DNA from: Brachionus koreanus
Taxonomy: Eukaryota > Rotifera > Eurotatoria > Ploima > Brachionidae
Length of the DNA stretch: 64,000 bases
NCBI GenBank assembly: GCA_016987375.1
Contig: PJRA01000524.1
Span: 151,996-215,995 of the forward strand
Reading direction: 5' to 3'
The notes below the pieces were generated by a model, which worked only from the letters and a program-made list of their open reading frames with translations, had not been told where the DNA came from and searched no databases. Made by a program: the position numbers and the translations under genes. Position 1 is the stretch's first letter; every line of letters begins with the position of its first letter. Shown one piece after another: positions 1 to 64,000 of the stretch.

Positions 1-150
1 GTATAATTCAACATTTGACAGTGTCTCAGGCCAGTGTATCCCCAGAATTCTTCGTAGGCTTCCAGTATGCAAGGTGTTCAGACTTCTTTTATCAGATTCA
101 CACATTCCCCAACATTCACTTCTGTAAATCAGTGTTGTTTTTATTAAATT
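1..150 (-). mobile_element. LINE reverse-transcriptase C-terminal fragment
   Basis: Read on the minus strand, about 45 codons stay open and give the pattern LIYRSECWGM, then LRRILGIHWPETLSN. This matches the post-RT region of RTE/CR1-like non-LTR retrotransposons (consensus LLYGSETW ... LRRIL-I-WPD-ISN). The window edge cuts it at the 3' side, so its full extent is unknown. It is most likely a dead fragment. Sequence pattern seen; family assignment from memory of the motif. Confidence 0.6.
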
Positions 151-317
151 TTTATACAGTTAAGTTTAGCTAACCAAACTTAAGTAAAGCAAGATAAATA
201 AAGTTATTCAGAATCAAATAAAGCTACTATTTATTTTTCTATCCGCTAATTAAAATATAAATGACTTTAACAAAAAATTTATTCAATGTTTTAATTAATT
301 TGTTTTAAAAAAAAATT

Positions 318-390
318 CACCCCCAGAGGGGATCGAACCCTCGACCTATGGATTAGAAGTCCATCGCGCTATCCACTGCGCTATAGGGGC
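318..390 (-). tRNA. tRNA-Arg (anticodon TCT)
   Basis: A 73-nt cloverleaf on the minus strand. The acceptor stem is GCCCCTA paired with TGGGGGT plus discriminator G. The anticodon stem ATGGA/TCCAT closes loop CTTCTAA with anticodon TCT, and the T arm GAGGG TTCGATC CCCTC is the B box. There is no intron and no encoded CCA. It differs from the copy at 9727-9799 only at acceptor position 6 (T here, C there). A T-rich run for Pol III termination follows the 3' end on the minus strand. Confidence 0.97.
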
Positions 391-600
391 TACGAACATA
401 AATTCAACTTATGTTTCTTCTCAATATCATTCACTTTCAAAACTTTTTAAAAAAAAACTTGTGAATATTAATGCAGATTAAATTTTAAAATATGAAGTTA
501 AATTCAATTTTAATTTCTATTTTAGAGACAAAAAAATTTGAAATAAAATTATTTATTATTTAATCCTTCAAACAGAACTTTAAGAAAAAGAATTTAATTA

Positions 601-3144
601 TCAAGGAGGATTGGATATAAATTCATTGGAGTATCTAGCTAACAGAAGAATTAATTCACAGTGAACCGTATGAGGAAACATATCAACAGCTATTGCTTTT
701 ATAGGAACAAAGGCCTGATTCCAATATGATTTTGATTGTTGTCTCGAAAAGCTTTTTTGTTTTTTTTAAATTGAAATTTATATATTTTTTTTATTTAGAA
801 AAAAAAATACTCGACAAAATTCTGCATAGCCAATTCTGGATTGCACGAAACATAAACTAATGATTTTAAGCAGTCCAATTTTCTCAATGCTTGAACAACT
901 TTATTATCTATTTAAAAAAAATACGATCAAAAATAAGCTTAATCTAAAAATTAGTTTACTTACGAAGTCCTGCTCTAGGTGGATCTACTATAGCCACTAT
1001 TTTGTCTTCTTTATTGAACTTTTTTAAAATGTTCGGAAGAACATCCTCAGCTTTTCCGCAATGATATTCAACATTTTCAATATCTTTTTTATTATTCATT
1101 AAAAATAAATTAAAAAAAATAAGAAATTTCACTATTTAATTTTGCATTTATTTTTGCATCTTCAATCGCTTCGGCAATTATCTCAACACCAATAACTTGT
1201 TTACATTTCTAGAAAATAAAATGGCTAATTTTAAACAAGCTCAAAAATAAATTTACATTCGCAAGAGTAAGTCCAATTGTGCCTGTTCCACAACAGATAT
1301 CTAATAAAATAGTGTCTTTATCAAGTCCACTTATCTTGTCGATTTGTTCGTATAAAACTTCAGCTGCTTTGGTATTAGCCTGAAAAAAAGCTAGTGGAGA
1401 AATTCGAAATTTAAGTCCTAGGAGTTCTTCATACAAGCACTTAGGTAAATTTGGTATTTTTTGCTATGAAAACAATTAAAAAATTACATCTTCACCCAAA
1501 AGTGTTTCCAAATTGTCCATTCTACTTATTCCAGTTCTAACAAACACAAAAATAGAACACTTCATTTGTTCAATAATTCAATTTTACTTGTTGGTATTCA
1601 GATTGAAAATTAGACCTTTTAGTTTTAACTGTTCTAAACTAGTTTCAAAAAACTTTTTCAATGATTCTTTAGCACTATTTATTTGCTCCTAAAAATTCCA
1701 TTTTTAACAAACAATTAAATTTTATATAAAATTAAATTTTATTTTTCACTTCAGTTAGATCTCGTTTGTCAAAGACCACAATTGCCACTATTTCTTTTTT
1801 TTGATTAGTTCTTAGTGTTAATTGACGCCAATGTCCTTCTCTTGTTCGCACATTGACAGGTTTAAATTCACTCATTTCAACAAATTCTTGAAATTTCTAG
1901 CCACCAAAAAATAAATGAATTAAAAAATTTAAAAAAACTATTCTATAATTTATATTTTCTAGCAATTTAATAAATAAAACAATTAAATAAAATTTATAAG
2001 TTTTTACTTTAACAAATGATCTCATTTGATCGGGAAAATTTTTACATGCATAAGGTTCGACAACTTCATTCGAACCTGTTTTGTACTCGCCTAGACGAAA
2101 TCCAACAACAGTCTCTAAAAAAAAAAAATTTATTTAAAATTTTTTTTTTTGCCCCAAATACTTGTTTCATCTTGATTGAATCCGATTGTAAACTCACATT
2201 TATTGCGGTAATCATCAACAACAGGCTTGAATTATCAAACAGAAAATTTTTTTTTTATTCATTTAGAAGTCAATTCACTTACTGAGGCAACTGTTTCTAA
2301 TAGTTTACAACACATTCCTTCATGTTGATCTCTGAAACAATAAAACAAATAATTTTATTCACAACAAAAAAAATAAAAAAAAACTTTTGTTTTTGCAGCC
2401 AAAAAAATATTCCTTCGTTTACTTTGTCCATTTTAAAAGTGCACTTTCTCAATAATTGTTTAATGCAATTTGTTTTTTGATCTAATTGTTTTTCGTAGTT
2501 TATGCTCCACAAAGGAGTAGTAGAATTTTGAACTCTTTAAATTAAATAAAATAAAATATAAAAAAAATTCAATTTAATTTTTATTTTCAACTTTTCTTCC
2601 AAAGTCAAATTTTCAGCTTTGGCCTGTTTAAGATTTTGCTGGCCATGCAATGTATCACTTTTACGCTTATTTGAGATCGGATCAGGAGCTGCCTTTGAAT
2701 ACTAGAATTCTTTTAAATTTTGTTCCCATTTTCAAATAAAAAAATAATATTTTACCACAGCTTGAAGCTGTTTGCCTTTGTATTTGGTCTCATTAAGCAC
2801 CTTAAAACCTTCTTCTCTTGATTTTTCATCTTTAAATGTAACAAATGCGAATGATCCGCCGGTTGGAAATTTTATTTTGACAAAATTTAGATTCAAGGAA
2901 GCTAGAAATTTTTTAAAAACCTTGTTAAAGTTTAAAAAATGAATTTTTTTTTGAATGCATCAAAAAAGTTATAACAAACCCCAAAACCGAAATTTGAAGG
3001 TAGATTTTTAACTTCAAGCTTAAAAATTTCTGACGTATATTCGGTCTCTAATTTTGGCTCGGAATGGCTGTCTATTGATTCAATTAGAGTTGAGTCAGAT
3101 TGATCCATTTTTTGTTTTAAATTTTCAAAATATTTTTGAATCAA
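601..3144 (-). CDS. TRMT2A: tRNA (uracil-5-)-methyltransferase homologue A
   Basis: This is the metazoan homologue of the enzyme that makes 5-methyluridine at position 54 of tRNA using S-adenosylmethionine. About 13 short exons are separated by introns of roughly 45-70 bp. An N-terminal RRM fold appears around 2760-2980 ([11 protein letters not shown], then [16 protein letters not shown]). The central part has [11 protein letters not shown] (about 2190) and [12 protein letters not shown]. The C-terminal Rossmann methyltransferase has the SAM motif [11 protein letters not shown] (about 1270-1300), the DPPRAGLR motif (about 965-988) and the catalytic-cysteine motif YVSCNP (about 839-856). The protein ends [10 protein letters not shown] plus a short tail, with the stop at 601-603. 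The first ATG is at 3144; a second in-frame ATG at 3108 ([11 protein letters not shown]) is an equally plausible start. All key motifs look intact, so the gene is probably functional. Confidence 0.93.
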
Positions 3145-3475
3145 AATTTAGAAAACATGTTAAATTAAAAGAGTGGATTTTAAATTGTCTTCTCATATTT
3201 TTATTTCAATTTAAATTTACTTAACTTTTATTTATATGGTTTTTCTTAAAATTTAAAACAGATTTGTTTTTTTTTGAATAATGTTTATGTCGCATCAAAC
3301 AAGTCTAATAAATATAATATTGATACAAATTAAGCAAAACATTCATCAATTTTTTAACTTTAGTAGAATGATTAGTTCTACAATAATATTTTAGCTAATT
3401 GATTAAATTTAACTAGAACGGTAGCATTTTAGCAAAAAAAAATTTATTAAATTCTTTAATTACATTAATTTTAAG

Positions 3476-4565
3476 TCAATAACAAATAGTACAAACGATG
3501 TTATTATTATTTTTGTGACACTTTGAGTTACAATAAACTCCGTTTTTTTTACAAGTGCAATCTTTGGTACACTTTGCGATACAATTGCATTTCAAAAAAC
3601 CTTGATCACCAGAAATTGAATGTAGATCATTAATTTCTCTCAAAGAACATTCCTCATTTAAATTCAATTGCTCTACTTTTAGGATTTTTTGTTTACAAAT
3701 TGAAAACTTATTCCTAGTATGCCAACCTGCAATTATGCCAAATTTGGTAGCTAACTGATAGGTCATATAATTTTTATTGATTTTAGTAATATAAGCTAAT
3801 ATATTAATTGGGTAGGTAGTTCCAGTACCCGATGTGGACCTCGGTCGACATTTTCTAATTCTTTCTCTTCTTCTAACATCTTTTTAACATCACCATTTGC
3901 ACGTTCAATTGAACCTTGTAATTGAGGGTGTCTTGGTTTCCCATGTACAATAATCATGTCTTTCCAAATCAATTTCAATTCTTTTATGACATTTGGTATA
4001 AACTCACGCCCGTTATCCATTTGTAAGATATACGGTGCGCCTATAAATGTAAATATCTCTATCAACCGTAATGCTACTTCTCTCGCACATTTAGAAATTA
4101 AGGCACATAAAAATGACAACTTGTTATGATGGTCTTGATAATGAAGTATCCATTTGAACTCTCCATCCGGCATTGACTGTTAATCCATCAGATCAACCTG
4201 TCCCCTATTCTTATATTGTCATAATCTTTGCTTAAAATTTTAAATGTTTTAACAATGCCACCATGACCGATTCTTTTGTGTACTTCGTCTATAATGTCAA
4301 ACATTTCTTCATAGCTAACGACGTGAAGTATTTTGTTTCCTTTTTCGTCAAACTTAATCAAATTATTTAGTCCACCAATCTCCATAATTTTGAATTGGTA
4401 TAATAAATAATACGCCTTCGAATCTTTAGTGTTCGGATTTAATTTTTCTTTTATAATCGTGTCTATCATATCATCGATAGTTTGACGACTAAAAATTTTA
4501 CGAGAACTATCTTTTATCTTGTCCAAAATAGCATAAAAAGATTATTTTGGCACATAATCACTCAT
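3476..4565 (-). pseudogene. Broken KRBA2/GIN-type integrase gene (mobile-element derived)
   Basis: Three open stretches on the minus strand together make one retroviral-like integrase of the kind annotated as KRAB-A domain-containing protein 2-like or GIN/Ginger in invertebrates. Segment 4526-4188 carries the zinc-binding end (VHKRIGHGGIVKTFKILS). Segment 4173-3796 is the rve core, with DNGREF and HPQLQGSIERANGDVKK. Segment 3766-3476 is the C-terminal part, ending in a cysteine-rich module, CNCIAKC then CTCKKNGVYCNSKCH. An ATG at 4565 (MSDYVPK) is followed at once by an in-frame stop, and the segments need at least two frame changes, so the copy is dead. A relative of the C-terminal part lies at 13780-14231. 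Confidence 0.8.
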
Positions 4566-4799
4566 CTTCAAATTTTTATTTTTATTTTTTTTTAAGAAAA
4601 AGAAAATTCATAAAGTTGTATTAATTTTAGCTAAACGCTAAGCAATTGGAATTTTTTAGTAAAATGAAACCAAATTTATGTTATATGTTGCGTTAATTTT
4701 TAGTTTTAATAAAATTGCATTTTTCCCTTTATTTTAGCTAAATAATTCATTTTACTTATTTGATACGACATTTACAAAATGTTATCAATAAAGACCTGT

Positions 4800-5440
4800 A
4801 GACATCGTTTCCTGAGATATGTTCAATAAAAATCTGAAATGGAAAAATCAAGTGATAGAGGCTACAAACAAAGCAAATCAAATGTTAGGTCGTATTATGA
4901 AATCATTCTTTAGTTTTGATTTTAAGTTGTTTAGATCTATGTAATTGACTTTTATTTGTACTCTTTTATGTATGGTTTCCAATTCTTAAATCTGACTGTG
5001 AGAATATTGAAAGTATTCAACGCAGAGAGAGCTACGAAATTTGTTTTTTCAATTAGTAACAAATCGTATGGAAGCAGGTTGAAAGCTTTAAACATTCCAA
5101 ATTTTGTGGAAAGAAGAAAAAGAGCTGATTTCATTCAATTGTACAAGTTCATGTATGAAATTAGATTTAGTTGAATAAAGTAAAAATTTTAATATCACAA
5201 AAAACCAAGGAAGAAGTCAGTGCTTTAAATATCACTAAGAAATTTGGAGGCTCCAATATACAGACAACTTTTTGTTCAACAGAACTGCTAGCATATGGAA
5301 CTTGCTGCCAAATCAATTAGTCCCCAATGTTAACAGCTCTAAAAATGGCATTGATTGCTGGATGAGCAGCAATCAATCAAATCAGCTGTCTTCACCACAG
5401 CCCAAACTACTACTATTAAATTAAATGATCCAAATGGAAA
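4800..5440 (+). mobile_element. LINE remnant, RT C-terminal end and 3' tail
   Basis: The decayed plus-strand reading starts FNKNLKWKNQV, continues with ATNKANQMLGRIMKSF, and then the open stretch 4956-5174 gives NAERATKF, SRLKALNIPNFVERRKRADF and IQLYKFM. This is the usual C-terminal tail of Jockey/CR1-like non-LTR reverse transcriptases, after the catalytic palm. Frameshifts and stops break it, and no endonuclease or YADD box is present. It resembles the tail of the LINE at 28290-29500 ([24 protein letters not shown]). Confidence 0.7.
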
Positions 5441-6912
5441 AAGTCATGTTCAAATTATTTGAGATGAATTCAATTTTATGTAATAATGCACCCAAAAATC
5501 TAAAAATATGAAAATTTAAAAATCTAAAATTTTCATTTTGCCTAATTATATGCCTTTTGCAAAATTCTATATCAAAGTTACATAATAATTTTTTCAGGTA
5601 AATTAAACTTAGAAAACTATGGTTGATTTTAACTAATTAAGCAATTCTAAATTTTAGTTATTTAGCTCTCAAAAACCGAGAGGGAAGTTTTCGGCCATAT
5701 TTTCTTTCTTTGTTTTTATTTTATTCTTTTTTTAAACGAAAAGCACAAAATTTTGTGACAAAAAAAATTAATTTTAATATTTTTTTGATAAATAATTCAA
5801 ATGATTAAGTTTATTGAACACCAAATAGCGAAAAAAAAGTAAGAAAAAAATTGGAATAAAAGAGTCTCCAGCATTTGAAAATAATAAATTTTTTTTCGAA
5901 TACATGACTTTTTAAAATTAAATTGATAATTAAAAAATTTCATTCATGTACACTTGTTTGAAAGGAATTACCATGCTAACCATTAGAAAAAAAAACACTA
6001 AAAGTCTTTCAAATACATTTGCAATTGTAGACAAAACTGATATAGACTTATATTAATAAATTTATTTTTATATAAGACATTAGCTAAAGCTAATATCCAA
6101 TCATTTGAAATACTCTTCAGTCTAAGGCATAGTTAAAAAGCTTTTAATGAATGGAAAAAGAAATCTCAGGAAAGCTTTTGAAGAATTTTAAGAGTGTTCC
6201 AATGCACTAGCTAAGCTAGAAGAGAGTAATTCATTCATATCATTTTTAATTTCTTCAACGTTTATGTTTATGGTTTTTTAAAAATTTTTGAGAAACTAAT
6301 TTTTTTTTGCAAATTAGTCTTTAAGCAATATGGTTTTTTAGAAACCTTTTTAAAAAATTGAAACTTAAATTTTTTGCAATTATAAAATAACTTTAAAAAC
6401 TAAGCATATAGTTCTTAGTTTTTTAAGTTTATATTTTTAGTTGAAATCGTCGAAAAATGAGAGAACATAGCATGAAGTTTGTAAATGATGTTAATAGCAT
6501 AGTTTTTCGTTAGTGGATAATTTTAGTTTTAAAATTTATAAGATAAATTTTTTATCTGTACTGAATAATTATAGAAAAAAAAATCTAGTCAGTGATAACG
6601 AGAAGCCTTCAAAAAGGTTAAAAAATGAGCATGGATTATTGTGTTGGCTTTTTTTGATTTTTCTAATAAATTGTCAATATTAAGAAATTATTAATTTTTT
6701 ATAAGCTTTTTTTATTAAATCTTTTAATCTTTTTTAAGAAAAAACTATTCGTCTATCGGCAATAATATAATATTTTTAAATTTGTTTTTTAAATTAAGAT
6801 AAAAACTAAGTGACTTATCATAACTGATAATAAATTCTATATTTAAATAGATTTTAAATTAATAAAAAAAAATAATGGCTATTTAATGGTCATAAATTTT
6901 GATTTTTAAGTG
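5441..6912. other. AT-rich intergenic stretch, no gene seen
   Basis: About 1.5 kb of very AT-rich sequence with no convincing ORF on either strand. Bases near 6330-6420 resemble the interior of the piggyBac-like MITE at 56999-57220 (a run of A, then ttgaaactt, then ctttaaaaact), but no terminal repeats are left, so this is only a possible eroded copy. Confidence 0.4.
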
Positions 6913-7962
6913 ATGAATAAAAATCAAGCTTTTTATATTTTAGTTTTTATTACTTTTATTTTTATTTATTTTTTAATATCGCGTTTACAAAATGATGAAA
7001 ATTTTTATAGGATATTTTTTAATGATAAAAAATCTACAAATAGCCATCCGAGTGTATTTTGTTTAATCAAAACACATCCGAACAACATTAAAATAAACAA
7101 AACACTTATTTTGTATAAAGTATGGGCCCATAAGTGTGACAACTACCGTTTTATTACTCTATTGCCCGATAATTTAAAATTAAAGCAAACTTCAAAATAT
7201 GATAATTCACAAACAATTGAAGTATTTGATCAATTTTATATGATTCAACCGAAATACTTGTCAAATGAGTCACATGGCAATTTAACGCTTAAAATTTACT
7301 ACTCAATGATTTACATTTATGAGAAATTTAAAACCTATGATTGGTATTACATTGTGGATGATGATGCTTATGTCAATATAAAAAATTTAAAAGAATTTCT
7401 AAAAGACAAGCCGACAAACGAATCAGTTACGTTCGGCTACAATTTTAAAGTAATTGTCAAAGATGGTTATCATTCAGGTGGACCAGGATATGCTTTAAGC
7501 AACAGCGCATTCACTGTAATGACCAGAGAATTAATAAAGAATATTAGTAATTGTCCAAATAGTGGAATAGATGACAGTGATATTAATGCTTGTGTTAGAA
7601 AATACAATGGTAGAATGGGAAATTCAAGAGATGAAAATAATAGAGAAAGATTTTTGCCAATGAGTTTGATGAATCATTTTATGGGAACTAGTTTGGAATG
7701 GTTGAATGGATATGGAGAAATAGCGCCTAAAAAAGGCTTCGAATGTTGTGCTGATAGTTTGATAGCAGTTCATTACATGAATTCAAGAGATTTGTTTCGT
7801 CTTGATTTAGCTTTTGAAGCATTAGAAAAAAACTACAAAGTCTATGCAGAATATTTTGGACTTCAAGTACCTGTTACGTTTAAGAATATTATTAAAAATT
7901 ATATTCTCTTAGAAGATATTGAAAATAGTTCAAACAAATATAATGAATTGATAAAATTTTGA
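6913..7962 (+). CDS. C1GALT1-like beta-1,3-galactosyltransferase (GT31)
   Basis: A 349-residue type II Golgi protein, encoded without introns. The preceding GTG is not a start; ATG at 6913 is used. The transmembrane anchor is at residues 8-23 with a short cytosolic tail. The catalytic domain has the metal-binding DDD in DWYYIVDDDAYVNI (residues 149-151), the core-1 synthase signature YHSGGPGYALS (186-196), and a late double-cysteine block FECCADSLIAVHYM. These match T-synthase (C1GALT1, glycoprotein-N-acetylgalactosamine 3-beta-galactosyltransferase, about 363 aa in vertebrates), which adds Gal to Tn antigen in O-glycans. The usual acidic EDV-type box appears as IDDSDINACV. Animals often have many divergent C1GALT paralogues, so the exact acceptor is uncertain. 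A GT32 enzyme is encoded at 37953-39110. Confidence 0.88.
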   Translation: MNKNQAFYILVFITFIFIYFLISRLQNDENFYRIFFNDKKSTNSHPSVFCLIKTHPNNIKINKTLILYKVWAHKCDNYRFITLLPDNLKLKQTSKYDNSQTIEVFDQFYMIQPKYLSNESHGNLTLKIYYSMIYIYEKFKTYDWYYIVDDDAYVNIKNLKEFLKDKPTNESVTFGYNFKVIVKDGYHSGGPGYALSNSAFTVMTRELIKNISNCPNSGIDDSDINACVRKYNGRMGNSRDENNRERFLPMSLMNHFMGTSLEWLNGYGEIAPKKGFECCADSLIAVHYMNSRDLFRLDLAFEALEKNYKVYAEYFGLQVPVTFKNIIKNYILLEDIENSSNKYNELIKF

Positions 7963-8153
7963 AATTAGATTTTACTAAATTTTTTATTAAAAATTGAATT
8001 TTATTTAATTATGAATAAAAAAATAAGAAAAAAAAGATATCGCTTCGACTTTTTTTAATAAAATGCAAAAATAGCAAAAAGCTAAAAGAAAATATTTTAA
8101 ATTTATTATTTTCTATTTTGAATAAATAAAAGTTTTTGTTGATGTGTTTCTTT

Positions 8154-8380
8154 AAGATCATACTTTTAGGGATCATTTCTATAGTATGTATCGCCCGAGC
8201 AATGTCTAACCATTGCCGAACGCTTTAACCCACGATGATGAGTGAAAGCGGACTCACCTGAGCGCGAAACCGATATTGATGGCTGTTTTCTTAATTGATA
8301 ACTCGGCTCTCAATCATTGATGAACGTTCACTGTTGGCTTTAGTCTAACTGTTGAGGGTGAGTTTGCATTCCGAGTGGTT
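8154..8380 (+). ncRNA. U3 small nucleolar RNA
   Basis: A 227-nt gene for the box C/D RNA that guides early 18S pre-rRNA cleavage in the SSU processome. The 5' end AAGATCATACTTTTAGGGAT and the following CATTTCTATAGT correspond to the conserved U3 5' domain that base-pairs with pre-rRNA. Further on are a C'/B-type box (CCACGATGATGAGTG), CACCTGAGCGCGAAACCG (the human equivalent is CTCCTGAGCGTGAAGCCG), box C (ATTGATGAACGTTC) and the terminal box D context CCGAGTGGTT. All boxes occur in the canonical order and spacing. The 3' hairpin arms are diverged in sequence. The gene is free-standing between C1GALT-like and the microprotein pair. No promoter element could be assigned with confidence. Confidence 0.95.
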
Positions 8381-8760
8381 TATTTAAAAAAAAATTAAAA
8401 ATTAAAAAGGCTTAATTTTTCTTTTTTATAAAGCATTCATTCTAAAATAACATTCTTTAATATTCTTTAATTCAAATAAGTTCCTCGTACTTTTTGAATA
8501 GTCAATTCGTTTGCATCTACCACTGATAACTAATTGACCAATTTTTGAAATTTATTTAATTTTAATTTATTAATTTTTTATCAGCATTATTAAGAAAATA
8601 TCATGAATAACATGGATAAATAGCTTAATTAAAAACTATTTGGATTAATTAAGAGAAATAAGAAATGTCTTCTAAAACATAAGATCCTTTCTGGGTATGA
8701 GCTTTTTCAAGTATTTTTTAATTAAAAAAACTAGCTAATTATTAAAATGAAAATTGAATA

Positions 8761-8990
8761 CATTTTATTTATGCATCAAAAAATAATTTATCTAAAATTG
8801 AGATTAAATGGGAATAAATAAATTGAAGAAATTTCTTGTCATTTCTTAACATTGTCTACCATAAACCATAAGAATTGTATGGAAGAGACAAACCAGTGTA
8901 TGGCAAGGCAGTGTGATATGGATAACTGGCATATGGATAAGCACTATAGTAGTTGTCAGCACCAAGTAAACCGTAGTAAGCCATTTTATT
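8761..8990 (-). repeat. Left arm of inverted gene duplication
   Basis: This block is nearly the reverse complement of 9393-9622. Similarity covers the 42-codon microprotein gene and about 95 bp of 3' flank, including a shared run (atttcttcaatttatttatt and what follows) and the poly(A) signal AATAAA (8764-8769 on the minus strand). The two arms are separated by about 400 bp of unrelated promoter sequence. Confidence 0.9.
8856..8984 (-). CDS. 42-residue Tyr/Pro-rich microprotein, copy A
   Basis: A short complete ORF, ATG to TAG, on the minus strand. The product has a run of YPYASYPYHTALPYTG and ends SLPYNSYGLW, with about a quarter tyrosine and many Pro, Gly and Ser. It has no signal peptide or known domain. 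It is paired with a near-identical gene facing away at 9398-9526 (about 36 of 42 residues shared). Differences between copies are mostly conservative or silent and there is no frameshift, which argues that it is translated. A TATAAA on the minus strand at 9063-9068 lies about 80 bp upstream, and a poly(A) signal follows. YPY/GY-rich short proteins are common as structural or cuticle-type components; function here is unknown. Confidence 0.75.
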   Translation of the reverse strand: MAYYGLLGADNYYSAYPYASYPYHTALPYTGLSLPYNSYGLW

Positions 8991-9397
8991 GTCTTTGTTT
9001 TTGATGTTTGTTTTTATTTTGTTTGAAAATAAACTGATGAAAATTAAACAAATTCACCACAATTTATACTCAACTGAAAAGAATTCAATATTTTATTGAT
9101 AAGAAATGTTTTGATACTTGTCAATTTTTCTTTCAAAATAAATAAAAATTGTTTTTTGATCATATCTTTTAAAATCAATAAAAAAGACACTAAAAATGAA
9201 TACTTAAAATTGAAAAACAAAAAAAAAGCAATTAAATAATCAAATATTTTCTTTTGTTTTATTAAATGATGTTTATTTATTCGATCAAAATAAATATCAT
9301 ATAATTTTAGATACCTCATGTTTAAACATCGATTACTGGGGTATAAATAGAGTGAAGCTGAAACCATTCAATCAACAAAAAGTTTATTTCCTTAAAA
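8985..9397. promoter_or_regulatory. Divergent promoter region between the two microprotein genes
   Basis: The 413-bp spacer lies between two divergently transcribed paralogues. TATAAA is seen on the minus strand (9063-9068), and on the plus strand GGTATAAATAG sits at about 9340-9350, 50 bp before the plus-strand ATG. The spacing suits Pol II TATA promoters of highly expressed genes. No ORF on either strand here is credible as a gene. Confidence 0.6.
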
Positions 9398-9622
9398 ATG
9401 GTTTACTACAGTTTACTTGGTGCTAACAATTACTATGGTGCTTATCCATATGCCAGCTATCCATATCACTCTGCCTTGCCATACACTGGTTTGTCTCTTC
9501 CATACAGTTCTTATGGTTTATGGTAGACATTGTTAACAAATGTCAATAAATTTCTTCAATTTATTTATTCCCATTTAATCTCAATTTTAGATAAATTATT
9601 TGTTGATGCATCAATAAAATTT
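9393..9622 (+). repeat. Right arm of inverted gene duplication
   Basis: The mirror of 8761-8990, including the coding region, the 3' flank and a poly(A) signal AATAAA at 9613-9618. High identity outside the coding region indicates a fairly recent duplication or gene conversion. Confidence 0.9.
9398..9526 (+). CDS. 42-residue Tyr/Pro-rich microprotein, copy B
   Basis: ATG at 9398, TAG at 9524-9526. It begins MVYYSLLGANNYYGAY, has YPYASYPYHSALPYTG in the middle and ends SLPYSSYGLW. It has the same length as copy A. The TATA box lies about 50 bp upstream, so the 5' UTR must be very short, typical of strongly expressed compact genes. There are no transmembrane segments or cysteines. The family is unrecognised; what is visible is a low-complexity aromatic peptide with strict conservation between the two copies. 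Confidence 0.75.
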   Translation: MVYYSLLGANNYYGAYPYASYPYHSALPYTGLSLPYSSYGLW

Positions 9623-9726
9623 ATTAAATTTTCATTTTTTCAAATTGTTTTTTTCCTAGAAAATAAAAAACAACATTTTTGAAAATTAACTAAATGAAAT
9701 ATTAAGAATAAATTGGTGAAAAAAAT

Positions 9727-9799
9727 CACCCCCAGAGGGGATCGAACCCTCGACCTATGGATTAGAAGTCCATCGCGCTATCCACTGCGCTATGGGGGC
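9727..9799 (-). tRNA. tRNA-Arg (anticodon TCT), second copy
   Basis: A 73-nt cloverleaf identical to the gene at 318-390 except C instead of T at acceptor position 6, which restores a C-G pair in place of T-G. The anticodon loop is CTTCTAA and the T loop TTCGATC. It lies about 200 bp downstream of microprotein copy B. Flanks differ from those of the first copy, so only the tRNA itself is shared. Confidence 0.97.
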
Positions 9800-10820
9800 T
9801 TCTATTTTATTTTATTTCGAAAAAAAAATAATAAATTTAAATGATTTTAAAATTATCAAATTTTAAACTTTTGAAATGAAAGTTTTTTTTAAATATTAGA
9901 ATCTAATATAATACTAGCTTTAAATGCCATATTATACATTATTTTCTAAAAACAATTCAATTCTATTCCAAAACCTTTTTTTAAATTTATTCGATATAGC
10001 TTCTGCTTCATCGGTTAATAAATATTTGATGATCATTAGTGAACATTGTTGCTAAGTTGTTTAAATATTTGACTGATTTAAAAATAAAGCATTCTAGATT
10101 GATTAATAGCTTTGTGATCAAGAGATCAATGTTGAAATTCATTTAATTCAAGCTTTTTATTTACAATAATATAAATTTAATTTAAATAAATTTTGTCAAA
10201 AAATTTAAAAGATGTTTTTTCGATTTTGTATGCTTGATGGAATATCCAGAGGGTAATACACTTTGATTTGTCAGTCGTGTGGTGAAATGACCCTTGGGGT
10301 CTCTTCTGAAGAGCTTTTTTGGTATCTTTTTTCTTTTATTCTAAGAACATGCACAAGTCATCGCATCGTCTTTTGTTCTTAATGCATTTACTTGATGATA
10401 TGTTCTTCTTTGGTCAACCAAAAACAAGTTTTGTCTCTTGAAATGGATTTTTCTCTAAGACCAAGTTGATAAATGAAAAATGTCATTACAAATCCTTTTA
10501 ACAACCAATATTTATTTTAAGAGAATATTCTTAAAAAATGCATTAAATTAATTAATTAATCTCTAAAAATAAATTTAAATTATTTTAAGAATTTTAAATT
10601 TTTAAAAGCTAATTTATAAAATTTTATTTCTATCAAAAAATGTTTGAGTTTCAAATTTTTAAAAAAGAAGGGGTCCAAAAAACCGAAAAAATTCGACACA
10701 ATAAGGCAAAATATATGTCATTGTCACATTTATCCTACATATATATACATTACATACATACAGCTTGAATAAAAAGAAAAATATAATTTTTCAAATTTAG
10801 AAAAAAAGACATACGCAAGA
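9800..10820. other. Intergenic region upstream of CTR9 with repeat scraps
   Basis: No gene seen. A dispersed repeat lies at 10107-10212. The part at 10380-10450 shares aaccaaaaacaagttttgtc with the mobile debris near 14620-14650 (there inverted), so it is probably another decayed element. An AG at 10799-10800 lies 20 bp before the CTR9 ATG. Confidence 0.5.
10107..10212 (+). repeat. Dispersed repeat, related to 25422-25530 (inverted)
   Basis: Starts with tttgtgatcaagagatcaat, followed by gttgaaatt, then tttacaataatataaattta. The reverse complement of 25422-25530 carries the same order of blocks with a few mismatches. The element type is unknown; there is no coding content. Confidence 0.6.
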
Positions 10821-13800
10821 ATGAACGATGCCGAGTACACGTCGGGATCGATCGAGATACCGCTCAAAGACTCGGACGAAGTAATCGAGCTCGGCTTGGA
10901 CCAATTGCCCGATGGCGACGAAGTGCTGGCCATTCTCATACAAGAAAACTGTCCTCTTCACGTGTGGATTCGTCTGGCAATTGGCTACTACAAGCAAGCC
11001 AAGTTGGCCGATTTTGTGCGCATTCTGGAAGCATCGCGCACCAGCGCCAACACAAATTACCGCGGCTATGAAAAAGACCTGCTCAAAGCACTTGACACAC
11101 TGGCAGCCCACTATGTCCAAATGGCCAACAAAGAAAAGAACAAAGAGCTGAAAAAAGACTACTGCTCTAAAGCCACAGTTTTGTACACATCAGCAGACAA
11201 AATATCCATGTACGACTCGGACCATTTGCTTAGCAGAGCCTATTTTTGTTTGCTCGATTCGGACAAATTAGACCAAGCGGACGCTCAATTCAACTTTGTG
11301 TTGAGCACAAACGCTTACAATGTAGCCGCTCTAGTCGGCAAAGCGTCCATAGCTTTCAACAAAAAAGACTACAAAACTTCGCTTAACTATTACAAAAAAG
11401 CTTTGAAGACAAACGCGAACGCTCCAGCCGGCGTTCGTCTAGGCATGGGACTGTGCTTTTACAAGTTAGGCAAAGTGCCAAAGGCTAAATTGGCGTTTGA
11501 ACGAGCTCTTGAATTGGACGGTCAGTGCGTCGGCGCTCTAATCGGTCTATCGATTATTGAATTGAACAACAAAACGTCCGAATCGACCAAGCTCGGCGTT
11601 GATCTTTTGTCCAAAGCCTACAAGCTAGACTCCAAAAATCCAGTCATTCTAAATCATTTGGCTAATCATTTTTTCTACAAAAAAGAGTATCAAAAAGTGC
11701 AACAATTGGCCATGCACGCATTTCACAACACTGAAAATGAATTGATACGTGCGGAGACTTGCTATCAATTGGCCAGATCGTATCACATACAGGGCGATTA
11801 CGATCAAGCGTTTCAGTACTACTATCAAGCCACTCAATTCAACTCGTCTAGTTTTATATTGCCATTTTTCGGCTTAGGACAAATGTATTTGCATCGCAAC
11901 GATTCGGAAAATGCGGCTCTTTGCTTTGAAAAAGTTCTCAAGTCAAGTCCGAACAACTACGAGGCTATGAAAATATTGGGCAGCATTTATTCGAATAGCA
12001 AAGAAGCGGAAAAAAAAGAAATGGCCAAAGCTAACTTTAAAAAGGTCACCGAGCTTTGTCCCGACGACGTCGAAGCTTGGATCGAGTATGCCCAATTGCT
12101 CGAGTCACATGACATTCAAGGTGCACTCAATGCGTACGGCATTGCCATCAAAATACTAAAGGAAAATGTTCAAGAAGGAATTCCGCCCGAAATACTAAAC
12201 AACGTTGGCTCATTGTACTTTCGCACCGGAAACTTTGACGAGTCAAAGCGACACTTTGAGAACGCGCTCAGACTCGTCAATAATGAACTAATGCATGACA
12301 AGGTCTACTACGGGGCCATACAGACCACTATCGAGTACAATATAGCCCGATTGCACGAGGCCAGACACGAGTACGACATGGCCGAGAAAAGCTATAGGCA
12401 AATATTGTCTCGACATCCGCAGTACATTGATTGTATTCTACGCATTGGATGCATGTGTCGAGATCGCGGCCAAATACACGAGGCGTCCGAGTGGTTCAAA
12501 GAAGCGCTTCGTTTCACCCAAACTCAGCCCAATAGCTGGTCCCTATTGGGCAATTTACACATGGACAAGGAACAGCTTGGTCCCGCTCAAAATCAATTCG
12601 AGAGAATTCTCAAGTTTAACGAACAGGACACGTATGCATTGTGTGCATTGGGAAATATATGGTTGCACACGTTGTATCAGCCGAGCAAAGAAAAAGACAA
12701 GGGTAAACGCCACGAACAGCGTTCTCTACAAATGTATAAAAGTGTTTTGAAAATTGATCCGCGAAACATATGGGCAGCTAATGGTGTTGGATGTGTGCTT
12801 GCTCACAAGGGTTAGTGAATTTTAAATTTCTTATTTTTTCTTTTGGTAAACCATGCAATCTTTTACACAATTCAGTGATAGCTGCTTTTTTGAATTTTAG
12901 TTAAAATAAGAAAAAAAAAAATGTTCAATTCATAGAATTTATTGTGAAATTCAAATACAAACATAAAAAAAATTCTTACCATTTTGATAAATTGAAATTT
13001 ACTAAAATAAAATGTTCTTTATAAAAATACAACATAAAAGTGCAACATACACTCTAAGCGATTGAGATAAAATTTTTTGTATATTTAAGTTAAAGAACGA
13101 GTGTTACACACATAAATATAAAAAAAAAAAGGAAAAAATTGGTTGATGTTGCAAAAATTTTTCTGAAAAAAAATTCGCTTTTTTCTTTATCGGCATTTAA
13201 GTACAATAATTAAACTAAACACTTTTAAATGTGCAATTTGTATTTAATTTTTTATTGAAGAAAAGTTAAAATTAAAAAAATGAAAAATATTAATGGTCGA
13301 TTTCATTTCAAATTTTTGCACCTGAATTGCTTTTTTTTTGCTTATATTTGTATTTGGATTCTTTGGAGCATACTTAAAATGAGCTTGTACAATCTCTTGG
13401 GAGGATATATCAGCACGTCTATTTGAATGGAAACTATTGATGTAATTGATTCTAAATTTGAGATAAGATTTTATTTATTATTAAAGATTTAAAAACAGTT
13501 ACATACTTTTAGGTTTCGACTAGGCTTTGTCGTTGATGAAATCGAATGCTAGTATTCCTGTATTGATTCTGAAAGCATCGGTTACTTGTGACCGATTGAA
13601 CTATATAAAGATGAGACTAAAGAATAATTATCTATTGCTTTAATTTGTTATCGTATATTTTGACAAAATAAAAAGTTCACTATTTTACTAAATATTTTAT
13701 TTTTCTCGTAATTTTCTGAACATAATTAAATTTTATCCTAAATAACTAAAAATATGAAATAAATAAATATAATTCCAGGTCACTTATTTTTACAAAAATT

Positions 13801-16800
13801 GTTTGAACCATGACACCTAGAATTACATAAAACTTTAGATTTTTTGCATGTACAGCAACTTGTTATACATTGACATGTACAATTACATCTCAACATTCGT
13901 TGTCCACCAACTATAGACAATTCATTCACTGCTTGTCTGATTTACTTGCTTATCTGTTCTAAACTCTAATTCCAGTGAACAATTAGATACTAAATCGAAC
14001 ATATTTCTTGAAAAAAGATCAACCAGTACTCCAGCTTCACAAACAAGCTCATATAGTTTATTTTCAAAATCTACATCTATAACTCTACAAATTAAATTTG
14101 GAGCTTTTGTAAGACCTTGATCCACTTCAGGAATATGATGAAATCGAATGCTAGTATTCCTGTATTGATTCTGAAAGCATAGGTTACTTGTGACCGATTG
14201 ACCTATATAAGGATGAGACTAACGAATAATTTAGAATTGTTTTATCAAAATACCTATTGTTTTAATATATTTTAAAAAATTCAGGAGTGTCAGAAAAATA
14301 TTATCTAATCATTATGCTTTATAGTCTTTTGTCACATATCAAAGAGTAGTTCCAGCATTTTTTTCAAACAAAAAAAAAAACATTTTTAACACGAGTGTCA
14401 TGAATAAACACTCACCATTCAGATATGTCTAGTTTAGACGAAACTAAAGAGTTAAGCGAATTAATTAACTAGAATCTCAAAGAAAATAATTTAAGACCAG
14501 TAGAAGATAAATATTCAAAAGGAGTATATGGAGAATATTTTAAAAAAACATCTAAAAAACAAAATTGATCAGTATTTTAGAATTTTTTCCAGTTATTTTA
14601 AATATTTTATTTACTCAAATGAAATGACAAAACTTGTTTTTGGTTAACCAAAGAAAGACATGCTTCTAGAATTGAAGCATACATTAATCTGTCAAATCAT
14701 GAGGAACAATTGTTAGTTTTGATAATCAAATATATGACATGAGATATCTATTGTGATGGGTATGGGTCATTAGATAATTGGCAAGTACTAAGCTTGGGCT
14801 AACTGCTGTTGCTGATGGGCTTTTTTTCAAAAAATGACCAACAACACTACCAAAATTTTCATTTTATATAATTTTTTAGAATTAAATAAACAAATAGTTA
14901 GACATGTATCATGTTTGAAGAGCACAATAAATTTGAATAATTCAATGTCTTAAAAAAATAATTTCTGATAGTGTAAATAATTTGGTCTTTTTTCCAAATT
15001 TTGACCAAGCGGTCATAAACTATTTGAGACTTGAACTTAATTTTTTTTTGTTTTCTAAAGGTCTACTCAATGAAGCAAGAGACATATTTGCCCAAGTAAG
15101 AGAGGCAACAGCTGATTTCAGCGATGTATGGCTCAACATTGCACATATTCTAGTCGAGCAAAAACAATATATACGAGCTATACAAATGTATGAAAATTGT
15201 GCCAAAAAATTCTACAAACACACAAACACTCAACTGCTGTTATATTTAGTGCGGGCTTTGTTCAGAGCAAACAGATTGCTTGAGTGTAAAACAATGCTGC
15301 TGAAGGCGAGGCATGTGGCACCTGACGATACTCTGTTGATGTTCAATATGGCACTGGTGCAGCAAAAGTTGGCTCGTCAAGTAATGTCAGATAACAAGAG
15401 CAACTTAAAAGCAGTTCAATCGGCCATGTACGATCTCAAATCCGCTTGGAAGACATTTAACTACTTGATCATGTCCGGTGAGAGCGACAGATTCCGTGAG
15501 TTCAAAGTAGATGCCAAAATGGAGGCAAAATTCTGCGAAGATCTTCTCTCGCAAGGAAAGTACCATTTGACTCGGGCCGAACGAATCGACCAGGAAGAAA
15601 AAGAAATGAAACGAAAACAGGAACAAGAAATACAACAATTGAAGCTTAAACAAATGCAAGAGGAAATGCAGCGTGAAAAAGAGCTCGAAGAGAAGCGATT
15701 GGCCTTGGAGCAAAAGAGAGCCGAGTTCATAAAGTCAACTCAAAGTTTGATGATTGTCGAAGCAGAGAAAAAGTCAGCTAAAAAGCGATCTAAAAAAGAA
15801 ACTGGCGAGGTGGTCTCAAGTGCCAGCGAGTCGGATACGGCAGAGCCCAAAAGTTCAAAGGCCAAAAAATCTAAGTCAAAAAAAAGAAGAACTGCTGATA
15901 TTAGTGATAATGATCAAGCTAGTCAGGATAGTCAAGAGGCCAAAATGTCAAAAAGCAAAAAGAAATCCAAATCTAGAATGTATGTTTTATTGTTTTATTA
16001 TTCTTTTTTTTTATTAAAGCAAATGAATGAAAAATATGAAAATTTTGCTGAATTTTTATTTAATGTAAACACGCACTTATTTTCTCATGAGCACGTAACT
16101 TGCAAACCACACAGACACCATGATTCTTTAGGAAATTCTACAAAAAGACGTTAACGATAAATGTGCTTAGATTGGTGGTGTTTGAACCATGAGGGACATG
16201 TACAAGTGCTTTTTTTTCAATTATCTTGATCAAAATGAATAGTGCAGAGTTGTTGAAATGTTGATTGAAAGTGTGGATAATTTTACCGTTCACATTTGCT
16301 TAACATCATCTGAAAGAAATTTTTATAGTTATCCTTATTAAAAACTTTCATCTATTTGACTCTTCTTGTGCAAAAGCTCTCTGTGTTTTTCACTTCTTTT
16401 TACTTCTTGGTGGTTCTTAAGATTGAGCAGAAGTTATCGGACAATTCCTATTTTTTTATATGACACTGACAATTAATTAAATCATCTGATGTTTCGTATC
16501 TGACAAAATAGACAGACATAGTCTGTCAGAACATAGTCTGTCTATTTACTATGTACTATGCCTGTACTATGTCAGTACTATGTCTGTCAATTACTTTATA
16601 TATAAATATTTTTTTAAATTGAATCAGATTTGTATTTAAGTCAAAGTAATGACTTGACTTGTCGGTCCTGTGGTGTAGTGGTTAGAACACCCGACATCCA
16701 ATCAGGAGGTCTTGGGTTCGAATCCTCATCCAGTCCGGCTGCAAACGCGTTGGGTTAACTACCCGACCGTCCAAGACATTTCAAGTTACAAAGAAATCAA

Positions 16801-18668
16801 GAAAAACGAAAGAAACTCAAGAGAAAANNNNNNNNNNNNNNNNNNNNNNNNNNNNNNNNNNNNNNNNNACTTAAAATTATTTATTTTTAAAGTCAAAGAA
16901 TAAGTGCCAATTTTTCAGCAATAAAATGTAAGATTTGCACATAGCATTATTACTTTATTTTTTCACCAAGGCCCCTCAAAGCCGAAATATCTCTTGTTCA
17001 AATCAGACTTGTCTATAATTCACTGTTTAAAGTCTAAGTCACAAAAAATCAAGCCAAAATTATGACTGGACTTAAAAAAAAAAATTTTACGTCATTGATT
17101 TGACTTGACTTATGACTTGTGACTTAAAAACAACCCTGAATTGAATTAAATGATTAAATGAATAAGAAGAAAGAAAACAAGGAACGATTTTGCTCATAAT
17201 GCTTTTAATTTCTTTCTCTTCTTTAGTCAATTTGTCTTTCTCTAGTATTCCATGCAATGCATAGTTCTTTTAGGCGCAACTAAAAATGGCCTAGAAAGCA
17301 GTGGTGCAACGTTTTAATATTTTGGCGCTAAAAAAATTTAACTTTAACTCTGAAAATATTTTAATTTGCTGTTTAAATTTAAAAAAAAATTGAAATTAAA
17401 ATAAACTAATAATTGTGGAATCTTAAAAACGCACTAAGAACATCAAGAATTAAGAATTTTTATCTTAATTTTAACACTAGAAGCACCAAGCATTTTTTCA
17501 GGTATTTTTAATTCATAAATATTTTATAAAAGAACTAAAATAATTTTGTAAAGTAATATCATTTTTTAAAGTAAATTTTTAAATCTACATAATTCAAAAA
17601 AGATATATTTATTTGAAATATCCATTCAAAAGATATGAGGTTTTAAAAATTTTTCAATTTGGTGCTTCTAGTGTTAAAGTGTTATGATTAAAAAAAAAAA
17701 CATTTTTATAAAATTTATTAGAATGGATTCAAACATTGAATTTTTTAATTTTTGTTGAAAAACTTAAATTAGTTTCTGTTTTAGTTCTGAAAGAAAATTA
17801 TTTTGGTAAGGGCGAAAAATGACAAAGTTTTGATTAAGCCGAAAGTTTTTTTAATCAAAGAGATTAGTGACAAAAATATGCTTGTTCTGTTTGCCACTTG
17901 AGAAGATTGATGATTAGATTTTAGATCATTCAATAACTGTTTGTTGTACTTGTGAAATTTCCATTTGAATTTTTATTGCTGGCTTAGATTTTTGAAATTT
18001 TTCTATTTATTTCTAATTAAATAAAGGTGAATGTTGCAAAGTAAATTATTGATAGTTTTATCAATCATATGTTTATAAAAGTAAACTTATTCGATTTATT
18101 AAAACCAAAAGTCTAAGAAAATATTTTCAATTTTTTATCATTTTTGTTCAAATTAAATACTTTTTTATTTTTAAGTAAGAATTCTATTTTGTCCGATGAC
18201 GATGATACTCAAGAGGATTCAGATACTGAAAAGTCCAAATCGAAAAAGAAGAAAAAAAACACTAGTAAGTCTAAATCAAGCAGTAAGCATGAATCAAGCA
18301 AAAAAGCTGGTGATTACAAGTCAAGAGAGTATATTTCATCATCTGACGATGAAGACCAAGAGGCAAAAAACGCTGCTACTGGCGATGAAAGTCAAGACAC
18401 GAATCATGATACTCAGGACAATTTGAGCGATCTTGAAGAGCAGAACGCTGATGAGACCATGCAGAATGCCGAAGAGATTGAACAAGATGTAGAGGAGGAA
18501 GAGGGCTCTGTGGCAGAAGAAGAGCAAGAGGAAGAAAATGAAGAGGGTGATAATCAAGTAGAAGAACAAGAGGAAGAAGAAGACGAAGTAGACGAAGAGG
18601 CCGAGCAGGAAGAAGGTAATGAATCGATGGTTCAAGGTGAACAACAGTCCGAAGAAGATAATGAATAA
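10821..18668 (+). CDS. CTR9: RNA polymerase-associated protein CTR9 homologue (PAF1 complex)
   Basis: Three exons are joined in frame: 10821-12810, 15061-15979 and 18176-18668, giving 1,133 residues (human CTR9 is about 1,173). CTR9 is the TPR scaffold of the nuclear PAF1 complex, which travels with Pol II and supports H2B ubiquitination and elongation. Exon 1 holds nearly all TPR repeats (for example [20 protein letters not shown], then ALGNIWLHT). The exon 1/2 junction reads [20 protein letters not shown], a highly conserved CTR9 stretch. Exon 2 ends in a charged coiled coil ([17 protein letters not shown]) and Lys-rich runs. Exon 3 encodes a Ser/Asp/Glu-rich acidic tail and is followed by AATAAA at 18733-18738. 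Splice phases fit exactly. Exon 1 is clearly GC-richer than its surroundings. Both introns (2,250 and 2,196 bp) are filled with mobile DNA. Confidence 0.96.
12941..13050 (+). repeat. Dispersed repeat, related to 50881-50990
   Basis: The block attgtgaaattcaaatacaa, then aaattcttaccattttgata, then tttactaaaataaaatgttc and a gcaacata block, matches 50881-50990 in the same order with scattered changes. Located in CTR9 intron 1. Origin unknown. Confidence 0.5.
13535..13629 (+). repeat. 95-bp direct repeat, copy 1
   Basis: Matches 14137-14231 with four mismatches over 95 bp. It starts gatgaaatcgaatgctagta and ends actaaagaataatt. On the minus strand it encodes the same peptide as copy 2 ([13 protein letters not shown]). 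The two copies bracket the integrase fragment in CTR9 intron 1. Confidence 0.9.
13780..14231 (-). pseudogene. KRBA2/GIN-type integrase C-terminal fragment in CTR9 intron 1
   Basis: The minus-strand reading runs from 14231 ([12 protein letters not shown]) through [20 protein letters not shown], then a [15 protein letters not shown] block. After a small break come [17 protein letters not shown] and [15 protein letters not shown], with stop TGA at 13780-13782. The order (VDxG motif, then cysteine-rich end) is that of the C-terminal third of the element at 3476-4565, though sequence identity is low, so they are different members. The integrase core is missing. It lies antisense to CTR9. Confidence 0.7.
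14137..14231 (+). repeat. 95-bp direct repeat, copy 2
   Basis: Partner of 13535-13629. This copy is continuous with the integrase reading frame on the minus strand, so it is probably the original and 13535-13629 the duplicate or a piece of a second insertion. Confidence 0.9.
14405..14760 (+). mobile_element. Decayed element scrap with LRPVEDKYS motif
   Basis: The plus-strand reading contains [19 protein letters not shown], close to [18 protein letters not shown] read on the minus strand at 47613-47945. Stops follow. A nearby stretch, aaaacttgtttttggttaac, recurs inverted near 10430. Shared protein motifs at unlinked sites point to a mobile family, but its class is not recognised. Confidence 0.45.
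16501..16590. repeat. Short direct/inverted repeat cluster
   Basis: Interleaved copies of CATAGTCTGTC (two) and ACTATG (four or more). ATAGACAGAC and GTCTGTCTAT form inverted arms across about 40 bp. It lies directly upstream of the hAT-like element at 16625. It could be cruciform-prone or a decayed minisatellite. Confidence 0.7.
16661..16827 (+). mobile_element. tRNA-derived SINE (5' part), nested in hAT-like element
   Basis: Carries a Pol III A box (TGGTGTAGTGGTTAGAAC, about 16670-16687) and a B box (GGGTTCGAATCC, 16714-16725), set as in a tRNA but with poor acceptor pairing, then non-tRNA sequence up to the assembly gap. This is the structure of a tRNA-derived SINE head. It is unrelated in body to the SINE pair at 57323 and 61999. 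The 3' end is lost in the gap. Confidence 0.7.
16828..16868. other. Assembly gap (41 N)
   Basis: Run of N inside the hAT-like element in CTR9 intron 2. Confidence 0.99.
17471..17677. mobile_element. piggyBac-like MITE, copy 1 (TTAA ends)
   Basis: A 207-bp element beginning TTAACACTAGAAGCACC and ending GGTGCTTCTAGTGTTAA, a 17-bp perfect terminal inverted repeat that includes the TTAA target. The CTAGAA core of the ends is reminiscent of piggyBac. The interior is AT-rich and non-coding. Its interior matches copy 2 at 43649-43838 almost throughout. Inside CTR9 intron 2. Confidence 0.85.
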
Positions 18669-19269
18669 AGTTCTTAGTTTTAATTTTTTGTTAATTTTTC
18701 AAAATTTTTTCAATTCATGTGTAAAACATTTAAATAAAGTTAATTTAGAATACACATTTTATTTGTTTAATTAATATTTGTTTATATTAAATAAAATCGA
18801 TATCTATTTATGTAATTGTCTCAGCTAATCTAACGAGATACTCAAAAACATTTAATTTTAATTTTTTTTAAGAAGTAAATTTTCTTCCATTTCTTCCATG
18901 GTTTTCTTAGGAATTTGCCACATCCAAGTAAAATATTTTTCTTTAGCATTTCCTCTAACAATCGAAAATGTAAGAAAGATGGAATAACTGAGTCAAAAAA
19001 ATTTTTTATTTTCAAAGAAAAATCATCAAAAAAAATCTTGCAACTTTTAACGAAGGATTACTAAATAAAAAGGCAAAAAAAAATATACAAATTTATTGGC
19101 ATTAAACTTGTTTTTAACAAATGAATTTCAATAATTATTTCAAATAGTTCTTTTAATTCAACTAGATACAATTATGAGTGACTAACACAATTATGTAAAC
19201 ATTCTTTTTTAATTTTTGAATTTAGATAGAAATACAAAACTTATTTTATTTTTTTTTTCATTACATCAT

Positions 19270-19960
19270 TACGCGGTGTTATTATTTATTTATTTGTAAA
19301 TCTGTATCGAGCGTTAGCTCCTTCAGAGAAAAATAAAATTAAATCAAAATAAAATGATTAAAATAAAAGTAAAAAAAAATAAAATAAGAATTTAAAATAT
19401 AGTTAAATAAATGAAATGTCAAAAGGAAACAAAAAAAAAAGAGACAAAAGTTATTTCGGTCTAGTTTTCTGAGAAAAAAGAGTCTATGACAAGATAGCAA
19501 TTACACAATGGAGTTGGATAGTTAACAAATCTAGATTCGAAACCTCGTCTGTATTCATTTACCAGTCTAAGAAGTAATGGGACAGAATTAGTAAGTCCAA
19601 CCCTGACATATCTTTCTCTTAATTCAAAAAGCCGGTTTGTAATTGTATCAATTTTTAATTTTATTTGGGCCTCGTGGTATAAAATTCTTGATGGGGTGTC
19701 AAACCTTAGTTTAAGAATGGATCGAACTGCTGAGTTTTAAATTGTTTGAAGTTTTTTAATGTTGGTATCAGATAAAGAGTTCAAACAAGGAAAATTATAG
19801 TCTAAAATGGAACCAATAAGCGATTTATATAAGTTTCCAAGTGTTTTGTGATGTAGGCGCCAGTTTTTATTAGATAAAATTTTAATTAAATTTAGCCTAG
19901 AGTTGCAACGCTCTTTTAATTCTGATGTTATTTGAATAAATGTTATAATATAAAAAACTA
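19270..19960 (-). mobile_element. LINE 3' part (RT C-terminal end), inverted relative to its neighbour
   Basis: On the minus strand the reading from about 19955 to the stop at 19461 gives ITSELKERCNSRLNLIKILS, then GNLYKSLIGSILDYNFPCLN and NRLFELRERYVRVGLTNSVP, a Jockey/RTE-like C-terminal region with only one internal stop. A 3' UTR-like tail rich in TTTATTTATT follows to about 19270. Its first block is nearly the same as in the plus-strand copy at 20030-20870 (DEIKERCNLRLNLIKILSN), so the two are members of one family lying tail-outward. Confidence 0.75.
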
Positions 19961-20029
19961 CTCTTTTATTGGTAGTAGATTTTTTCGACGCTAGATAATT
20001 TAAAGAACATTTCTTTGACTATTGATTAT

Positions 20030-20870
20030 TAATTACAAGACCCATCCAATTATAGGCCAATTAGTATGACAAGCAGTCTTGGAAAGGTGATTGGGCGCAT
20101 AATCTATCTTAGATTATATAGATTTTTAGAGCAAAAGTCTTTACTTGTTCAAGAACAGTCAGGTTTTAGGAAGCACAGACAAACTGCTGACAATCTTTTC
20201 TTTCTGATCCAAAAAATTGTTGAATCTTTTAATAGAAAGAAAAAAGTGAACGCTTTGTTTGTTGACATTTTTGATTTCGAAAGCTTTTGATAGGGTCTGG
20301 CATGACAGATTAATATACAAGCTAATAAAAATGAACCTCCCACACTATTGGATAAAGCCTTTTCTTGACTCAAGGAAATTTAAAGTAAACGTAAATGGTT
20401 ATATTACTGAGGAATTTTCAATTACAGCAGGTGTACCTCAAGGCTCGGTTATTAGTCCATTATTATTCAGTATTTTTTTTAAGGATATCCCTAGAAAAAA
20501 CAAAACAAACAATGAATACTCCCTCCTTTTTGCAGACGACCTTGTCACCTTTTTTATTTATAAAAAACAGATGTTCTTGTTCGATGGTCTTTTCAAAACA
20601 AAACAAGAAAAAAGCTGATCTAAACTTAAGAATCTATGGTAATAAAATTATTAGACAAAAAGAGACAAAATCTCTTGGGTTAAAATTGGATTCTAAATTA
20701 AATTTTAAACCAATAATAGATGAAATTAAGGAACGTTGTAATTTAAGGCTCAATTTAATAAAGATTTTATCGAATTAAAAATGGGGTCTAAATTATAAAA
20801 ATTCAGGAAATTTTTACAAATCTTTAGTTGGATCCAAAAATTTAACAAATCTAATAAAAAAAGAATTATT
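20030..20870 (+). mobile_element. LINE reverse-transcriptase fragment
   Basis: Plus-strand RT palm motifs appear in order: SNYRPISMTSSLGKVIGRII, LVQEQSGFRKHRQTADNL, then after a frameshift near 20275 SKAFDRVWHDRLIYKL, then GVPQGSVISPLLFSIFF and the catalytic box as FADDLVTF. A second break follows before ADLNLRIYGN and the end block shared with 19270-19960. At least two frameshifts and an internal deletion make it inactive. No endonuclease domain is present. Confidence 0.85.
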
Positions 20871-20934
20871 TTGATATAAATGCAACTAATTGCAAAAAAA
20901 AAGAACACAACTTAAGTAAAATTATTTATTTTTT

Positions 20935-21130
20935 TAAATCTTTTAGAACAATAAAAGCCTTTTGACGCAACAATTTTCATAAAATCGTTCGACAATATTG
21001 TTTACCTCATTTATATATATTGGTTGACTGATGACATTAACTCCTTTGCTGGGTTGATCACTACAAAATTCATCAGATTCTATGTTAGCTTCACCACTGT
21101 TTACAAGAGCCGTTGGTTGATGTTCTAGAA
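20935..21130 (-). other. Short open stretch, probably mobile-element derived
   Basis: About 60 codons open on the minus strand (ANIESDEFCSDQPSKGVN, then NEVNNIVERFYENCC) with gene-like composition but no start codon and no recognised domain. It is bounded by LINE and Tc1 remains, so a transposase C-terminal scrap is the likeliest explanation. Confidence 0.3.
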
Positions 21131-21234
21131 CTTTTTTAGGGTTCTAGAATCCTAGCCCTTTCTATTTTGAAAAATTAATATCAGTTAAAGTATTGAGCTC
21201 CATGACAACGTATGATATCGAGCCATTTAAAAGA

Positions 21235-21345
21235 GGTTTTACACCAAGAATGGTTAAAGATTCCGTCTGAGTGCATAAAAAAATTGATTGAATCAATGCC
21301 AAAAAGAGTTTTGGCTTGATATAACGTTAAAGGCGGTCACTTAAA
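21235..21345 (+). mobile_element. Tc1-like transposase C-terminal relic
   Basis: The plus-strand frame reads QEWLKIPSECIKKLIESMPK, RVLA, a stop, then YNVKGGHLKY. This is the standard end of Tc1 family transposases (EEW..IP...I..LI.SMPRR...VI..KGG.TKY). The DDE core is absent nearby. Confidence 0.75.
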
Positions 21346-21460
21346 ATATTAAATTGTAAATTTTTGTATCTATTTTCTTTTTAGTTTTTTTTTCTGGAAT
21401 TTTTTTTTCGGATAATTTTTATTATTTGCTTTTATAACCATCGATTGATTACAAATATTT

Positions 21461-21533
21461 TATTATTTATTATTTGGGTTATAAACCCTGGCTGTTTGGA
21501 ATGGAACTTAGTCCTTCCTTTCAGCCAACTGTA
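21461..21533 (-). repeat. Dispersed repeat, related to 49957-50040
   Basis: On the minus strand: ctgaaaggaaggactaagtt, then ccattccaaacagccagggt and ttataacccaaa, followed by AT-rich triplet-like tail. The plus-strand copy at 49957-50040 has the same block and tail, which resembles the 3' end of a LINE or SINE family. Confidence 0.55.
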
Positions 21534-22103
21534 ATTAGCTCATAGAAAAATTATAAAAAATTTTAAAGTTGAAAAATAGTGATATAAAAATACAAAAAAA
21601 GAGTTTCTATAGTTTTTTTCTAAGATAAAAAAAGCCAATTTTTTTGTCTTTTAAAAATTAAAATTGAAATGTTGATTTTAATGATTACAAATAAATAAAA
21701 AAAAAAGCGACTTTTCTTTTTTTTTCTGGCCTATTTTATGCGTAAAAATAATTATCTGGTTAACAAAAAAAAATTTCTAAAATTTTGCAATATACTGTAT
21801 CAAGGACATATACATTGATAGAAGTAAGTTATTTTCAAAACGTATATGTTAGAATTAAGCCTTCCGTCATATAAAAAATAATTTTCTAGACCACAAATGC
21901 TAATACAGCGCCAAATAGAACAAATTCCTTTACTTTGTTTTCTTTAATTACTTATTTTACTTCTCTAACATTCCTCTGGACTGAATTCGATGTCATTATC
22001 TACTTCAATGTTCATTTCGGGACTAAACAACATATGTCTTCATTTAGTCTTGATCCTTGAGCGTAAAATCAAAAAACTTCTAAATGAAAAAAAAAAAACT
22101 TTC

Positions 22104-22166
22104 ACATGCAATGCGCCCTACGTATCACTTTTGTCTTACAAGTGATACGTAGGGCGCATTGCATGT
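22104..22166. repeat. Perfect 27-bp hairpin (inverted repeat)
   Basis: The left arm 22104-22130 starts acatgcaatgcgccctacgt. The right arm 22140-22166 is its exact reverse complement, and the loop is 9 nt (22131-22139, ttgtcttac). There are no mismatches over 27 bp, and the arms are about 45% GC in an otherwise AT-rich region. It lies about 200 bp beyond the 3' end of LZTR1. It could be a young fold-back sequence or a structured RNA; no further element ends are visible. Confidence 0.9.
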
Positions 22167-22371
22167 TGATTAAAAATAAATATTTATAAATAGACAAAAA
22201 TTAACTTTATTAAACACACGTAATGGGTTAAAATTGAATTTTTTTTAAAATTTATAAGTAAATTAAACAAAAAAAAAAAAGAAGAAGAAAAGAAAATCTA
22301 AAATAAGTTAAAATAATAAATATTGGCTAAAAAAGCGCGACATGCGATTGATTGTTATATTCTAAAATAAA

Positions 22372-25300
22372 TTAATTTTTATTATCATCATTTATAAATG
22401 TTAAAATGTTGTGCAGCAGCACATTAGAATTGTGAGAGGCGCAAGGTGAGCTTGATGGCGAGCTTGAATTAAAATGCATTGAAAAGCTCGGCGACGATGG
22501 AGTCGACGAAACTTTCATTTGTTGATTAACAGGAGCATTCAAATTCTGCAAATTGACGGCAGAAATTGTCGGTTTTGGCGCAAACAATTTGCTCAAATCA
22601 GCAATAATGTCTAGCAATAGTTCTTTGGACAGCTTTTTTATTCTATTCGAATTGGCCAACTCTGGAAAATTACTGCGAACTATTTTTAAAGCAAAATTTT
22701 TCATGTTTTCATCTTTTATTTTGTCAGCAGCTTCCAATATCTAATTCAAATAGTAAAATAAAATTTTCAAATTTTTATAAAAATCTCACATCAAATACAT
22801 TGCTCTTGGATACATTGGCTTCCAGATTTTGTTTGCAAAATACATGAAGTCTTAGATTGGAAAATTGAAAAAAATGATTTGCTGAGAACAAGTATAGGGC
22901 GTCCTGTGGTGGCATATTGACGTCATCAAAATAAATAAAGCGTAAAAGAGAAATACAAGCTTGACGTGGTGGCACTGTATCGCCAATAGTCATCAACACT
23001 CTGCGATCTTTGGGCATAAACGAGCGAAAGTAGGCCTCGAAATAGGCACATCTTGCTGCTAGTATACATTTGTGAGAATAAATAGGCTTGTTTTCATTTA
23101 AAACAATTAAAATATCAGATAATTCATTTCCACTTTCGTTTAAAAAAAAATTTTCCAAATCTTTTTCTAAACAAGAGTCTTGAATAAAAATAAAAAAAAT
23201 AAAAAATATATATATTTTTTTTTTAATTTTGATATACTTTTGTCTCTAATAATTTCGTTCATTTGCTCATTTGTGCTTACTTTTCTTGGTGTTTGTCTCA
23301 ACCGAATTATTTCCACCATTAGTGAAGACTGTAGTTGTTCAAATTCTGTTAGCATAATAACTTGATTAAAGTTTGAATCCTTTGCCAAGAATTTCATGCA
23401 TGATTCCTATTTTTATGAAGTTTTTTCAGATCAATGTAATTTTTAAATGTACACAAAATTACTTTGAGATTAGCCAAGTTAAGTGAATCTACATACCGGA
23501 GAAGACTGAGTACATTGACACAAGTAATCGAAGAGTCACAAAATTGTTCACATATTGTCTTTAGTTTTGGTATCAAAAACTATTTGTACATGAAATAAGA
23601 GAATTCTTTTTTAGTTAAATATAATTTATTGAGTAATATATTGTCTACTTTAATTATTTTAATTTAAAGATATTAATAGATATTTTTTGTCAATTAATTA
23701 CTGATTAAAACGATTAGAAAAATATTAAAATATATTAACATTTTGTAACAAAAAACAAGCTTTTTTCCAAAGGCCTAAATATCGTTGTGCAAAATTTATC
23801 ACTTAATAAAAGGATTGTATCAACCAAATATAGTCTGTACAAAAACTGTCCATTATAATTCTAATAATTTTCTAATAAATAAACTATATTGCACAATTGC
23901 AGAGTTTTTACCAAACTTGTGCAAAAGTCAAAAAAAAGTCATTTTAAAGTCTTTTCACTTGACTTTGACTTTATGACTTTTGAACAACTCTGGTTTTTAC
24001 ACAGACTAATTGGTGATACATACTTTGTTTCGGTTATATATTTTGCAGGACTGTTTTTAGACTTTTAGAAAACAAAAATTGTTTTATTTTAAAATTTCAG
24101 TTGTTGTTTTTGGTTCTAAAATGCATAAAGCCGAACTATTTAGATAAATTAGATCGATTAGTAGATTAGATTTCATTGAAAATTTTGAGTCAATAAAAAA
24201 GAATGAATTTAAAGTTGATCGAATTAAATCAATAAAATTTTTAATTAAAAAAAAAAAACGAAATTTTTTAAAATACAGTTTTTATCAAAATTTTAAATTT
24301 TAATTACAGTCAATCCTCCGTACAACGAAATCCCATAGAACGAATTTCGATGCAACGAAAACCCGATACAACAAGGTTCTTCTAACGAACCAATTAATCT
24401 TTTTCTTAAGAAATAAAACTACATACAACGAAAAATCAAAAAAAAAAATTCGCACCTTTATATCATAAAAAAAATCTTGACATTTAATTGGAAATAAAGC
24501 AAAAATTTAATTGTTCTTTATTTGACTTTATCTATATTCTTTCAATAAAAAAATAAATATTTACAGGTAAAAATTTTATCTGTTAATCTTTTTATTAAAA
24601 TGAGTGAAAATTTATCTAATCCTGTCTCAAAAAAACGAAAATGTTATTCACTTGAAACAAAAATTGAAATAATAAAAAAGCATACAGACCAAAAAATAAC
24701 GAGTACTGCTCTTGCAAAAGAATATAACGCAAACCCCTCAACAATTTCAACAATTTTAGCATCGAAATCAAAGCTTTTAGAAATGTATGAGAAAAATTTC
24801 GTTGGACCAGAAAAAAAAACGAATGAAACTTTCGAGCTACGATGACGTAGATAAAACTGTAATTTATTGGTTCGATCATTATCATTTTATTTTTTAAATA
24901 AATTTTTTCACCTTTTTCATTTATTTTAATAAAAATTCAAAATAATAAATCTTAAAATTTATTCAATGCTATTGTATGGGATTTTCGATAGAACGAATTT
25001 CGATACAACGAATATTTCTGCCCAACTTTGTCGTTATATCGAGGATTATCTGTATAGAAAAATTCCAAAATATTTGCTTCTATTTTTTCAAATGTTATTA
25101 ATTAGCATCAAAAGGTAAATTTAATTAAATTATCAAAATTTTTGGGCAAGATTTGAACTAAGCATTACTACTGTACTTTTTGACCAAGACCCCTCAAAGC
25201 TGAGAAATCTCTTGTTCAAGTCAATGCCTTGACTTGTGACTTAAAAACAAGTCTGACTATTCAATGCAATCTTTTTAATTTCGAGGCTAATCAACAGGCT

Positions 25301-28300
25301 AGTGCCATTGTCAAATAGACTGATTAACACTTCATTTATTTAAATTTTATAAAGAGCTAATTTCTTTAAAAAATAAATAGATTTGACTAATTAGAAAAAT
25401 TAAACATCAAAAAATTCAAATCAAATCATTTAAATTTTTCAACTAAATCTTTAGAAATTAAATTTATATTATTGTAAATAGAAAGCTTGAATGTTGTTAA
25501 TTTCAACATTGATCTCTTGATCACAAAGCCATATTCAAAATGAAAAAAAAATATTTACTTTTTTTACTATATATCTTTTATTAATTAAACAATTTTCTAT
25601 CATAAAAACAATATTTTTTTCTTTTTGAGACAACTTACTGAATAACACACACTATGTGAATATACAGAACTTAGACTTTTTAGATTATTTCCTCATGTGT
25701 TAATAAAAAAATAAATATTTCATTTTTTGTTTGATAAAAAATAAAAATTTTTTGTTCACTTTCATTTTATAATCAAAATTAACCAACACAGATCTAAAAC
25801 GTAAGTTAATTACTGTTCTAAACTAGTCGAGGTTGGTCGTCTACCCTTTCTGTCATTTTGATAAAATAAAAATTTCTGTTTAAAGTGCAACAATGTTGGT
25901 AACTAAAATTCATGATTAGAAATTTTGAGAAATATTATAACTTAACTTTAATTAAAAATAAAAAAAAAAACACTATTTTATTTTACTTGATTGGCAAGTT
26001 TGTAAACATTGGCAACAAGTTTTAATGTTTCAATCTCATTTTCTTTTCCTTCTAAGGAAACAATTCGATCTGTATACAAAAATTCCATCACCATTTTCAG
26101 AGCTTCGCCATTTTCTTCATTTATCCTAATTTCAATAAACTCATCTTGATTGAGACAAAATGGTGGCGATTTGATCTTGCGTTGCTCTTCTAGATTATAA
26201 AGCGAATTGGTCGAAGAACTTGAGCCAAGAGATACCAGAGCAGACAAAGTGGGAGGCGAAGGCTTCAATTTATCTTTGGCATGCTTGATTAGTTGGCGAA
26301 AATGAGGCGACCTGCTCGCCACAATTGCGCAATGTGCCAGCACAGTTTCATTCTAATTTAAACACATAAAATTCTACTGTAAAGCAAAAAATAACTCTAA
26401 AAATTACATTAGAGCAAATAAATTTTAAATCACAAAACATTTCTTTTTTTAAAATTTTGTAAAAGTCATCTTTGAGAGTAGACTTGGGCTGATTAGGCAA
26501 TTTAAATCTGAATAATTCATTACTGCGTGTATTTTGATCACCATTTCCACCAAAAACATACAAATTTTCATTTTTAACACTAGCAGCCAAAAAAGAACGT
26601 CCACTAGGCATCTAATTGAAAATTTTAATTTAAACTAAAGCAAATAAGTTAAAAATTTTCAATCAACAAACCACAGACTTGCCATGCATTGTTATAATAT
26701 CCCATGTCTTTGTTTCCAAGTCAAAACAGTAGATATCATGAAAAAAACTGTTGCCTAAAAATCCACTGTATATGTACAGCTGGTTGTGATGAGCGACCAT
26801 TATGTGACCGGAGCGTCTTTCCGGCGGAGAACTAGTCCCACGTAAAATAAAATTTGACGATATTTTAGACCAACTTGAAACAATTTTAAAAATCAGTTTT
26901 AAAATTAAAAAAATTAAAATTTTACTGTGAAGTTTTAAAATCAAATTTAAAGAGTAAATTTGAGGTTTTGGCACCACTTTGACCAGAAAATAGATACATT
27001 GCGTCTTGAACAACGGCTACTGGGAAATTACATACTGTTGACGGTTGTTCACCTGATTGCTCTACCTCAATCCAAGTTCTTGGCGTATTTTGAGATGAGT
27101 TCAATTGAATATGCCATAAGTCATTTAGTCTGGCGTTTCCATCATAGCCTGCAAAAATCCACAATTTATGGTCGTACACAACTGCTCCATGGGCTGCTCT
27201 CGGACATGGTGCACTAAATTAATTTAAAAATTTAATAAACAAGTAAAACTATTTATTATTAATTAATGAAAAAGTTTTAAAAATAATTTTTCAAATTTAA
27301 ATTTTTTCATTTCGGATTAGAAACTTAATAATCTGAATTTAGAATTATTGAAAAATTTTTTAAAGAAATCGGAGTGAAATGATAATAAATAGGCCTCAAA
27401 GTCTTAAATATAAATTTGTGTTTCTTATTTGATCATCAATTTTAAGTTGTCAAGTCGTTTGATAGATCCCTTTTTGACTTCTGTTTTGTGATAATTAATG
27501 TAGGGACTGGAAAAATCAAGTCAAGCCTTCATAAAATTGAAAAAAATATTCTAAAAATTATTAAGTATTTTTCAATTAAAACTTCTATTAGAAAGATTTA
27601 TAGGATACTTAAGCTTGATACGATTGAAGAGGGAACTTATCACCTTTTCGTCAAATTCCTAGAAGTTAAGTCGAAACAAAAGAACAAAAGATAATTCTTA
27701 TAAATGTCTAATCTATTTATTTATTTAGCAAATTTTTTAAAATTTTATAATCATTTTTTATAATTTATAGCTTTACATTTTAATAAGCTCTAAATTTTTT
27801 TTCCTGTGGCCATCAAAACTGCTAACACCAAGTTTTGGCGGCCCAGTGTCCATCACTGACGGTACCCAACACTATTATAAAGAGGTTGGTTTAAATCAAA
27901 AAAAATTTACAATATTTTTCCATAATAAAAAATTGGTTTGTGAATTATTTTTTTTATATTCGTAATATAAACTATTTGTCTTAATTTTATTTAAAGTCAA
28001 GACTGGTGTAAAAGATATATTAAATATCCTTCTCCATTGTGTAATTGCGAACTTACTATTTCCTCATTTTTCCCGAGCCATTATATATTTAAACATATGT
28101 AATATATGTCATTCAACATCATATTAGTCCTAAATGAATTAATTTTAATTTTAAAAAATATTATTTTCTAATTTTCTACATTGATTTATAAAATTTTGCA
28201 TCTTTTAAAAGTTTCTTTGTTTTTTTTTTTATTTTAGCATATTTGTAATTTTGAAAACTTAAGTCATATTACATGAATTGAATTCTCTTCAAAATGGTTA

Positions 28301-30542
28301 AACGTCTCTCCGATTTATAAAAAAGGAAATAGATCAGACTGTAAAAATTATAGACCTATCTCAATCACATCGATAACATGCCGTATTGCTGAGAGGATTA
28401 TTAGAAACTTGGTATTAAATTTTTGTCTTGAAAATATATTAATTGATCAATTTCAACATGGATTTATTCCTCATAAATCATGTACTACAAACCTACTGAA
28501 TCGTTTCTTAGTCATCGTAAACAAAGATTTGTAATAGGTAAAACAGAATCCGAATGGCTTAATGTGACTAGTGGCTCTGCCCTCGGTCCATTGCTTTTCA
28601 AAATTTTTATAAATGATTTGCCCAACAATCTAAAAAACAAATGTCTACTTTATGCAGACGACTGCAAGATATTCTGTATTATCCATCGATACAATCCGCA
28701 CGAATCATTTAAATTACTTCAAGATGATATTCATTCATTAATTAGCTGGTGTAATGAATGGTCTATGGATCTAAATTTTGATAAATGCGAAATTTTGAGT
28801 GTTAGTCGAAATCAAGGGCTCCAAAATGATTATATTATGAATGATTTAGTCAAAGGAAAAACTCATCTTGTCTCAAGATCAGAAAGACTTAGGAATCTGG
28901 ATTCAAAGTGATTTAAAATGGCATTCTCAAGTTTGCTCAGCCACCTCAAAATGCAACAGAATACTTAGTCAAGTTCTTCATGGTATTAAATTTCGAACAT
29001 AGATGGTCATTAAATTACTTTATACAAGTCTTGTTAGGCCTCACTTAGAGTATGCAATTCCTGTTTGGTGACCATGTATAGAGAAAGATAAAAAGATCTC
29101 CGGTTTTAAAGATATAAACTACAAAGATAGACTAAAGGCTCTAAATCTGACGAATATGACCGAAAGGCGCATGAGAGGTGACTTAATTCAAATGTTTAAA
29201 GTTAAAAAAAATATTGATCAAGTTATGGCAATCTCCACTCACTTTTTCAAGCAGAAGTTCAAGAGGCCATCCATACAAAATTAAAAGAGAAATAGTCAAA
29301 AATTGCGCCCAAAGATACCACTTCTTCACAAACCGTGTGATAAATGGTTGGAATAAGCTGGGAATGGATGCAGTTGAAGCTCAATCTAGCGATATTTTTA
29401 AAGCAAAAATAGACAAAAACTTTCATTATATTTTTTGCACATAATCTGTTGTCAGATTTACGCATTTTATGCGTTGCAATAAGCCACTATACTATACTAT
29501 ATTATGATACATCTAACTCTTTGTTTATTAAATTCTATAAAAATTTTTAAATTTTGATTTTGGTTGCTTTCGTGTTTAAAGATCTGAATATTTTTTAAAT
29601 CATTTGGTATGCAAAAACTAATAACAATATTCTCATTAAAAAAAGAAGATATTTCGAAAATATTTTAAATAATATTTTTTAAAATAAATTTATTTGTTAA
29701 TACTAAAATTTCGAGGGCAACTTTTTTGACACTAGTCTTTGAAAAAATTTGTAAAATGAATTAAAAAGACTTGTTTGATTAAAAAAAAAAAAATGTGAAA
29801 ATGTAAACAAACCTTTCTACGTTCCAAAATATCCAATTTCCTGTACTAAATTTGTATTCATACAAATCATTTTTATTACATAAATTTGAATTTGAGTTTA
29901 AGTCGCCAGTGTAACCACCTTTACCAATTTAAAGCAATTAATTGAGTCACAAGAGAAAAGTTGAAATTTACCAAATACAAACATGCTATTGTTATAGACT
30001 ACGGCTGTATGGTGGTATCTTGGTGTCGGTGGAGATCCATTCAATGCTCTTAAAATGAGAAAATTTAAATTAACAAGAAAAATAAAGAGATCTAAAAATT
30101 GTCACTACCTTCCCCATGAGTTGTTATTACAGTCATACGTTATCAAATCATTTAGCATTTGTTTTCCATTGTCTCCGCCAAAAACATACTACAAAAACAT
30201 AAAATTTAACAGCAAATTTAGAATTTAAAAGCTTAATGTCTTTACTAATGAATTGCCATACGCTACCATTGTATGCTTGCTTCTTCTTTAAATTTTCAAA
30301 ATTTTAAATTAATAATTTTTTAGAAAAAAATCATATTTTCATTACTTGGGCCCAATAAATTCATCGCACTCGGACATTTTGACCCAGCAGTTGCTCGTCT
30401 GAAAATTGTCAGACGTGAGCGAAGCGTTCGAGACCGATATCGAAGGCGATATTTGAGACACTGCATCGCTGAGATACTGTCCAATCGAACTAGTCGAGTG
30501 CAGATGAAAGTTCGATATGGACCTTGATTCCATATCGGCCAT
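22372..30542 (-). CDS. LZTR1: Leucine-zipper-like transcriptional regulator 1 (Kelch-BTB-BTB, CUL3 adaptor)
   Basis: About 14 exons on the minus strand. LZTR1 is a cullin-3 ubiquitin-ligase adaptor that targets RAS-family GTPases. Exon 1 (30542 to about 30346) ends [10 protein letters not shown], the start of the Kelch part. Later exons give [55 protein letters not shown] and [23 protein letters not shown]1 is at about 25988-26610 ([19 protein letters not shown], then MEFLYTDRI). A BACK-like part and [20 protein letters not shown] follow (23240-23580). BTB2 is at 22790-23160 ([20 protein letters not shown], then [18 protein letters not shown]), and the last exon starts [14 protein letters not shown] and ends at 22372. 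It has an added Ser-rich C-terminal tail. Two introns are large (23580-25986 and 27214-29812) and carry mobile elements; others are about 50 bp. The start shares a promoter with LIN37. Confidence 0.96.
23912..23992. mobile_element. 81-bp hAT-like miniature element with perfect 8-bp target duplication
   Basis: Flanked by GTTTTTAC at 23904-23911 and 23993-24000. Ends are CAAACTTGTGCAAAAGTC and, reverse-complemented, CAGAGTTGTTCAAAAGTC. The middle is a run of AGTC/GACT units. It is in the large intron of LZTR1. The end sequence is related to that of 16625-17138. Confidence 0.75.
24307..25052 (+). mobile_element. Tigger/pogo-type DNA transposon, internal deletion derivative
   Basis: 746 bp flanked by TA (24305-24306 and 25053-25054). 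The left end is CAGTCAATCCTCCGTACAAC and the right end, reverse-complemented, is CAGATAATCCTCGATATAAC, both followed by repeated AACGAA-type blocks, as in Tigger elements. It encodes only a DNA-binding domain (24600-24845). The DDE catalytic region is missing. Located in LZTR1's large intron, antisense to the gene. Confidence 0.9.
24600..24845 (+). CDS. Truncated Tigger transposase: CENP-B-like HTH only
   Basis: An 81-residue intact ORF inside the Tigger element. Residues about 10-60 form a CENP-B/psq-type helix-turn-helix ([17 protein letters not shown], then [20 protein letters not shown]). It stops shortly after, so neither the second HTH nor the DDE domain is encoded. If expressed it would be a stand-alone DNA-binding protein able to bind Tigger ends, which could act as a repressor; that is inference. 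It could also simply be a random remnant of a deletion derivative. Confidence 0.7.
   Translation: MSENLSNPVSKKRKCYSLETKIEIIKKHTDQKITSTALAKEYNANPSTISTILASKSKLLEMYEKNFVGPEKKTNETFELR
25147..25255 (+). mobile_element. hAT-like element fragment (right half)
   Basis: Matches the region 16929-17138 in order (aagatttg, then gcattactact, tttgaccaagacccctcaaa, then ttgacttgtgacttaaaaac). The right end is ACAAGTCTG. The left half and left terminus are absent. Inside LZTR1's large intron. Confidence 0.6.
25422..25530 (-). repeat. Dispersed repeat, related to 10107-10212
   Basis: On the minus strand it reads ctttgtgatcaagagatcaa, then tgttgaaatt, then tttacaataatataaattta. Same order as 10107-10212. Within LZTR1 intron. 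Confidence 0.6.
27480..27700 (+). mobile_element. Possible LINE C-terminal scrap
   Basis: An open stretch of 68 codons in the large LZTR1 intron reads [18 protein letters not shown], then [20 protein letters not shown]. The spacing resembles the post-RT motif of Jockey-like LINEs (L.KIQN..LR.......T....L....L.TI.ER.....KFLE). Weak similarity; it could be chance. Confidence 0.35.
28290..29500 (+). mobile_element. LINE pseudogene in LZTR1 intron
   Basis: A plus-strand RT with the fingers block [20 protein letters not shown] and [16 protein letters not shown]. An internal deletion removes palm motif A. Then come [37 protein letters not shown], the catalytic YADDCKIF (about 28650), [32 protein letters not shown] (stop), [19 protein letters not shown] and a long open tail to 29444. 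Several frame changes make it dead. The 3' end is near 29500 (short ACTATACT repeats). It belongs with the CR1/Jockey group by motif order. Confidence 0.88.
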
Positions 30543-30693
30543 CTTCGATTCTTCAATTATAATTAACGTAAAAAGAAAAAAAAAAAGAATAATTTTTTAT
30601 AATTTATTTATGAAATAATAAAATTAATTAGAAATTTTTTATTCATGTTAGCGCTCCAACTCTTTAATTTATATGAAATGATTTTCATTTAGA
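30543..30693. promoter_or_regulatory. Bidirectional promoter of LZTR1 and LIN37
   Basis: The start codons of LZTR1 (minus) and LIN37 (plus) are only 151 bp apart. No TATA box is evident. A GTTAGCGCTCC at about 30648-30658 is the only GC-containing core and is vaguely E2F-like. TTTTCATTTAG ends one base before the LIN37 ATG, which looks like a splice acceptor (see findings). Confidence 0.6.
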
Positions 30694-31269
30694 ATGTACT
30701 CTAATTTTAACCATAATAAATCGCCCAAAAAGAAGAAGCGAAAGCATAGTGTGGAAAATTGCTCGACAAATGCGAGCAGGGCCAACCGCTCGACTTCTAA
30801 TGCCGCCAGCAACACAACTATAAACATAATTGATCGAGTTCTTGACTTGGGAAAGTATGAAAAAGAAACTGGATTGTATACTTTGTCGCGCGATTGGATT
30901 AATGCCACTACGATGGTCTCTGAGGCCAAAAATGTCAAAAAAGAGTCGGATCAAGACGATCAGGACGAAACAAAAGATGATTATTTTGTATATAAGCTTC
31001 CTGGTCCGGATCGAACAGAAAATTGCTTGGATATTGGCGAGTTAAATGAAGACATACGAAAGTCAGTTAGACTTTCTGAAAAAAGTGATTTGGAACTAAT
31101 ATCAGGTCTTAATGTTGACGAGAACATGCAAACGCATGCTTTGCTTAAATTGCATGTCAATAGATGGAAGCAAGCTAGAAACAAATGGATTTATTTTTAT
31201 AAAGAATCGAATAAGCCCTATAAGCATAGTTATAGTTGTTTAAAATCAATTCTTGAAGAATTTGATTAA
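30694..31269 (+). CDS. LIN37: LIN37 homologue (MuvB/DREAM complex subunit)
   Basis: 191 residues, single exon from ATG at 30694. LIN37 is a core MuvB subunit that helps DREAM repress cell-cycle genes in the nucleus. The protein begins with a basic NLS-like block SPKKKKRKHS. The first conserved block is IIDRVLDLGKYEKETGLYTL, then SRDWINATT (human counterpart [20 protein letters not shown], then CRAWMRN). The linking motif DYFVYKLPGPD matches VYKLPPP. The C-terminal block LLKLHVNRWKQARNKW, then YSCLKSILEEFD, matches LIYRNMQRWKRIRQRW and YSESMKILREM. The protein is somewhat shorter than the human one (246 aa). Divergent from LZTR1. Assignment rests on three conserved blocks in order. Confidence 0.88.
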   Translation: MYSNFNHNKSPKKKKRKHSVENCSTNASRANRSTSNAASNTTINIIDRVLDLGKYEKETGLYTLSRDWINATTMVSEAKNVKKESDQDDQDETKDDYFVYKLPGPDRTENCLDIGELNEDIRKSVRLSEKSDLELISGLNVDENMQTHALLKLHVNRWKQARNKWIYFYKESNKPYKHSYSCLKSILEEFD

Positions 31270-31360
31270 ATTTTTTTTGTTTATTATTATAGAATGAAAA
31301 TTTAAATCTAAAATTGTTTTTCTAAATAAAATGCATATTTTAAAAAAAAAATCTTCTTTT

Positions 31361-32711
31361 AAGGTACATGTCATTCAATACGAAATGACATATTTTTTTT
31401 GGATTAAATTTAATATTGAAGAGCACCTTATTTTTTGCTAGGACCAAAATGTGTCAGATCCTACCAAATAAATCAAAAATTTGAAATCTACAGGTGTAAT
31501 TTAGTAAGGCTGTAGAGAGTTTTTTTTTTAAATATTTTTTCGTTTTCAAAAAAAAAAGTCTCTTCAGCGTATTAATGTCATAATTAGAGTAGATTATATT
31601 AATTTTTTCAAAAATTTTTTTTTTTAAATATCTTCTTATTCTTAAAAAATTAGATCTTTTTTCATAGACTTATGTGAACCAAAAAAAATACTTAAGAACT
31701 TCCCCATAATTAGTAAGCGATTATTTTCTTTTTTTTTAAATCTAAGCTAATGATGGACTTATTTAGTCTTGGGTCAAATAATTTTTAAAAATTTACAATT
31801 TGAAAAATTATAAAATTATTTTGGAACTATGAAGATATAAATTGAAATGACATGTGTCCTTTTTCAACTTTTAAGAGCAGATTCCTTCAACAATAAATTA
31901 ACTAAACTTTCAATGTTAAAGTCTATTTTTGTGTCTTCAAATATTTTATCCATGTAGAATTATCAAAAACACTTAGATATGTTTTGAACTCATGAATATT
32001 TGTCAAAATAATTAAAATAGATTTCATTTAATTGTAAATTTTGTTGCTCATTTAATTTTATCACTGTGCAAAGGACACAAAATGCTACCAAGTTAATCTT
32101 TATTGTCCTATTCTAAGTTCAGATTACAAAACATAAAATAAAATGATATATTTAATGTATAGAAGTGAATGTAGATTCAGATAAGAGATTTTTTTCGTCC
32201 AATTTGTTATCAATTATCAATATTTTATCTTTTTTGTAAAGTTTATTCATTTTTCTGATAAAAGAAAAACATATAATTGCCGCGGGATAACTATCCTTTT
32301 ATTTTTAATAAGCGTGGAAGTTATTTCTTTCATGCTTAATTTTTTAGCAAAGATTTCGACACATTTGATTTTTAAATAGTAAAATATAGCTATGGAATAA
32401 ATTATTTTATTGAAAAAAGCAACTTTTAATAAATTTTTTTTATTTATTTTTTGAAAAATAAACTTTGTAGTTCTTTACTTTTTGGACAGTTTCGACCGGC
32501 TCTTTTGAGCCATCATTTTTAAAAATTTTTATAATAGAGATTAAATAAAAAACTAAAAACATTAATAAAAATATTAAAACTTTTAGGATGTTTTCGTTTA
32601 TTTGGTAGAGTTTGACAGATAGGGATCATTTTTGATCATAGCAAAAAAAATTTTTTTTTAAGTTTTTTGAAAAAAAAATCCAAAAAAATATGTCATTTCG
32701 TATCGCGCACC
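31361..32711. mobile_element. Candidate DNA transposon with long terminal inverted repeats
   Basis: The left end (31361-31401) contains aatacgaaatgacatatttt. The right end (32680-32711), reverse-complemented, contains gatacgaaatgacatatttt, both preceded by GGT-C. The matching block is about 25-30 bp, with the start partly diverged. The 1.35-kb interior is AT-rich, has no ORF and shows no similarity I recognise. No clear target duplication was found, so the superfamily is open. It occupies nearly all the space between LIN37 and ARL14EP. Confidence 0.55.
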
Positions 32712-32830
32712 TCAATTAAATTCAAAATGAGAATTAGTAATTTTTTTTTCATTATAATTTATTTTTTTATAAAATAAAAAAGACATTATCTGATAATTTT
32801 TAGTAGATTTTTTACATAGATTTAATTAAT

Positions 32831-33332
32831 TTAGTCAATGTGCATTTCGAGTGTTTTTGAGAGACCTTCAATTTCAATTTTTTCATAGTACCATGTTCGA
32901 TTGCATCGGCATTTGTTACCGCATTTTGTCGATTTGCATTGTTTGCACGGAAAATGACAACCAGGACATCCCTTTCTCAAACAATCGCATATATCTTGTT
33001 TGCTCTCAAGAATCCTTCCCTCGTCGTCATAAAGAGGTCTATTTTGCAAAAAAATAAATAAATTTAGTAAGAATCGACTAAAAGAAACTTTGCTCCGCTG
33101 TCAAATTGAGTTGGACATTTGATTTTACGCTTTCCTTGAGCTTCAAAGTTAAATTTAGCTCCTGGATTCAAAAATTGCAGTTCTTTTAGAGTTTTGGACT
33201 TGGTAAAAAAAATTTATCACTATTATTATTGTCATTATTCTATTAAGTTTTTACTATTCTTGTTGCTTCTATTGTTTCTATTCTTTCCGCTGAGGTTTTT
33301 GGAGAAAATGAACCTGATTCAGAGATAGACAT
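32831..33332 (-). CDS. ARL14EP: ARL14 effector protein (ARL14EP) homologue
   Basis: Three exons on the minus strand: 33332-33255, 33198 to about 33090, and about 33040-32831. Splice phases join in frame. The N-terminus is MSISESGSFSPKTSAERIET. The middle block KTLKELQFLNPGAKFNFEAQ, then GKRKIKCPTQFDSGAK, corresponds to the human ALRSLQFTNPG...GKREKRR region. The C-terminal cysteine-rich domain has DICDCLRKGCPGCHFPCKQC, then CGNKCRCNRTWYYEKIEIEG, matching the human domain [20 protein letters not shown] and its RKWLYEQIEIEG end. ARL14EP links ARL14/myosin 1E in vertebrates and is also found in chromatin-related assemblies; the small invertebrate form has only the conserved C-terminal half, like ARL14EPL. 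Confidence 0.9.
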
Positions 33333-34659
33333 TATTTTTTTGAAATAAAAATTTTAAAATTTAATTTTAATTAATTATTTTTTCTTAAAATTTGAAATCT
33401 TAGCAAAATAAATCTAACAAAAAAGTATGATAAATATTAATTAGCTTTGAATTGAGCACACGCGAAAAATAATGTTATAGAATTTTGTGTTTTTTAAAAA
33501 GGTTGGATATTGTTGGAATTAAGCATAAACATAAGAGTGAATTTATTTCCCCATAAGATGTGGGTAAATATCTTATTTTAACACACACAATTTACCTGAA
33601 AATAAACAATTTTTTTTCTTACCTGTACAAAAAAATTAGTTATTTACCCACAAATTGATATAAAATTTGTATTATTTTTAACATTGAAATCTATCAATAA
33701 TAAAAAAAATTGAAGCTCATCAAGAAGGCGAATTACCGCTACTTCTTGATGATTTCAAATCAAGCATCTATGCATTCATATCAAATAGTCGTGTAATTGA
33801 CGAAGAGTATATTCAAGTTCTCCCATCAAAAATATATCCTAGTGTACTTAGCTTATCGTTTGTTAGTTTGTCTAATGAGATTTTCTCTCTTATTTTACTA
33901 ATGATACTCTCTTAATGTTGCAAAATAACTTAAAAGCATTGGGATCAGAGGGACAAACTATTCCTTGCAAATTATGTTCTTTCAAAGTCTATTGTTCGTT
34001 CCAGAAGTTTGGCAAAGCTTGCTGCGCGACCATTTTACACATGTGGATGCATATCATCTTTTCCACAAGATTTCCTCTAGATTTCCTATAGAGTATATTG
34101 AGGTGCAATAGCCTTTTAGTCAATAATTAAACTGTATTTTGAAGAATCTAAAAAGGAATGTTTAGCACCTTTCAATACTATGAAAAAAAATTTTTAATAA
34201 ATAAAAATTATTCGACTTCAGCCAAAAATTTTAAATCTTTTTTTATCCTTAGCAAATCTCTGATTTCAAAATTTGTCAAATTAAAAAAATTTTTTAACGA
34301 ATCTTGATAAAATCTCTAAAATTTTTTTGCTAAAGTTATAAAATGCTTAAAATCTAATTAGTTTAGCCTTCTAAAAGGATATCTTATTTTTTTAAAAAAA
34401 TTTAAATTGAAAATTTTTTGTCCCTTATAGTTTCTGGGAACAAAAAAAAAAAAACAAAATAAAACTTAGAATTTTACAGTTAGTCTAGAAAAATAAAAAA
34501 GATTTTTCTATTTATATTTAGAAATTTTTTTATCTCTATTTTTTATTTCAAATCAGTCAAATTATTGAGATTTTTTAATGAATCTTTTAAAGAAACAACA
34601 AAAAATCTTTAATTTTTTTGTTGACTGGGTATTTGATTCCGAGAAAAAATCTTTGTCTC

Positions 34660-34890
34660 AGTTAAACAAAGTTTATGCAACTAGATTGAAAACTAGGTAG
34701 TTCTGCTTTGGTATCAATACTGAATGCTTTATGAAACTGATCGTTTAGTAAGTCCGTCATTAGAGCTTTGTCTACTGTTAAATCACCATTGGGTTTAACT
34801 AATGATAATTTGACTAATTTTCTGAACTCTATACATATTGCCTTGTAATCATCCTTTAGTGCGATGCATCCTTTACGTGACCTCATCATC
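34660..34890 (-). mobile_element. LINE scrap (linker before the RT domain)
   Basis: The minus-strand reading SLVKPNGDLTVDKALMTDLL, then NDQFHKAFSIDT, fits the conserved linker of non-LTR elements (LK..G.L..D..KA..LND.F...F). Nothing else of the element is visible here. Confidence 0.6.
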
Positions 34891-35139
34891 AGATACAGTC
34901 TATTAATTTAAATTCTTAATATTATCATTGAACCATTTTGAACAGCATTCAATCGATTTCGATGAAGCTGGTATTCTTTTAATCGGAACAAATCCATTTA
35001 CACCAGAGTTATATCAACAACAGCACTAACTCATGAAATATGTCCAAGTGGAAATTGAAAAGTGAAAATTATGATAACGAGACCCATCTCAACCAATTCA
35101 GCCAGTCATGAATAGAAGACTGTTTGATATAAAAGTTAT

Positions 35140-35410
35140 GTTTGATGTAATATCGAAAGGTTAATACAGTTTGAGCTGATTCCAGAGAATTGTGTCATAA
35201 ATGCAGAACTTAATTGTGAACTAATAGAACGAATATGTGTTCCACTTCAAGAAATATAGAAAAAATAAAAGAACTGGAAGGGATCGAACTTCTTCTTTGC
35301 TCCAAAAGCTGTGAATATTACATAAGAGTGGAATCCAACTAATCGCTAATAGATGTCTAAAGACTAAAGAGAATAATGATCTAAATTTTGAAGATTAGCA
35401 AACTATTGTT
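35140..35410 (+). mobile_element. mariner transposase relic
   Basis: The plus strand contains FELIPENCVINAELNCELIE, the mariner block before the second catalytic Asp (YELLP...TINSE.YC..LE), then heavily decayed sequence. Near 35390 the string gaagattagcaaactattgt resembles the end of the mariner relic at 59945-60290. Confidence 0.55.
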
Positions 35411-36107
35411 TTTTTTTTGTTAATAAATTTTAAAAAAAAGGCAAATTTTTTTGAAATAAAAACAAATATTTTTTAAGAAATAAATTCTATTTCAGCTTTA
35501 GGGAAAAAATTAAAAAAATTTTTCAAAAATTTTTTTTTTGTTTATTTGCTTATTCGATCAAACAGCTAATTTTGTAATGAGCCTTTTGGTGCTTTCAAAA
35601 CTTGTTCTATTTTTGACTATATTTTTCAAAAGAAGCAAAAGTACAAGTTCTGGTTGTGTTTTTTGAATAAAATCAAACTTTCAAATGAAGACACAGATTT
35701 TGTGTTAAAATTTTTTTCTTTAATTTAAAAAAGGTGCGTCACTTAACTCTATTCATAAAGATCAATTAATTTTAAAAAGAATTTTTTTTGTTGCTTAAAA
35801 TATTTTACTGTAAATATTTCAAATTTAATATTGAGCTTTTTGGCGAAATTATCTCAAATTATTGAATAATTGGAAAAGAAAATCGGATTTAAATAAAACA
35901 ATAGTTTTTAAAACCACTTTTAACAAAGCTAGATTTGAAAGTTTCAGTCTAAATTTGTATATTTAAAAATTTCTAGATTTAAAACAGTTTTAGAAAAATT
36001 TTGATAAGATTGAAAATTTAAAACAATTTGTTCTATTCTCAACAAAACTAATGCCAAATAATTTTTCTAAAAGAAAATTTTAATTATTTATTCCAAATAA
36101 AAAAAAA

Positions 36108-37418
36108 ATGACTAGAATTTTTTTGTTTTTACTTAATGTTTTATCAAGTTTGTTATTAATAGAAGCATGTGATATAGACGATTTTGGTGCGATCAGTAAT
36201 AATCCGTCTTACACAGCATCAATTCAAAACGGCATAGCCTTGATGAATTGCTTTCAAAACGCCAATTCAAGCACTGATCGAACTGTTTTGGTGAAAAAAG
36301 ACAAAAATTATTCACTTATTCCGGCTGGAGTTATTTATAACTTGGTGAATGTTACTCTACAATTGGATGGTGCTTTAGAATTATGGAATGGCGACCATGG
36401 CAAATGGCCAAACGACACTCACAATAAGGCCCTAGCCTTACTTGCTATAACAAACACTCAGGGCTTAGTTATAAAAGGCAATGGGGTGATTCATGGAAAT
36501 GGATATTCATGGTGGTGGTCCGTGATATTCAATGGACATGACAACAGACCTAATCTAATGGACATAAGAACCAGCAAGGATACGCTTGTTGAGGGCATAA
36601 CTGTAATGAATGCTCCACAATATCACATAAATTTTATGGATACTTTGAATTTGACCATTCAGCACATAAAAATTTTGGTTAATATAACAGACTTGAACTT
36701 TAATGATTCGGCACCAATTTTTCCACTTAACACAGATGGGATTGACGTGAGAGGAAAAAATGTTTTGATAAGAAATATTACAGTTGAGAATTATGATGAT
36801 GCTGTAGCAGTTAAACCAACACACAAAAACGAAGCTATTTATTCAGATTGCACTGAGAATATAATAATAGAAGATAGTTATGTTAAATATGGAGTTGGAA
36901 TGAGTATGGGCTCGGTTCCGCCAAATTCAGACTTGGCATGCATCAAAAATGTCACAATACGAAATATAAAATTTGATAGTCCATTTAAAGCAATCTATAT
37001 CAAGCCAAATCCAGGCAACAATGGAATGGGTTTGATTTCAAACATTGTTTATGAGAATATAGAAATTAGAGAGCCTCTTTGGTGGGCAATTTATATTGGC
37101 ACTCAACAGCAAAAACAGCCGTACACCAACGGTACTGGATGTTCGTTTTTTTTTCCTTTACCAGGTACTGAGTGTCCTTCAAATCCGCTGGTAACTGTTA
37201 AAGATATCACACTTAAAAATGTAAATATTTATGGCGGTCTATTGTCGCCTGGTATTATGAGATGTCATGAAAAGAATCCATGCACAAATTTGTTATTTGA
37301 CAGCGTTAATGTTTATAACAGGTCGTTTTTTCCTATTGAAGATGGCTATTTGTGCGAAAATTTTAGTGGCTATGCTAAAAATAGTAATTTAGTTCCAAGT
37401 TGTTTAAAAAAATTATAA
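36108..37418 (+). CDS. GH28 polygalacturonase-like secreted protein
   Basis: 436 residues, no introns, start ATG at 36108. The signal peptide is about residues 1-20 (FLFLLNVLSSLLLIEA), with cysteine right after. The right-handed beta-helix of glycoside hydrolase family 28 is clear: GNGVIHGNGYSWWW (124-137), LNTDGIDV (207-214), NYDDAVAVKP (228-237), YGVGMSMGSV (261-270) and KAIYIKPN (294-301). GH28 enzymes cleave alpha-1,4-galacturonan (pectin). The three catalytic aspartates (NTD and DD) are kept, but the conserved His of GHG is Val263 and the Arg of RIK is Tyr297 (YIK). Many N-glycosylation sequons (NVT, NLT, NIT, NRS) suit secretion in a eukaryote. GH28 is not an ancestral animal family, so horizontal acquisition is likely. 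Whether it still cleaves pectin is uncertain; it may act on another uronan or be non-catalytic. Confidence 0.92.
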   Translation: MTRIFLFLLNVLSSLLLIEACDIDDFGAISNNPSYTASIQNGIALMNCFQNANSSTDRTVLVKKDKNYSLIPAGVIYNLVNVTLQLDGALELWNGDHGKWPNDTHNKALALLAITNTQGLVIKGNGVIHGNGYSWWWSVIFNGHDNRPNLMDIRTSKDTLVEGITVMNAPQYHINFMDTLNLTIQHIKILVNITDLNFNDSAPIFPLNTDGIDVRGKNVLIRNITVENYDDAVAVKPTHKNEAIYSDCTENIIIEDSYVKYGVGMSMGSVPPNSDLACIKNVTIRNIKFDSPFKAIYIKPNPGNNGMGLISNIVYENIEIREPLWWAIYIGTQQQKQPYTNGTGCSFFFPLPGTECPSNPLVTVKDITLKNVNIYGGLLSPGIMRCHEKNPCTNLLFDSVNVYNRSFFPIEDGYLCENFSGYAKNSNLVPSCLKKL

Positions 37419-37952
37419 ATTTTTTTTTATTCTAATTATTTAAAAAAAAATATTTATTTAAGTAAGACAATTTTTTTATTTAAATTCTAAACAAACTTGT
37501 AAAAAACCCAAAATTTTAGAGTTATTTTTTAGAAGGTAAATTTAATTTAATTTAATCACTGATTAACTATTTCATTATTTGCCCATCATCATCTTTGTAT
37601 TAAAGGATTTTAATGTCTGTTTATTTAAATAAGGACTTCAGTTTCAGTTCTTACTTGTATACTCCAGTGTACCACAAAGAGTCAAAAAATCTATCCGGGT
37701 TTTGAGGGTTAATGATTCTCGATTAAACTTTACATTTGCACAGGTTATTTAGACAAAGCAATAAGATGGATGAAGCTCTCGAGGAGTGAAAAAATTTTCA
37801 ACTAAAAAATAATAAATAAAAGAGAATCCAAAATCTTGTATACCATGAAATTTAAATTATTTTCATTTTTATCTGTTCTTAAATGAAATGAACTTTAATT
37901 TTTTAGAATAAAAATTTTATTTAAAAAAAAAAAAAGACAATAAATTAAGAAT
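37419..37952. other. Intergenic spacer between convergent GH28 and A4GALT-like genes
   Basis: No ORF or repeat recognised. Contains the 3' flanks of two convergent genes. Confidence 0.5.
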
Positions 37953-39110
37953 CTAAATTTTAGAAATTAAATTTTGTTCGAGAAAATTGTAGATAAATGG
38001 ACAATTTTTGTTAGCGAAAAACTCGTATAAACTAAAGTCATTATATTTGACTGGAAATTGCTGACTAAATTTTCCATAAAAATGTACTGAATATGTGTCT
38101 TTAAATGAATGAATATCAATTAAACCATTTTTCAAGAACAGTTTTTTAACATTTTCCCAATTAATCGGATAAAAAAAATTTTCTGGAAATAATTCTACAT
38201 CACACTTGCGATTAGCACTAGTTAATTCTTCATAAATATTATCAGTTTTACAATATGACTGTAATGAACTCATAAACAGCTTGGGTCCATTGTTACCCCA
38301 TTCATTTGGCTTGTAGTTTTTTCTAAAATCTCTCATGACATCATGTAGAAATGAATGATTTTTATCAAATACCAAAATACCATTGCCCAAACTGGGCTTG
38401 GAAAACTCGGTTATGTAGCCGAGTCCGTTTCTTTTCAGCAAGGAATCAAGTTCGCGTATGGTAATTGTGTCCAAATCGGAATAATATCCCCCATATTTGT
38501 ACAAAAGAGCTATTCGTATTGAATCTGACAAATCGTGAATCCAATATTGGCTTTTGAATACTTCATTTTCGTGGCTTAGCCACCAAGTCAAAAGTGGTGT
38601 GTTGTTGAACACATCGGCCTCATTTGCCACACTAAATTTAATGTTTGGATACTTTTTAACCAAATTGGCGTCTATTTTGGCTCCAAGTGTTATTATGTGA
38701 ACATCGGCTTTTGGATTGTTGAATGCAGCTGATTCTATGCTGCACATTTGTTTATAGTCAAGATGATCTCTTGATCTGTCTGTTTCCACAAAAAATAAGT
38801 TGACTTTTTTCTCATTTATGATAAATTTAGTTGATACTATTTTATTATCTAGGCTGTATTTGGTCGGGACATTATTTACAAAAATGAAAAAAACCATTGA
38901 AAAAAGAATAAATGCTGATCTGATGATTTTTTCCGGGTTCCATATGATTCGATTTGCCACGTAAAGAAAAGCGAAAGCTGAAAAAAGGGAGGCTATTTGT
39001 GGATTGGGGATGAGAATTTTTTGTATGAACGTATAGATTATTATCAAAAACAAACATTTTAGATATGTTGAAGAAGAATTATTTTCCATTTTGTATAATT
39101 TGGATTCCAT
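37953..39110 (-). CDS. A4GALT-like alpha-1,4-glycosyltransferase (GT32)
   Basis: 385 residues, intronless, ATG at 39110. The catalytic part matches lactosylceramide 4-alpha-galactosyltransferase/alpha-1,4-GlcNAc transferase: NLFFVETDRS (104-113), QMCSIESAAFNNP (121-133), SDSIRIALLYKYGGYYSDLD (195-214, with the metal-binding DxD as DLD 212-214), WGNNGPKLF, and FYPINWENVKKLF. These Golgi enzymes add Gal or GlcNAc in alpha-1,4 linkage to glycolipids or glycoproteins. Unusual: the N-terminus has three hydrophobic segments (about 18-35, 38-57, 64-79) where family members have a single type II anchor. The exact donor and acceptor cannot be told from sequence. Confidence 0.88.
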   Translation of the reverse strand: MESKLYKMENNSSSTYLKCLFLIIIYTFIQKILIPNPQIASLFSAFAFLYVANRIIWNPEKIIRSAFILFSMVFFIFVNNVPTKYSLDNKIVSTKFIINEKKVNLFFVETDRSRDHLDYKQMCSIESAAFNNPKADVHIITLGAKIDANLVKKYPNIKFSVANEADVFNNTPLLTWWLSHENEVFKSQYWIHDLSDSIRIALLYKYGGYYSDLDTITIRELDSLLKRNGLGYITEFSKPSLGNGILVFDKNHSFLHDVMRDFRKNYKPNEWGNNGPKLFMSSLQSYCKTDNIYEELTSANRKCDVELFPENFFYPINWENVKKLFLKNGLIDIHSFKDTYSVHFYGKFSQQFPVKYNDFSLYEFFANKNCPFIYNFLEQNLISKI

Positions 39111-40227
39111 AATTTAAAAAAAATAAAAATAAAGCTAGATTGTAAAATTTCTAGCTATTCACTTGATTGTTTGAACTAAATATTTTTGGCTTATTTTGTT
39201 TGAAGCTATGAAATTTGATAAATTGTTTACATTTTTTTTTTACTTGAATTTGAAAATATGGATAGATAATGATAATTTATTAATCAAAAGTGCTTAGAGT
39301 TAAATATTTTTTAAGTGTAAAATTAAATGACATCTTGATAGAGATAAAATGAATTCAAAATTAAAATATTTGAATTTGGGTGAATTTAACCTTAATTTTT
39401 TTAAAAAATTTTTGATATAGTGACTCTAACTCAAAAACAAAACATCAAAAAAATCTAATTGTTTTCTTACAATTGTAATTAAAAAACTCGTAAAGTTTAG
39501 GTTAACTTNNNNNNNNNNNNNNNNNNNNNNNNNNNNNNNNNNNNNNNNNNNNNNNNNNNNNNNNNNNNNNNNNNNNNNNNNNNNNNGTGTTTAGTTCCTA
39601 ATAAAAATAAACATTCTCTTTTTATAAGATCAATCAACTAACATAAAATATAAGGATAAATATGTCCGTTAAATTTTCATATGTAATATTTTAGAGAATA
39701 AATAATAAATTTCTAATATCTCAAGTCCTCTATTAAACCACATTGTTCTAATAATGCAGGTTGTATAAAGGCCTTGCTTCGGAACAACCTTGAGATTTAA
39801 TCTCAAAAACTGTTATTTTCATATTAGGATTTTTTTTTACCAATATGTCCTAAATTCTTCTTTTATATTTCATGAATTTTTGGATAAAATTGAAATTTTC
39901 TCATAATTTTTATTTAGTCAAAATGACCATATGCTTCAATTAGCCGTTTTATTCTTTTATTATTTAATTTTTAAATTTAAGAAAAGAAATATTAGAGAAT
40001 AAAAAATAAATGTACGGACTCTAATTTTCTTCTATCCTCTATAAACAAATATTTACGAAATTCATAAAATTAAAATTTTTTCTCTATTTCAAATTCAAAA
40101 ATTTGAAATTTTATCTATGCCCAACAAATAGCTATACTAAAAATAAATAAATAAATATACTATTCAAAAAATTCATAAATTAGTAATTTTATTCTATTTC
40201 AATTTAAAAAAAGATTTTTAATTCTAA
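39111..40227. other. Intergenic spacer with assembly gap 39509-39586
   Basis: AT-rich, no gene seen. A 78-bp N run interrupts it. It separates divergently transcribed A4GALT-like and CDP-DAG synthase genes, so both promoters should lie here, but no motif is clear. Confidence 0.5.
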
Positions 40228-41415
40228 ATGAAAGCTGAATCGTTCAATCAAGTGGCTTGTTCTCCTTTAAGGAGCAGTGAAAACAATTTTCAAATTTTAA
40301 ACAATCCATTGATTCGCACAATATCTGGCATAACAATGATAGCCTGTTTCATGACCATTATTAAAATGGGACCAGCAGCCATATTTCTCTGCAATCTCTT
40401 ATTCATTACAAAATCATTTGATGAATTACTAAACATTGGCCTAAAAACTTATCAATGCAGTTCAATAAGAAAAGCGTTTACACTCAGTTGGTTTCTGTTT
40501 GTAGTCAGTACTTATGCTTTAGTTGGACAGTCGATTTATGATGAATTTACTCTAGATCTACAAAATCATTTAATTTTAAGACCGATTATAAAATACCATG
40601 GAATTATGTGCTTCTCAGTTTACACTTTGGGACTTGTAATTTTTTTGGCAAATCTTAATAATTCAAATTATTTGAACATGTATTCAATGATTGGTTTTGT
40701 TCACGTATGTATTGCAATTTTGATCATACCATTTTCTATGAGCATAAAATACTTTTCCAAAGGTATTATTAGGTTTTTATTTCCACTCATTACAGTGATT
40801 TTCAACGATATAGCTGCTTATGTTATCGGTAGTGTATGTGGAAGACATAAGCTTATTGGATTATCTCCAAAAAAAACTTGGGAAGGTTTCATAGGTGCCC
40901 TTATTCTAAGTCCCATTTTCGGCTACTCTCTGTCTTCTTTTATGTGCAAATTTGATTATTTTTTATGTCCCATAAAATATGAATCAAATCAGAATTGGTT
41001 TGTGATTGATCAATGTCAAAAAGATCTAATCTTTCATCCTAAAGAGCATAGATTAACGGAAAATATCAAAATATCCATTGAGCCTTTTCAATTTCATGCA
41101 TTTGTTCTATCCATTTTGGCTTCAACACTGGGCCCTCTTGGTGGGTTTATTGCGAGTGGTTTTAAAAGAGCCTGTGGTATTAAAGACTTTGGAAATACGA
41201 TTCCAGGACATGGCGGCGTTCTAGACAGACTTGACAGTCAATTTCTGTTTCAAGTTTTTGTTTATTTTTATGTAGATTGTATAATAAATGAGACCATTGA
41301 GAATGTGAATTATACTAGTACATTTAATGAACAAAGAGGTGAAAAGAAGGAATTTTTCAAGCTTTTGCATTCTCAATTAGATGTACCAATTGATATAAAT
41401 AAAATTTGTAAATAA
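40228..41415 (+). CDS. Phosphatidate cytidylyltransferase (CDP-diacylglycerol synthase)
   Basis: 395 residues, no introns, ATG at 40228. It catalyses CTP + phosphatidate to CDP-diacylglycerol + PPi in the ER membrane, feeding phosphatidylinositol and cardiolipin synthesis. Multiple transmembrane segments are visible (about 29-60, 83-101, 122-142, 155-170, 182-202, 221-240, 288-310). Conserved blocks are FNDIAAYVIG (192-201), LSPKKTWEGFIGA (212-224) and the full family signature at 310-336, which includes SGFKRACGIKDF and IPGHGGVLDRLD. All signature residues (K-R, K-D, H-G-G, D-R-D) are intact. Human CDS1/CDS2 are about 445-460 aa; the cytosolic N-terminus is shorter here. Lack of introns could mean a retrocopy origin, but no poly(A) tract or duplicate in the window proves it. 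Confidence 0.95.
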   Translation: MKAESFNQVACSPLRSSENNFQILNNPLIRTISGITMIACFMTIIKMGPAAIFLCNLLFITKSFDELLNIGLKTYQCSSIRKAFTLSWFLFVVSTYALVGQSIYDEFTLDLQNHLILRPIIKYHGIMCFSVYTLGLVIFLANLNNSNYLNMYSMIGFVHVCIAILIIPFSMSIKYFSKGIIRFLFPLITVIFNDIAAYVIGSVCGRHKLIGLSPKKTWEGFIGALILSPIFGYSLSSFMCKFDYFLCPIKYESNQNWFVIDQCQKDLIFHPKEHRLTENIKISIEPFQFHAFVLSILASTLGPLGGFIASGFKRACGIKDFGNTIPGHGGVLDRLDSQFLFQVFVYFYVDCIINETIENVNYTSTFNEQRGEKKEFFKLLHSQLDVPIDINKICK

Positions 41416-41510
41416 AAATTTTTTTTTCTAATTTTGTCAAAATAAATTAAATAATCGGTCAATAACCAAAAAAATTTTAAGATGTTTGTTTTAAAATTTT
41501 TATTAGATTG

Positions 41511-41885
41511 TCAATAGCCAAAAAAATAGAAAATAAAATATAAAATAGCAAATAAAAAATTAAAAATGCTTAAATAAGAAAGCACCTGGGTTAATTTCTT
41601 GTAGTAGATGGATTTCTTGTAGTCTTTTAGAAAGTAGTATTTTTTCATTTTGTAAGCAGTTAAAATTGAAAGTATTCCGGTTGGCGGAGAGCAAAAACCC
41701 GCTATTTTGGATAATTTGTCATAAAATTTAACGTCTTGTTGCTTTATTTCATTTCGATTTTCTTCTGAAATTTGAAAATATTTTATACTTTGTTCGTTTA
41801 AAATTGTCGAATTTTGGCTATCAGTAAATGGATCAATTGAGCCGGATGCGTTTAAATTTTTTGCTTCTTTTTGATTATTTTCCAT
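41511..41885 (-). CDS. Dispanin (CD225-domain) family membrane protein, short
   Basis: 124 residues from ATG at 41885 (the frame continues upstream only from a TTG, so the ATG was chosen). The N-terminal half is polar. The C-terminal CD225/dispanin unit has KIAGFCSPPTGILSILTAYK as a re-entrant/first membrane helix, the basic loop MKKYYFLKDYKKSIYYKKLT, and a second helix LSYLSIFNFLFAILYFIFYF. The family includes IFITMs, TRARG1/TUSC5 and SynDIG-type proteins that sit in membranes and affect trafficking or fusion. It pairs with a longer paralogue on the same strand at 44140-45024. The exact subfamily is not resolvable by eye. Confidence 0.7.
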   Translation of the reverse strand: MENNQKEAKNLNASGSIDPFTDSQNSTILNEQSIKYFQISEENRNEIKQQDVKFYDKLSKIAGFCSPPTGILSILTAYKMKKYYFLKDYKKSIYYKKLTQVLSYLSIFNFLFAILYFIFYFFGY

Positions 41886-44139
41886 AATATTTGGACTTGT
41901 GAATTTTTTCTTTATTTTAGAAAAAATCAAGTTGCAAAATGAATTTTAAAATGATGAAAAAAACCAGTCAAGTTTTGCAATCTTGTTTCCATCACGTGAT
42001 TAATAATTAATTTTTTGTGTACAATTAAAATTTAAATTTATATATTGTCTCTCATGATTTTATGTAGAAAAACTGAAAGCGAACAAAATTGAAAATTTTC
42101 AATAACGATAACTGGGAAAAAAATTTAAACAGTATTTGATCATATTTTGATTAAAGAGATTTTATTTTTATATGGGATAAAAACAAAATACAGAAAAATA
42201 TTGATACAATAAAATAATTAATTATGGGATATATAATTACTACTTTTAATTTTTTTTGGCTTCTGAAATTACTAAATAAAAGCTACGGAATGACTTAACT
42301 GTGCAGTTGATTTTCTAATTAAAAAAAAAAAAGTAATCAAAATTGATAAATTTTTTTAATTTTGATAAAGTTAACAAGCTATTAAAACTTTTCTTTTTTT
42401 TCTTCACGAAAATCCCTCAAATACTGACGTCCAGTTTCTTTTAATTTAGAGCTTAATTTTTCTCAAATCTGAAATTTAGACTAATGCAAAAAATTAAGTC
42501 TTAAACAAATACTAAAGTGAAATTTTTTGAAATAGCTTTAGTCTAACTCGCGAATGAATAAAGAATTGTCTTCCTTGATATAGATTTTTTAAAATTACAG
42601 TCTTGAATAAATGAGACTAGCTTACGGATAATATGGATATTGAAACAAAGAATTTTGTACAGTTATTAAATATCCAGTCGACCAAAATATAATGATTCTT
42701 TAAAGAACTTGGGCTAATTTTCATTACAAGGTCATTAGAATTTCATTAAATAATCATTAAAAGAATTTTTTTTTAATAAGAAAAAAATGTCAATTTAAAT
42801 GTCAATAAAATTTTTTCAATTAACTACTTAAATATATAAAATAAATTTTTTTATTACAAATATACAATTTTTTAATATTTTTCATCCATTTTCTGGTATT
42901 TTTACTTGGACAATTTAATTGTTGCGTCCTTTACCCAAACCAAGATGAAAGGTTAAATTTTTTTCCTTGACTAGTTCTTAAAAAATTGAATAAATCAAGT
43001 CTAAAAAATAAAAAATACCTAATGCGAAGTTGATTTGATCGGGAAAATCATGCCAAAAAAATTTCAAATTTTGCTGTTTTTCATAAAATTCTGATTAAAA
43101 ATATTATTTTGTCATTTTTTCTTTCTATTTATTTCTTTACCATTTTTTACATAAAAATTGGTAAAAAACAAAAAATTTACTGGTAAATTTTGGTAAAAAA
43201 TTGTAAAAAACAATAAAAAGTAAAACGAATAAGATTTGTAACAAAAAATTATATTATATTCTTTTGAATATAATAAAACAAGTTTTTAGTTTTTTTTAAT
43301 TTTTGATGTGCAATGCTGGTCATTCAAATATTCATTCAAAACCTTCACTTTTGGGACATTTGAATGGCCAAAACGATTATGAGACAGTAAAAATATAAAA
43401 GTTTTTTATTACAAATCTTATTAATAAGCTATTGTTATAAAATTGTCTTAAATATAAACTTATTATCAAAAATAACGATAGCAAATAATAATAAAATAAA
43501 ATCGATAAAATACTATTTTTATTTAATAGAATATTGTATACTGAATAATCTTAATTATTTTTTTGTATATAACAAACTTAATTTTTTACTTAATTGTAAA
43601 ATTGATATTTAACTGTACATTAATCTTATCTCAATTTGTCCATGGGACTTAACACTAGAAGCACCAAGCATTTTTTCATGTTTTTTTAATTCAAAAATAA
43701 AACTATAATAATTTTATAAAGTAATATCATTTTTTAAAGAAAATTTTAAAATCTATATAATTCAAAAATGATATATTTATTTGAAAAATCTATTCAAAAG
43801 ATACGCGGTTTTAAAAATTTTTCAAACTCTAGTGTTAAACTTTAATTAAATAAATAACCCAGTTTAATTGCAAATTTTAGTAAAATTGAAAAAAATAAAC
43901 ACATATAAATCCAAATTCAGTTTTATCTTAATAAATTAATTAAAAATTCAAAATTAAAAATTTTATTTTAAATTAGTTTTTAATTTAGTAAAAGCAGTTC
44001 ATCAATTATTCACAAAAATTATCGATTTAATTAAATAAATTAATAAGAAAAAAAAATTGACTCAAATTCAGACAGAAAATTTAAATTAGATAATTTAATT
44101 TTTAATAACTTAAATAAAAAATTTTTTGATTTTTTTTTT
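41886..44139. other. Intergenic spacer between the two dispanin genes
   Basis: 2.25 kb, AT-rich, no gene recognised; holds one piggyBac-like MITE (43649-43838). Confidence 0.5.
43649..43838. mobile_element. piggyBac-like MITE, copy 2
   Basis: 190 bp, TTAA at both ends. The left end TTAACACTAGAAGCACC matches copy 1. The right end is CTCTAGTGTTAA, with the inner GGTGCTT lost. The interior is very similar to copy 1 (for example aagtaatatcattttttaaa and gatatatttatttgaaa). Confidence 0.85.
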
Positions 44140-45024
44140 CTAATGAAATAAAGAAAGATGCCGGTTAATTGACGCTTTATCTGAGCCAACTTTGAACCAG
44201 TAGAACTCCATTAGTGCAAACAAAATTGCAATTAAAGTACATCCGAAAAAAAATGTCAGTATAAGCATCCATTCTGCTCTATTTAAATACTTTTTGGCTC
44301 TGTTTAAATCTCGATTTTCATAATAGGTTTTTGTTTTCCTGGCAAAAATAATGCCCAATAGACCAGTCAATGGAAAACACCAACAGCAAATTACAGACAC
44401 TAAATTGATGTATTTAACATGGTCCGAATTAAATTCGGAACTTGGCTCTTGAATAGCTAGATTAGTATTTATGATCACATTTCCCGTTTGATCTCGCTGA
44501 ACTAACGAATTTGAGGACAAATTTAGAGAAGCTAAAGAAGGTTCTTGTTCGTTAACAGGCACAGATCTTCCCGACTGACGATCTTGATTCAATTTTTGCT
44601 CGTCTTGTATCAAATTTTCTTTGCTTGTTTTGTACACTTCAAGCAAGAGGTCAGTACAAATCAGAGGCTTGGGCTCATTTGTCTTGCAGTTTTTGTCCTG
44701 ACTGGGTGTCTTTGATGGAGAAACCTGTGATTTTACTGCAAAGCCGTTTTTGTTCACATAAACGTATTTTTGTTCTTTGTTCATGTCGGGAATTTTTTGA
44801 TCAGAAGAACTTTTGGTCATTTTGTTTGTAGCTAAAAAATTGGACGAAACTTTTCCGATGAGAAATTCGTCTGTTTCTCGGTAACTGCTCGTTTCCGAAT
44901 CAGACCTGTTTAACAATGTAGTGTACTTGAAGTTTCCATTTTCGTAAAGCGCATCGTCATCTGCTTGACGAACATTTATCACTGTTTTCATTTGAGTGTC
45001 TGATTCGCTTTTGCTTGGAAACAT
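44140..45024 (-). CDS. Dispanin (CD225-domain) family membrane protein, long
   Basis: 294 residues from ATG at 45024. About 210 residues of polar, Ser/Lys/Asp-rich, probably disordered cytosolic sequence are followed by a C-terminal CD225-like unit: YINLVSVICCWCFPLTGLLG, the loop IFARKTKTYYENRDLNRAKK, and helix MLILTFFFGCTLIAILFALM. Double cysteines next to the first helix (CCWC) are typical palmitoylation sites in IFITM-type proteins. The order helix, basic loop, helix is shared with the short gene at 41511-41885. Intronless. No known function can be assigned; membrane-trafficking adaptor is the family-level guess. Confidence 0.72.
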   Translation of the reverse strand: MFPSKSESDTQMKTVINVRQADDDALYENGNFKYTTLLNRSDSETSSYRETDEFLIGKVSSNFLATNKMTKSSSDQKIPDMNKEQKYVYVNKNGFAVKSQVSPSKTPSQDKNCKTNEPKPLICTDLLLEVYKTSKENLIQDEQKLNQDRQSGRSVPVNEQEPSLASLNLSSNSLVQRDQTGNVIINTNLAIQEPSSEFNSDHVKYINLVSVICCWCFPLTGLLGIIFARKTKTYYENRDLNRAKKYLNRAEWMLILTFFFGCTLIAILFALMEFYWFKVGSDKASINRHLSLFH

Positions 45025-45439
45025 CAAAATTTAATTAGTGTCGAATGAGCTTAATTTATTGAAATGATTTTTGAAAATCAAAAAAGGAACTTTTCATGTA
45101 TATTTGTGTTTTTTGATTTTTGATTTTTAAAGCACGCCGATTTTTTAAACTTGATTTGCTTCTTTTTTATTTTTTGTTTTTATTTTTTCATTTAAATAAA
45201 AATTAGAATAGTTCTTTTAAAATCATTTAAAATGACTAACAAAATAAGACTATTTAATATTTTCTTCTATATATCATGTTATCAGAATGAAAAAAATTCT
45301 CCCGAAGAATTTAAAATTCTTAAATAGTTGAAATTTTTGTTTAAAAATAAAAATAGCTTAATTTTTAAACAATTATTACCTGCTTTTTTGAAAGCAGATT
45401 TTTTTGTTTTACATTTTTTGAATTTCATGGTTAATTAAC

Positions 45440-45810
45440 AGGCAGTGCTCATGTCATAATACATTTGATTGAATCTTTGTTACCAAGACAAAGAGCAAAG
45501 ATTGAAAATTTCAACTTTATCAACATGTTTTGTTAAAAAAGTTCTTCTGAAAAGCTGTCAAAATGGCCATCTCCTCTGAGTTTTATGGACGATTTGAATA
45601 GATATCAATGAAACAATCATTTTTAAACCAAATTTTCATTCATTTCTATTTCATTTCAAATTCTCTGTTTATTTTGGCTATTTATTACCAACCATAGATC
45701 TTCTATATGATTGAGATATGGAGACGAAAAGTTCACAGAATGATTATTCTAGACTTATGTGATGAAAAAATTCATTTTTCGTTGTCGTCAAAATGTTACT
45801 GCACTAATAG
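45440..45810 (-). mobile_element. Tc1-like transposase relic
   Basis: The minus strand contains SSPYLNHIEDLWLVINSQNK, clearly the WP..SPDLNPIE.LW motif around the third catalytic acid, flanked by decayed sequence. CAGTGCTCATGTCATAATAC at about 45443 may be the terminal repeat. No intact frame. Confidence 0.6.
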
Positions 45811-46084
45811 TAAAAAGTTTATTTTCAATGTATTTATTAAATGTGCATCTTCATAATTATAAACTTCAAAATTGGATTCACAACTAAAATTTATCATTAA
45901 TTGACCGATTCAACTTTTTTTTACACAATTAACACTCAAAACTTTAAGTGGTTTTTTCCGCGCTTTTATACCACATCTTTTCTTTGTTTTTTGTTGATAA
46001 TTTAGTAATTTTTGAAAATTTTTTTTTCAATCAGAAATCTAAAATCAAAACATATTGAAATTATTTAATTCTTGTTTAAAAAAG

Positions 46085-47055
46085 CATAGGATTAATTATA
46101 ATAGATAAAAAGATGAAATTTTCTAGATAATTTTATTAACTAATAGATAAAAAGACAAAACACTATATAAAAATATTTTTTACTAGATAAAGAAATTATT
46201 TGATAGACAAGAAAATGAAAAAAAATATATAAAATAAATGACTACTTATTTTTTTCTTCTTTTATTGCGCGACTCATGAACATGTTCAGCATCAATTTGA
46301 TTACTGTTTGAAGCAGCTCTTTTGTTTGATTATTTCTGTTATGTTTATTTCTTCTTCCTCTTCGTTTTCATAAATGATTTCTGTTGTATTGTTAATTTGT
46401 ATATTTGTTTGCTTATTTACCGGTATATCTAGATAGTCTTCATACGTATCTTCATTGCTAGAATCACTGACAGCTTCACCGGGTTGTCTTTCCAAGCCAT
46501 TTGCCGTATCTTTTGGTCTATCAGTCCGCTCAGCTATTCCGAAAACGTGTTTGCACATGTAATGTTTCGGCCATGCCATACAACTACAGCGACTTCTCTT
46601 CCCATCTTCTTCATTGAAATCAATAAAATAGATCGAGTTGAACTCTGAAACGAATTTATCAAAACTATTCCAAGCAAGCTTTTTAATTAATGACAAAAAT
46701 GCTTTACAATATTTCGAATCCAATTTCTCTCTCAATTTTTTAATTGCCTTTTCGTGATCATAGGCAAGCTAAGACGTCTTATTTCATTCAAAATCTGTTT
46801 GTTCCTCGTTACACCCGTTTAAAGAAAGAATAAAATATTGAGTTTTCAATTATATCTAGTACTATTCAATTATATCTAGTATTAATTATATCTAGTTAAT
46901 TAATAAAATTATCTAGCATTTTAATTTTTTTATCTATGAATGTGTCTATTTATCTAGGTGTTAAATTTATTATCTAGTAAATAATTTTTTTATATAGTAC
47001 ATTTAATACATTTTATCTAGTAAGTTCATATTTTTATATAGTATACATTAATATT
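46085..47055 (-). mobile_element. Mutator-like element with repeat-rich termini
   Basis: Both ends are arrays of short AGATAA/TTATCTA units in inverted orientation. Left (46095-46215): aatagataaaaag, tctagataattttattaact, actagataaagaaat. Right (46850-47045), reverse-complemented: actagataaaatg, gctagataattttattaatt, tagataaaaaaatt. Between them is the transposase C-terminal fragment 46301-46735. Long repeat-structured termini plus a SWIM domain suggest a MULE. Target duplication not determined. Confidence 0.6.
46301..46735 (-). pseudogene. MULE transposase C-terminal fragment with SWIM zinc finger
   Basis: About 145 codons open on the minus strand. The SWIM motif CxCxnCxH is seen as CSCMAWPKHYMCKHVFGIAE, preceded by FVSEFNSIYFIDFNEEDG, the normal C-terminal layout of MULE/FLYWCH-type transposases. 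An acidic tail follows (EDTYEDYLDIPVN, then YENEEEEEINITEII). The DDE catalytic domain is missing, so this is a truncated copy. Confidence 0.7.
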
Positions 47056-47250
47056 ATGTGGTTTAAAAATAGAATAAAAAAATAATAAAAAAATTTTTTT
47101 TGATGAACTTTCAGGACTGAACTTTGTTGTGAATTTTAGAACATGTTAATTCCATGGAAGATGCAGTCAATAAATTATTAGACCCATTATTATCTTTTGC
47201 TTTTGATCAATGAAAAGAATCAACAAAAGAGAAATGCAGAATTATGAAGT

Positions 47251-47488
47251 TGTAATGTATTAGGGAGTTAATAGAAAGACTAATTATAACTAACTTATTT
47301 TATTAAATAAGAATAAAGAATAATGAATAAAGCATAAGAATAATAATAAAATTGAGTTGTTTAAATATTGAATCAAGTACGTGACCAAAGAGAATAAAGA
47401 TGCAACAACAAATTGCCAAATAAGGTAAAATGAATTTTAATAAGTTATGGTAGATAAATAATTCAAAACATTAACTAATAATATGACA
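47251..47488 (-). mobile_element. Long terminal repeat of an LTR retrotransposon
   Basis: On the minus strand the block starts TGTCATATTATTAGTTAATG and ends CTAATACATTACA, the TG...CA ends of an LTR, 238 bp. A polypurine tract (AAAGAAGGGGGA, 47489-47500) lies immediately before it, as expected for a 3' LTR, and the sequence just upstream of it (gagacgataatattttaaag) is the kind found at the end of Ty3/gypsy internal regions. No second LTR is in the window's vicinity. Confidence 0.75.
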
Positions 47489-47500
47489 TCCCCCTTCTTT
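47489..47500 (-). other. Polypurine tract of the LTR element
   Basis: AAAGAAGGGGGA abuts the TG of the LTR on the minus strand and would prime plus-strand cDNA synthesis. Confidence 0.75.
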
Positions 47501-47612
47501 AAAATATTATCGTCTCGATAATCACATTATCTCTCTCAATCGTATATCGATTGAATCCAATTCATCTCCATTGCTTTCTGATCTTGTTTGTATTATATTA
47601 TTTATTCTCTTA

Positions 47613-47945
47613 TTACTGTTCCGTAAAAAACATTTTATTAGAATGAATAGACAAAGACCTACCAAAAGATATTGTTGAGTAAACAAAATATTTAAAATAT
47701 TTTTTAAAATACTCTAAGATATTAATCACTTTTGTTTTTAGGATACCAAAATACTCTTCATAAAGTCCTCTTGAATATTTATCTTCTACTGGTCTTAAAC
47801 TATTTTCATCGACACTGAAACTCAAGACTTCGCTCAGTATTTCCATTTCTTCTAAATTAGACATTAGTAAATTTGAATGATGAGTATTCACTAATTTGAC
47901 ATTTGGTTTAAAAATGTTTATTTTTTCAGATTTCAGATGGCACAT
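47613..47945 (-). other. Open stretch with [11 protein letters not shown] motif next to the LTR
   Basis: 110 codons on the minus strand, reading MEILSEVLSFSVDENSLRPV, then EDKYSRGLYEEYFGILKTKV. A close match to part of it occurs at 14405-14570 ([19 protein letters not shown]), so it is from a repeated family. It lies within the region expected to be internal to the LTR element, or is a separate insertion. No known domain recognised. Confidence 0.4.
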
Positions 47946-48971
47946 TCAAGAATTCTTAAGTATAAAAAAATTTTTTTTTTTTATTAAATATTTATTTTAC
48001 TGTTAAAAAAAGTATCGCTTCTTCGAAAAAAACTTCTCTCCTTCTTTTCCCTCACATAGAATTCAAAGAAAGACAAATTTCGAAGAAATCCTTTTTTCAT
48101 GAAATCATGAAAAATTACAACTATTTAATCAATTAGAATTTTTAACATCGAAATTTGGTGTAAATTAGTTAAAAATCCTCTAGATGAACAGTTTTATTAT
48201 ACAAATTAGACATACTTATGATGAGAAATGGATAACAAAAATCAGCTCAGCGAGTCGTAAAAAGAAGACAAAAAAAATTTGTAAAAAATTAACTCTAAAT
48301 TTTTTTTATTAATTTTTTCATTTTTAGATTTTTAAAAATTCTCTGTTTGCTGTTCAAAAAGAAGAAAAAATAAACAAAAAAATTAATAATTAATAATTTG
48401 ATAACTTATTTGCTGTGTAAACAAATCAACATTTTGCTATCAACAATAAATTTGAATCTTTTCGATTTTTCTCTTAATCTTTGCTTTAATTGACTCATTT
48501 GATTATCTAATTTTTTTTGATTATAATAATTTAAATATGTGGTAAATTAGTTTTGAATAGATTTAATAGAGATACAAAGTAGTTAAATAGTTTTTTCCAA
48601 TTAAAAAAACTTCAAGGATACTTAAAATTATTTTAACCTTTTAATTAAAAGAAATTTTTGTTGACTAAATCCTTGGAGATATTTTGATCCTTAGTATTAT
48701 AACGAGATATCAGAGTTGTAATCCGCGTAAATCGTGATACACATCGCATTCATTTGAAAATAGGCAAATCCGTGCTTTCACTGAGCTTTAATTTTAATTG
48801 AAATGGTTAAAACAAATTGAGATAAAAATTTTTGTTTGTGTGTAACAAAATATCAAGTCTGTCCTATGCCGGTAACTAGTCTTTTGAAAAGCTAAATTTC
48901 TAATATTCAAAATTTAACTCTCTCAAAGAGACTTGAATTAATTTTTGAACAAAAGCTTACAATTTTCAAGA

Positions 48972-49289
48972 ATGTATAAAGTTATATTTTACAAGTTTTT
49001 TCTATTTGTGCTGTACTTAACCGCTGGTCTGATGAGTAAATTAAATGAATATTCGAGTGAATCAAGCAATCCGGTAAGCGAATTGCCAAATGAGTATCCC
49101 AATAATATTGGCCAGCCGACTCTTTGGGTCAATCCGTTTGTCACCAGATTTAAAGCACCAACAACTACTGTTAAAATTTTTACAACTACGACTACCACGC
49201 GTAGAACTCTTAAACCACTGGTCAAATCAGCTTTATTGGACAAAATTTTAAGCGGAAGCCAAGATTACAACCATCTTGACTACTATTGA
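48972..49289 (+). CDS. Small secreted Thr-rich protein
   Basis: 105 residues from ATG at 48972. Residues 2-19 form a signal peptide (KVIFYKFFLFVLYLTAGL). The mature part is Ser/Pro/Asn-rich, has a threonine block TTTVKIFTTTTTTRRTLKP that could be O-glycosylated, and ends DYNHLDYY. No cysteines, no known domain. Third-position base choice and a clean start and stop favour a real gene; AATAAA follows at about 49349. Possible roles include a short neuropeptide-type or matrix precursor; a candidate basic cleavage site is TRRTLK. Function unknown. Confidence 0.55.
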   Translation: MYKVIFYKFFLFVLYLTAGLMSKLNEYSSESSNPVSELPNEYPNNIGQPTLWVNPFVTRFKAPTTTVKIFTTTTTTRRTLKPLVKSALLDKILSGSQDYNHLDYY

Positions 49290-49956
49290 AATGTGAACTG
49301 AAACACTGGTTATTGAAAAAAAATATTGTTGTTAAACTATTTATTTTTAAATAAAGTTATTAATTTTTATTTTAAATTAAAATTTATTTTTAAATAGGCC
49401 TGATCGGTTACAAACTTTCTTTGAAATGCACCATAATGGTAAAGTTAAAAAACGCATGACTTTCAATTGTAGCTATTGATAAGATAATTTCTTACATGAA
49501 AAAATACCTTTAATAAAAATAATAAAATTCAATTATTAATCTTAAAGAAAAATTAAAAATTAAATTTTAAAATTTTGAGAGAAAATTTTAAATTGACAAA
49601 ATTGACTTATTTGTTTTAATATAATTTTCTTTGGTCGCTTCTTAGTATGGTTTGGTCAGAAGTTGAATGATGCGACAGCTTTTCAAATCACCAAAGGATA
49701 TATTTATGTACCGCTTTATCCATTCTACTACTTCATCTTTTTTCATTGCTTTTTCTCTTTGTTGTTTTTCTAAAATTTTCGAATCGCATAGATGAATAAG
49801 TTCATTACAGTATTATTAAATGAATAGTATTCAAACAAAATTTTTAAATTTCAATTTTCTTTTAGAAGCATTAGGTCCGTAAAGACACGCAGTCTGCTGT
49901 AGCTCTTATTTTTATTTTCTTATTACTTAATCTTTTACTAAAAGCTTTTTTCATGC

Positions 49957-50040
49957 GACTGAAAGGAAGTACTAAGGTCCATTCCAAACTGCCAGGGTTT
50001 AAACCCAAACTATATTTTTAATAAATAATTAAATAATAAA
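49957..50040 (+). repeat. Dispersed repeat, related to 21461-21533
   Basis: Reads gactgaaaggaagtactaag, then gtccattccaaactgccagg, then gtttaaacccaaa and an ATAATTAAATAATAAA tail. The inverted partner is at 21461-21533. Likely the 3' end of an interspersed element. Confidence 0.55.
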
Positions 50041-50880
50041 ATAGGTTAAGAAGAATATAATAAAAGAATTTAAATATTTGAAGCTTCAGGTAAAAAGTTT
50101 AATTAGTAAAGTAGCAATTAATCAATAGAGTCGGGTTTTCAATGTGTCTTTATTCAAAATCGGCTCTAAATTCTCTTTATTCAACAAATGGAATGTAATA
50201 AATTTAAAAAACTTTCTTTTTATGTTGCCAAAATTATTGTGATCAATTTCATAGTGTCAAAGATAAAAAATTTAGGTTCTTTTTAAATAAATTATTTTTT
50301 AACAAAGTTTCAATAATTTAAATAAATTAATTTTTATTTAATTTACTGTAGATGTGAAACAACAAATGATCACGCTCAACATATATTTAAAATAATATTT
50401 CAAACATTATACCTTAGACTTTATATTATTGCAATATTCCATAAAAGTCAATTAGTCATGCAATGGAATGCAATTAAAAAGATTATTCTTATTATCTAGT
50501 TTTGGACTTTAACTTTTAAATTAAATTTATTATAAATATTTCTTTGTTATTTTAATTAAAGTGTGAAAATAATTTTTATATTTTATTTTAAATAAAATTC
50601 ATCTAAAACAAAAAGAGCCCAGCATTTATTTTCACATAGATTAATTTTTTTATATAAAACCTAAATAATTTAGAGTTTTATTAAATAGTTGGGATAAAAA
50701 ATCAAAAATTGATGGCATTGATTTAAATGCCGCACTAAAACATCAAAAACTTGGTTTTAGTGCCTCAAAAAATTGAATTTTCAAAGTTCTTTGATCTTTG
50801 ATCTCGAAAGCCTAATAAATGCCAAAATTTTCAATTTTAATTATGTAGAACGAAGACAAAAAATCAATTATATAAAAGCT

Positions 50881-50990
50881 ATTATGAAATTCAAACACAA
50901 TTAAAACAAAAATTCTTCCTATATTGATAGTCTAAATTTTACTAAAATAAGATATTTTTTAAAAAAAATTGCACAGAGCAACATACTTTA
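50881..50990 (+). repeat. Dispersed repeat, related to 12941-13050
   Basis: attatgaaattcaaacacaa, then aaattcttcctatattgata, then ttttactaaaataagatatt and agcaacata, parallel to 12941-13050. Confidence 0.5.
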
Positions 50991-51441
50991 TTGTATTTTT
51001 CTTGTTCAAATTAAAATTTTAATTTAAAAAAGAATGAATTTTTGTTTTAATCGTATTTTGAAAAATCAATTTGTAAAAATTTGGCCCCACCCGAGAATTA
51101 GTCGAAATTTCATTTTATTACTTAGAATATTGGCTAGCTTCCCCACTTTGCTTTTTAGATAACCAAAGATAAATAAATAATGAAAAATTTACAATTAAAA
51201 ATTAAAGAAAGAGAAAATCCTTTATATATTCATAAGAAAAGTATAATAAAAATTAATTTATCTATTAATAAAATATATGAAAAAAATTTTTTTATGTTGA
51301 AAAGCTAAGATACTACGACAAAAAGTAAATAAATTTCAATTTCTCATTTAAAAATAAAAAATATAAAAAAAAATTTATTTTTGTCTAATTAAATGAAACA
51401 AAAAATCTTTACAAACAGTTTTATTAAAATACCAATTTAAT

Positions 51442-51783
51442 TCAGAATTTTTTTGTTGGGTTGATGATGTTTGAAATGTTGTCCAAAGATCCATTCAACA
51501 ATTCTTGCAATTGAGTTAAAGCGTTGATAACATCTTGGGGAAGAGCAGTGATGTCTTGCTCGATCAAGTGCAAGTTGTTGATCAAACTCAGGATATCAGT
51601 GATTGATCCCAATGAAGTACCATGGGTCAATGATCCCAAAACGTTCAAGATATTTGAAGTATGTTCACCTGATGGCAACAAATTCAAGATGCTAGACAAG
51701 TCTTTTTGATTTCTTTTGGCAGGAGCAGCAAATGATATATTTGCTACGCCAATAATTAGGAAAAAAGTTATAATTTTATTCAT
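51442..51783 (-). CDS. Small secreted protein of unknown family
   Basis: 113 residues, ATG at 51783, TAATTC context at the end. The signal peptide is residues 1-19 (KIITFFLIIGVANISFA), cleaving before APAKRNQKDL, with a dibasic KR that might be a propeptide site. The mature chain is Leu/Ile/Asn/Ser-rich and amphipathic (NILNVLGSLTHGTSLGSITD, then INNLHLIEQDITALPQDVIN), without cysteines. A TATA-like CTATAAAAA on the minus strand at about 51815-51823 lies some 35 bp upstream of the ATG. Codon use is GC-richer than the flanks, which supports a real, well-expressed gene. Helical hydrophobic secreted proteins of this type occur as lipid-binding or mucus components; no assignment made. Confidence 0.7.
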   Translation of the reverse strand: MNKIITFFLIIGVANISFAAPAKRNQKDLSSILNLLPSGEHTSNILNVLGSLTHGTSLGSITDILSLINNLHLIEQDITALPQDVINALTQLQELLNGSLDNISNIINPTKKF

Positions 51784-52948
51784 TTTTTTTTTAATTTTTT
51801 TAAAAAGTATTTAGTTTTTATAGACTTTAAATTTAAGGTGTTTTATCAAATTGTGTTTTTTTTCTCAATTTTTCCTACACTTTATTTTAGATTACATTTT
51901 GTTATCGATTTCTAAAGAATACATTTTTTTTTAGAATTTTTTCAAATTTTTTCAACGAACTATATTTAATTTTTAATACTCAATTATGCTTTTAGAAATT
52001 TTATCTAACGTTTTATTCTATTTAAATAATTATTATCTTCATGCATATTTTTCCTTAGTATTTTCAATTTTTTCACGTAAAATCATTCATTGAAAGATCA
52101 TTTTTAATTTAATTTTTTTAACTTAATTTTCTTATTACTTTAATTAAGTAGAAGAATAGGTTAGAAAAAAACATCTTGATGGCACAAGACCTTTTAAAAC
52201 AATCTAGCTTACACCGTGTTGTATCTTATTTTTTTGTTGCTATAATCTTTCGATTGATTGCTGAACATATTTTTCATTGATTTGACTTTGATTGCCATTT
52301 TTCTTATTATAAAAATAAAACTTTTTTTTTTTTTTTTCATTGAAATCAATATGATTTTTATACACTTTGGGCAAAAATATTTCCTAAATTGAAAATAGCT
52401 TTAAGTGATCATATTTAGTGATCAAACAATTAATCTAATCCAAAGCAAATAGGCAAAAATTTATCCTTTTCAAATAAACCTTTGTTTTTTTTTTTGTTTG
52501 TTACTAGATATAAGTATTTAAATTGAACTATCAAGTGATCTTAGAAATTTTTTATTTGTTATCAATGATTTTTTGTTTGATTTTGTTGAAAATTGTCAAA
52601 TAAAGCAAAAAAAAAAGCTACATTAATTTTATTAATTATTTAAAAAAAAAAGAAAATTATTTATTTGAACAAATGAAAACATGAAATAAAAATTTCAAGT
52701 GCTTGGCTTTTTTAGATCGACAAAACACGAAAAAGAAAAAAAAAAAAAGAAAAAAAAGCGCTTTTTAATTGACCTAAAAATTTAATAAATTTTCTCAGCT
52801 TGAAAGGTTTTTTTCTAATTAGTCACATGACTTCTTGACATGACTTCACATTTCTGCAGTTTTTGATTTTAATTTTGAAATAAATTTAATTTATAGTTCT
52901 CTAGAGCCGCTAGCATTCTTTACACTTATTGTCTCAAATGCTCTCACT
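51784..52948. other. Intergenic region upstream of Frizzled
   Basis: AT-rich with long A and T runs. No ORF or repeat recognised. Promoters for the divergent small secreted gene and Frizzled must lie here. Confidence 0.5.
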
Positions 52949-54880
52949 ATGAAACAAATACAACTTGTTGTTATTTTATTGTTATGGCAAAGGAGCCGGG
53001 CCGATCTCAGCGAGGATCTCACCAATCTGTTCCAGCAAAGACAAGGCTCAAAGTACACGGCGTCGGCCAACTCAATCGAGCCGACAGACCAGTGCGAGCC
53101 TCTGGACACAGACATTCTACCGTTGTGCAAAGACATTGCTTACAACGAGACCAGATTTCCAAATTTTTTGAAGCAAAAGAGCCAAAAAGAAGCCGCCCAA
53201 GACACGGCACTCTACTTGCCGCTGATTCGAATTAACTGCTCGCCAGTTTTAAAGCTCTTCTTATGCTCGCTTTATGCGCCGCCATGCGTCAAAAACTACT
53301 CTTCAACTTTGAAGCCGTGTCGCGAAATGTGCCAAAAAGCGAAAGCCGGCTGCGAGGACATAATGAAAAAGTACTCTGTGCCGTGGCCGGACTACATTGA
53401 CTGCTGGAAATTTCCGTCATTCAACGGACCTGAGGCTTGTATCACTGACGAAAACTACGCTCAGACATCGCAAGGCGTACAGCATCAGCGCACCTTCTCT
53501 CTCTCAGCACCGGCTAGCACAAACAAATTGGACACGAGCTTTTTGGCCAATTTAACCCCTGAACAACAACAATATCTATTAAATTCGCTAATCGGCGCCA
53601 CGAACACAAACCCGGTCAGCTCTTTGCCAAAACAAAACTACTATCAATTGTACGCGGCTGCTATTGCCGCTGCTGCTGCGGTTCAAACACAACAACAAAG
53701 CAAAAATTATGCTCATCAACGAATTAAATTTGTTTGTCCGCCCATACTTCAATTGATCACTGATACAAAAAACACTTATTATTTGACAGTAAACGATGAT
53801 TATGTGACCAGTTGTGGCATGCCATGTGACAATAATCTATTTGATAAATCCGAAATTAGCTTTGCCAGATCTTGGATTCTAATCTGGTCGTCACTATGCT
53901 TCAGCTCGACACTCATCACACTGCTAACATTTTTGATTGAAACATCACGTTTCCGCTATCCAGAAAGACCTATTATATTTCTAAGTGCTTGCTACATGAT
54001 TGTAGCTATGGGTTTTTTAATCGGATCAAGCTCAAATGACAACTCGATTGTGTGCAAGTCACAAAAGAACGCCATGATGCAAAGCAAAGAGTATTTGGTG
54101 CAAGGCGTTGAACATTTGCCATGCACTCTTCTTTTTATGATGATTTATTTCTTCGGCATGGCTTCGTCCATCTGGTGGGTAGTGTTGACACTGACTTGGT
54201 TTTTGGCTGCTGGTCTCAAGTGGGGCCACGAGGCCATCGAGAACATATCGTCTTATTTTCACTTGGCAGCATGGACAATACCAGGAGTCAAGCTGATAGC
54301 TGTTTTGTGGCTGCAGAAAATCGATGCCGACATCCTAAGTGGCATTTGTTTCACTGGCTTGAGAAACATGAACTTAATGAGAGGCTTTTTGATCGCCCCA
54401 TTACTCCTCTATTTGATACTGGGAGCTTGTTTTCTGCTAGCCGGCTTCGTCTCTCTATTCAGAATACGCAATGTGATGAAACACGAAGGAAACAAGACCG
54501 ACAAGCTGGAAAAATTCATGGTACGCATTGGTGTCTTCAGCATTATGTACATGGTACCAGCCATTATTGTAATCTGTTGCTATTTTTACGAACAGTCTTC
54601 GTATAACAAATGGATTGATTATTGGCTAAAGACAAATTCAATTGAGTTCAATCTGCCGCCTGACTATGTCTCTACTATTTTGTATGAGAATGACCGCGGC
54701 GCGATGATCTTTTCACTCTTTATGGTCAAGTATGCCATGCTACTGGTAGTTGGCATAACGAGCAGCTTTTGGATTTGGTCCCACAAGACTGTGAGCTCGT
54801 GGCAGAGATTTTTTGACAAAATTTTCGGTTGTTGTAACACCAACTTCGGGCCCAAGTACAAAAACGAGGCTGCTGTTTGA
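52949..54880 (+). CDS. Frizzled family Wnt receptor
   Basis: 643 residues in one exon, ATG at 52949. Signal peptide about 1-18. The cysteine-rich Wnt-binding domain spans residues 49-164 with the ten expected cysteines (49, 60, 97, 106, 113, 124, 128, 135, 152, 164). A long linker follows, with Gln runs and a poly-Ala block (YAAAIAAAAAV). Seven transmembrane helices begin at ARSWILIWSSLCFSSTLITL. FLIETSRFRYPERPIIFLSA, WWVVLTLTWFLAAGLKWGHE and YFHLAAWTIPGVKLIAVLWL are classic Frizzled blocks. The Dishevelled-binding KTxxxW motif is HKTVSSWQRF, 24 residues from the C-terminus, which ends NEAAV, a possible PDZ ligand. Lack of introns and the C-terminus suggest the FZD1/2/7 group, but subtype is not settled. 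Exon base composition is much GC-richer than its flanks. Confidence 0.95.
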   Translation: MKQIQLVVILLLWQRSRADLSEDLTNLFQQRQGSKYTASANSIEPTDQCEPLDTDILPLCKDIAYNETRFPNFLKQKSQKEAAQDTALYLPLIRINCSPVLKLFLCSLYAPPCVKNYSSTLKPCREMCQKAKAGCEDIMKKYSVPWPDYIDCWKFPSFNGPEACITDENYAQTSQGVQHQRTFSLSAPASTNKLDTSFLANLTPEQQQYLLNSLIGATNTNPVSSLPKQNYYQLYAAAIAAAAAVQTQQQSKNYAHQRIKFVCPPILQLITDTKNTYYLTVNDDYVTSCGMPCDNNLFDKSEISFARSWILIWSSLCFSSTLITLLTFLIETSRFRYPERPIIFLSACYMIVAMGFLIGSSSNDNSIVCKSQKNAMMQSKEYLVQGVEHLPCTLLFMMIYFFGMASSIWWVVLTLTWFLAAGLKWGHEAIENISSYFHLAAWTIPGVKLIAVLWLQKIDADILSGICFTGLRNMNLMRGFLIAPLLLYLILGACFLLAGFVSLFRIRNVMKHEGNKTDKLEKFMVRIGVFSIMYMVPAIIVICCYFYEQSSYNKWIDYWLKTNSIEFNLPPDYVSTILYENDRGAMIFSLFMVKYAMLLVVGITSSFWIWSHKTVSSWQRFFDKIFGCCNTNFGPKYKNEAAV

Positions 54881-55435
54881 TTTGACTACATGGTTATGTG
54901 TAAAAATTGTGCCAGAGAATGAGATTAATCAATTTCTAAAAAATGTTATTTAAATTTTCATCATAAATAATGGTGTTTTTTCTTATTTTTAATTTTTTTC
55001 AATTGTATGTGATAATTTAGGCTCAGGACCTTGGTAAAGTTTTAAACGTAATCTCTATTTTTTTTTCACTATTTTATTAATTAATTGATAAACTAAATTT
55101 AATTTGTAAATAAATGTCTTGAGTTAATTTTTTTTTGAATTTTTTTTTTTTTTGAAACGAAAAAAAAAGCTGATTAAAATATTTTATTCTATGATAAAAA
55201 TAAATGTTTGCATTTGTTTTTTTTCTCATTTGAACACCTACTAGTCTAATAATTGATTGAGAAAATTAAATTTGCTATTTTTTTTTGCTGTCTAAACTTA
55301 ATGAAAAGTTGTTATGAAAATTTTTTTATTTCTAAATTTTGTCGAAAAAAAAAAAACAAAAGTACAATTGATATTAACAAAAAATTTTTCAGATATGGCA
55401 AAAAAAATGAAAAAAATAAATACAATTTAATTGTT
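54881..55435. other. Frizzled 3' flank
   Basis: AT-rich, with several A/T homopolymer runs. No gene seen. Confidence 0.5.
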
Positions 55436-55644
55436 ATTCAATAACAAATATTCTAAAGTGATTTTTTCTCTCGTTTCGCCAAAGATTTCTGAAGGCAAAT
55501 ATTTGCAATTGGGACTTGAGTGTCTGGCCTGGTTGTATTGCTCTTCAAATTCTTTTTCCAACTCTGAATCAGATTTATACAAATTTTGGCAACATTTGTT
55601 CACATCACGCTCTTCTTTTTCATGATTTATTTTTGAGACTTAAA
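55436..55644 (-). CDS. Probable coding exon of an unidentified gene
   Basis: About 69 codons open on the minus strand to a TAA at 55436-55438: NHEKEERDVNKCCQNLYKSD, SELEKEFEEQYNQARHSSPN, then CKYLPSEIFGETREK. An acceptor-like TTTTAAG directly precedes the open frame and there is no in-frame ATG, so it reads like a terminal exon. Composition and codon choice (GAG, GGC, CAG, GCC) are unlike the flanks. No upstream partner exon could be identified within 1 kb, and no domain is recognised. Confidence 0.4.
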
Positions 55645-56990
55645 ATTTAAACAAGTTTAAATGAACAGAAGTTTGAATAAATGTGCTTAAAAATTTGAAA
55701 ATTTTATTTTATTGAAAAAAAATAGAAAAATAAAACTCTTCAAAAGAAAATTGAGACAAACTTTATTTTACATTAGTTTTTTTTTTTAAATGAATTTTGA
55801 ACCTTTTTTCGACAATTTTTTTTTCTTTAATTATTATGTATTTTTGTATGAGGTTTACATTTTTATCAAAATAAGCTCTTTATCACATTCCATTTCATAG
55901 TTATACCGTTTTTGATATTTTTGATTTAAAATTGAATTTTTAAAAAAAAAGCAAGGTCATACCTATTTGAATTAAATTTTTTTCATTTTTATCGACTATT
56001 AAAAATTAATTACGTGATTTAAAAACTATCTTTAAATTCAATAGAAAAAGTCTGTAAGTTAAATATCATAGGATTTTGTATTTTCTTATTTTTTTCTATT
56101 AGACAAAAAAAAATTAAAGTAGCATATTTTTTTATATAAAAAAGCTAATTTCAATCATGAAAAAATTTAAATTGTTTAAGTTTTTTTTTCTTTCGTTCTA
56201 AAAATGTATCATCCAAATATAATTTGTTCAAAATCTCTGAAATTAAGTTTTAATGATTTTCTAATGCGTACACTATTTTGCAGATTTGCATAGTTTTTAC
56301 ACAGAATAAATTTTTTGTTATGTATGCTACGCATTATATGATACATTTTTAGAGCTAGTTTCAGACCTAAAGAAAAAAATTTAACACAATTTAATTTTTG
56401 TTTCTAAAAATCATAATGCCGAACCTTGAGCAGTTGTTTATTATATGAACTTTTTAAATAATTTTATACTTTAGGCTCCTTAGAATAAGCTTGTTTTTGT
56501 TTTATATTTGCTTATCATTTTTATTGAATAAAATTTTAAGTAAAAATTATCATTTTAAAAAGTTTTAAGCTTTTAAGCTTTTAGAGGTTGTTTTTAACTT
56601 TATATAAAAATGTCCTATAAAACCAAATCAAAAATTTACAAAATGCATATTTGTACTAATCATTTTTATTAATTTTTATTTTTAATTTTAAAGATAATAT
56701 AATAAGAATCAAATGTTAATAACTCTTAATTTTTCATTGTTGTTTGCCGTTAATTGAAATAAATAAATATTAGAATTTGAGAACGTACAATTATTTAAAT
56801 GAAGCTTTTGAACAGTATTTATTTTATATCTATATTAAACCAGTAAAAATTTGAAAATAAAAAATTATTAAAAATTATTTTCTTTAAATTTATAAAAATA
56901 TAAAAATTATTAGTCTCAAAAGGTTACTTAAAAAAACAAAGTGTACAAGAACTGATTCACTTGATTATAATACAAAAATGGGTCTTTTGA
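55645..56990. other. AT-rich intergenic region
   Basis: No gene seen. Contains the inverted-repeat element 56198-56352. Confidence 0.45.
56198..56352. repeat. 155-bp inverted-repeat element
   Basis: The left end CTAAAAATGTATCATCCAAA and the right end, reverse-complemented, CTAAAAATGTATCATATAAT match over the first 15 bases. A second pair inside (aatgcgtacac and its mirror gtatgctacgcatt) extends the fold. No ORF; no clear target duplication. Confidence 0.5.
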
Positions 56991-56998
56991 AAATGGTT

Positions 56999-57220
56999 TT
57001 AACACTAGAAAGCCCGAGGGCTTTTTTAGACCCCTTTTAAAAAATTGAAACTTGAATATTTTATGATAGAAATAAAATTTTGTAAAATAGCTTTTAAAAA
57101 CTGACCATCTTGTTTTTAATTCTTAAAAAATTTAATTAAATTTCAGAAAAAATATAAAATTTGTCTACATAACTAAATTTGAAATTTTAAAAAATAATCA
57201 GCATGGCTTTCTAGTGTTAA
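56999..57220. mobile_element. piggyBac-like MITE, subfamily 2
   Basis: 222 bp with TTAACACTAGAAAGCC at the left and GGCTTTCTAGTGTTAA at the right: a perfect 16-bp inverted repeat including TTAA. The terminal CACTAGAA is shared with copies 1 and 2, but the next bases and the interior differ, so this is a sister subfamily mobilised by the same or a related transposase. Confidence 0.85.
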
Positions 57221-57322
57221 GAGATTAGATGAAAACAGCGAATTAATATGCTGGACAGAAGCCGAACAAAAGGAATGGCTTCAAAAGGTTTCAAAGCTAT
57301 GTAAAACATAAATTTTTTTTCA

Positions 57323-57579
57323 AGTGGATAATGGGCAGGCGCTCATCTCCTTTTCAAGTACCTTTTTTGAGCAACAGCTCCGATCTGACACAGAGGCTAC
57401 TGCATTGAGTTGATCATCTATACTGCAAATTTTCCCCAGTCGAAACCAGTCCCCCATTTTTTGATGAAAGGGGTTTAAACATGCGCCCCCTATTGCAGAG
57501 ATATTTTGAAGATTTTTCCACCCTCAGCGGGTTTTGAACCCTCGATCCTCTGCTTGTATGACTAACGGCTATACGGGCT
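57323..57579 (-). mobile_element. tRNA-derived SINE, copy 1
   Basis: On the minus strand the 5' head is tRNA-like: GCCCGTATAGCCGTTAGTC (A-box region), then GAGGGTTCAAAACCCGC (B-box region). A body follows with ATCTCTGCAATAGGGGGCGC, TCATCAAAAAATGGGGGACT, GATGATCAACTCAATGCAGT and finally GGTACTTGAAAAGGAGATGA and GCGCCTG. The same order of blocks is in the copy at 61999-62218. About 255 bp. Confidence 0.8.
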
Positions 57580-58557
57580 TTTAAAACATAAATATACTGA
57601 AATAAAAAATTTTGATTTTCTAATATTGCCTAATATCCTTTAAAATAACAGAAAAAAATTAATGGGAAATTTTTTAACTCTATTAACCAGATTGCTCCTC
57701 ACTTGGTTTATCGGACGGTTTAGTTTCAAACATTCATATTTTTTTAAAAGCTTATTTCCAAAATTTATCACTGTGGCCTTTTAATTGGCCATTTGCTACG
57801 ACCTAAATTGTTCTCATATGACACCATAAATATAACACTTTGTTAGGAGTTTTTTTCTGATTAAAATGAGTCATAGATTGTTTTTTTTCGTTGAGTTTTC
57901 AAGAATATATAATCAAAAAACATCTATGAATGACCATTACTTTTAAAAACTGATAAACTTGATCGTTTTAGGTTTTCATTGAATAACTTTTGATCTATAA
58001 AATATATCATCGTCAAATTTTAAACACATATAAAATTGATTATGAGCTTTTTGAAAATATCTTTATTGAAAAAAATCTTTATTTAAAGCTATGATTTTTG
58101 ACCTATTTAAAGTTTGTTTTAGAAACTAGAGAAAAAAACAATAAATCTTCTAAATTTCACTTTTATTTCATATTTGGTTCATCATTTTGTATACTAAATA
58201 AATTTTAGGACAACCATTTTTGGTCACCCGTTAAAATTAAAAGAATTCTGGCTATTCAAAACTCGGACGTCAGATCTATTCTTAAAATATTCTGAATGAT
58301 CTAAGAAATGGATGTTTTATCAAAAGCAAATTTATGCTAAAACTTTCAAAATTTTCATTAGAAATTTTAAAATAAAGGTTTTATAATTTTTGGGAGAATA
58401 AAGCATTGTCACAGTACAAAAAATAAGAACAAATTTAAAGCTTCTAATTTAAACTTTTAATCTAAAAAAGTTTTGAAATAAAAATTAATTTAGAAGAAAT
58501 TTTCTTCTAATAGACAAATAAGAAAATAAAAATATAAATCAAAAAAAGACTATTCAA
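57580..58557. other. AT-rich spacer downstream of the FAM120-like gene
   Basis: No gene or repeat recognised. Confidence 0.45.
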
Positions 58558-61500
58558 CTAATTACTTGGTCGTCCTCGGCCAACAAAATTAATTTTAGTT
58601 TTTGTTGCTTCTGGATTTGCATTTTGTGTATTTTGTGTATTTTTTGAGCTTGGTAAAATATTGCCTAGATTATATTTGGTTACAAATTTATACATTTCAG
58701 ATACGTTGAAACAATCAGACTTAATTAATCAAATTTATTTTTTTCAAAAAATAGCCAAATAATCTACTTTACTTTATAAGACATATCTGAGTCGTCTGAA
58801 TAGAGTTTTTCGTAGGTCATTTGAAAGACATTTCCATCGAAAAAATTTTTTAATTCAAAATAGCGATTCTTGAACGGATTACCAGTTACGTTATTTAGTA
58901 AATCGAGCATTTCAATTCCTCTTAGGAAAACACTGGCCAAGTTAGTAGCTCTCAGATTTCTATTTTTATCAAACATTTTCTTCTTGTTTAAGTTCAATTT
59001 ATCAAAAGTATACAAAAAAGCTCTTATATCAAGCTCATTTAGGAGTTTTTTTTTAACTAGAATTTGTAGAACCATGCATGGCATAAACATATCAAAGCTT
59101 GTTCTGAAAACTTCTCTTGAACCTTGCTCGTAGGAGCTTCCGATACAGTTGTACCACAAGAGCTTTCGCGTTTTTCCACCTGAAGTCCATATTGTATCAA
59201 TGCTTTTCCTTCGAAAAAAAGGCTCTACGTCTATAATGTTCTCTTGAATTTTTTTTCCGTCGGCAGACAAAAAAATTTCCCGGACTTGAACCCCTTCGAT
59301 TCCACTAAATAGTACTCTATAGCAGTTAATTCTTATTTCTTTGTAAATATCGTCTATTTTTGGAAAATCAATGTTTTCTTTTTCTAATAGTACAGGCAAA
59401 AATATTTGTCTCTAAATTTTCAATAATTTTTTAGTTGAACCTTATTTCTGCATTTAATAAAAAATAAAAAAAAACAAAAAAAATCAGTCATCTTTTAATA
59501 AAATTTTTTAAAAATTCTGATTTTTTTCATTTTAAATAATTCTCGTTTTCACAATGCTTAAAAATATTGAATAAATTTACTTCTTTAAATAATCTTAACA
59601 AGACTGGTGATATAATACAATTAACATGAAGCTGTTGAAGTTTAAATTCAAAATCATTTTGACCAATATAATCAGATTCACTCTCGGTGTCCTTAAAAAA
59701 AATTCAAATTTTGAACAAAATTATTAAAAATCAAAGGTTGAAAAAAAATTTTCTTCAGTCATTAAATTTTGCATTTTTTAGAATGATGGTTAAGTAAGAT
59801 TTTATCATCTTTGTTATTTTTAAATAAAAATCTAAGTTATATTATTAGTTAAATTAAACAGAATTGAATGTTCTTCAAAATGATATGTCAAACTCTTTGT
59901 TTATTTACTTTAATTATAAAAAATTTTATAGAATAAAGACTAGTTTTGTTTCTTTAGAATAACACTTAGCCTCAAACAGCTAGAAGAACAAGCGGCAAAA
60001 GTAAAAAGGCTGATAGGGATCAAACTTGTTCCTCATTCAGCATATTACCCTGATCTTTCTCTTTCTGATTATAAACCTTTTCGCTCAGTGGCCTATTTTC
60101 TTAGAGAAGGGTAATTTACTAACCAAGACAAAGATGAAGAAATATGTCGCACGTTTTTTGGCTCCAAAATTCGTATATGGTACGAAAGAGGAATAGAACT
60201 ACTTTCTGATAAACGACCAAAAGAATAAAGATCATAATGCTTTATACTTTGAAGATTGGCTAAATATTGCTTTTTTCTATTGATTAATAATAAAAACTAA
60301 AAAGAAAAGCATAATTTTTAAAAATTAAATATATTTTATTTCAACACCATTGATCTATAGAAGTGTTACTTGAATTGAGACTTTTCAAGATTAAGATTTT
60401 AACTCTTATGATAGTTTTTTTACTTAAAAAAATTGATTTACTTTGATTGCTGATACATTTTAATATTTTAATTATTTTGTAATGATGAATTTAAATAAAT
60501 GAAAAGTTAACTTGTCTTTTGACAAATGGGCACATGGACTTGTTCATAAAAATAGATAAAACTTTAGAATATTTTCATACTATGCTATGATTGGAGTTGT
60601 TTACATTTGATAATCGTTGACAAATCATTCGAAAGTATTCGTTATTTTTAAGATCACTTTTTGTACGAGCCCAAGTTTGTTTGTGACAAAGATTTAATGA
60701 ATTAAACCATTCAATTTTGTTCATTATGTTTTCTTTTAATTTTTTAATCATTTCAATTGAAAAACTAAAAAAAAAAAAGTAAAAGAAAAAACACTTAAAA
60801 AACAAAGCTTCCATTTTTTATGTTAGATTACTCAAAGATATCTATGATGACTCCATCGATGTCAAGTGGTTCTTTTAGATTCTGAACATAATTAACAATA
60901 TTTTCAATAGCTATTAAATTGTTGTCCTTTAGAAACAAAAATTACTAATTTATTAATCTCAAATCTATTTTAATTATTTACTTCCAATTCAAATTTTGAT
61001 ACATTTTTTAGGTTTTTTTTCAAAGCATTATAATTTGATTGACCCAAATTGAACAATATAGACAAAAGAATCATTTTCTGTGGATTCAATTTAAATAGAT
61101 CGATAACTGTAATAAAATCAAAACTATGAGAAGAAATATCTTTTCTTGCCGATAACTTAAACTTTTCGGCTGAGTAAAATTTAACTTGAGACAAATTTTC
61201 TTGACTAGCCTTGTGCGCATGTATAAGTGTGATTAACTCAAAATCGTTGGTTAACAAGCCATCACATTTATTCTCTATCAAATAGTGAACTATATCTTTT
61301 TTGTGATCATCTAATGTAGCATAGCAAAACATATTTCTCGCATTTAAGTCATTAAATAGTTCCTTTTTAATTTCGTACATGATACTTTGTTTGGAAAAAA
61401 TTGGTTCAATCCAGTTACTCATTCGTGGTGAGCCTTCAGAATTGAATATCCGGTAGGCTTTTTTTCTTGTATCTACTTGTTTTCTTTTCCATGTTTCAAG

Positions 61501-61779
61501 ATTTTCCTGGGCTCCATTAAAAAAAATCACAATTTCCAAAGATTGTTGACCACAAGCAGCTTTAAGGTCGGAGTAGAACAAATTTAAATGTTTCCATTGA
61601 CCACCAGATTGCCAGTCCGGGTAGCAACCACCAGTTAATCTACTCATACAACTGTCCGAATCGATGACCAAACGTAATGGATATTGTTGATTTGTTGATA
61701 TCTTTGAGAATTCCACTAAATCACTGAAATACAATACTCTTTTGTCAAAATATTCTAAGATTAATTCATTTGACAACAT
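58558..61779 (-). CDS. FAM120-family protein (constitutive coactivator of PPAR-gamma-like)
   Basis: About six exons on the minus strand. Exon 1 (61779-60982, 266 codons) carries the PIN/XPG-N-like domain typical of FAM120A/B/C: YPLRLVIDSDSCMSRLTGGC, then YPDWQSGGQWKHL, then LEIVIFFNGAQENLETWKRK (human PLRLLVDADNCLHRLYGGFY, then DWVSGGQWNHM, then IELFVFFNGALE). Exon 2 (60926-60832) ends PLDIDGVIIDIF. The next is about 60766-60569, then about 59693-59580 (DTESESDYIGQNDFEFKLQQ), 59399 to about 58764 (YRVLFSGIEGVQVREIFLSA, then LASVFLRGIEMLDLLNNVTG), and a last exon with VGRGRPSN at the end (stop 58558-58560). FAM120 proteins bind RNA and associate with nuclear receptors or RNA-silencing factors. 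Acidic metal-site residues of active XPG nucleases look incomplete, as in the family. The intron 59694 to about 60568 contains a mariner relic. Confidence 0.88.
59945..60290 (+). mobile_element. mariner transposase C-terminal relic in FAM120-like intron
   Basis: The plus strand reads IKLVPHSAYYPDLSLSDYKP, FRSVAYFLREG, stop, then FFGSKIRIWYERGIELLSDK, exactly the mariner order (PHPPYSPDL.PSDYHLF..L...L, then ...F..RGI..LP.RW). The third catalytic Asp context (SDY) is visible, but stops and frame changes show it is dead. Antisense to the host gene. Confidence 0.85.
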
Positions 61780-61998
61780 TTCAATTGTTTACAATTTATC
61801 TAAATTTAAATTAAAAAATTTTTTTTTTCAAATTTAATTTTTTAATTCCCAATTTTTTGGTAATGTATTAATTAGCAATGTGCAATTTTTATTTGTTATT
61901 TGTTATCAGAATTAAGATTAAATATTCTCTATTTTTTTTCAAAAAGATAAATTTTTATTTTGTTGTAATTTTGATAGTAATTGTACATCTACTATTCT

Positions 61999-62218
61999 AG
62001 CGGATGTTGGAAAGGCGCTCATTTCCTTTTCCAGTACCTTTTTGAACAACGGATTCGACTTGACACAGGATTTAATGAATCGAGTTGATCATCTAAAGTC
62101 AGTACTGGTCTCCCATTTTTTGATGATTGCTGAGATATTTTGGAGATAGTTTTGACCCTCAGCCATTTTTGAATCCTCGATCCTCTCCTTGCATGACTAA
62201 CACATAAACCTTTCGGAT
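61999..62218 (-). mobile_element. tRNA-derived SINE, copy 2
   Basis: On the minus strand: GTGTTAGTCATGCAAGGAGA, GGATCGAGGATTCAAAAATG (B-box region, degraded), then TCATCAAAAAATGGGAGACC, GATGATCAACTCGATTCATT, and GGTACTGGAAAAGGAAATGA with GCGCCTT. It shares all body blocks with 57323-57579 but lacks the segment containing AGGGGGCGCATG. It lies just upstream of the FAM120-like gene. Confidence 0.75.
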
Positions 62219-62277
62219 TTTATTTTATTATTTCATATTGTAGAATTTAAAATTAATATAGTTAATTGTTAATTGAA

Positions 62278-62389
62278 CTAATCAAATATATGATTATATT
62301 TGAAATATACAACATGTTGCAAAAGTTTAGAAATTTTTTTATTTGTTAACACAAAGATTGTTTTTATGTATATAAAAGGCGGTAAAATA
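62278..62389. other. Probable outer end of a Tc1/mariner element before the gap
   Basis: Contains ACATGTTGCAAAAGTTTAGA, a sequence of the type seen at Tc1/mariner termini, then runs into the 792-bp N gap (62390-63181). It probably belongs with the transposase start at 63182-63424; the gap prevents proof. Confidence 0.35.
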
Positions 62390-63181
62390 NNNNNNNNNNN
62401 NNNNNNNNNNNNNNNNNNNNNNNNNNNNNNNNNNNNNNNNNNNNNNNNNNNNNNNNNNNNNNNNNNNNNNNNNNNNNNNNNNNNNNNNNNNNNNNNNNNN
62501 NNNNNNNNNNNNNNNNNNNNNNNNNNNNNNNNNNNNNNNNNNNNNNNNNNNNNNNNNNNNNNNNNNNNNNNNNNNNNNNNNNNNNNNNNNNNNNNNNNNN
62601 NNNNNNNNNNNNNNNNNNNNNNNNNNNNNNNNNNNNNNNNNNNNNNNNNNNNNNNNNNNNNNNNNNNNNNNNNNNNNNNNNNNNNNNNNNNNNNNNNNNN
62701 NNNNNNNNNNNNNNNNNNNNNNNNNNNNNNNNNNNNNNNNNNNNNNNNNNNNNNNNNNNNNNNNNNNNNNNNNNNNNNNNNNNNNNNNNNNNNNNNNNNN
62801 NNNNNNNNNNNNNNNNNNNNNNNNNNNNNNNNNNNNNNNNNNNNNNNNNNNNNNNNNNNNNNNNNNNNNNNNNNNNNNNNNNNNNNNNNNNNNNNNNNNN
62901 NNNNNNNNNNNNNNNNNNNNNNNNNNNNNNNNNNNNNNNNNNNNNNNNNNNNNNNNNNNNNNNNNNNNNNNNNNNNNNNNNNNNNNNNNNNNNNNNNNNN
63001 NNNNNNNNNNNNNNNNNNNNNNNNNNNNNNNNNNNNNNNNNNNNNNNNNNNNNNNNNNNNNNNNNNNNNNNNNNNNNNNNNNNNNNNNNNNNNNNNNNNN
63101 NNNNNNNNNNNNNNNNNNNNNNNNNNNNNNNNNNNNNNNNNNNNNNNNNNNNNNNNNNNNNNNNNNNNNNNNNNNNNNNNN
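62390..63181. other. Assembly gap (792 N)
   Basis: Run of N interrupting the Tc1-like transposase gene. Apparent long reading frames across it are artefacts. Confidence 0.99.
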
Positions 63182-63424
63182 TGTAGGATCTTTTCTAATC
63201 TCTCTAAAAATGTAATTTTCATCCCTAAAAGTTAGCTTTCGAAGTCTACCAGAACGGCTTCGATCAGAGTCAGAACCAGTCTCTTCATTTCGTTTTTTAG
63301 TTGAAGAGACACATTTTGGAAATACATCTAACAACTTGACTATTTTGTTTTGCTTTATATTTCCACTTTTTAGCAGACCCACGATCTGCCATTTTTGTGC
63401 GCTAGACACATTTTTTTTACCCAT
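63182..63424 (-). CDS. Tc1-like transposase, N-terminal HTH (partial at gap)
   Basis: 81 codons from ATG at 63424 on the minus strand until the assembly gap. It reads SSAQKWQIVGLLKSGNIKQN, then VSSTKKRNEETGSDSDRSRS and GRLRKLTFRDENYIFREIRK, the paired helix-turn-helix start of Tc1/mariner transposases, with the GRPR-like hinge as SGRLRKL. The catalytic DDE/DDD part would fall in the gap (62390-63181), whose estimated size suits the rest of a roughly 340-residue transposase. The visible part has no stops, so the copy may be intact. Confidence 0.8.
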
Positions 63425-64000
63425 TTTTTGCCAAATTAAAGATTAAAACTATTCGTTCACGGCAGCTAATGATTGTTCAAATAGGAATGGCCAATTTTTT
63501 TTTAATTAAAAAAAAATCATGTTCCTCTAATCAAAGGTCTATGAAATTTTATACAAATGTTATCTAGCTTCTTAAGTAAAAAAATAAAAATTCAATTTTA
63601 TTTATAAAATTTATTTAAATTCTAGAATTATTTGAGTATATTTGAAACAGCAAATTGAAATATTTTGAAAGTTAAAATCTAATTTTTTAGTGCCAAAATA
63701 TTATTTACCAATTTTGGATATTTTCCTTGTTCAACTCCTGACTATTAAAAGAACTATGTATTTAAAAAAAAAATGCATTCCGAGAGGTGTCTGCTTAGAA
63801 AATTAAGAACCAAAAGGTCTGCACAGTCAGCTAAACTATCAACCCAGGCAAAACCGTTCCTACAATTTAATTTTTTTTATTCATTTAATCATTTAATTCA
63901 ATTAAAATAAAAATTTAAAGTAATTCAAAGACATAGTATTGTAATCAACTAGATTATTAGCTAATTTGAATATTGATTTTTTTTTCGAATAAGGCCTATG
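63425..64000. other. Terminal spacer
   Basis: AT-rich, no gene seen. TTGGCCATTCCTATTTGAAC on the minus strand at about 63473-63492 may be 5' subterminal sequence of the Tc1-like element. Confidence 0.4.

What the first reader, a model, noticed from the sequence alone, without database searches (positions are those of the whole stretch)
36108..37418. Animal GH28 polygalacturonase-like gene with His and Arg of the active site replaced
The sequence keeps the NTD and DD aspartates, but GHG has become GVG (Val263) and RIK has become YIK (Tyr297). In studied GH28 enzymes the three aspartates do acid/base catalysis while the His and Arg-Ile-Lys shape substrate binding. The gene is intronless, has a eukaryotic signal peptide and many N-glycan sequons. 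Pectin-degrading families are not ancestral to animals, so transfer from a bacterium, fungus or oomycete is likely, followed by change of specificity or loss of catalysis.
Basis: partly seen in the sequence, partly recalled or inferred. Interest (0 to 1): 0.8.

Follow-up and report, generated by a model that had tools for sequence, protein, structure and literature searches.

The report
Rotifer gene of protist-type GH28 clade
A small planktonic animal (a rotifer) carries a gene for a secreted sugar-chain-cutting enzyme that most likely came from a single-celled eukaryote, and whose odd active-site letters are the normal signature of a large, unstudied group of enzymes rather than damage.

Summary
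Window 36108-37418 (+) is one complete, intronless 436-aa ORF of glycoside hydrolase family 28 (GH28), the only match found in its assembly, with a hydrophobic N-terminus and 12 N-glycan sequons. Asp210, Asp230, Asp231 and Lys299 are kept. Val263 and Tyr297 stand where plant polygalacturonases have His (GHG) and Arg (RIK). The contig carries LIN37 and Frizzled; Brachionus plicatilis has a homolog (85%).

Among 206 proteins examined (best-scoring hits only), none has His at 263 (Val in 190) and none of 203 has Arg at 297 (Tyr in 200); catalytic Asp are kept in 206 of 206, Lys in 203 of 203. Val/Tyr is the signature of a broad eukaryotic GH28 clade (ciliates, choanoflagellate, chromerid, ochrophyte, apusomonad, nematode), not a change after transfer, and lost catalysis is unlikely.

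The rotifer gene groups with Stentor and unnamed proteins; grouping with choanoflagellate rows (AU p 2e-5) or the nematode (p 4e-5) is rejected. Protist-to-rotifer transfer is likely, donor and direction not settled. Best guess: an active, secreted uronan hydrolase whose +1 subsite does not hold galacturonate, as in rhamnogalacturonase A. Substrate untested.

The parts
36108..37418 (+). GH28 gene, 436 aa, complete intronless ORF (ATG..TAA), only match found in the assembly
36108..36167 (+). probable signal peptide, about residues 1-20
   Evidence: hydrophobic N-terminus in the translation, helix 2-16 in the model; no dedicated predictor run
36735..36737 (+). Asp210 of NTD, catalytic by homology
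   Evidence: 206 of 206 family proteins; aligned to NTD of PGLR/ADPG2/XghA
36795..36800 (+). Asp230-Asp231 of DD, catalytic by homology
   Evidence: 206 of 206 each
36894..36896 (+). Val263 (GTT) at the place of His in GHG
   Evidence: alignment; V 190, T 7, L 4, I 4, G 1 of 206, never H
36996..36998 (+). Tyr297 (TAT) at the place of Arg in RIK
   Evidence: alignment; Y 200, H 2, F 1 of 203, never R
37002..37004 (+). Lys299 of (R/Y)IK, kept
   Evidence: 203 of 203
37104..37112 (+). Gln333-Gln334-Gln335, clade motif
   Evidence: Q333 199 of 201, Q334 199 of 201, Q335 178 of 200
30694..31269 (+). LIN37 gene, animal-type neighbour upstream (animal nature recalled)
   Evidence: Pfam LIN37 E 7.1e-19
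37953..39110 (-). alpha-1,4-glycosyltransferase (Gb3_synth), neighbour downstream
   Evidence: Pfam E 1.3e-33
52949..54880 (+). Frizzled receptor on the same contig (animal nature recalled)
   Evidence: Pfam Frizzled E 4.3e-124, Fz E 1.6e-28

Best explanation
The gene is an intact member of an uncharacterised eukaryotic GH28 clade that most likely entered the ancestor of the Brachionus plicatilis group from a protist, most probably a relative of heterotrich ciliates or another protist whose copies group with theirs. It encodes a secreted, glycosylated, right-handed beta-helix hydrolase. Inferred mechanism: single-displacement (inverting) hydrolysis of a uronic-acid-containing polysaccharide, with Asp230 as acid and Asp210/Asp231 activating the water. 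Lys299 would bind the carboxylate of the uronic acid at the -1 subsite. With no His263 and no Arg297, the +1 subsite would hold something other than galacturonate, as in rhamnogalacturonase A, which also lacks both. In the animal it probably serves digestion of algal or protist wall polysaccharide. Shown here: family, kept catalytic residues, clade-wide Val/Tyr, predicted fold, animal locus, tree position. Inferred: secretion, activity, substrate, digestive role, exact donor.
Against: I found no assayed member of the clade. Donor: 17 rows between Stentor and Brachionus are unnamed proteins that could be ciliates, other protists or other rotifers, so donor and direction are not settled. Excluding Brachionus from the 17+9 or 17+9+6 rows is not rejected (AU p 0.064 and 0.168), nor is Brachionus + the 9 Stentor rows (p 0.107). 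The ciliate Stylonychia sits elsewhere in the tree, so 'ciliate' is not one block. By profile E-value the plant polygalacturonases and XghA are nearer than rhamnogalacturonase A, the review says the His of GHG acts in catalysis, and a Streptomyces GH28 of unknown activity also has YIK, so the substrate reading is weak.
Confidence: 0.6

Rival explanations
1. Ordinary endo-polygalacturonase: despite Val and Tyr the enzyme cuts homogalacturonan, with other residues (for example the nearly invariant Lys294, Gln333, Gln334) doing the work of His and Arg.
For: Closest solved structures by sequence profile and fold are the plant endo-polygalacturonases PGLR and ADPG2. Lys294 is in 203 of 204, Gln333 and Gln334 in 199 of 201 each.
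Against: His and Arg are missing in every clade member examined. [quoted passage not shown]
Confidence: 0.25
2. Vertical inheritance: the clade is ancestral to holozoans and the rotifer kept an animal gene lost in most animals.
For: Monosiga brevicollis carries the family, and so do rows that by their identifiers look like other choanoflagellates and a sponge (labels recalled); six such rows form a clade at 100/99.
Against: Holding the Brachionus rows with that clade costs 182 log-likelihood units (AU p 2.3e-5); with the nematode row P0127, 109 units (p 4.2e-5).
Confidence: 0.06
3. Transfer went the other way or through a third party: a rotifer-borne gene moved into heterotrich ciliates, or both took it from an unsampled protist.
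For: Unnamed rows separate Stentor from Brachionus, and several alternative placements near them are not rejected.
Against: The group is itself nested among more distant rows that include protists, and the 9 Stentor rows form their own clade (100/99).
Confidence: 0.2
4. Catalytically dead GH28 (binding protein or pseudo-enzyme).
For: His and Arg are missing; the review names both motifs as active-site segments and says the His acts in catalysis.
Against: All three catalytic Asp kept in 206 of 206, Lys in 203 of 203, across ciliates, choanoflagellate, chromerid and ochrophyte; rhamnogalacturonase A, named as an enzyme, also lacks His and Arg.
Confidence: 0.06

Closest known systems
Plant endo-polygalacturonases PGLR (7b7a, 8ikx) and ADPG2 (7b8b), Arabidopsis, GH28
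   Different: 18-23% identical; they have GHG and RIK where the rotifer protein has GVG and YIK
Rhamnogalacturonase A of Aspergillus aculeatus (1rmg), GH28
   Same: Lacks the His and the Arg of the two motifs; keeps Ile-Lys and an Asn two residues after the Lys (MIKSN against YIKPN)
Endo-xylogalacturonan hydrolase of Aspergillus tubingensis (4c2l), GH28
   Different: Keeps His (SHG)
Horizontally acquired GH28 of the nematode Aphelenchus avenae and of the rice weevil
   Same: GH28 gained by an animal from another kingdom (PMC2825203, passages read)
   Different: Those are of fungal type by that paper, and of bacterial type in root-knot nematodes; the rotifer gene belongs to a protist-type clade with Val/Tyr
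Acrobeloides nanus (nematode) P0127 and P0144
   Same: Same GH28 clade in another animal
   Different: In a separate 17-row clade of the tree; joining P0127 with Brachionus is rejected

Membership tests
Glycoside hydrolase family 28 | Profile match over the catalytic domain | tested here: met
   PF00295 E 8.4e-39, residues 103-404 on profile 44-308 of 324
Glycoside hydrolase family 28 | Right-handed parallel beta-helix | tested here: met
   Model pLDDT 94.3; the 18 best rows of the second look are polygalacturonases, a galacturonidase, a xylogalacturonan hydrolase and a rhamnogalacturonase by title, all GH28 by recall
Glycoside hydrolase family 28 | Three catalytic aspartates (NTD, DD) | tested here: met
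   D210, D230, D231; 206 of 206 in the clade
Polygalacturonase (homogalacturonan-cutting GH28) | His of GHG | tested here: not met
   Val263; 0 of 206 clade members have His
Polygalacturonase (homogalacturonan-cutting GH28) | Arg of RIK | tested here: not met
   Tyr297; 0 of 203 have Arg
Polygalacturonase (homogalacturonan-cutting GH28) | Hydrolysis of polygalacturonic acid | not testable with these tools
   needs the expressed enzyme
Rhamnogalacturonan hydrolase (GH28) | Absence of His and Arg at the two sites | tested here: met
   Val and Tyr here, Gly and Met in 1rmg
Rhamnogalacturonan hydrolase (GH28) | Grouping with rhamnogalacturonase A in a tree | tested here: not met
   33 clade rows stand apart from 1rmg with 99/99; 1rmg is a long branch of unsure place
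Rhamnogalacturonan hydrolase (GH28) | NCBIfam rhamnogalacturonidase models at their cut-off | tested here: not met
   best model NF049899 E 7.6e-14 but 51 bits against a cut-off of 650
Eukaryotic GVG/YIK GH28 clade (named here) | Val-like residue at 263, Tyr at 297, Gln-Gln at 333-334, and clade in a tree | tested here: met

The most novel reading that the evidence does not exclude
A large, biochemically untouched GH28 clade spread over eukaryotes (ciliates, choanoflagellates, filasterean- and sponge-like rows, chromerid, ochrophyte, apusomonad) works with a different active site (Val, Tyr, Gln-Gln in place of His, Arg) on a non-homogalacturonan uronan of algal or protist walls. It has moved at least twice into microscopic animals that feed on microbes: once from a heterotrich-like ciliate or kin into Brachionus, and once, separately, into the nematode line of Acrobeloides.
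Probability: 0.4. Interest if true: 0.65.

Novelty: new variant of a known kind. Interest (0 to 1): 0.48.

Why it matters
If right, a 'broken' active site read in one animal turns out to be the fixed design of a whole unassayed enzyme clade, so one expressed protein could open a new substrate class in GH28. It would also be a case of a eukaryote-to-animal gene transfer in a monogonont rotifer that is a standard aquaculture feed animal (recalled), from a likely prey or competitor (a protist) rather than from bacteria or fungi.

Tried and rejected
Bacterial origin: two scans of genome contigs with clade profiles gave 36 and 39 pattern stretches, none confirmed; tblastn on plasmids matched 90 of 72,556 records, every one under 60% identity, the 15 records listed of those 90 at 22.5-29.3%. 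The contig scans see only relatives that share the patterns; no positive control was run.

Viral carrier: three viral-contig scans gave 13, 13 and 42 stretches, none confirmed.

Contamination: judged unlikely from the neighbours on the contig and the B. plicatilis homolog; read coverage could not be checked.

Ancestral animal gene: rejected by AU tests. Results against or neutral to my reading: AU tests that did not reject alternative placements near Stentor. The test that the 17 unnamed rows form a clade without Brachionus was rejected (p 0.014). Several of these groups were named after the first tree was seen, which weakens their p values. The nematode test used P0127 only; P0144 came later. 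The quick 118-row tree gave the same place for the rotifer rows (20 rows, 98).

Rows dropped: one search used 100 of 121 proteins (380 aa or more). One search used 115 of 143 proteins (380-560 aa) plus 3 bacterial rows. Searches used 68 of 143 and searches used 79 of 206, picked by me for spread. One search used 33 of 206 plus 7 outsiders. Each protein search lists only the best 120 of 200, 265 and 369 hits, so the census covers the best-scoring part of the clade; the query itself is one of the 206. In one search gaps leave 198-206 residues per column reported.

Literature; two searches found no paper, and one search listed 20 of 345. None of the listed titles and abstract starts described this clade. 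I opened passages of three papers only; (PMC3253082) held nothing of use. The library lacks most subscription journals.

Taxon labels recalled, not from a call: 'Opistho-2' as filasterean, 'm.' identifiers as choanoflagellates, 'scpid' as the sponge Sycon, P0172 as Oxytricha. Roles of single residues (acid, base, subsites) are recalled from Aspergillus niger polygalacturonase II, beyond what states. That LIN37 and Frizzled mark an animal genome is recalled.

Full report
Observation. The interval 36108-37418 on the + strand is a complete ORF of 436 codons with no stop inside. It matches Pfam GH28 with E 8.4e-39 and is the only such gene found in the 83.3-Mb, 92-contig assembly. NTD, DD and the Lys of the RIK motif are present; the His of GHG is Val263 and the Arg of RIK is Tyr297. 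Alignment to solved plant and fungal structures and to three bacterial GH28s puts both residues at those columns. Twelve N-glycan sequons and a hydrophobic N-terminus are present.

Locus. LIN37 (30694-31269), an alpha-1,4-glycosyltransferase (37953-39110), a CTP_transf_1 enzyme (40228-41415), a CD225 protein (44140-45027) and Frizzled (52949-54880) lie in the same window. LIN37 and Frizzled point to an animal contig (their animal nature is recalled). Each of these matches sits in one open frame, so being intronless does not single out the GH28 gene. Its codon use correlates best with its two nearest neighbours (0.85, 0.87), less with the other four genes compared (0.68-0.74). The closest database proteins are P0003, named Brachionus plicatilis (85%), and unnamed P0002 (83%), so the window is most likely a Brachionus and the gene is shared within that genus.

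The Val and Tyr are a clade signature. In the 100 of 121 proteins that are 380 aa or longer, Tyr297 was kept in 100 and Val263 in 95. Over all 206 proteins collected, Asp210, Asp230 and Asp231 are in 206 of 206, Lys299 in 203 of 203. Position 263 is V 190, T 7, L 4, I 4, G 1, and position 297 is Y 200, H 2, F 1 of 203. His and Arg do not occur there as they do in polygalacturonases: no His at 263, no Arg at 297. Named members are Stentor coeruleus and Stylonychia lemnae (ciliates), Triparma laevis, Chromera velia, Monosiga brevicollis, Thecamonas trahens, a bicosoecid, Acrobeloides nanus (nematode) and Brachionus plicatilis. A tree with four solved GH28 enzymes and three bacterial ones keeps 33 clade representatives together (99/99).

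Origin. In the 68-row tree the three Brachionus-type rows join two unnamed rows (96/85), lie in a 20-row group (93/95), and with the 9-row Stentor group (90/75) and 6 more rows form a 35-row clade (100/100). In the 79-row tree the corresponding 30-row clade has 95/95, while Monosiga, choanoflagellate-like and sponge-like rows form another clade (100/99) and the two nematode rows lie in a third (17 rows, 97/99). AU tests reject Brachionus with the choanoflagellate/sponge-like rows (p 2.3e-5) and with nematode row P0127 (p 4.2e-5). They do not reject small moves around the Stentor group (p 0.064, 0.168; 0.107). So foreign, protist-type origin is well supported; the exact donor and the direction against ciliates are not. 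No bacterial, archaeal or viral relative of the clade was found, with the limit that these scans detect only relatives sharing the patterns.

Verdict. The gene is real, intact and of probable protist origin. The claimed active-site change is real as a sequence feature but is ordinary within its clade. What deserves attention is the clade: widespread in eukaryotes, with a fixed non-canonical GH28 active site, and not described in the titles and abstract starts that the searches listed (two searches listed none).

Noticed in passing
window 28277-28911 (+): Two overlapping frames with reverse transcriptase (RVT_1) matches, a decayed retroelement about 7 kb upstream of the GH28 gene.
   Followed up: partly
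window 37953-39110 (-): The next ORF downstream of GH28 is another carbohydrate gene, an alpha-1,4-glycosyltransferase of the Gb3-synthase type in one open frame; the two ORFs end 0.5 kb apart, tail to tail.
   Followed up: partly
window 318-390 and 9727-9799 (-): Two tRNA-Arg genes with the same anticodon (tct), 9.4 kb apart.
   Followed up: no
window 10821-12815 and 52949-54880: The TPR gene and Frizzled have GC3 of 0.51-0.52, against 0.26-0.36 in the five other ORFs measured, GH28 included.
   Followed up: partly
P0127 and P0144 (Acrobeloides nanus): A nematode has at least two diverged copies (54% identical) of the same protist-type GH28 clade; P0127 has His at the Tyr297 column (GIHVK). 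Contamination was not excluded.
   Followed up: partly
P0181 and P0182: A sponge-like sequence (identifier style recalled as Sycon) and an unnamed one on a 354-kb contig pair up and lie with Monosiga, which hints that the clade is old in holozoans.
   Followed up: partly
L006 940-2277: A Streptomyces plasmid GH28 has YIK in place of RIK and no His at the aligned GHG column, so Tyr there also arises outside the eukaryotic clade.
   Followed up: no
window 46301-46768 (-): A frame with a Cys/His pattern like a SWIM zinc finger (judged by eye), but no Pfam match.
   Followed up: partly
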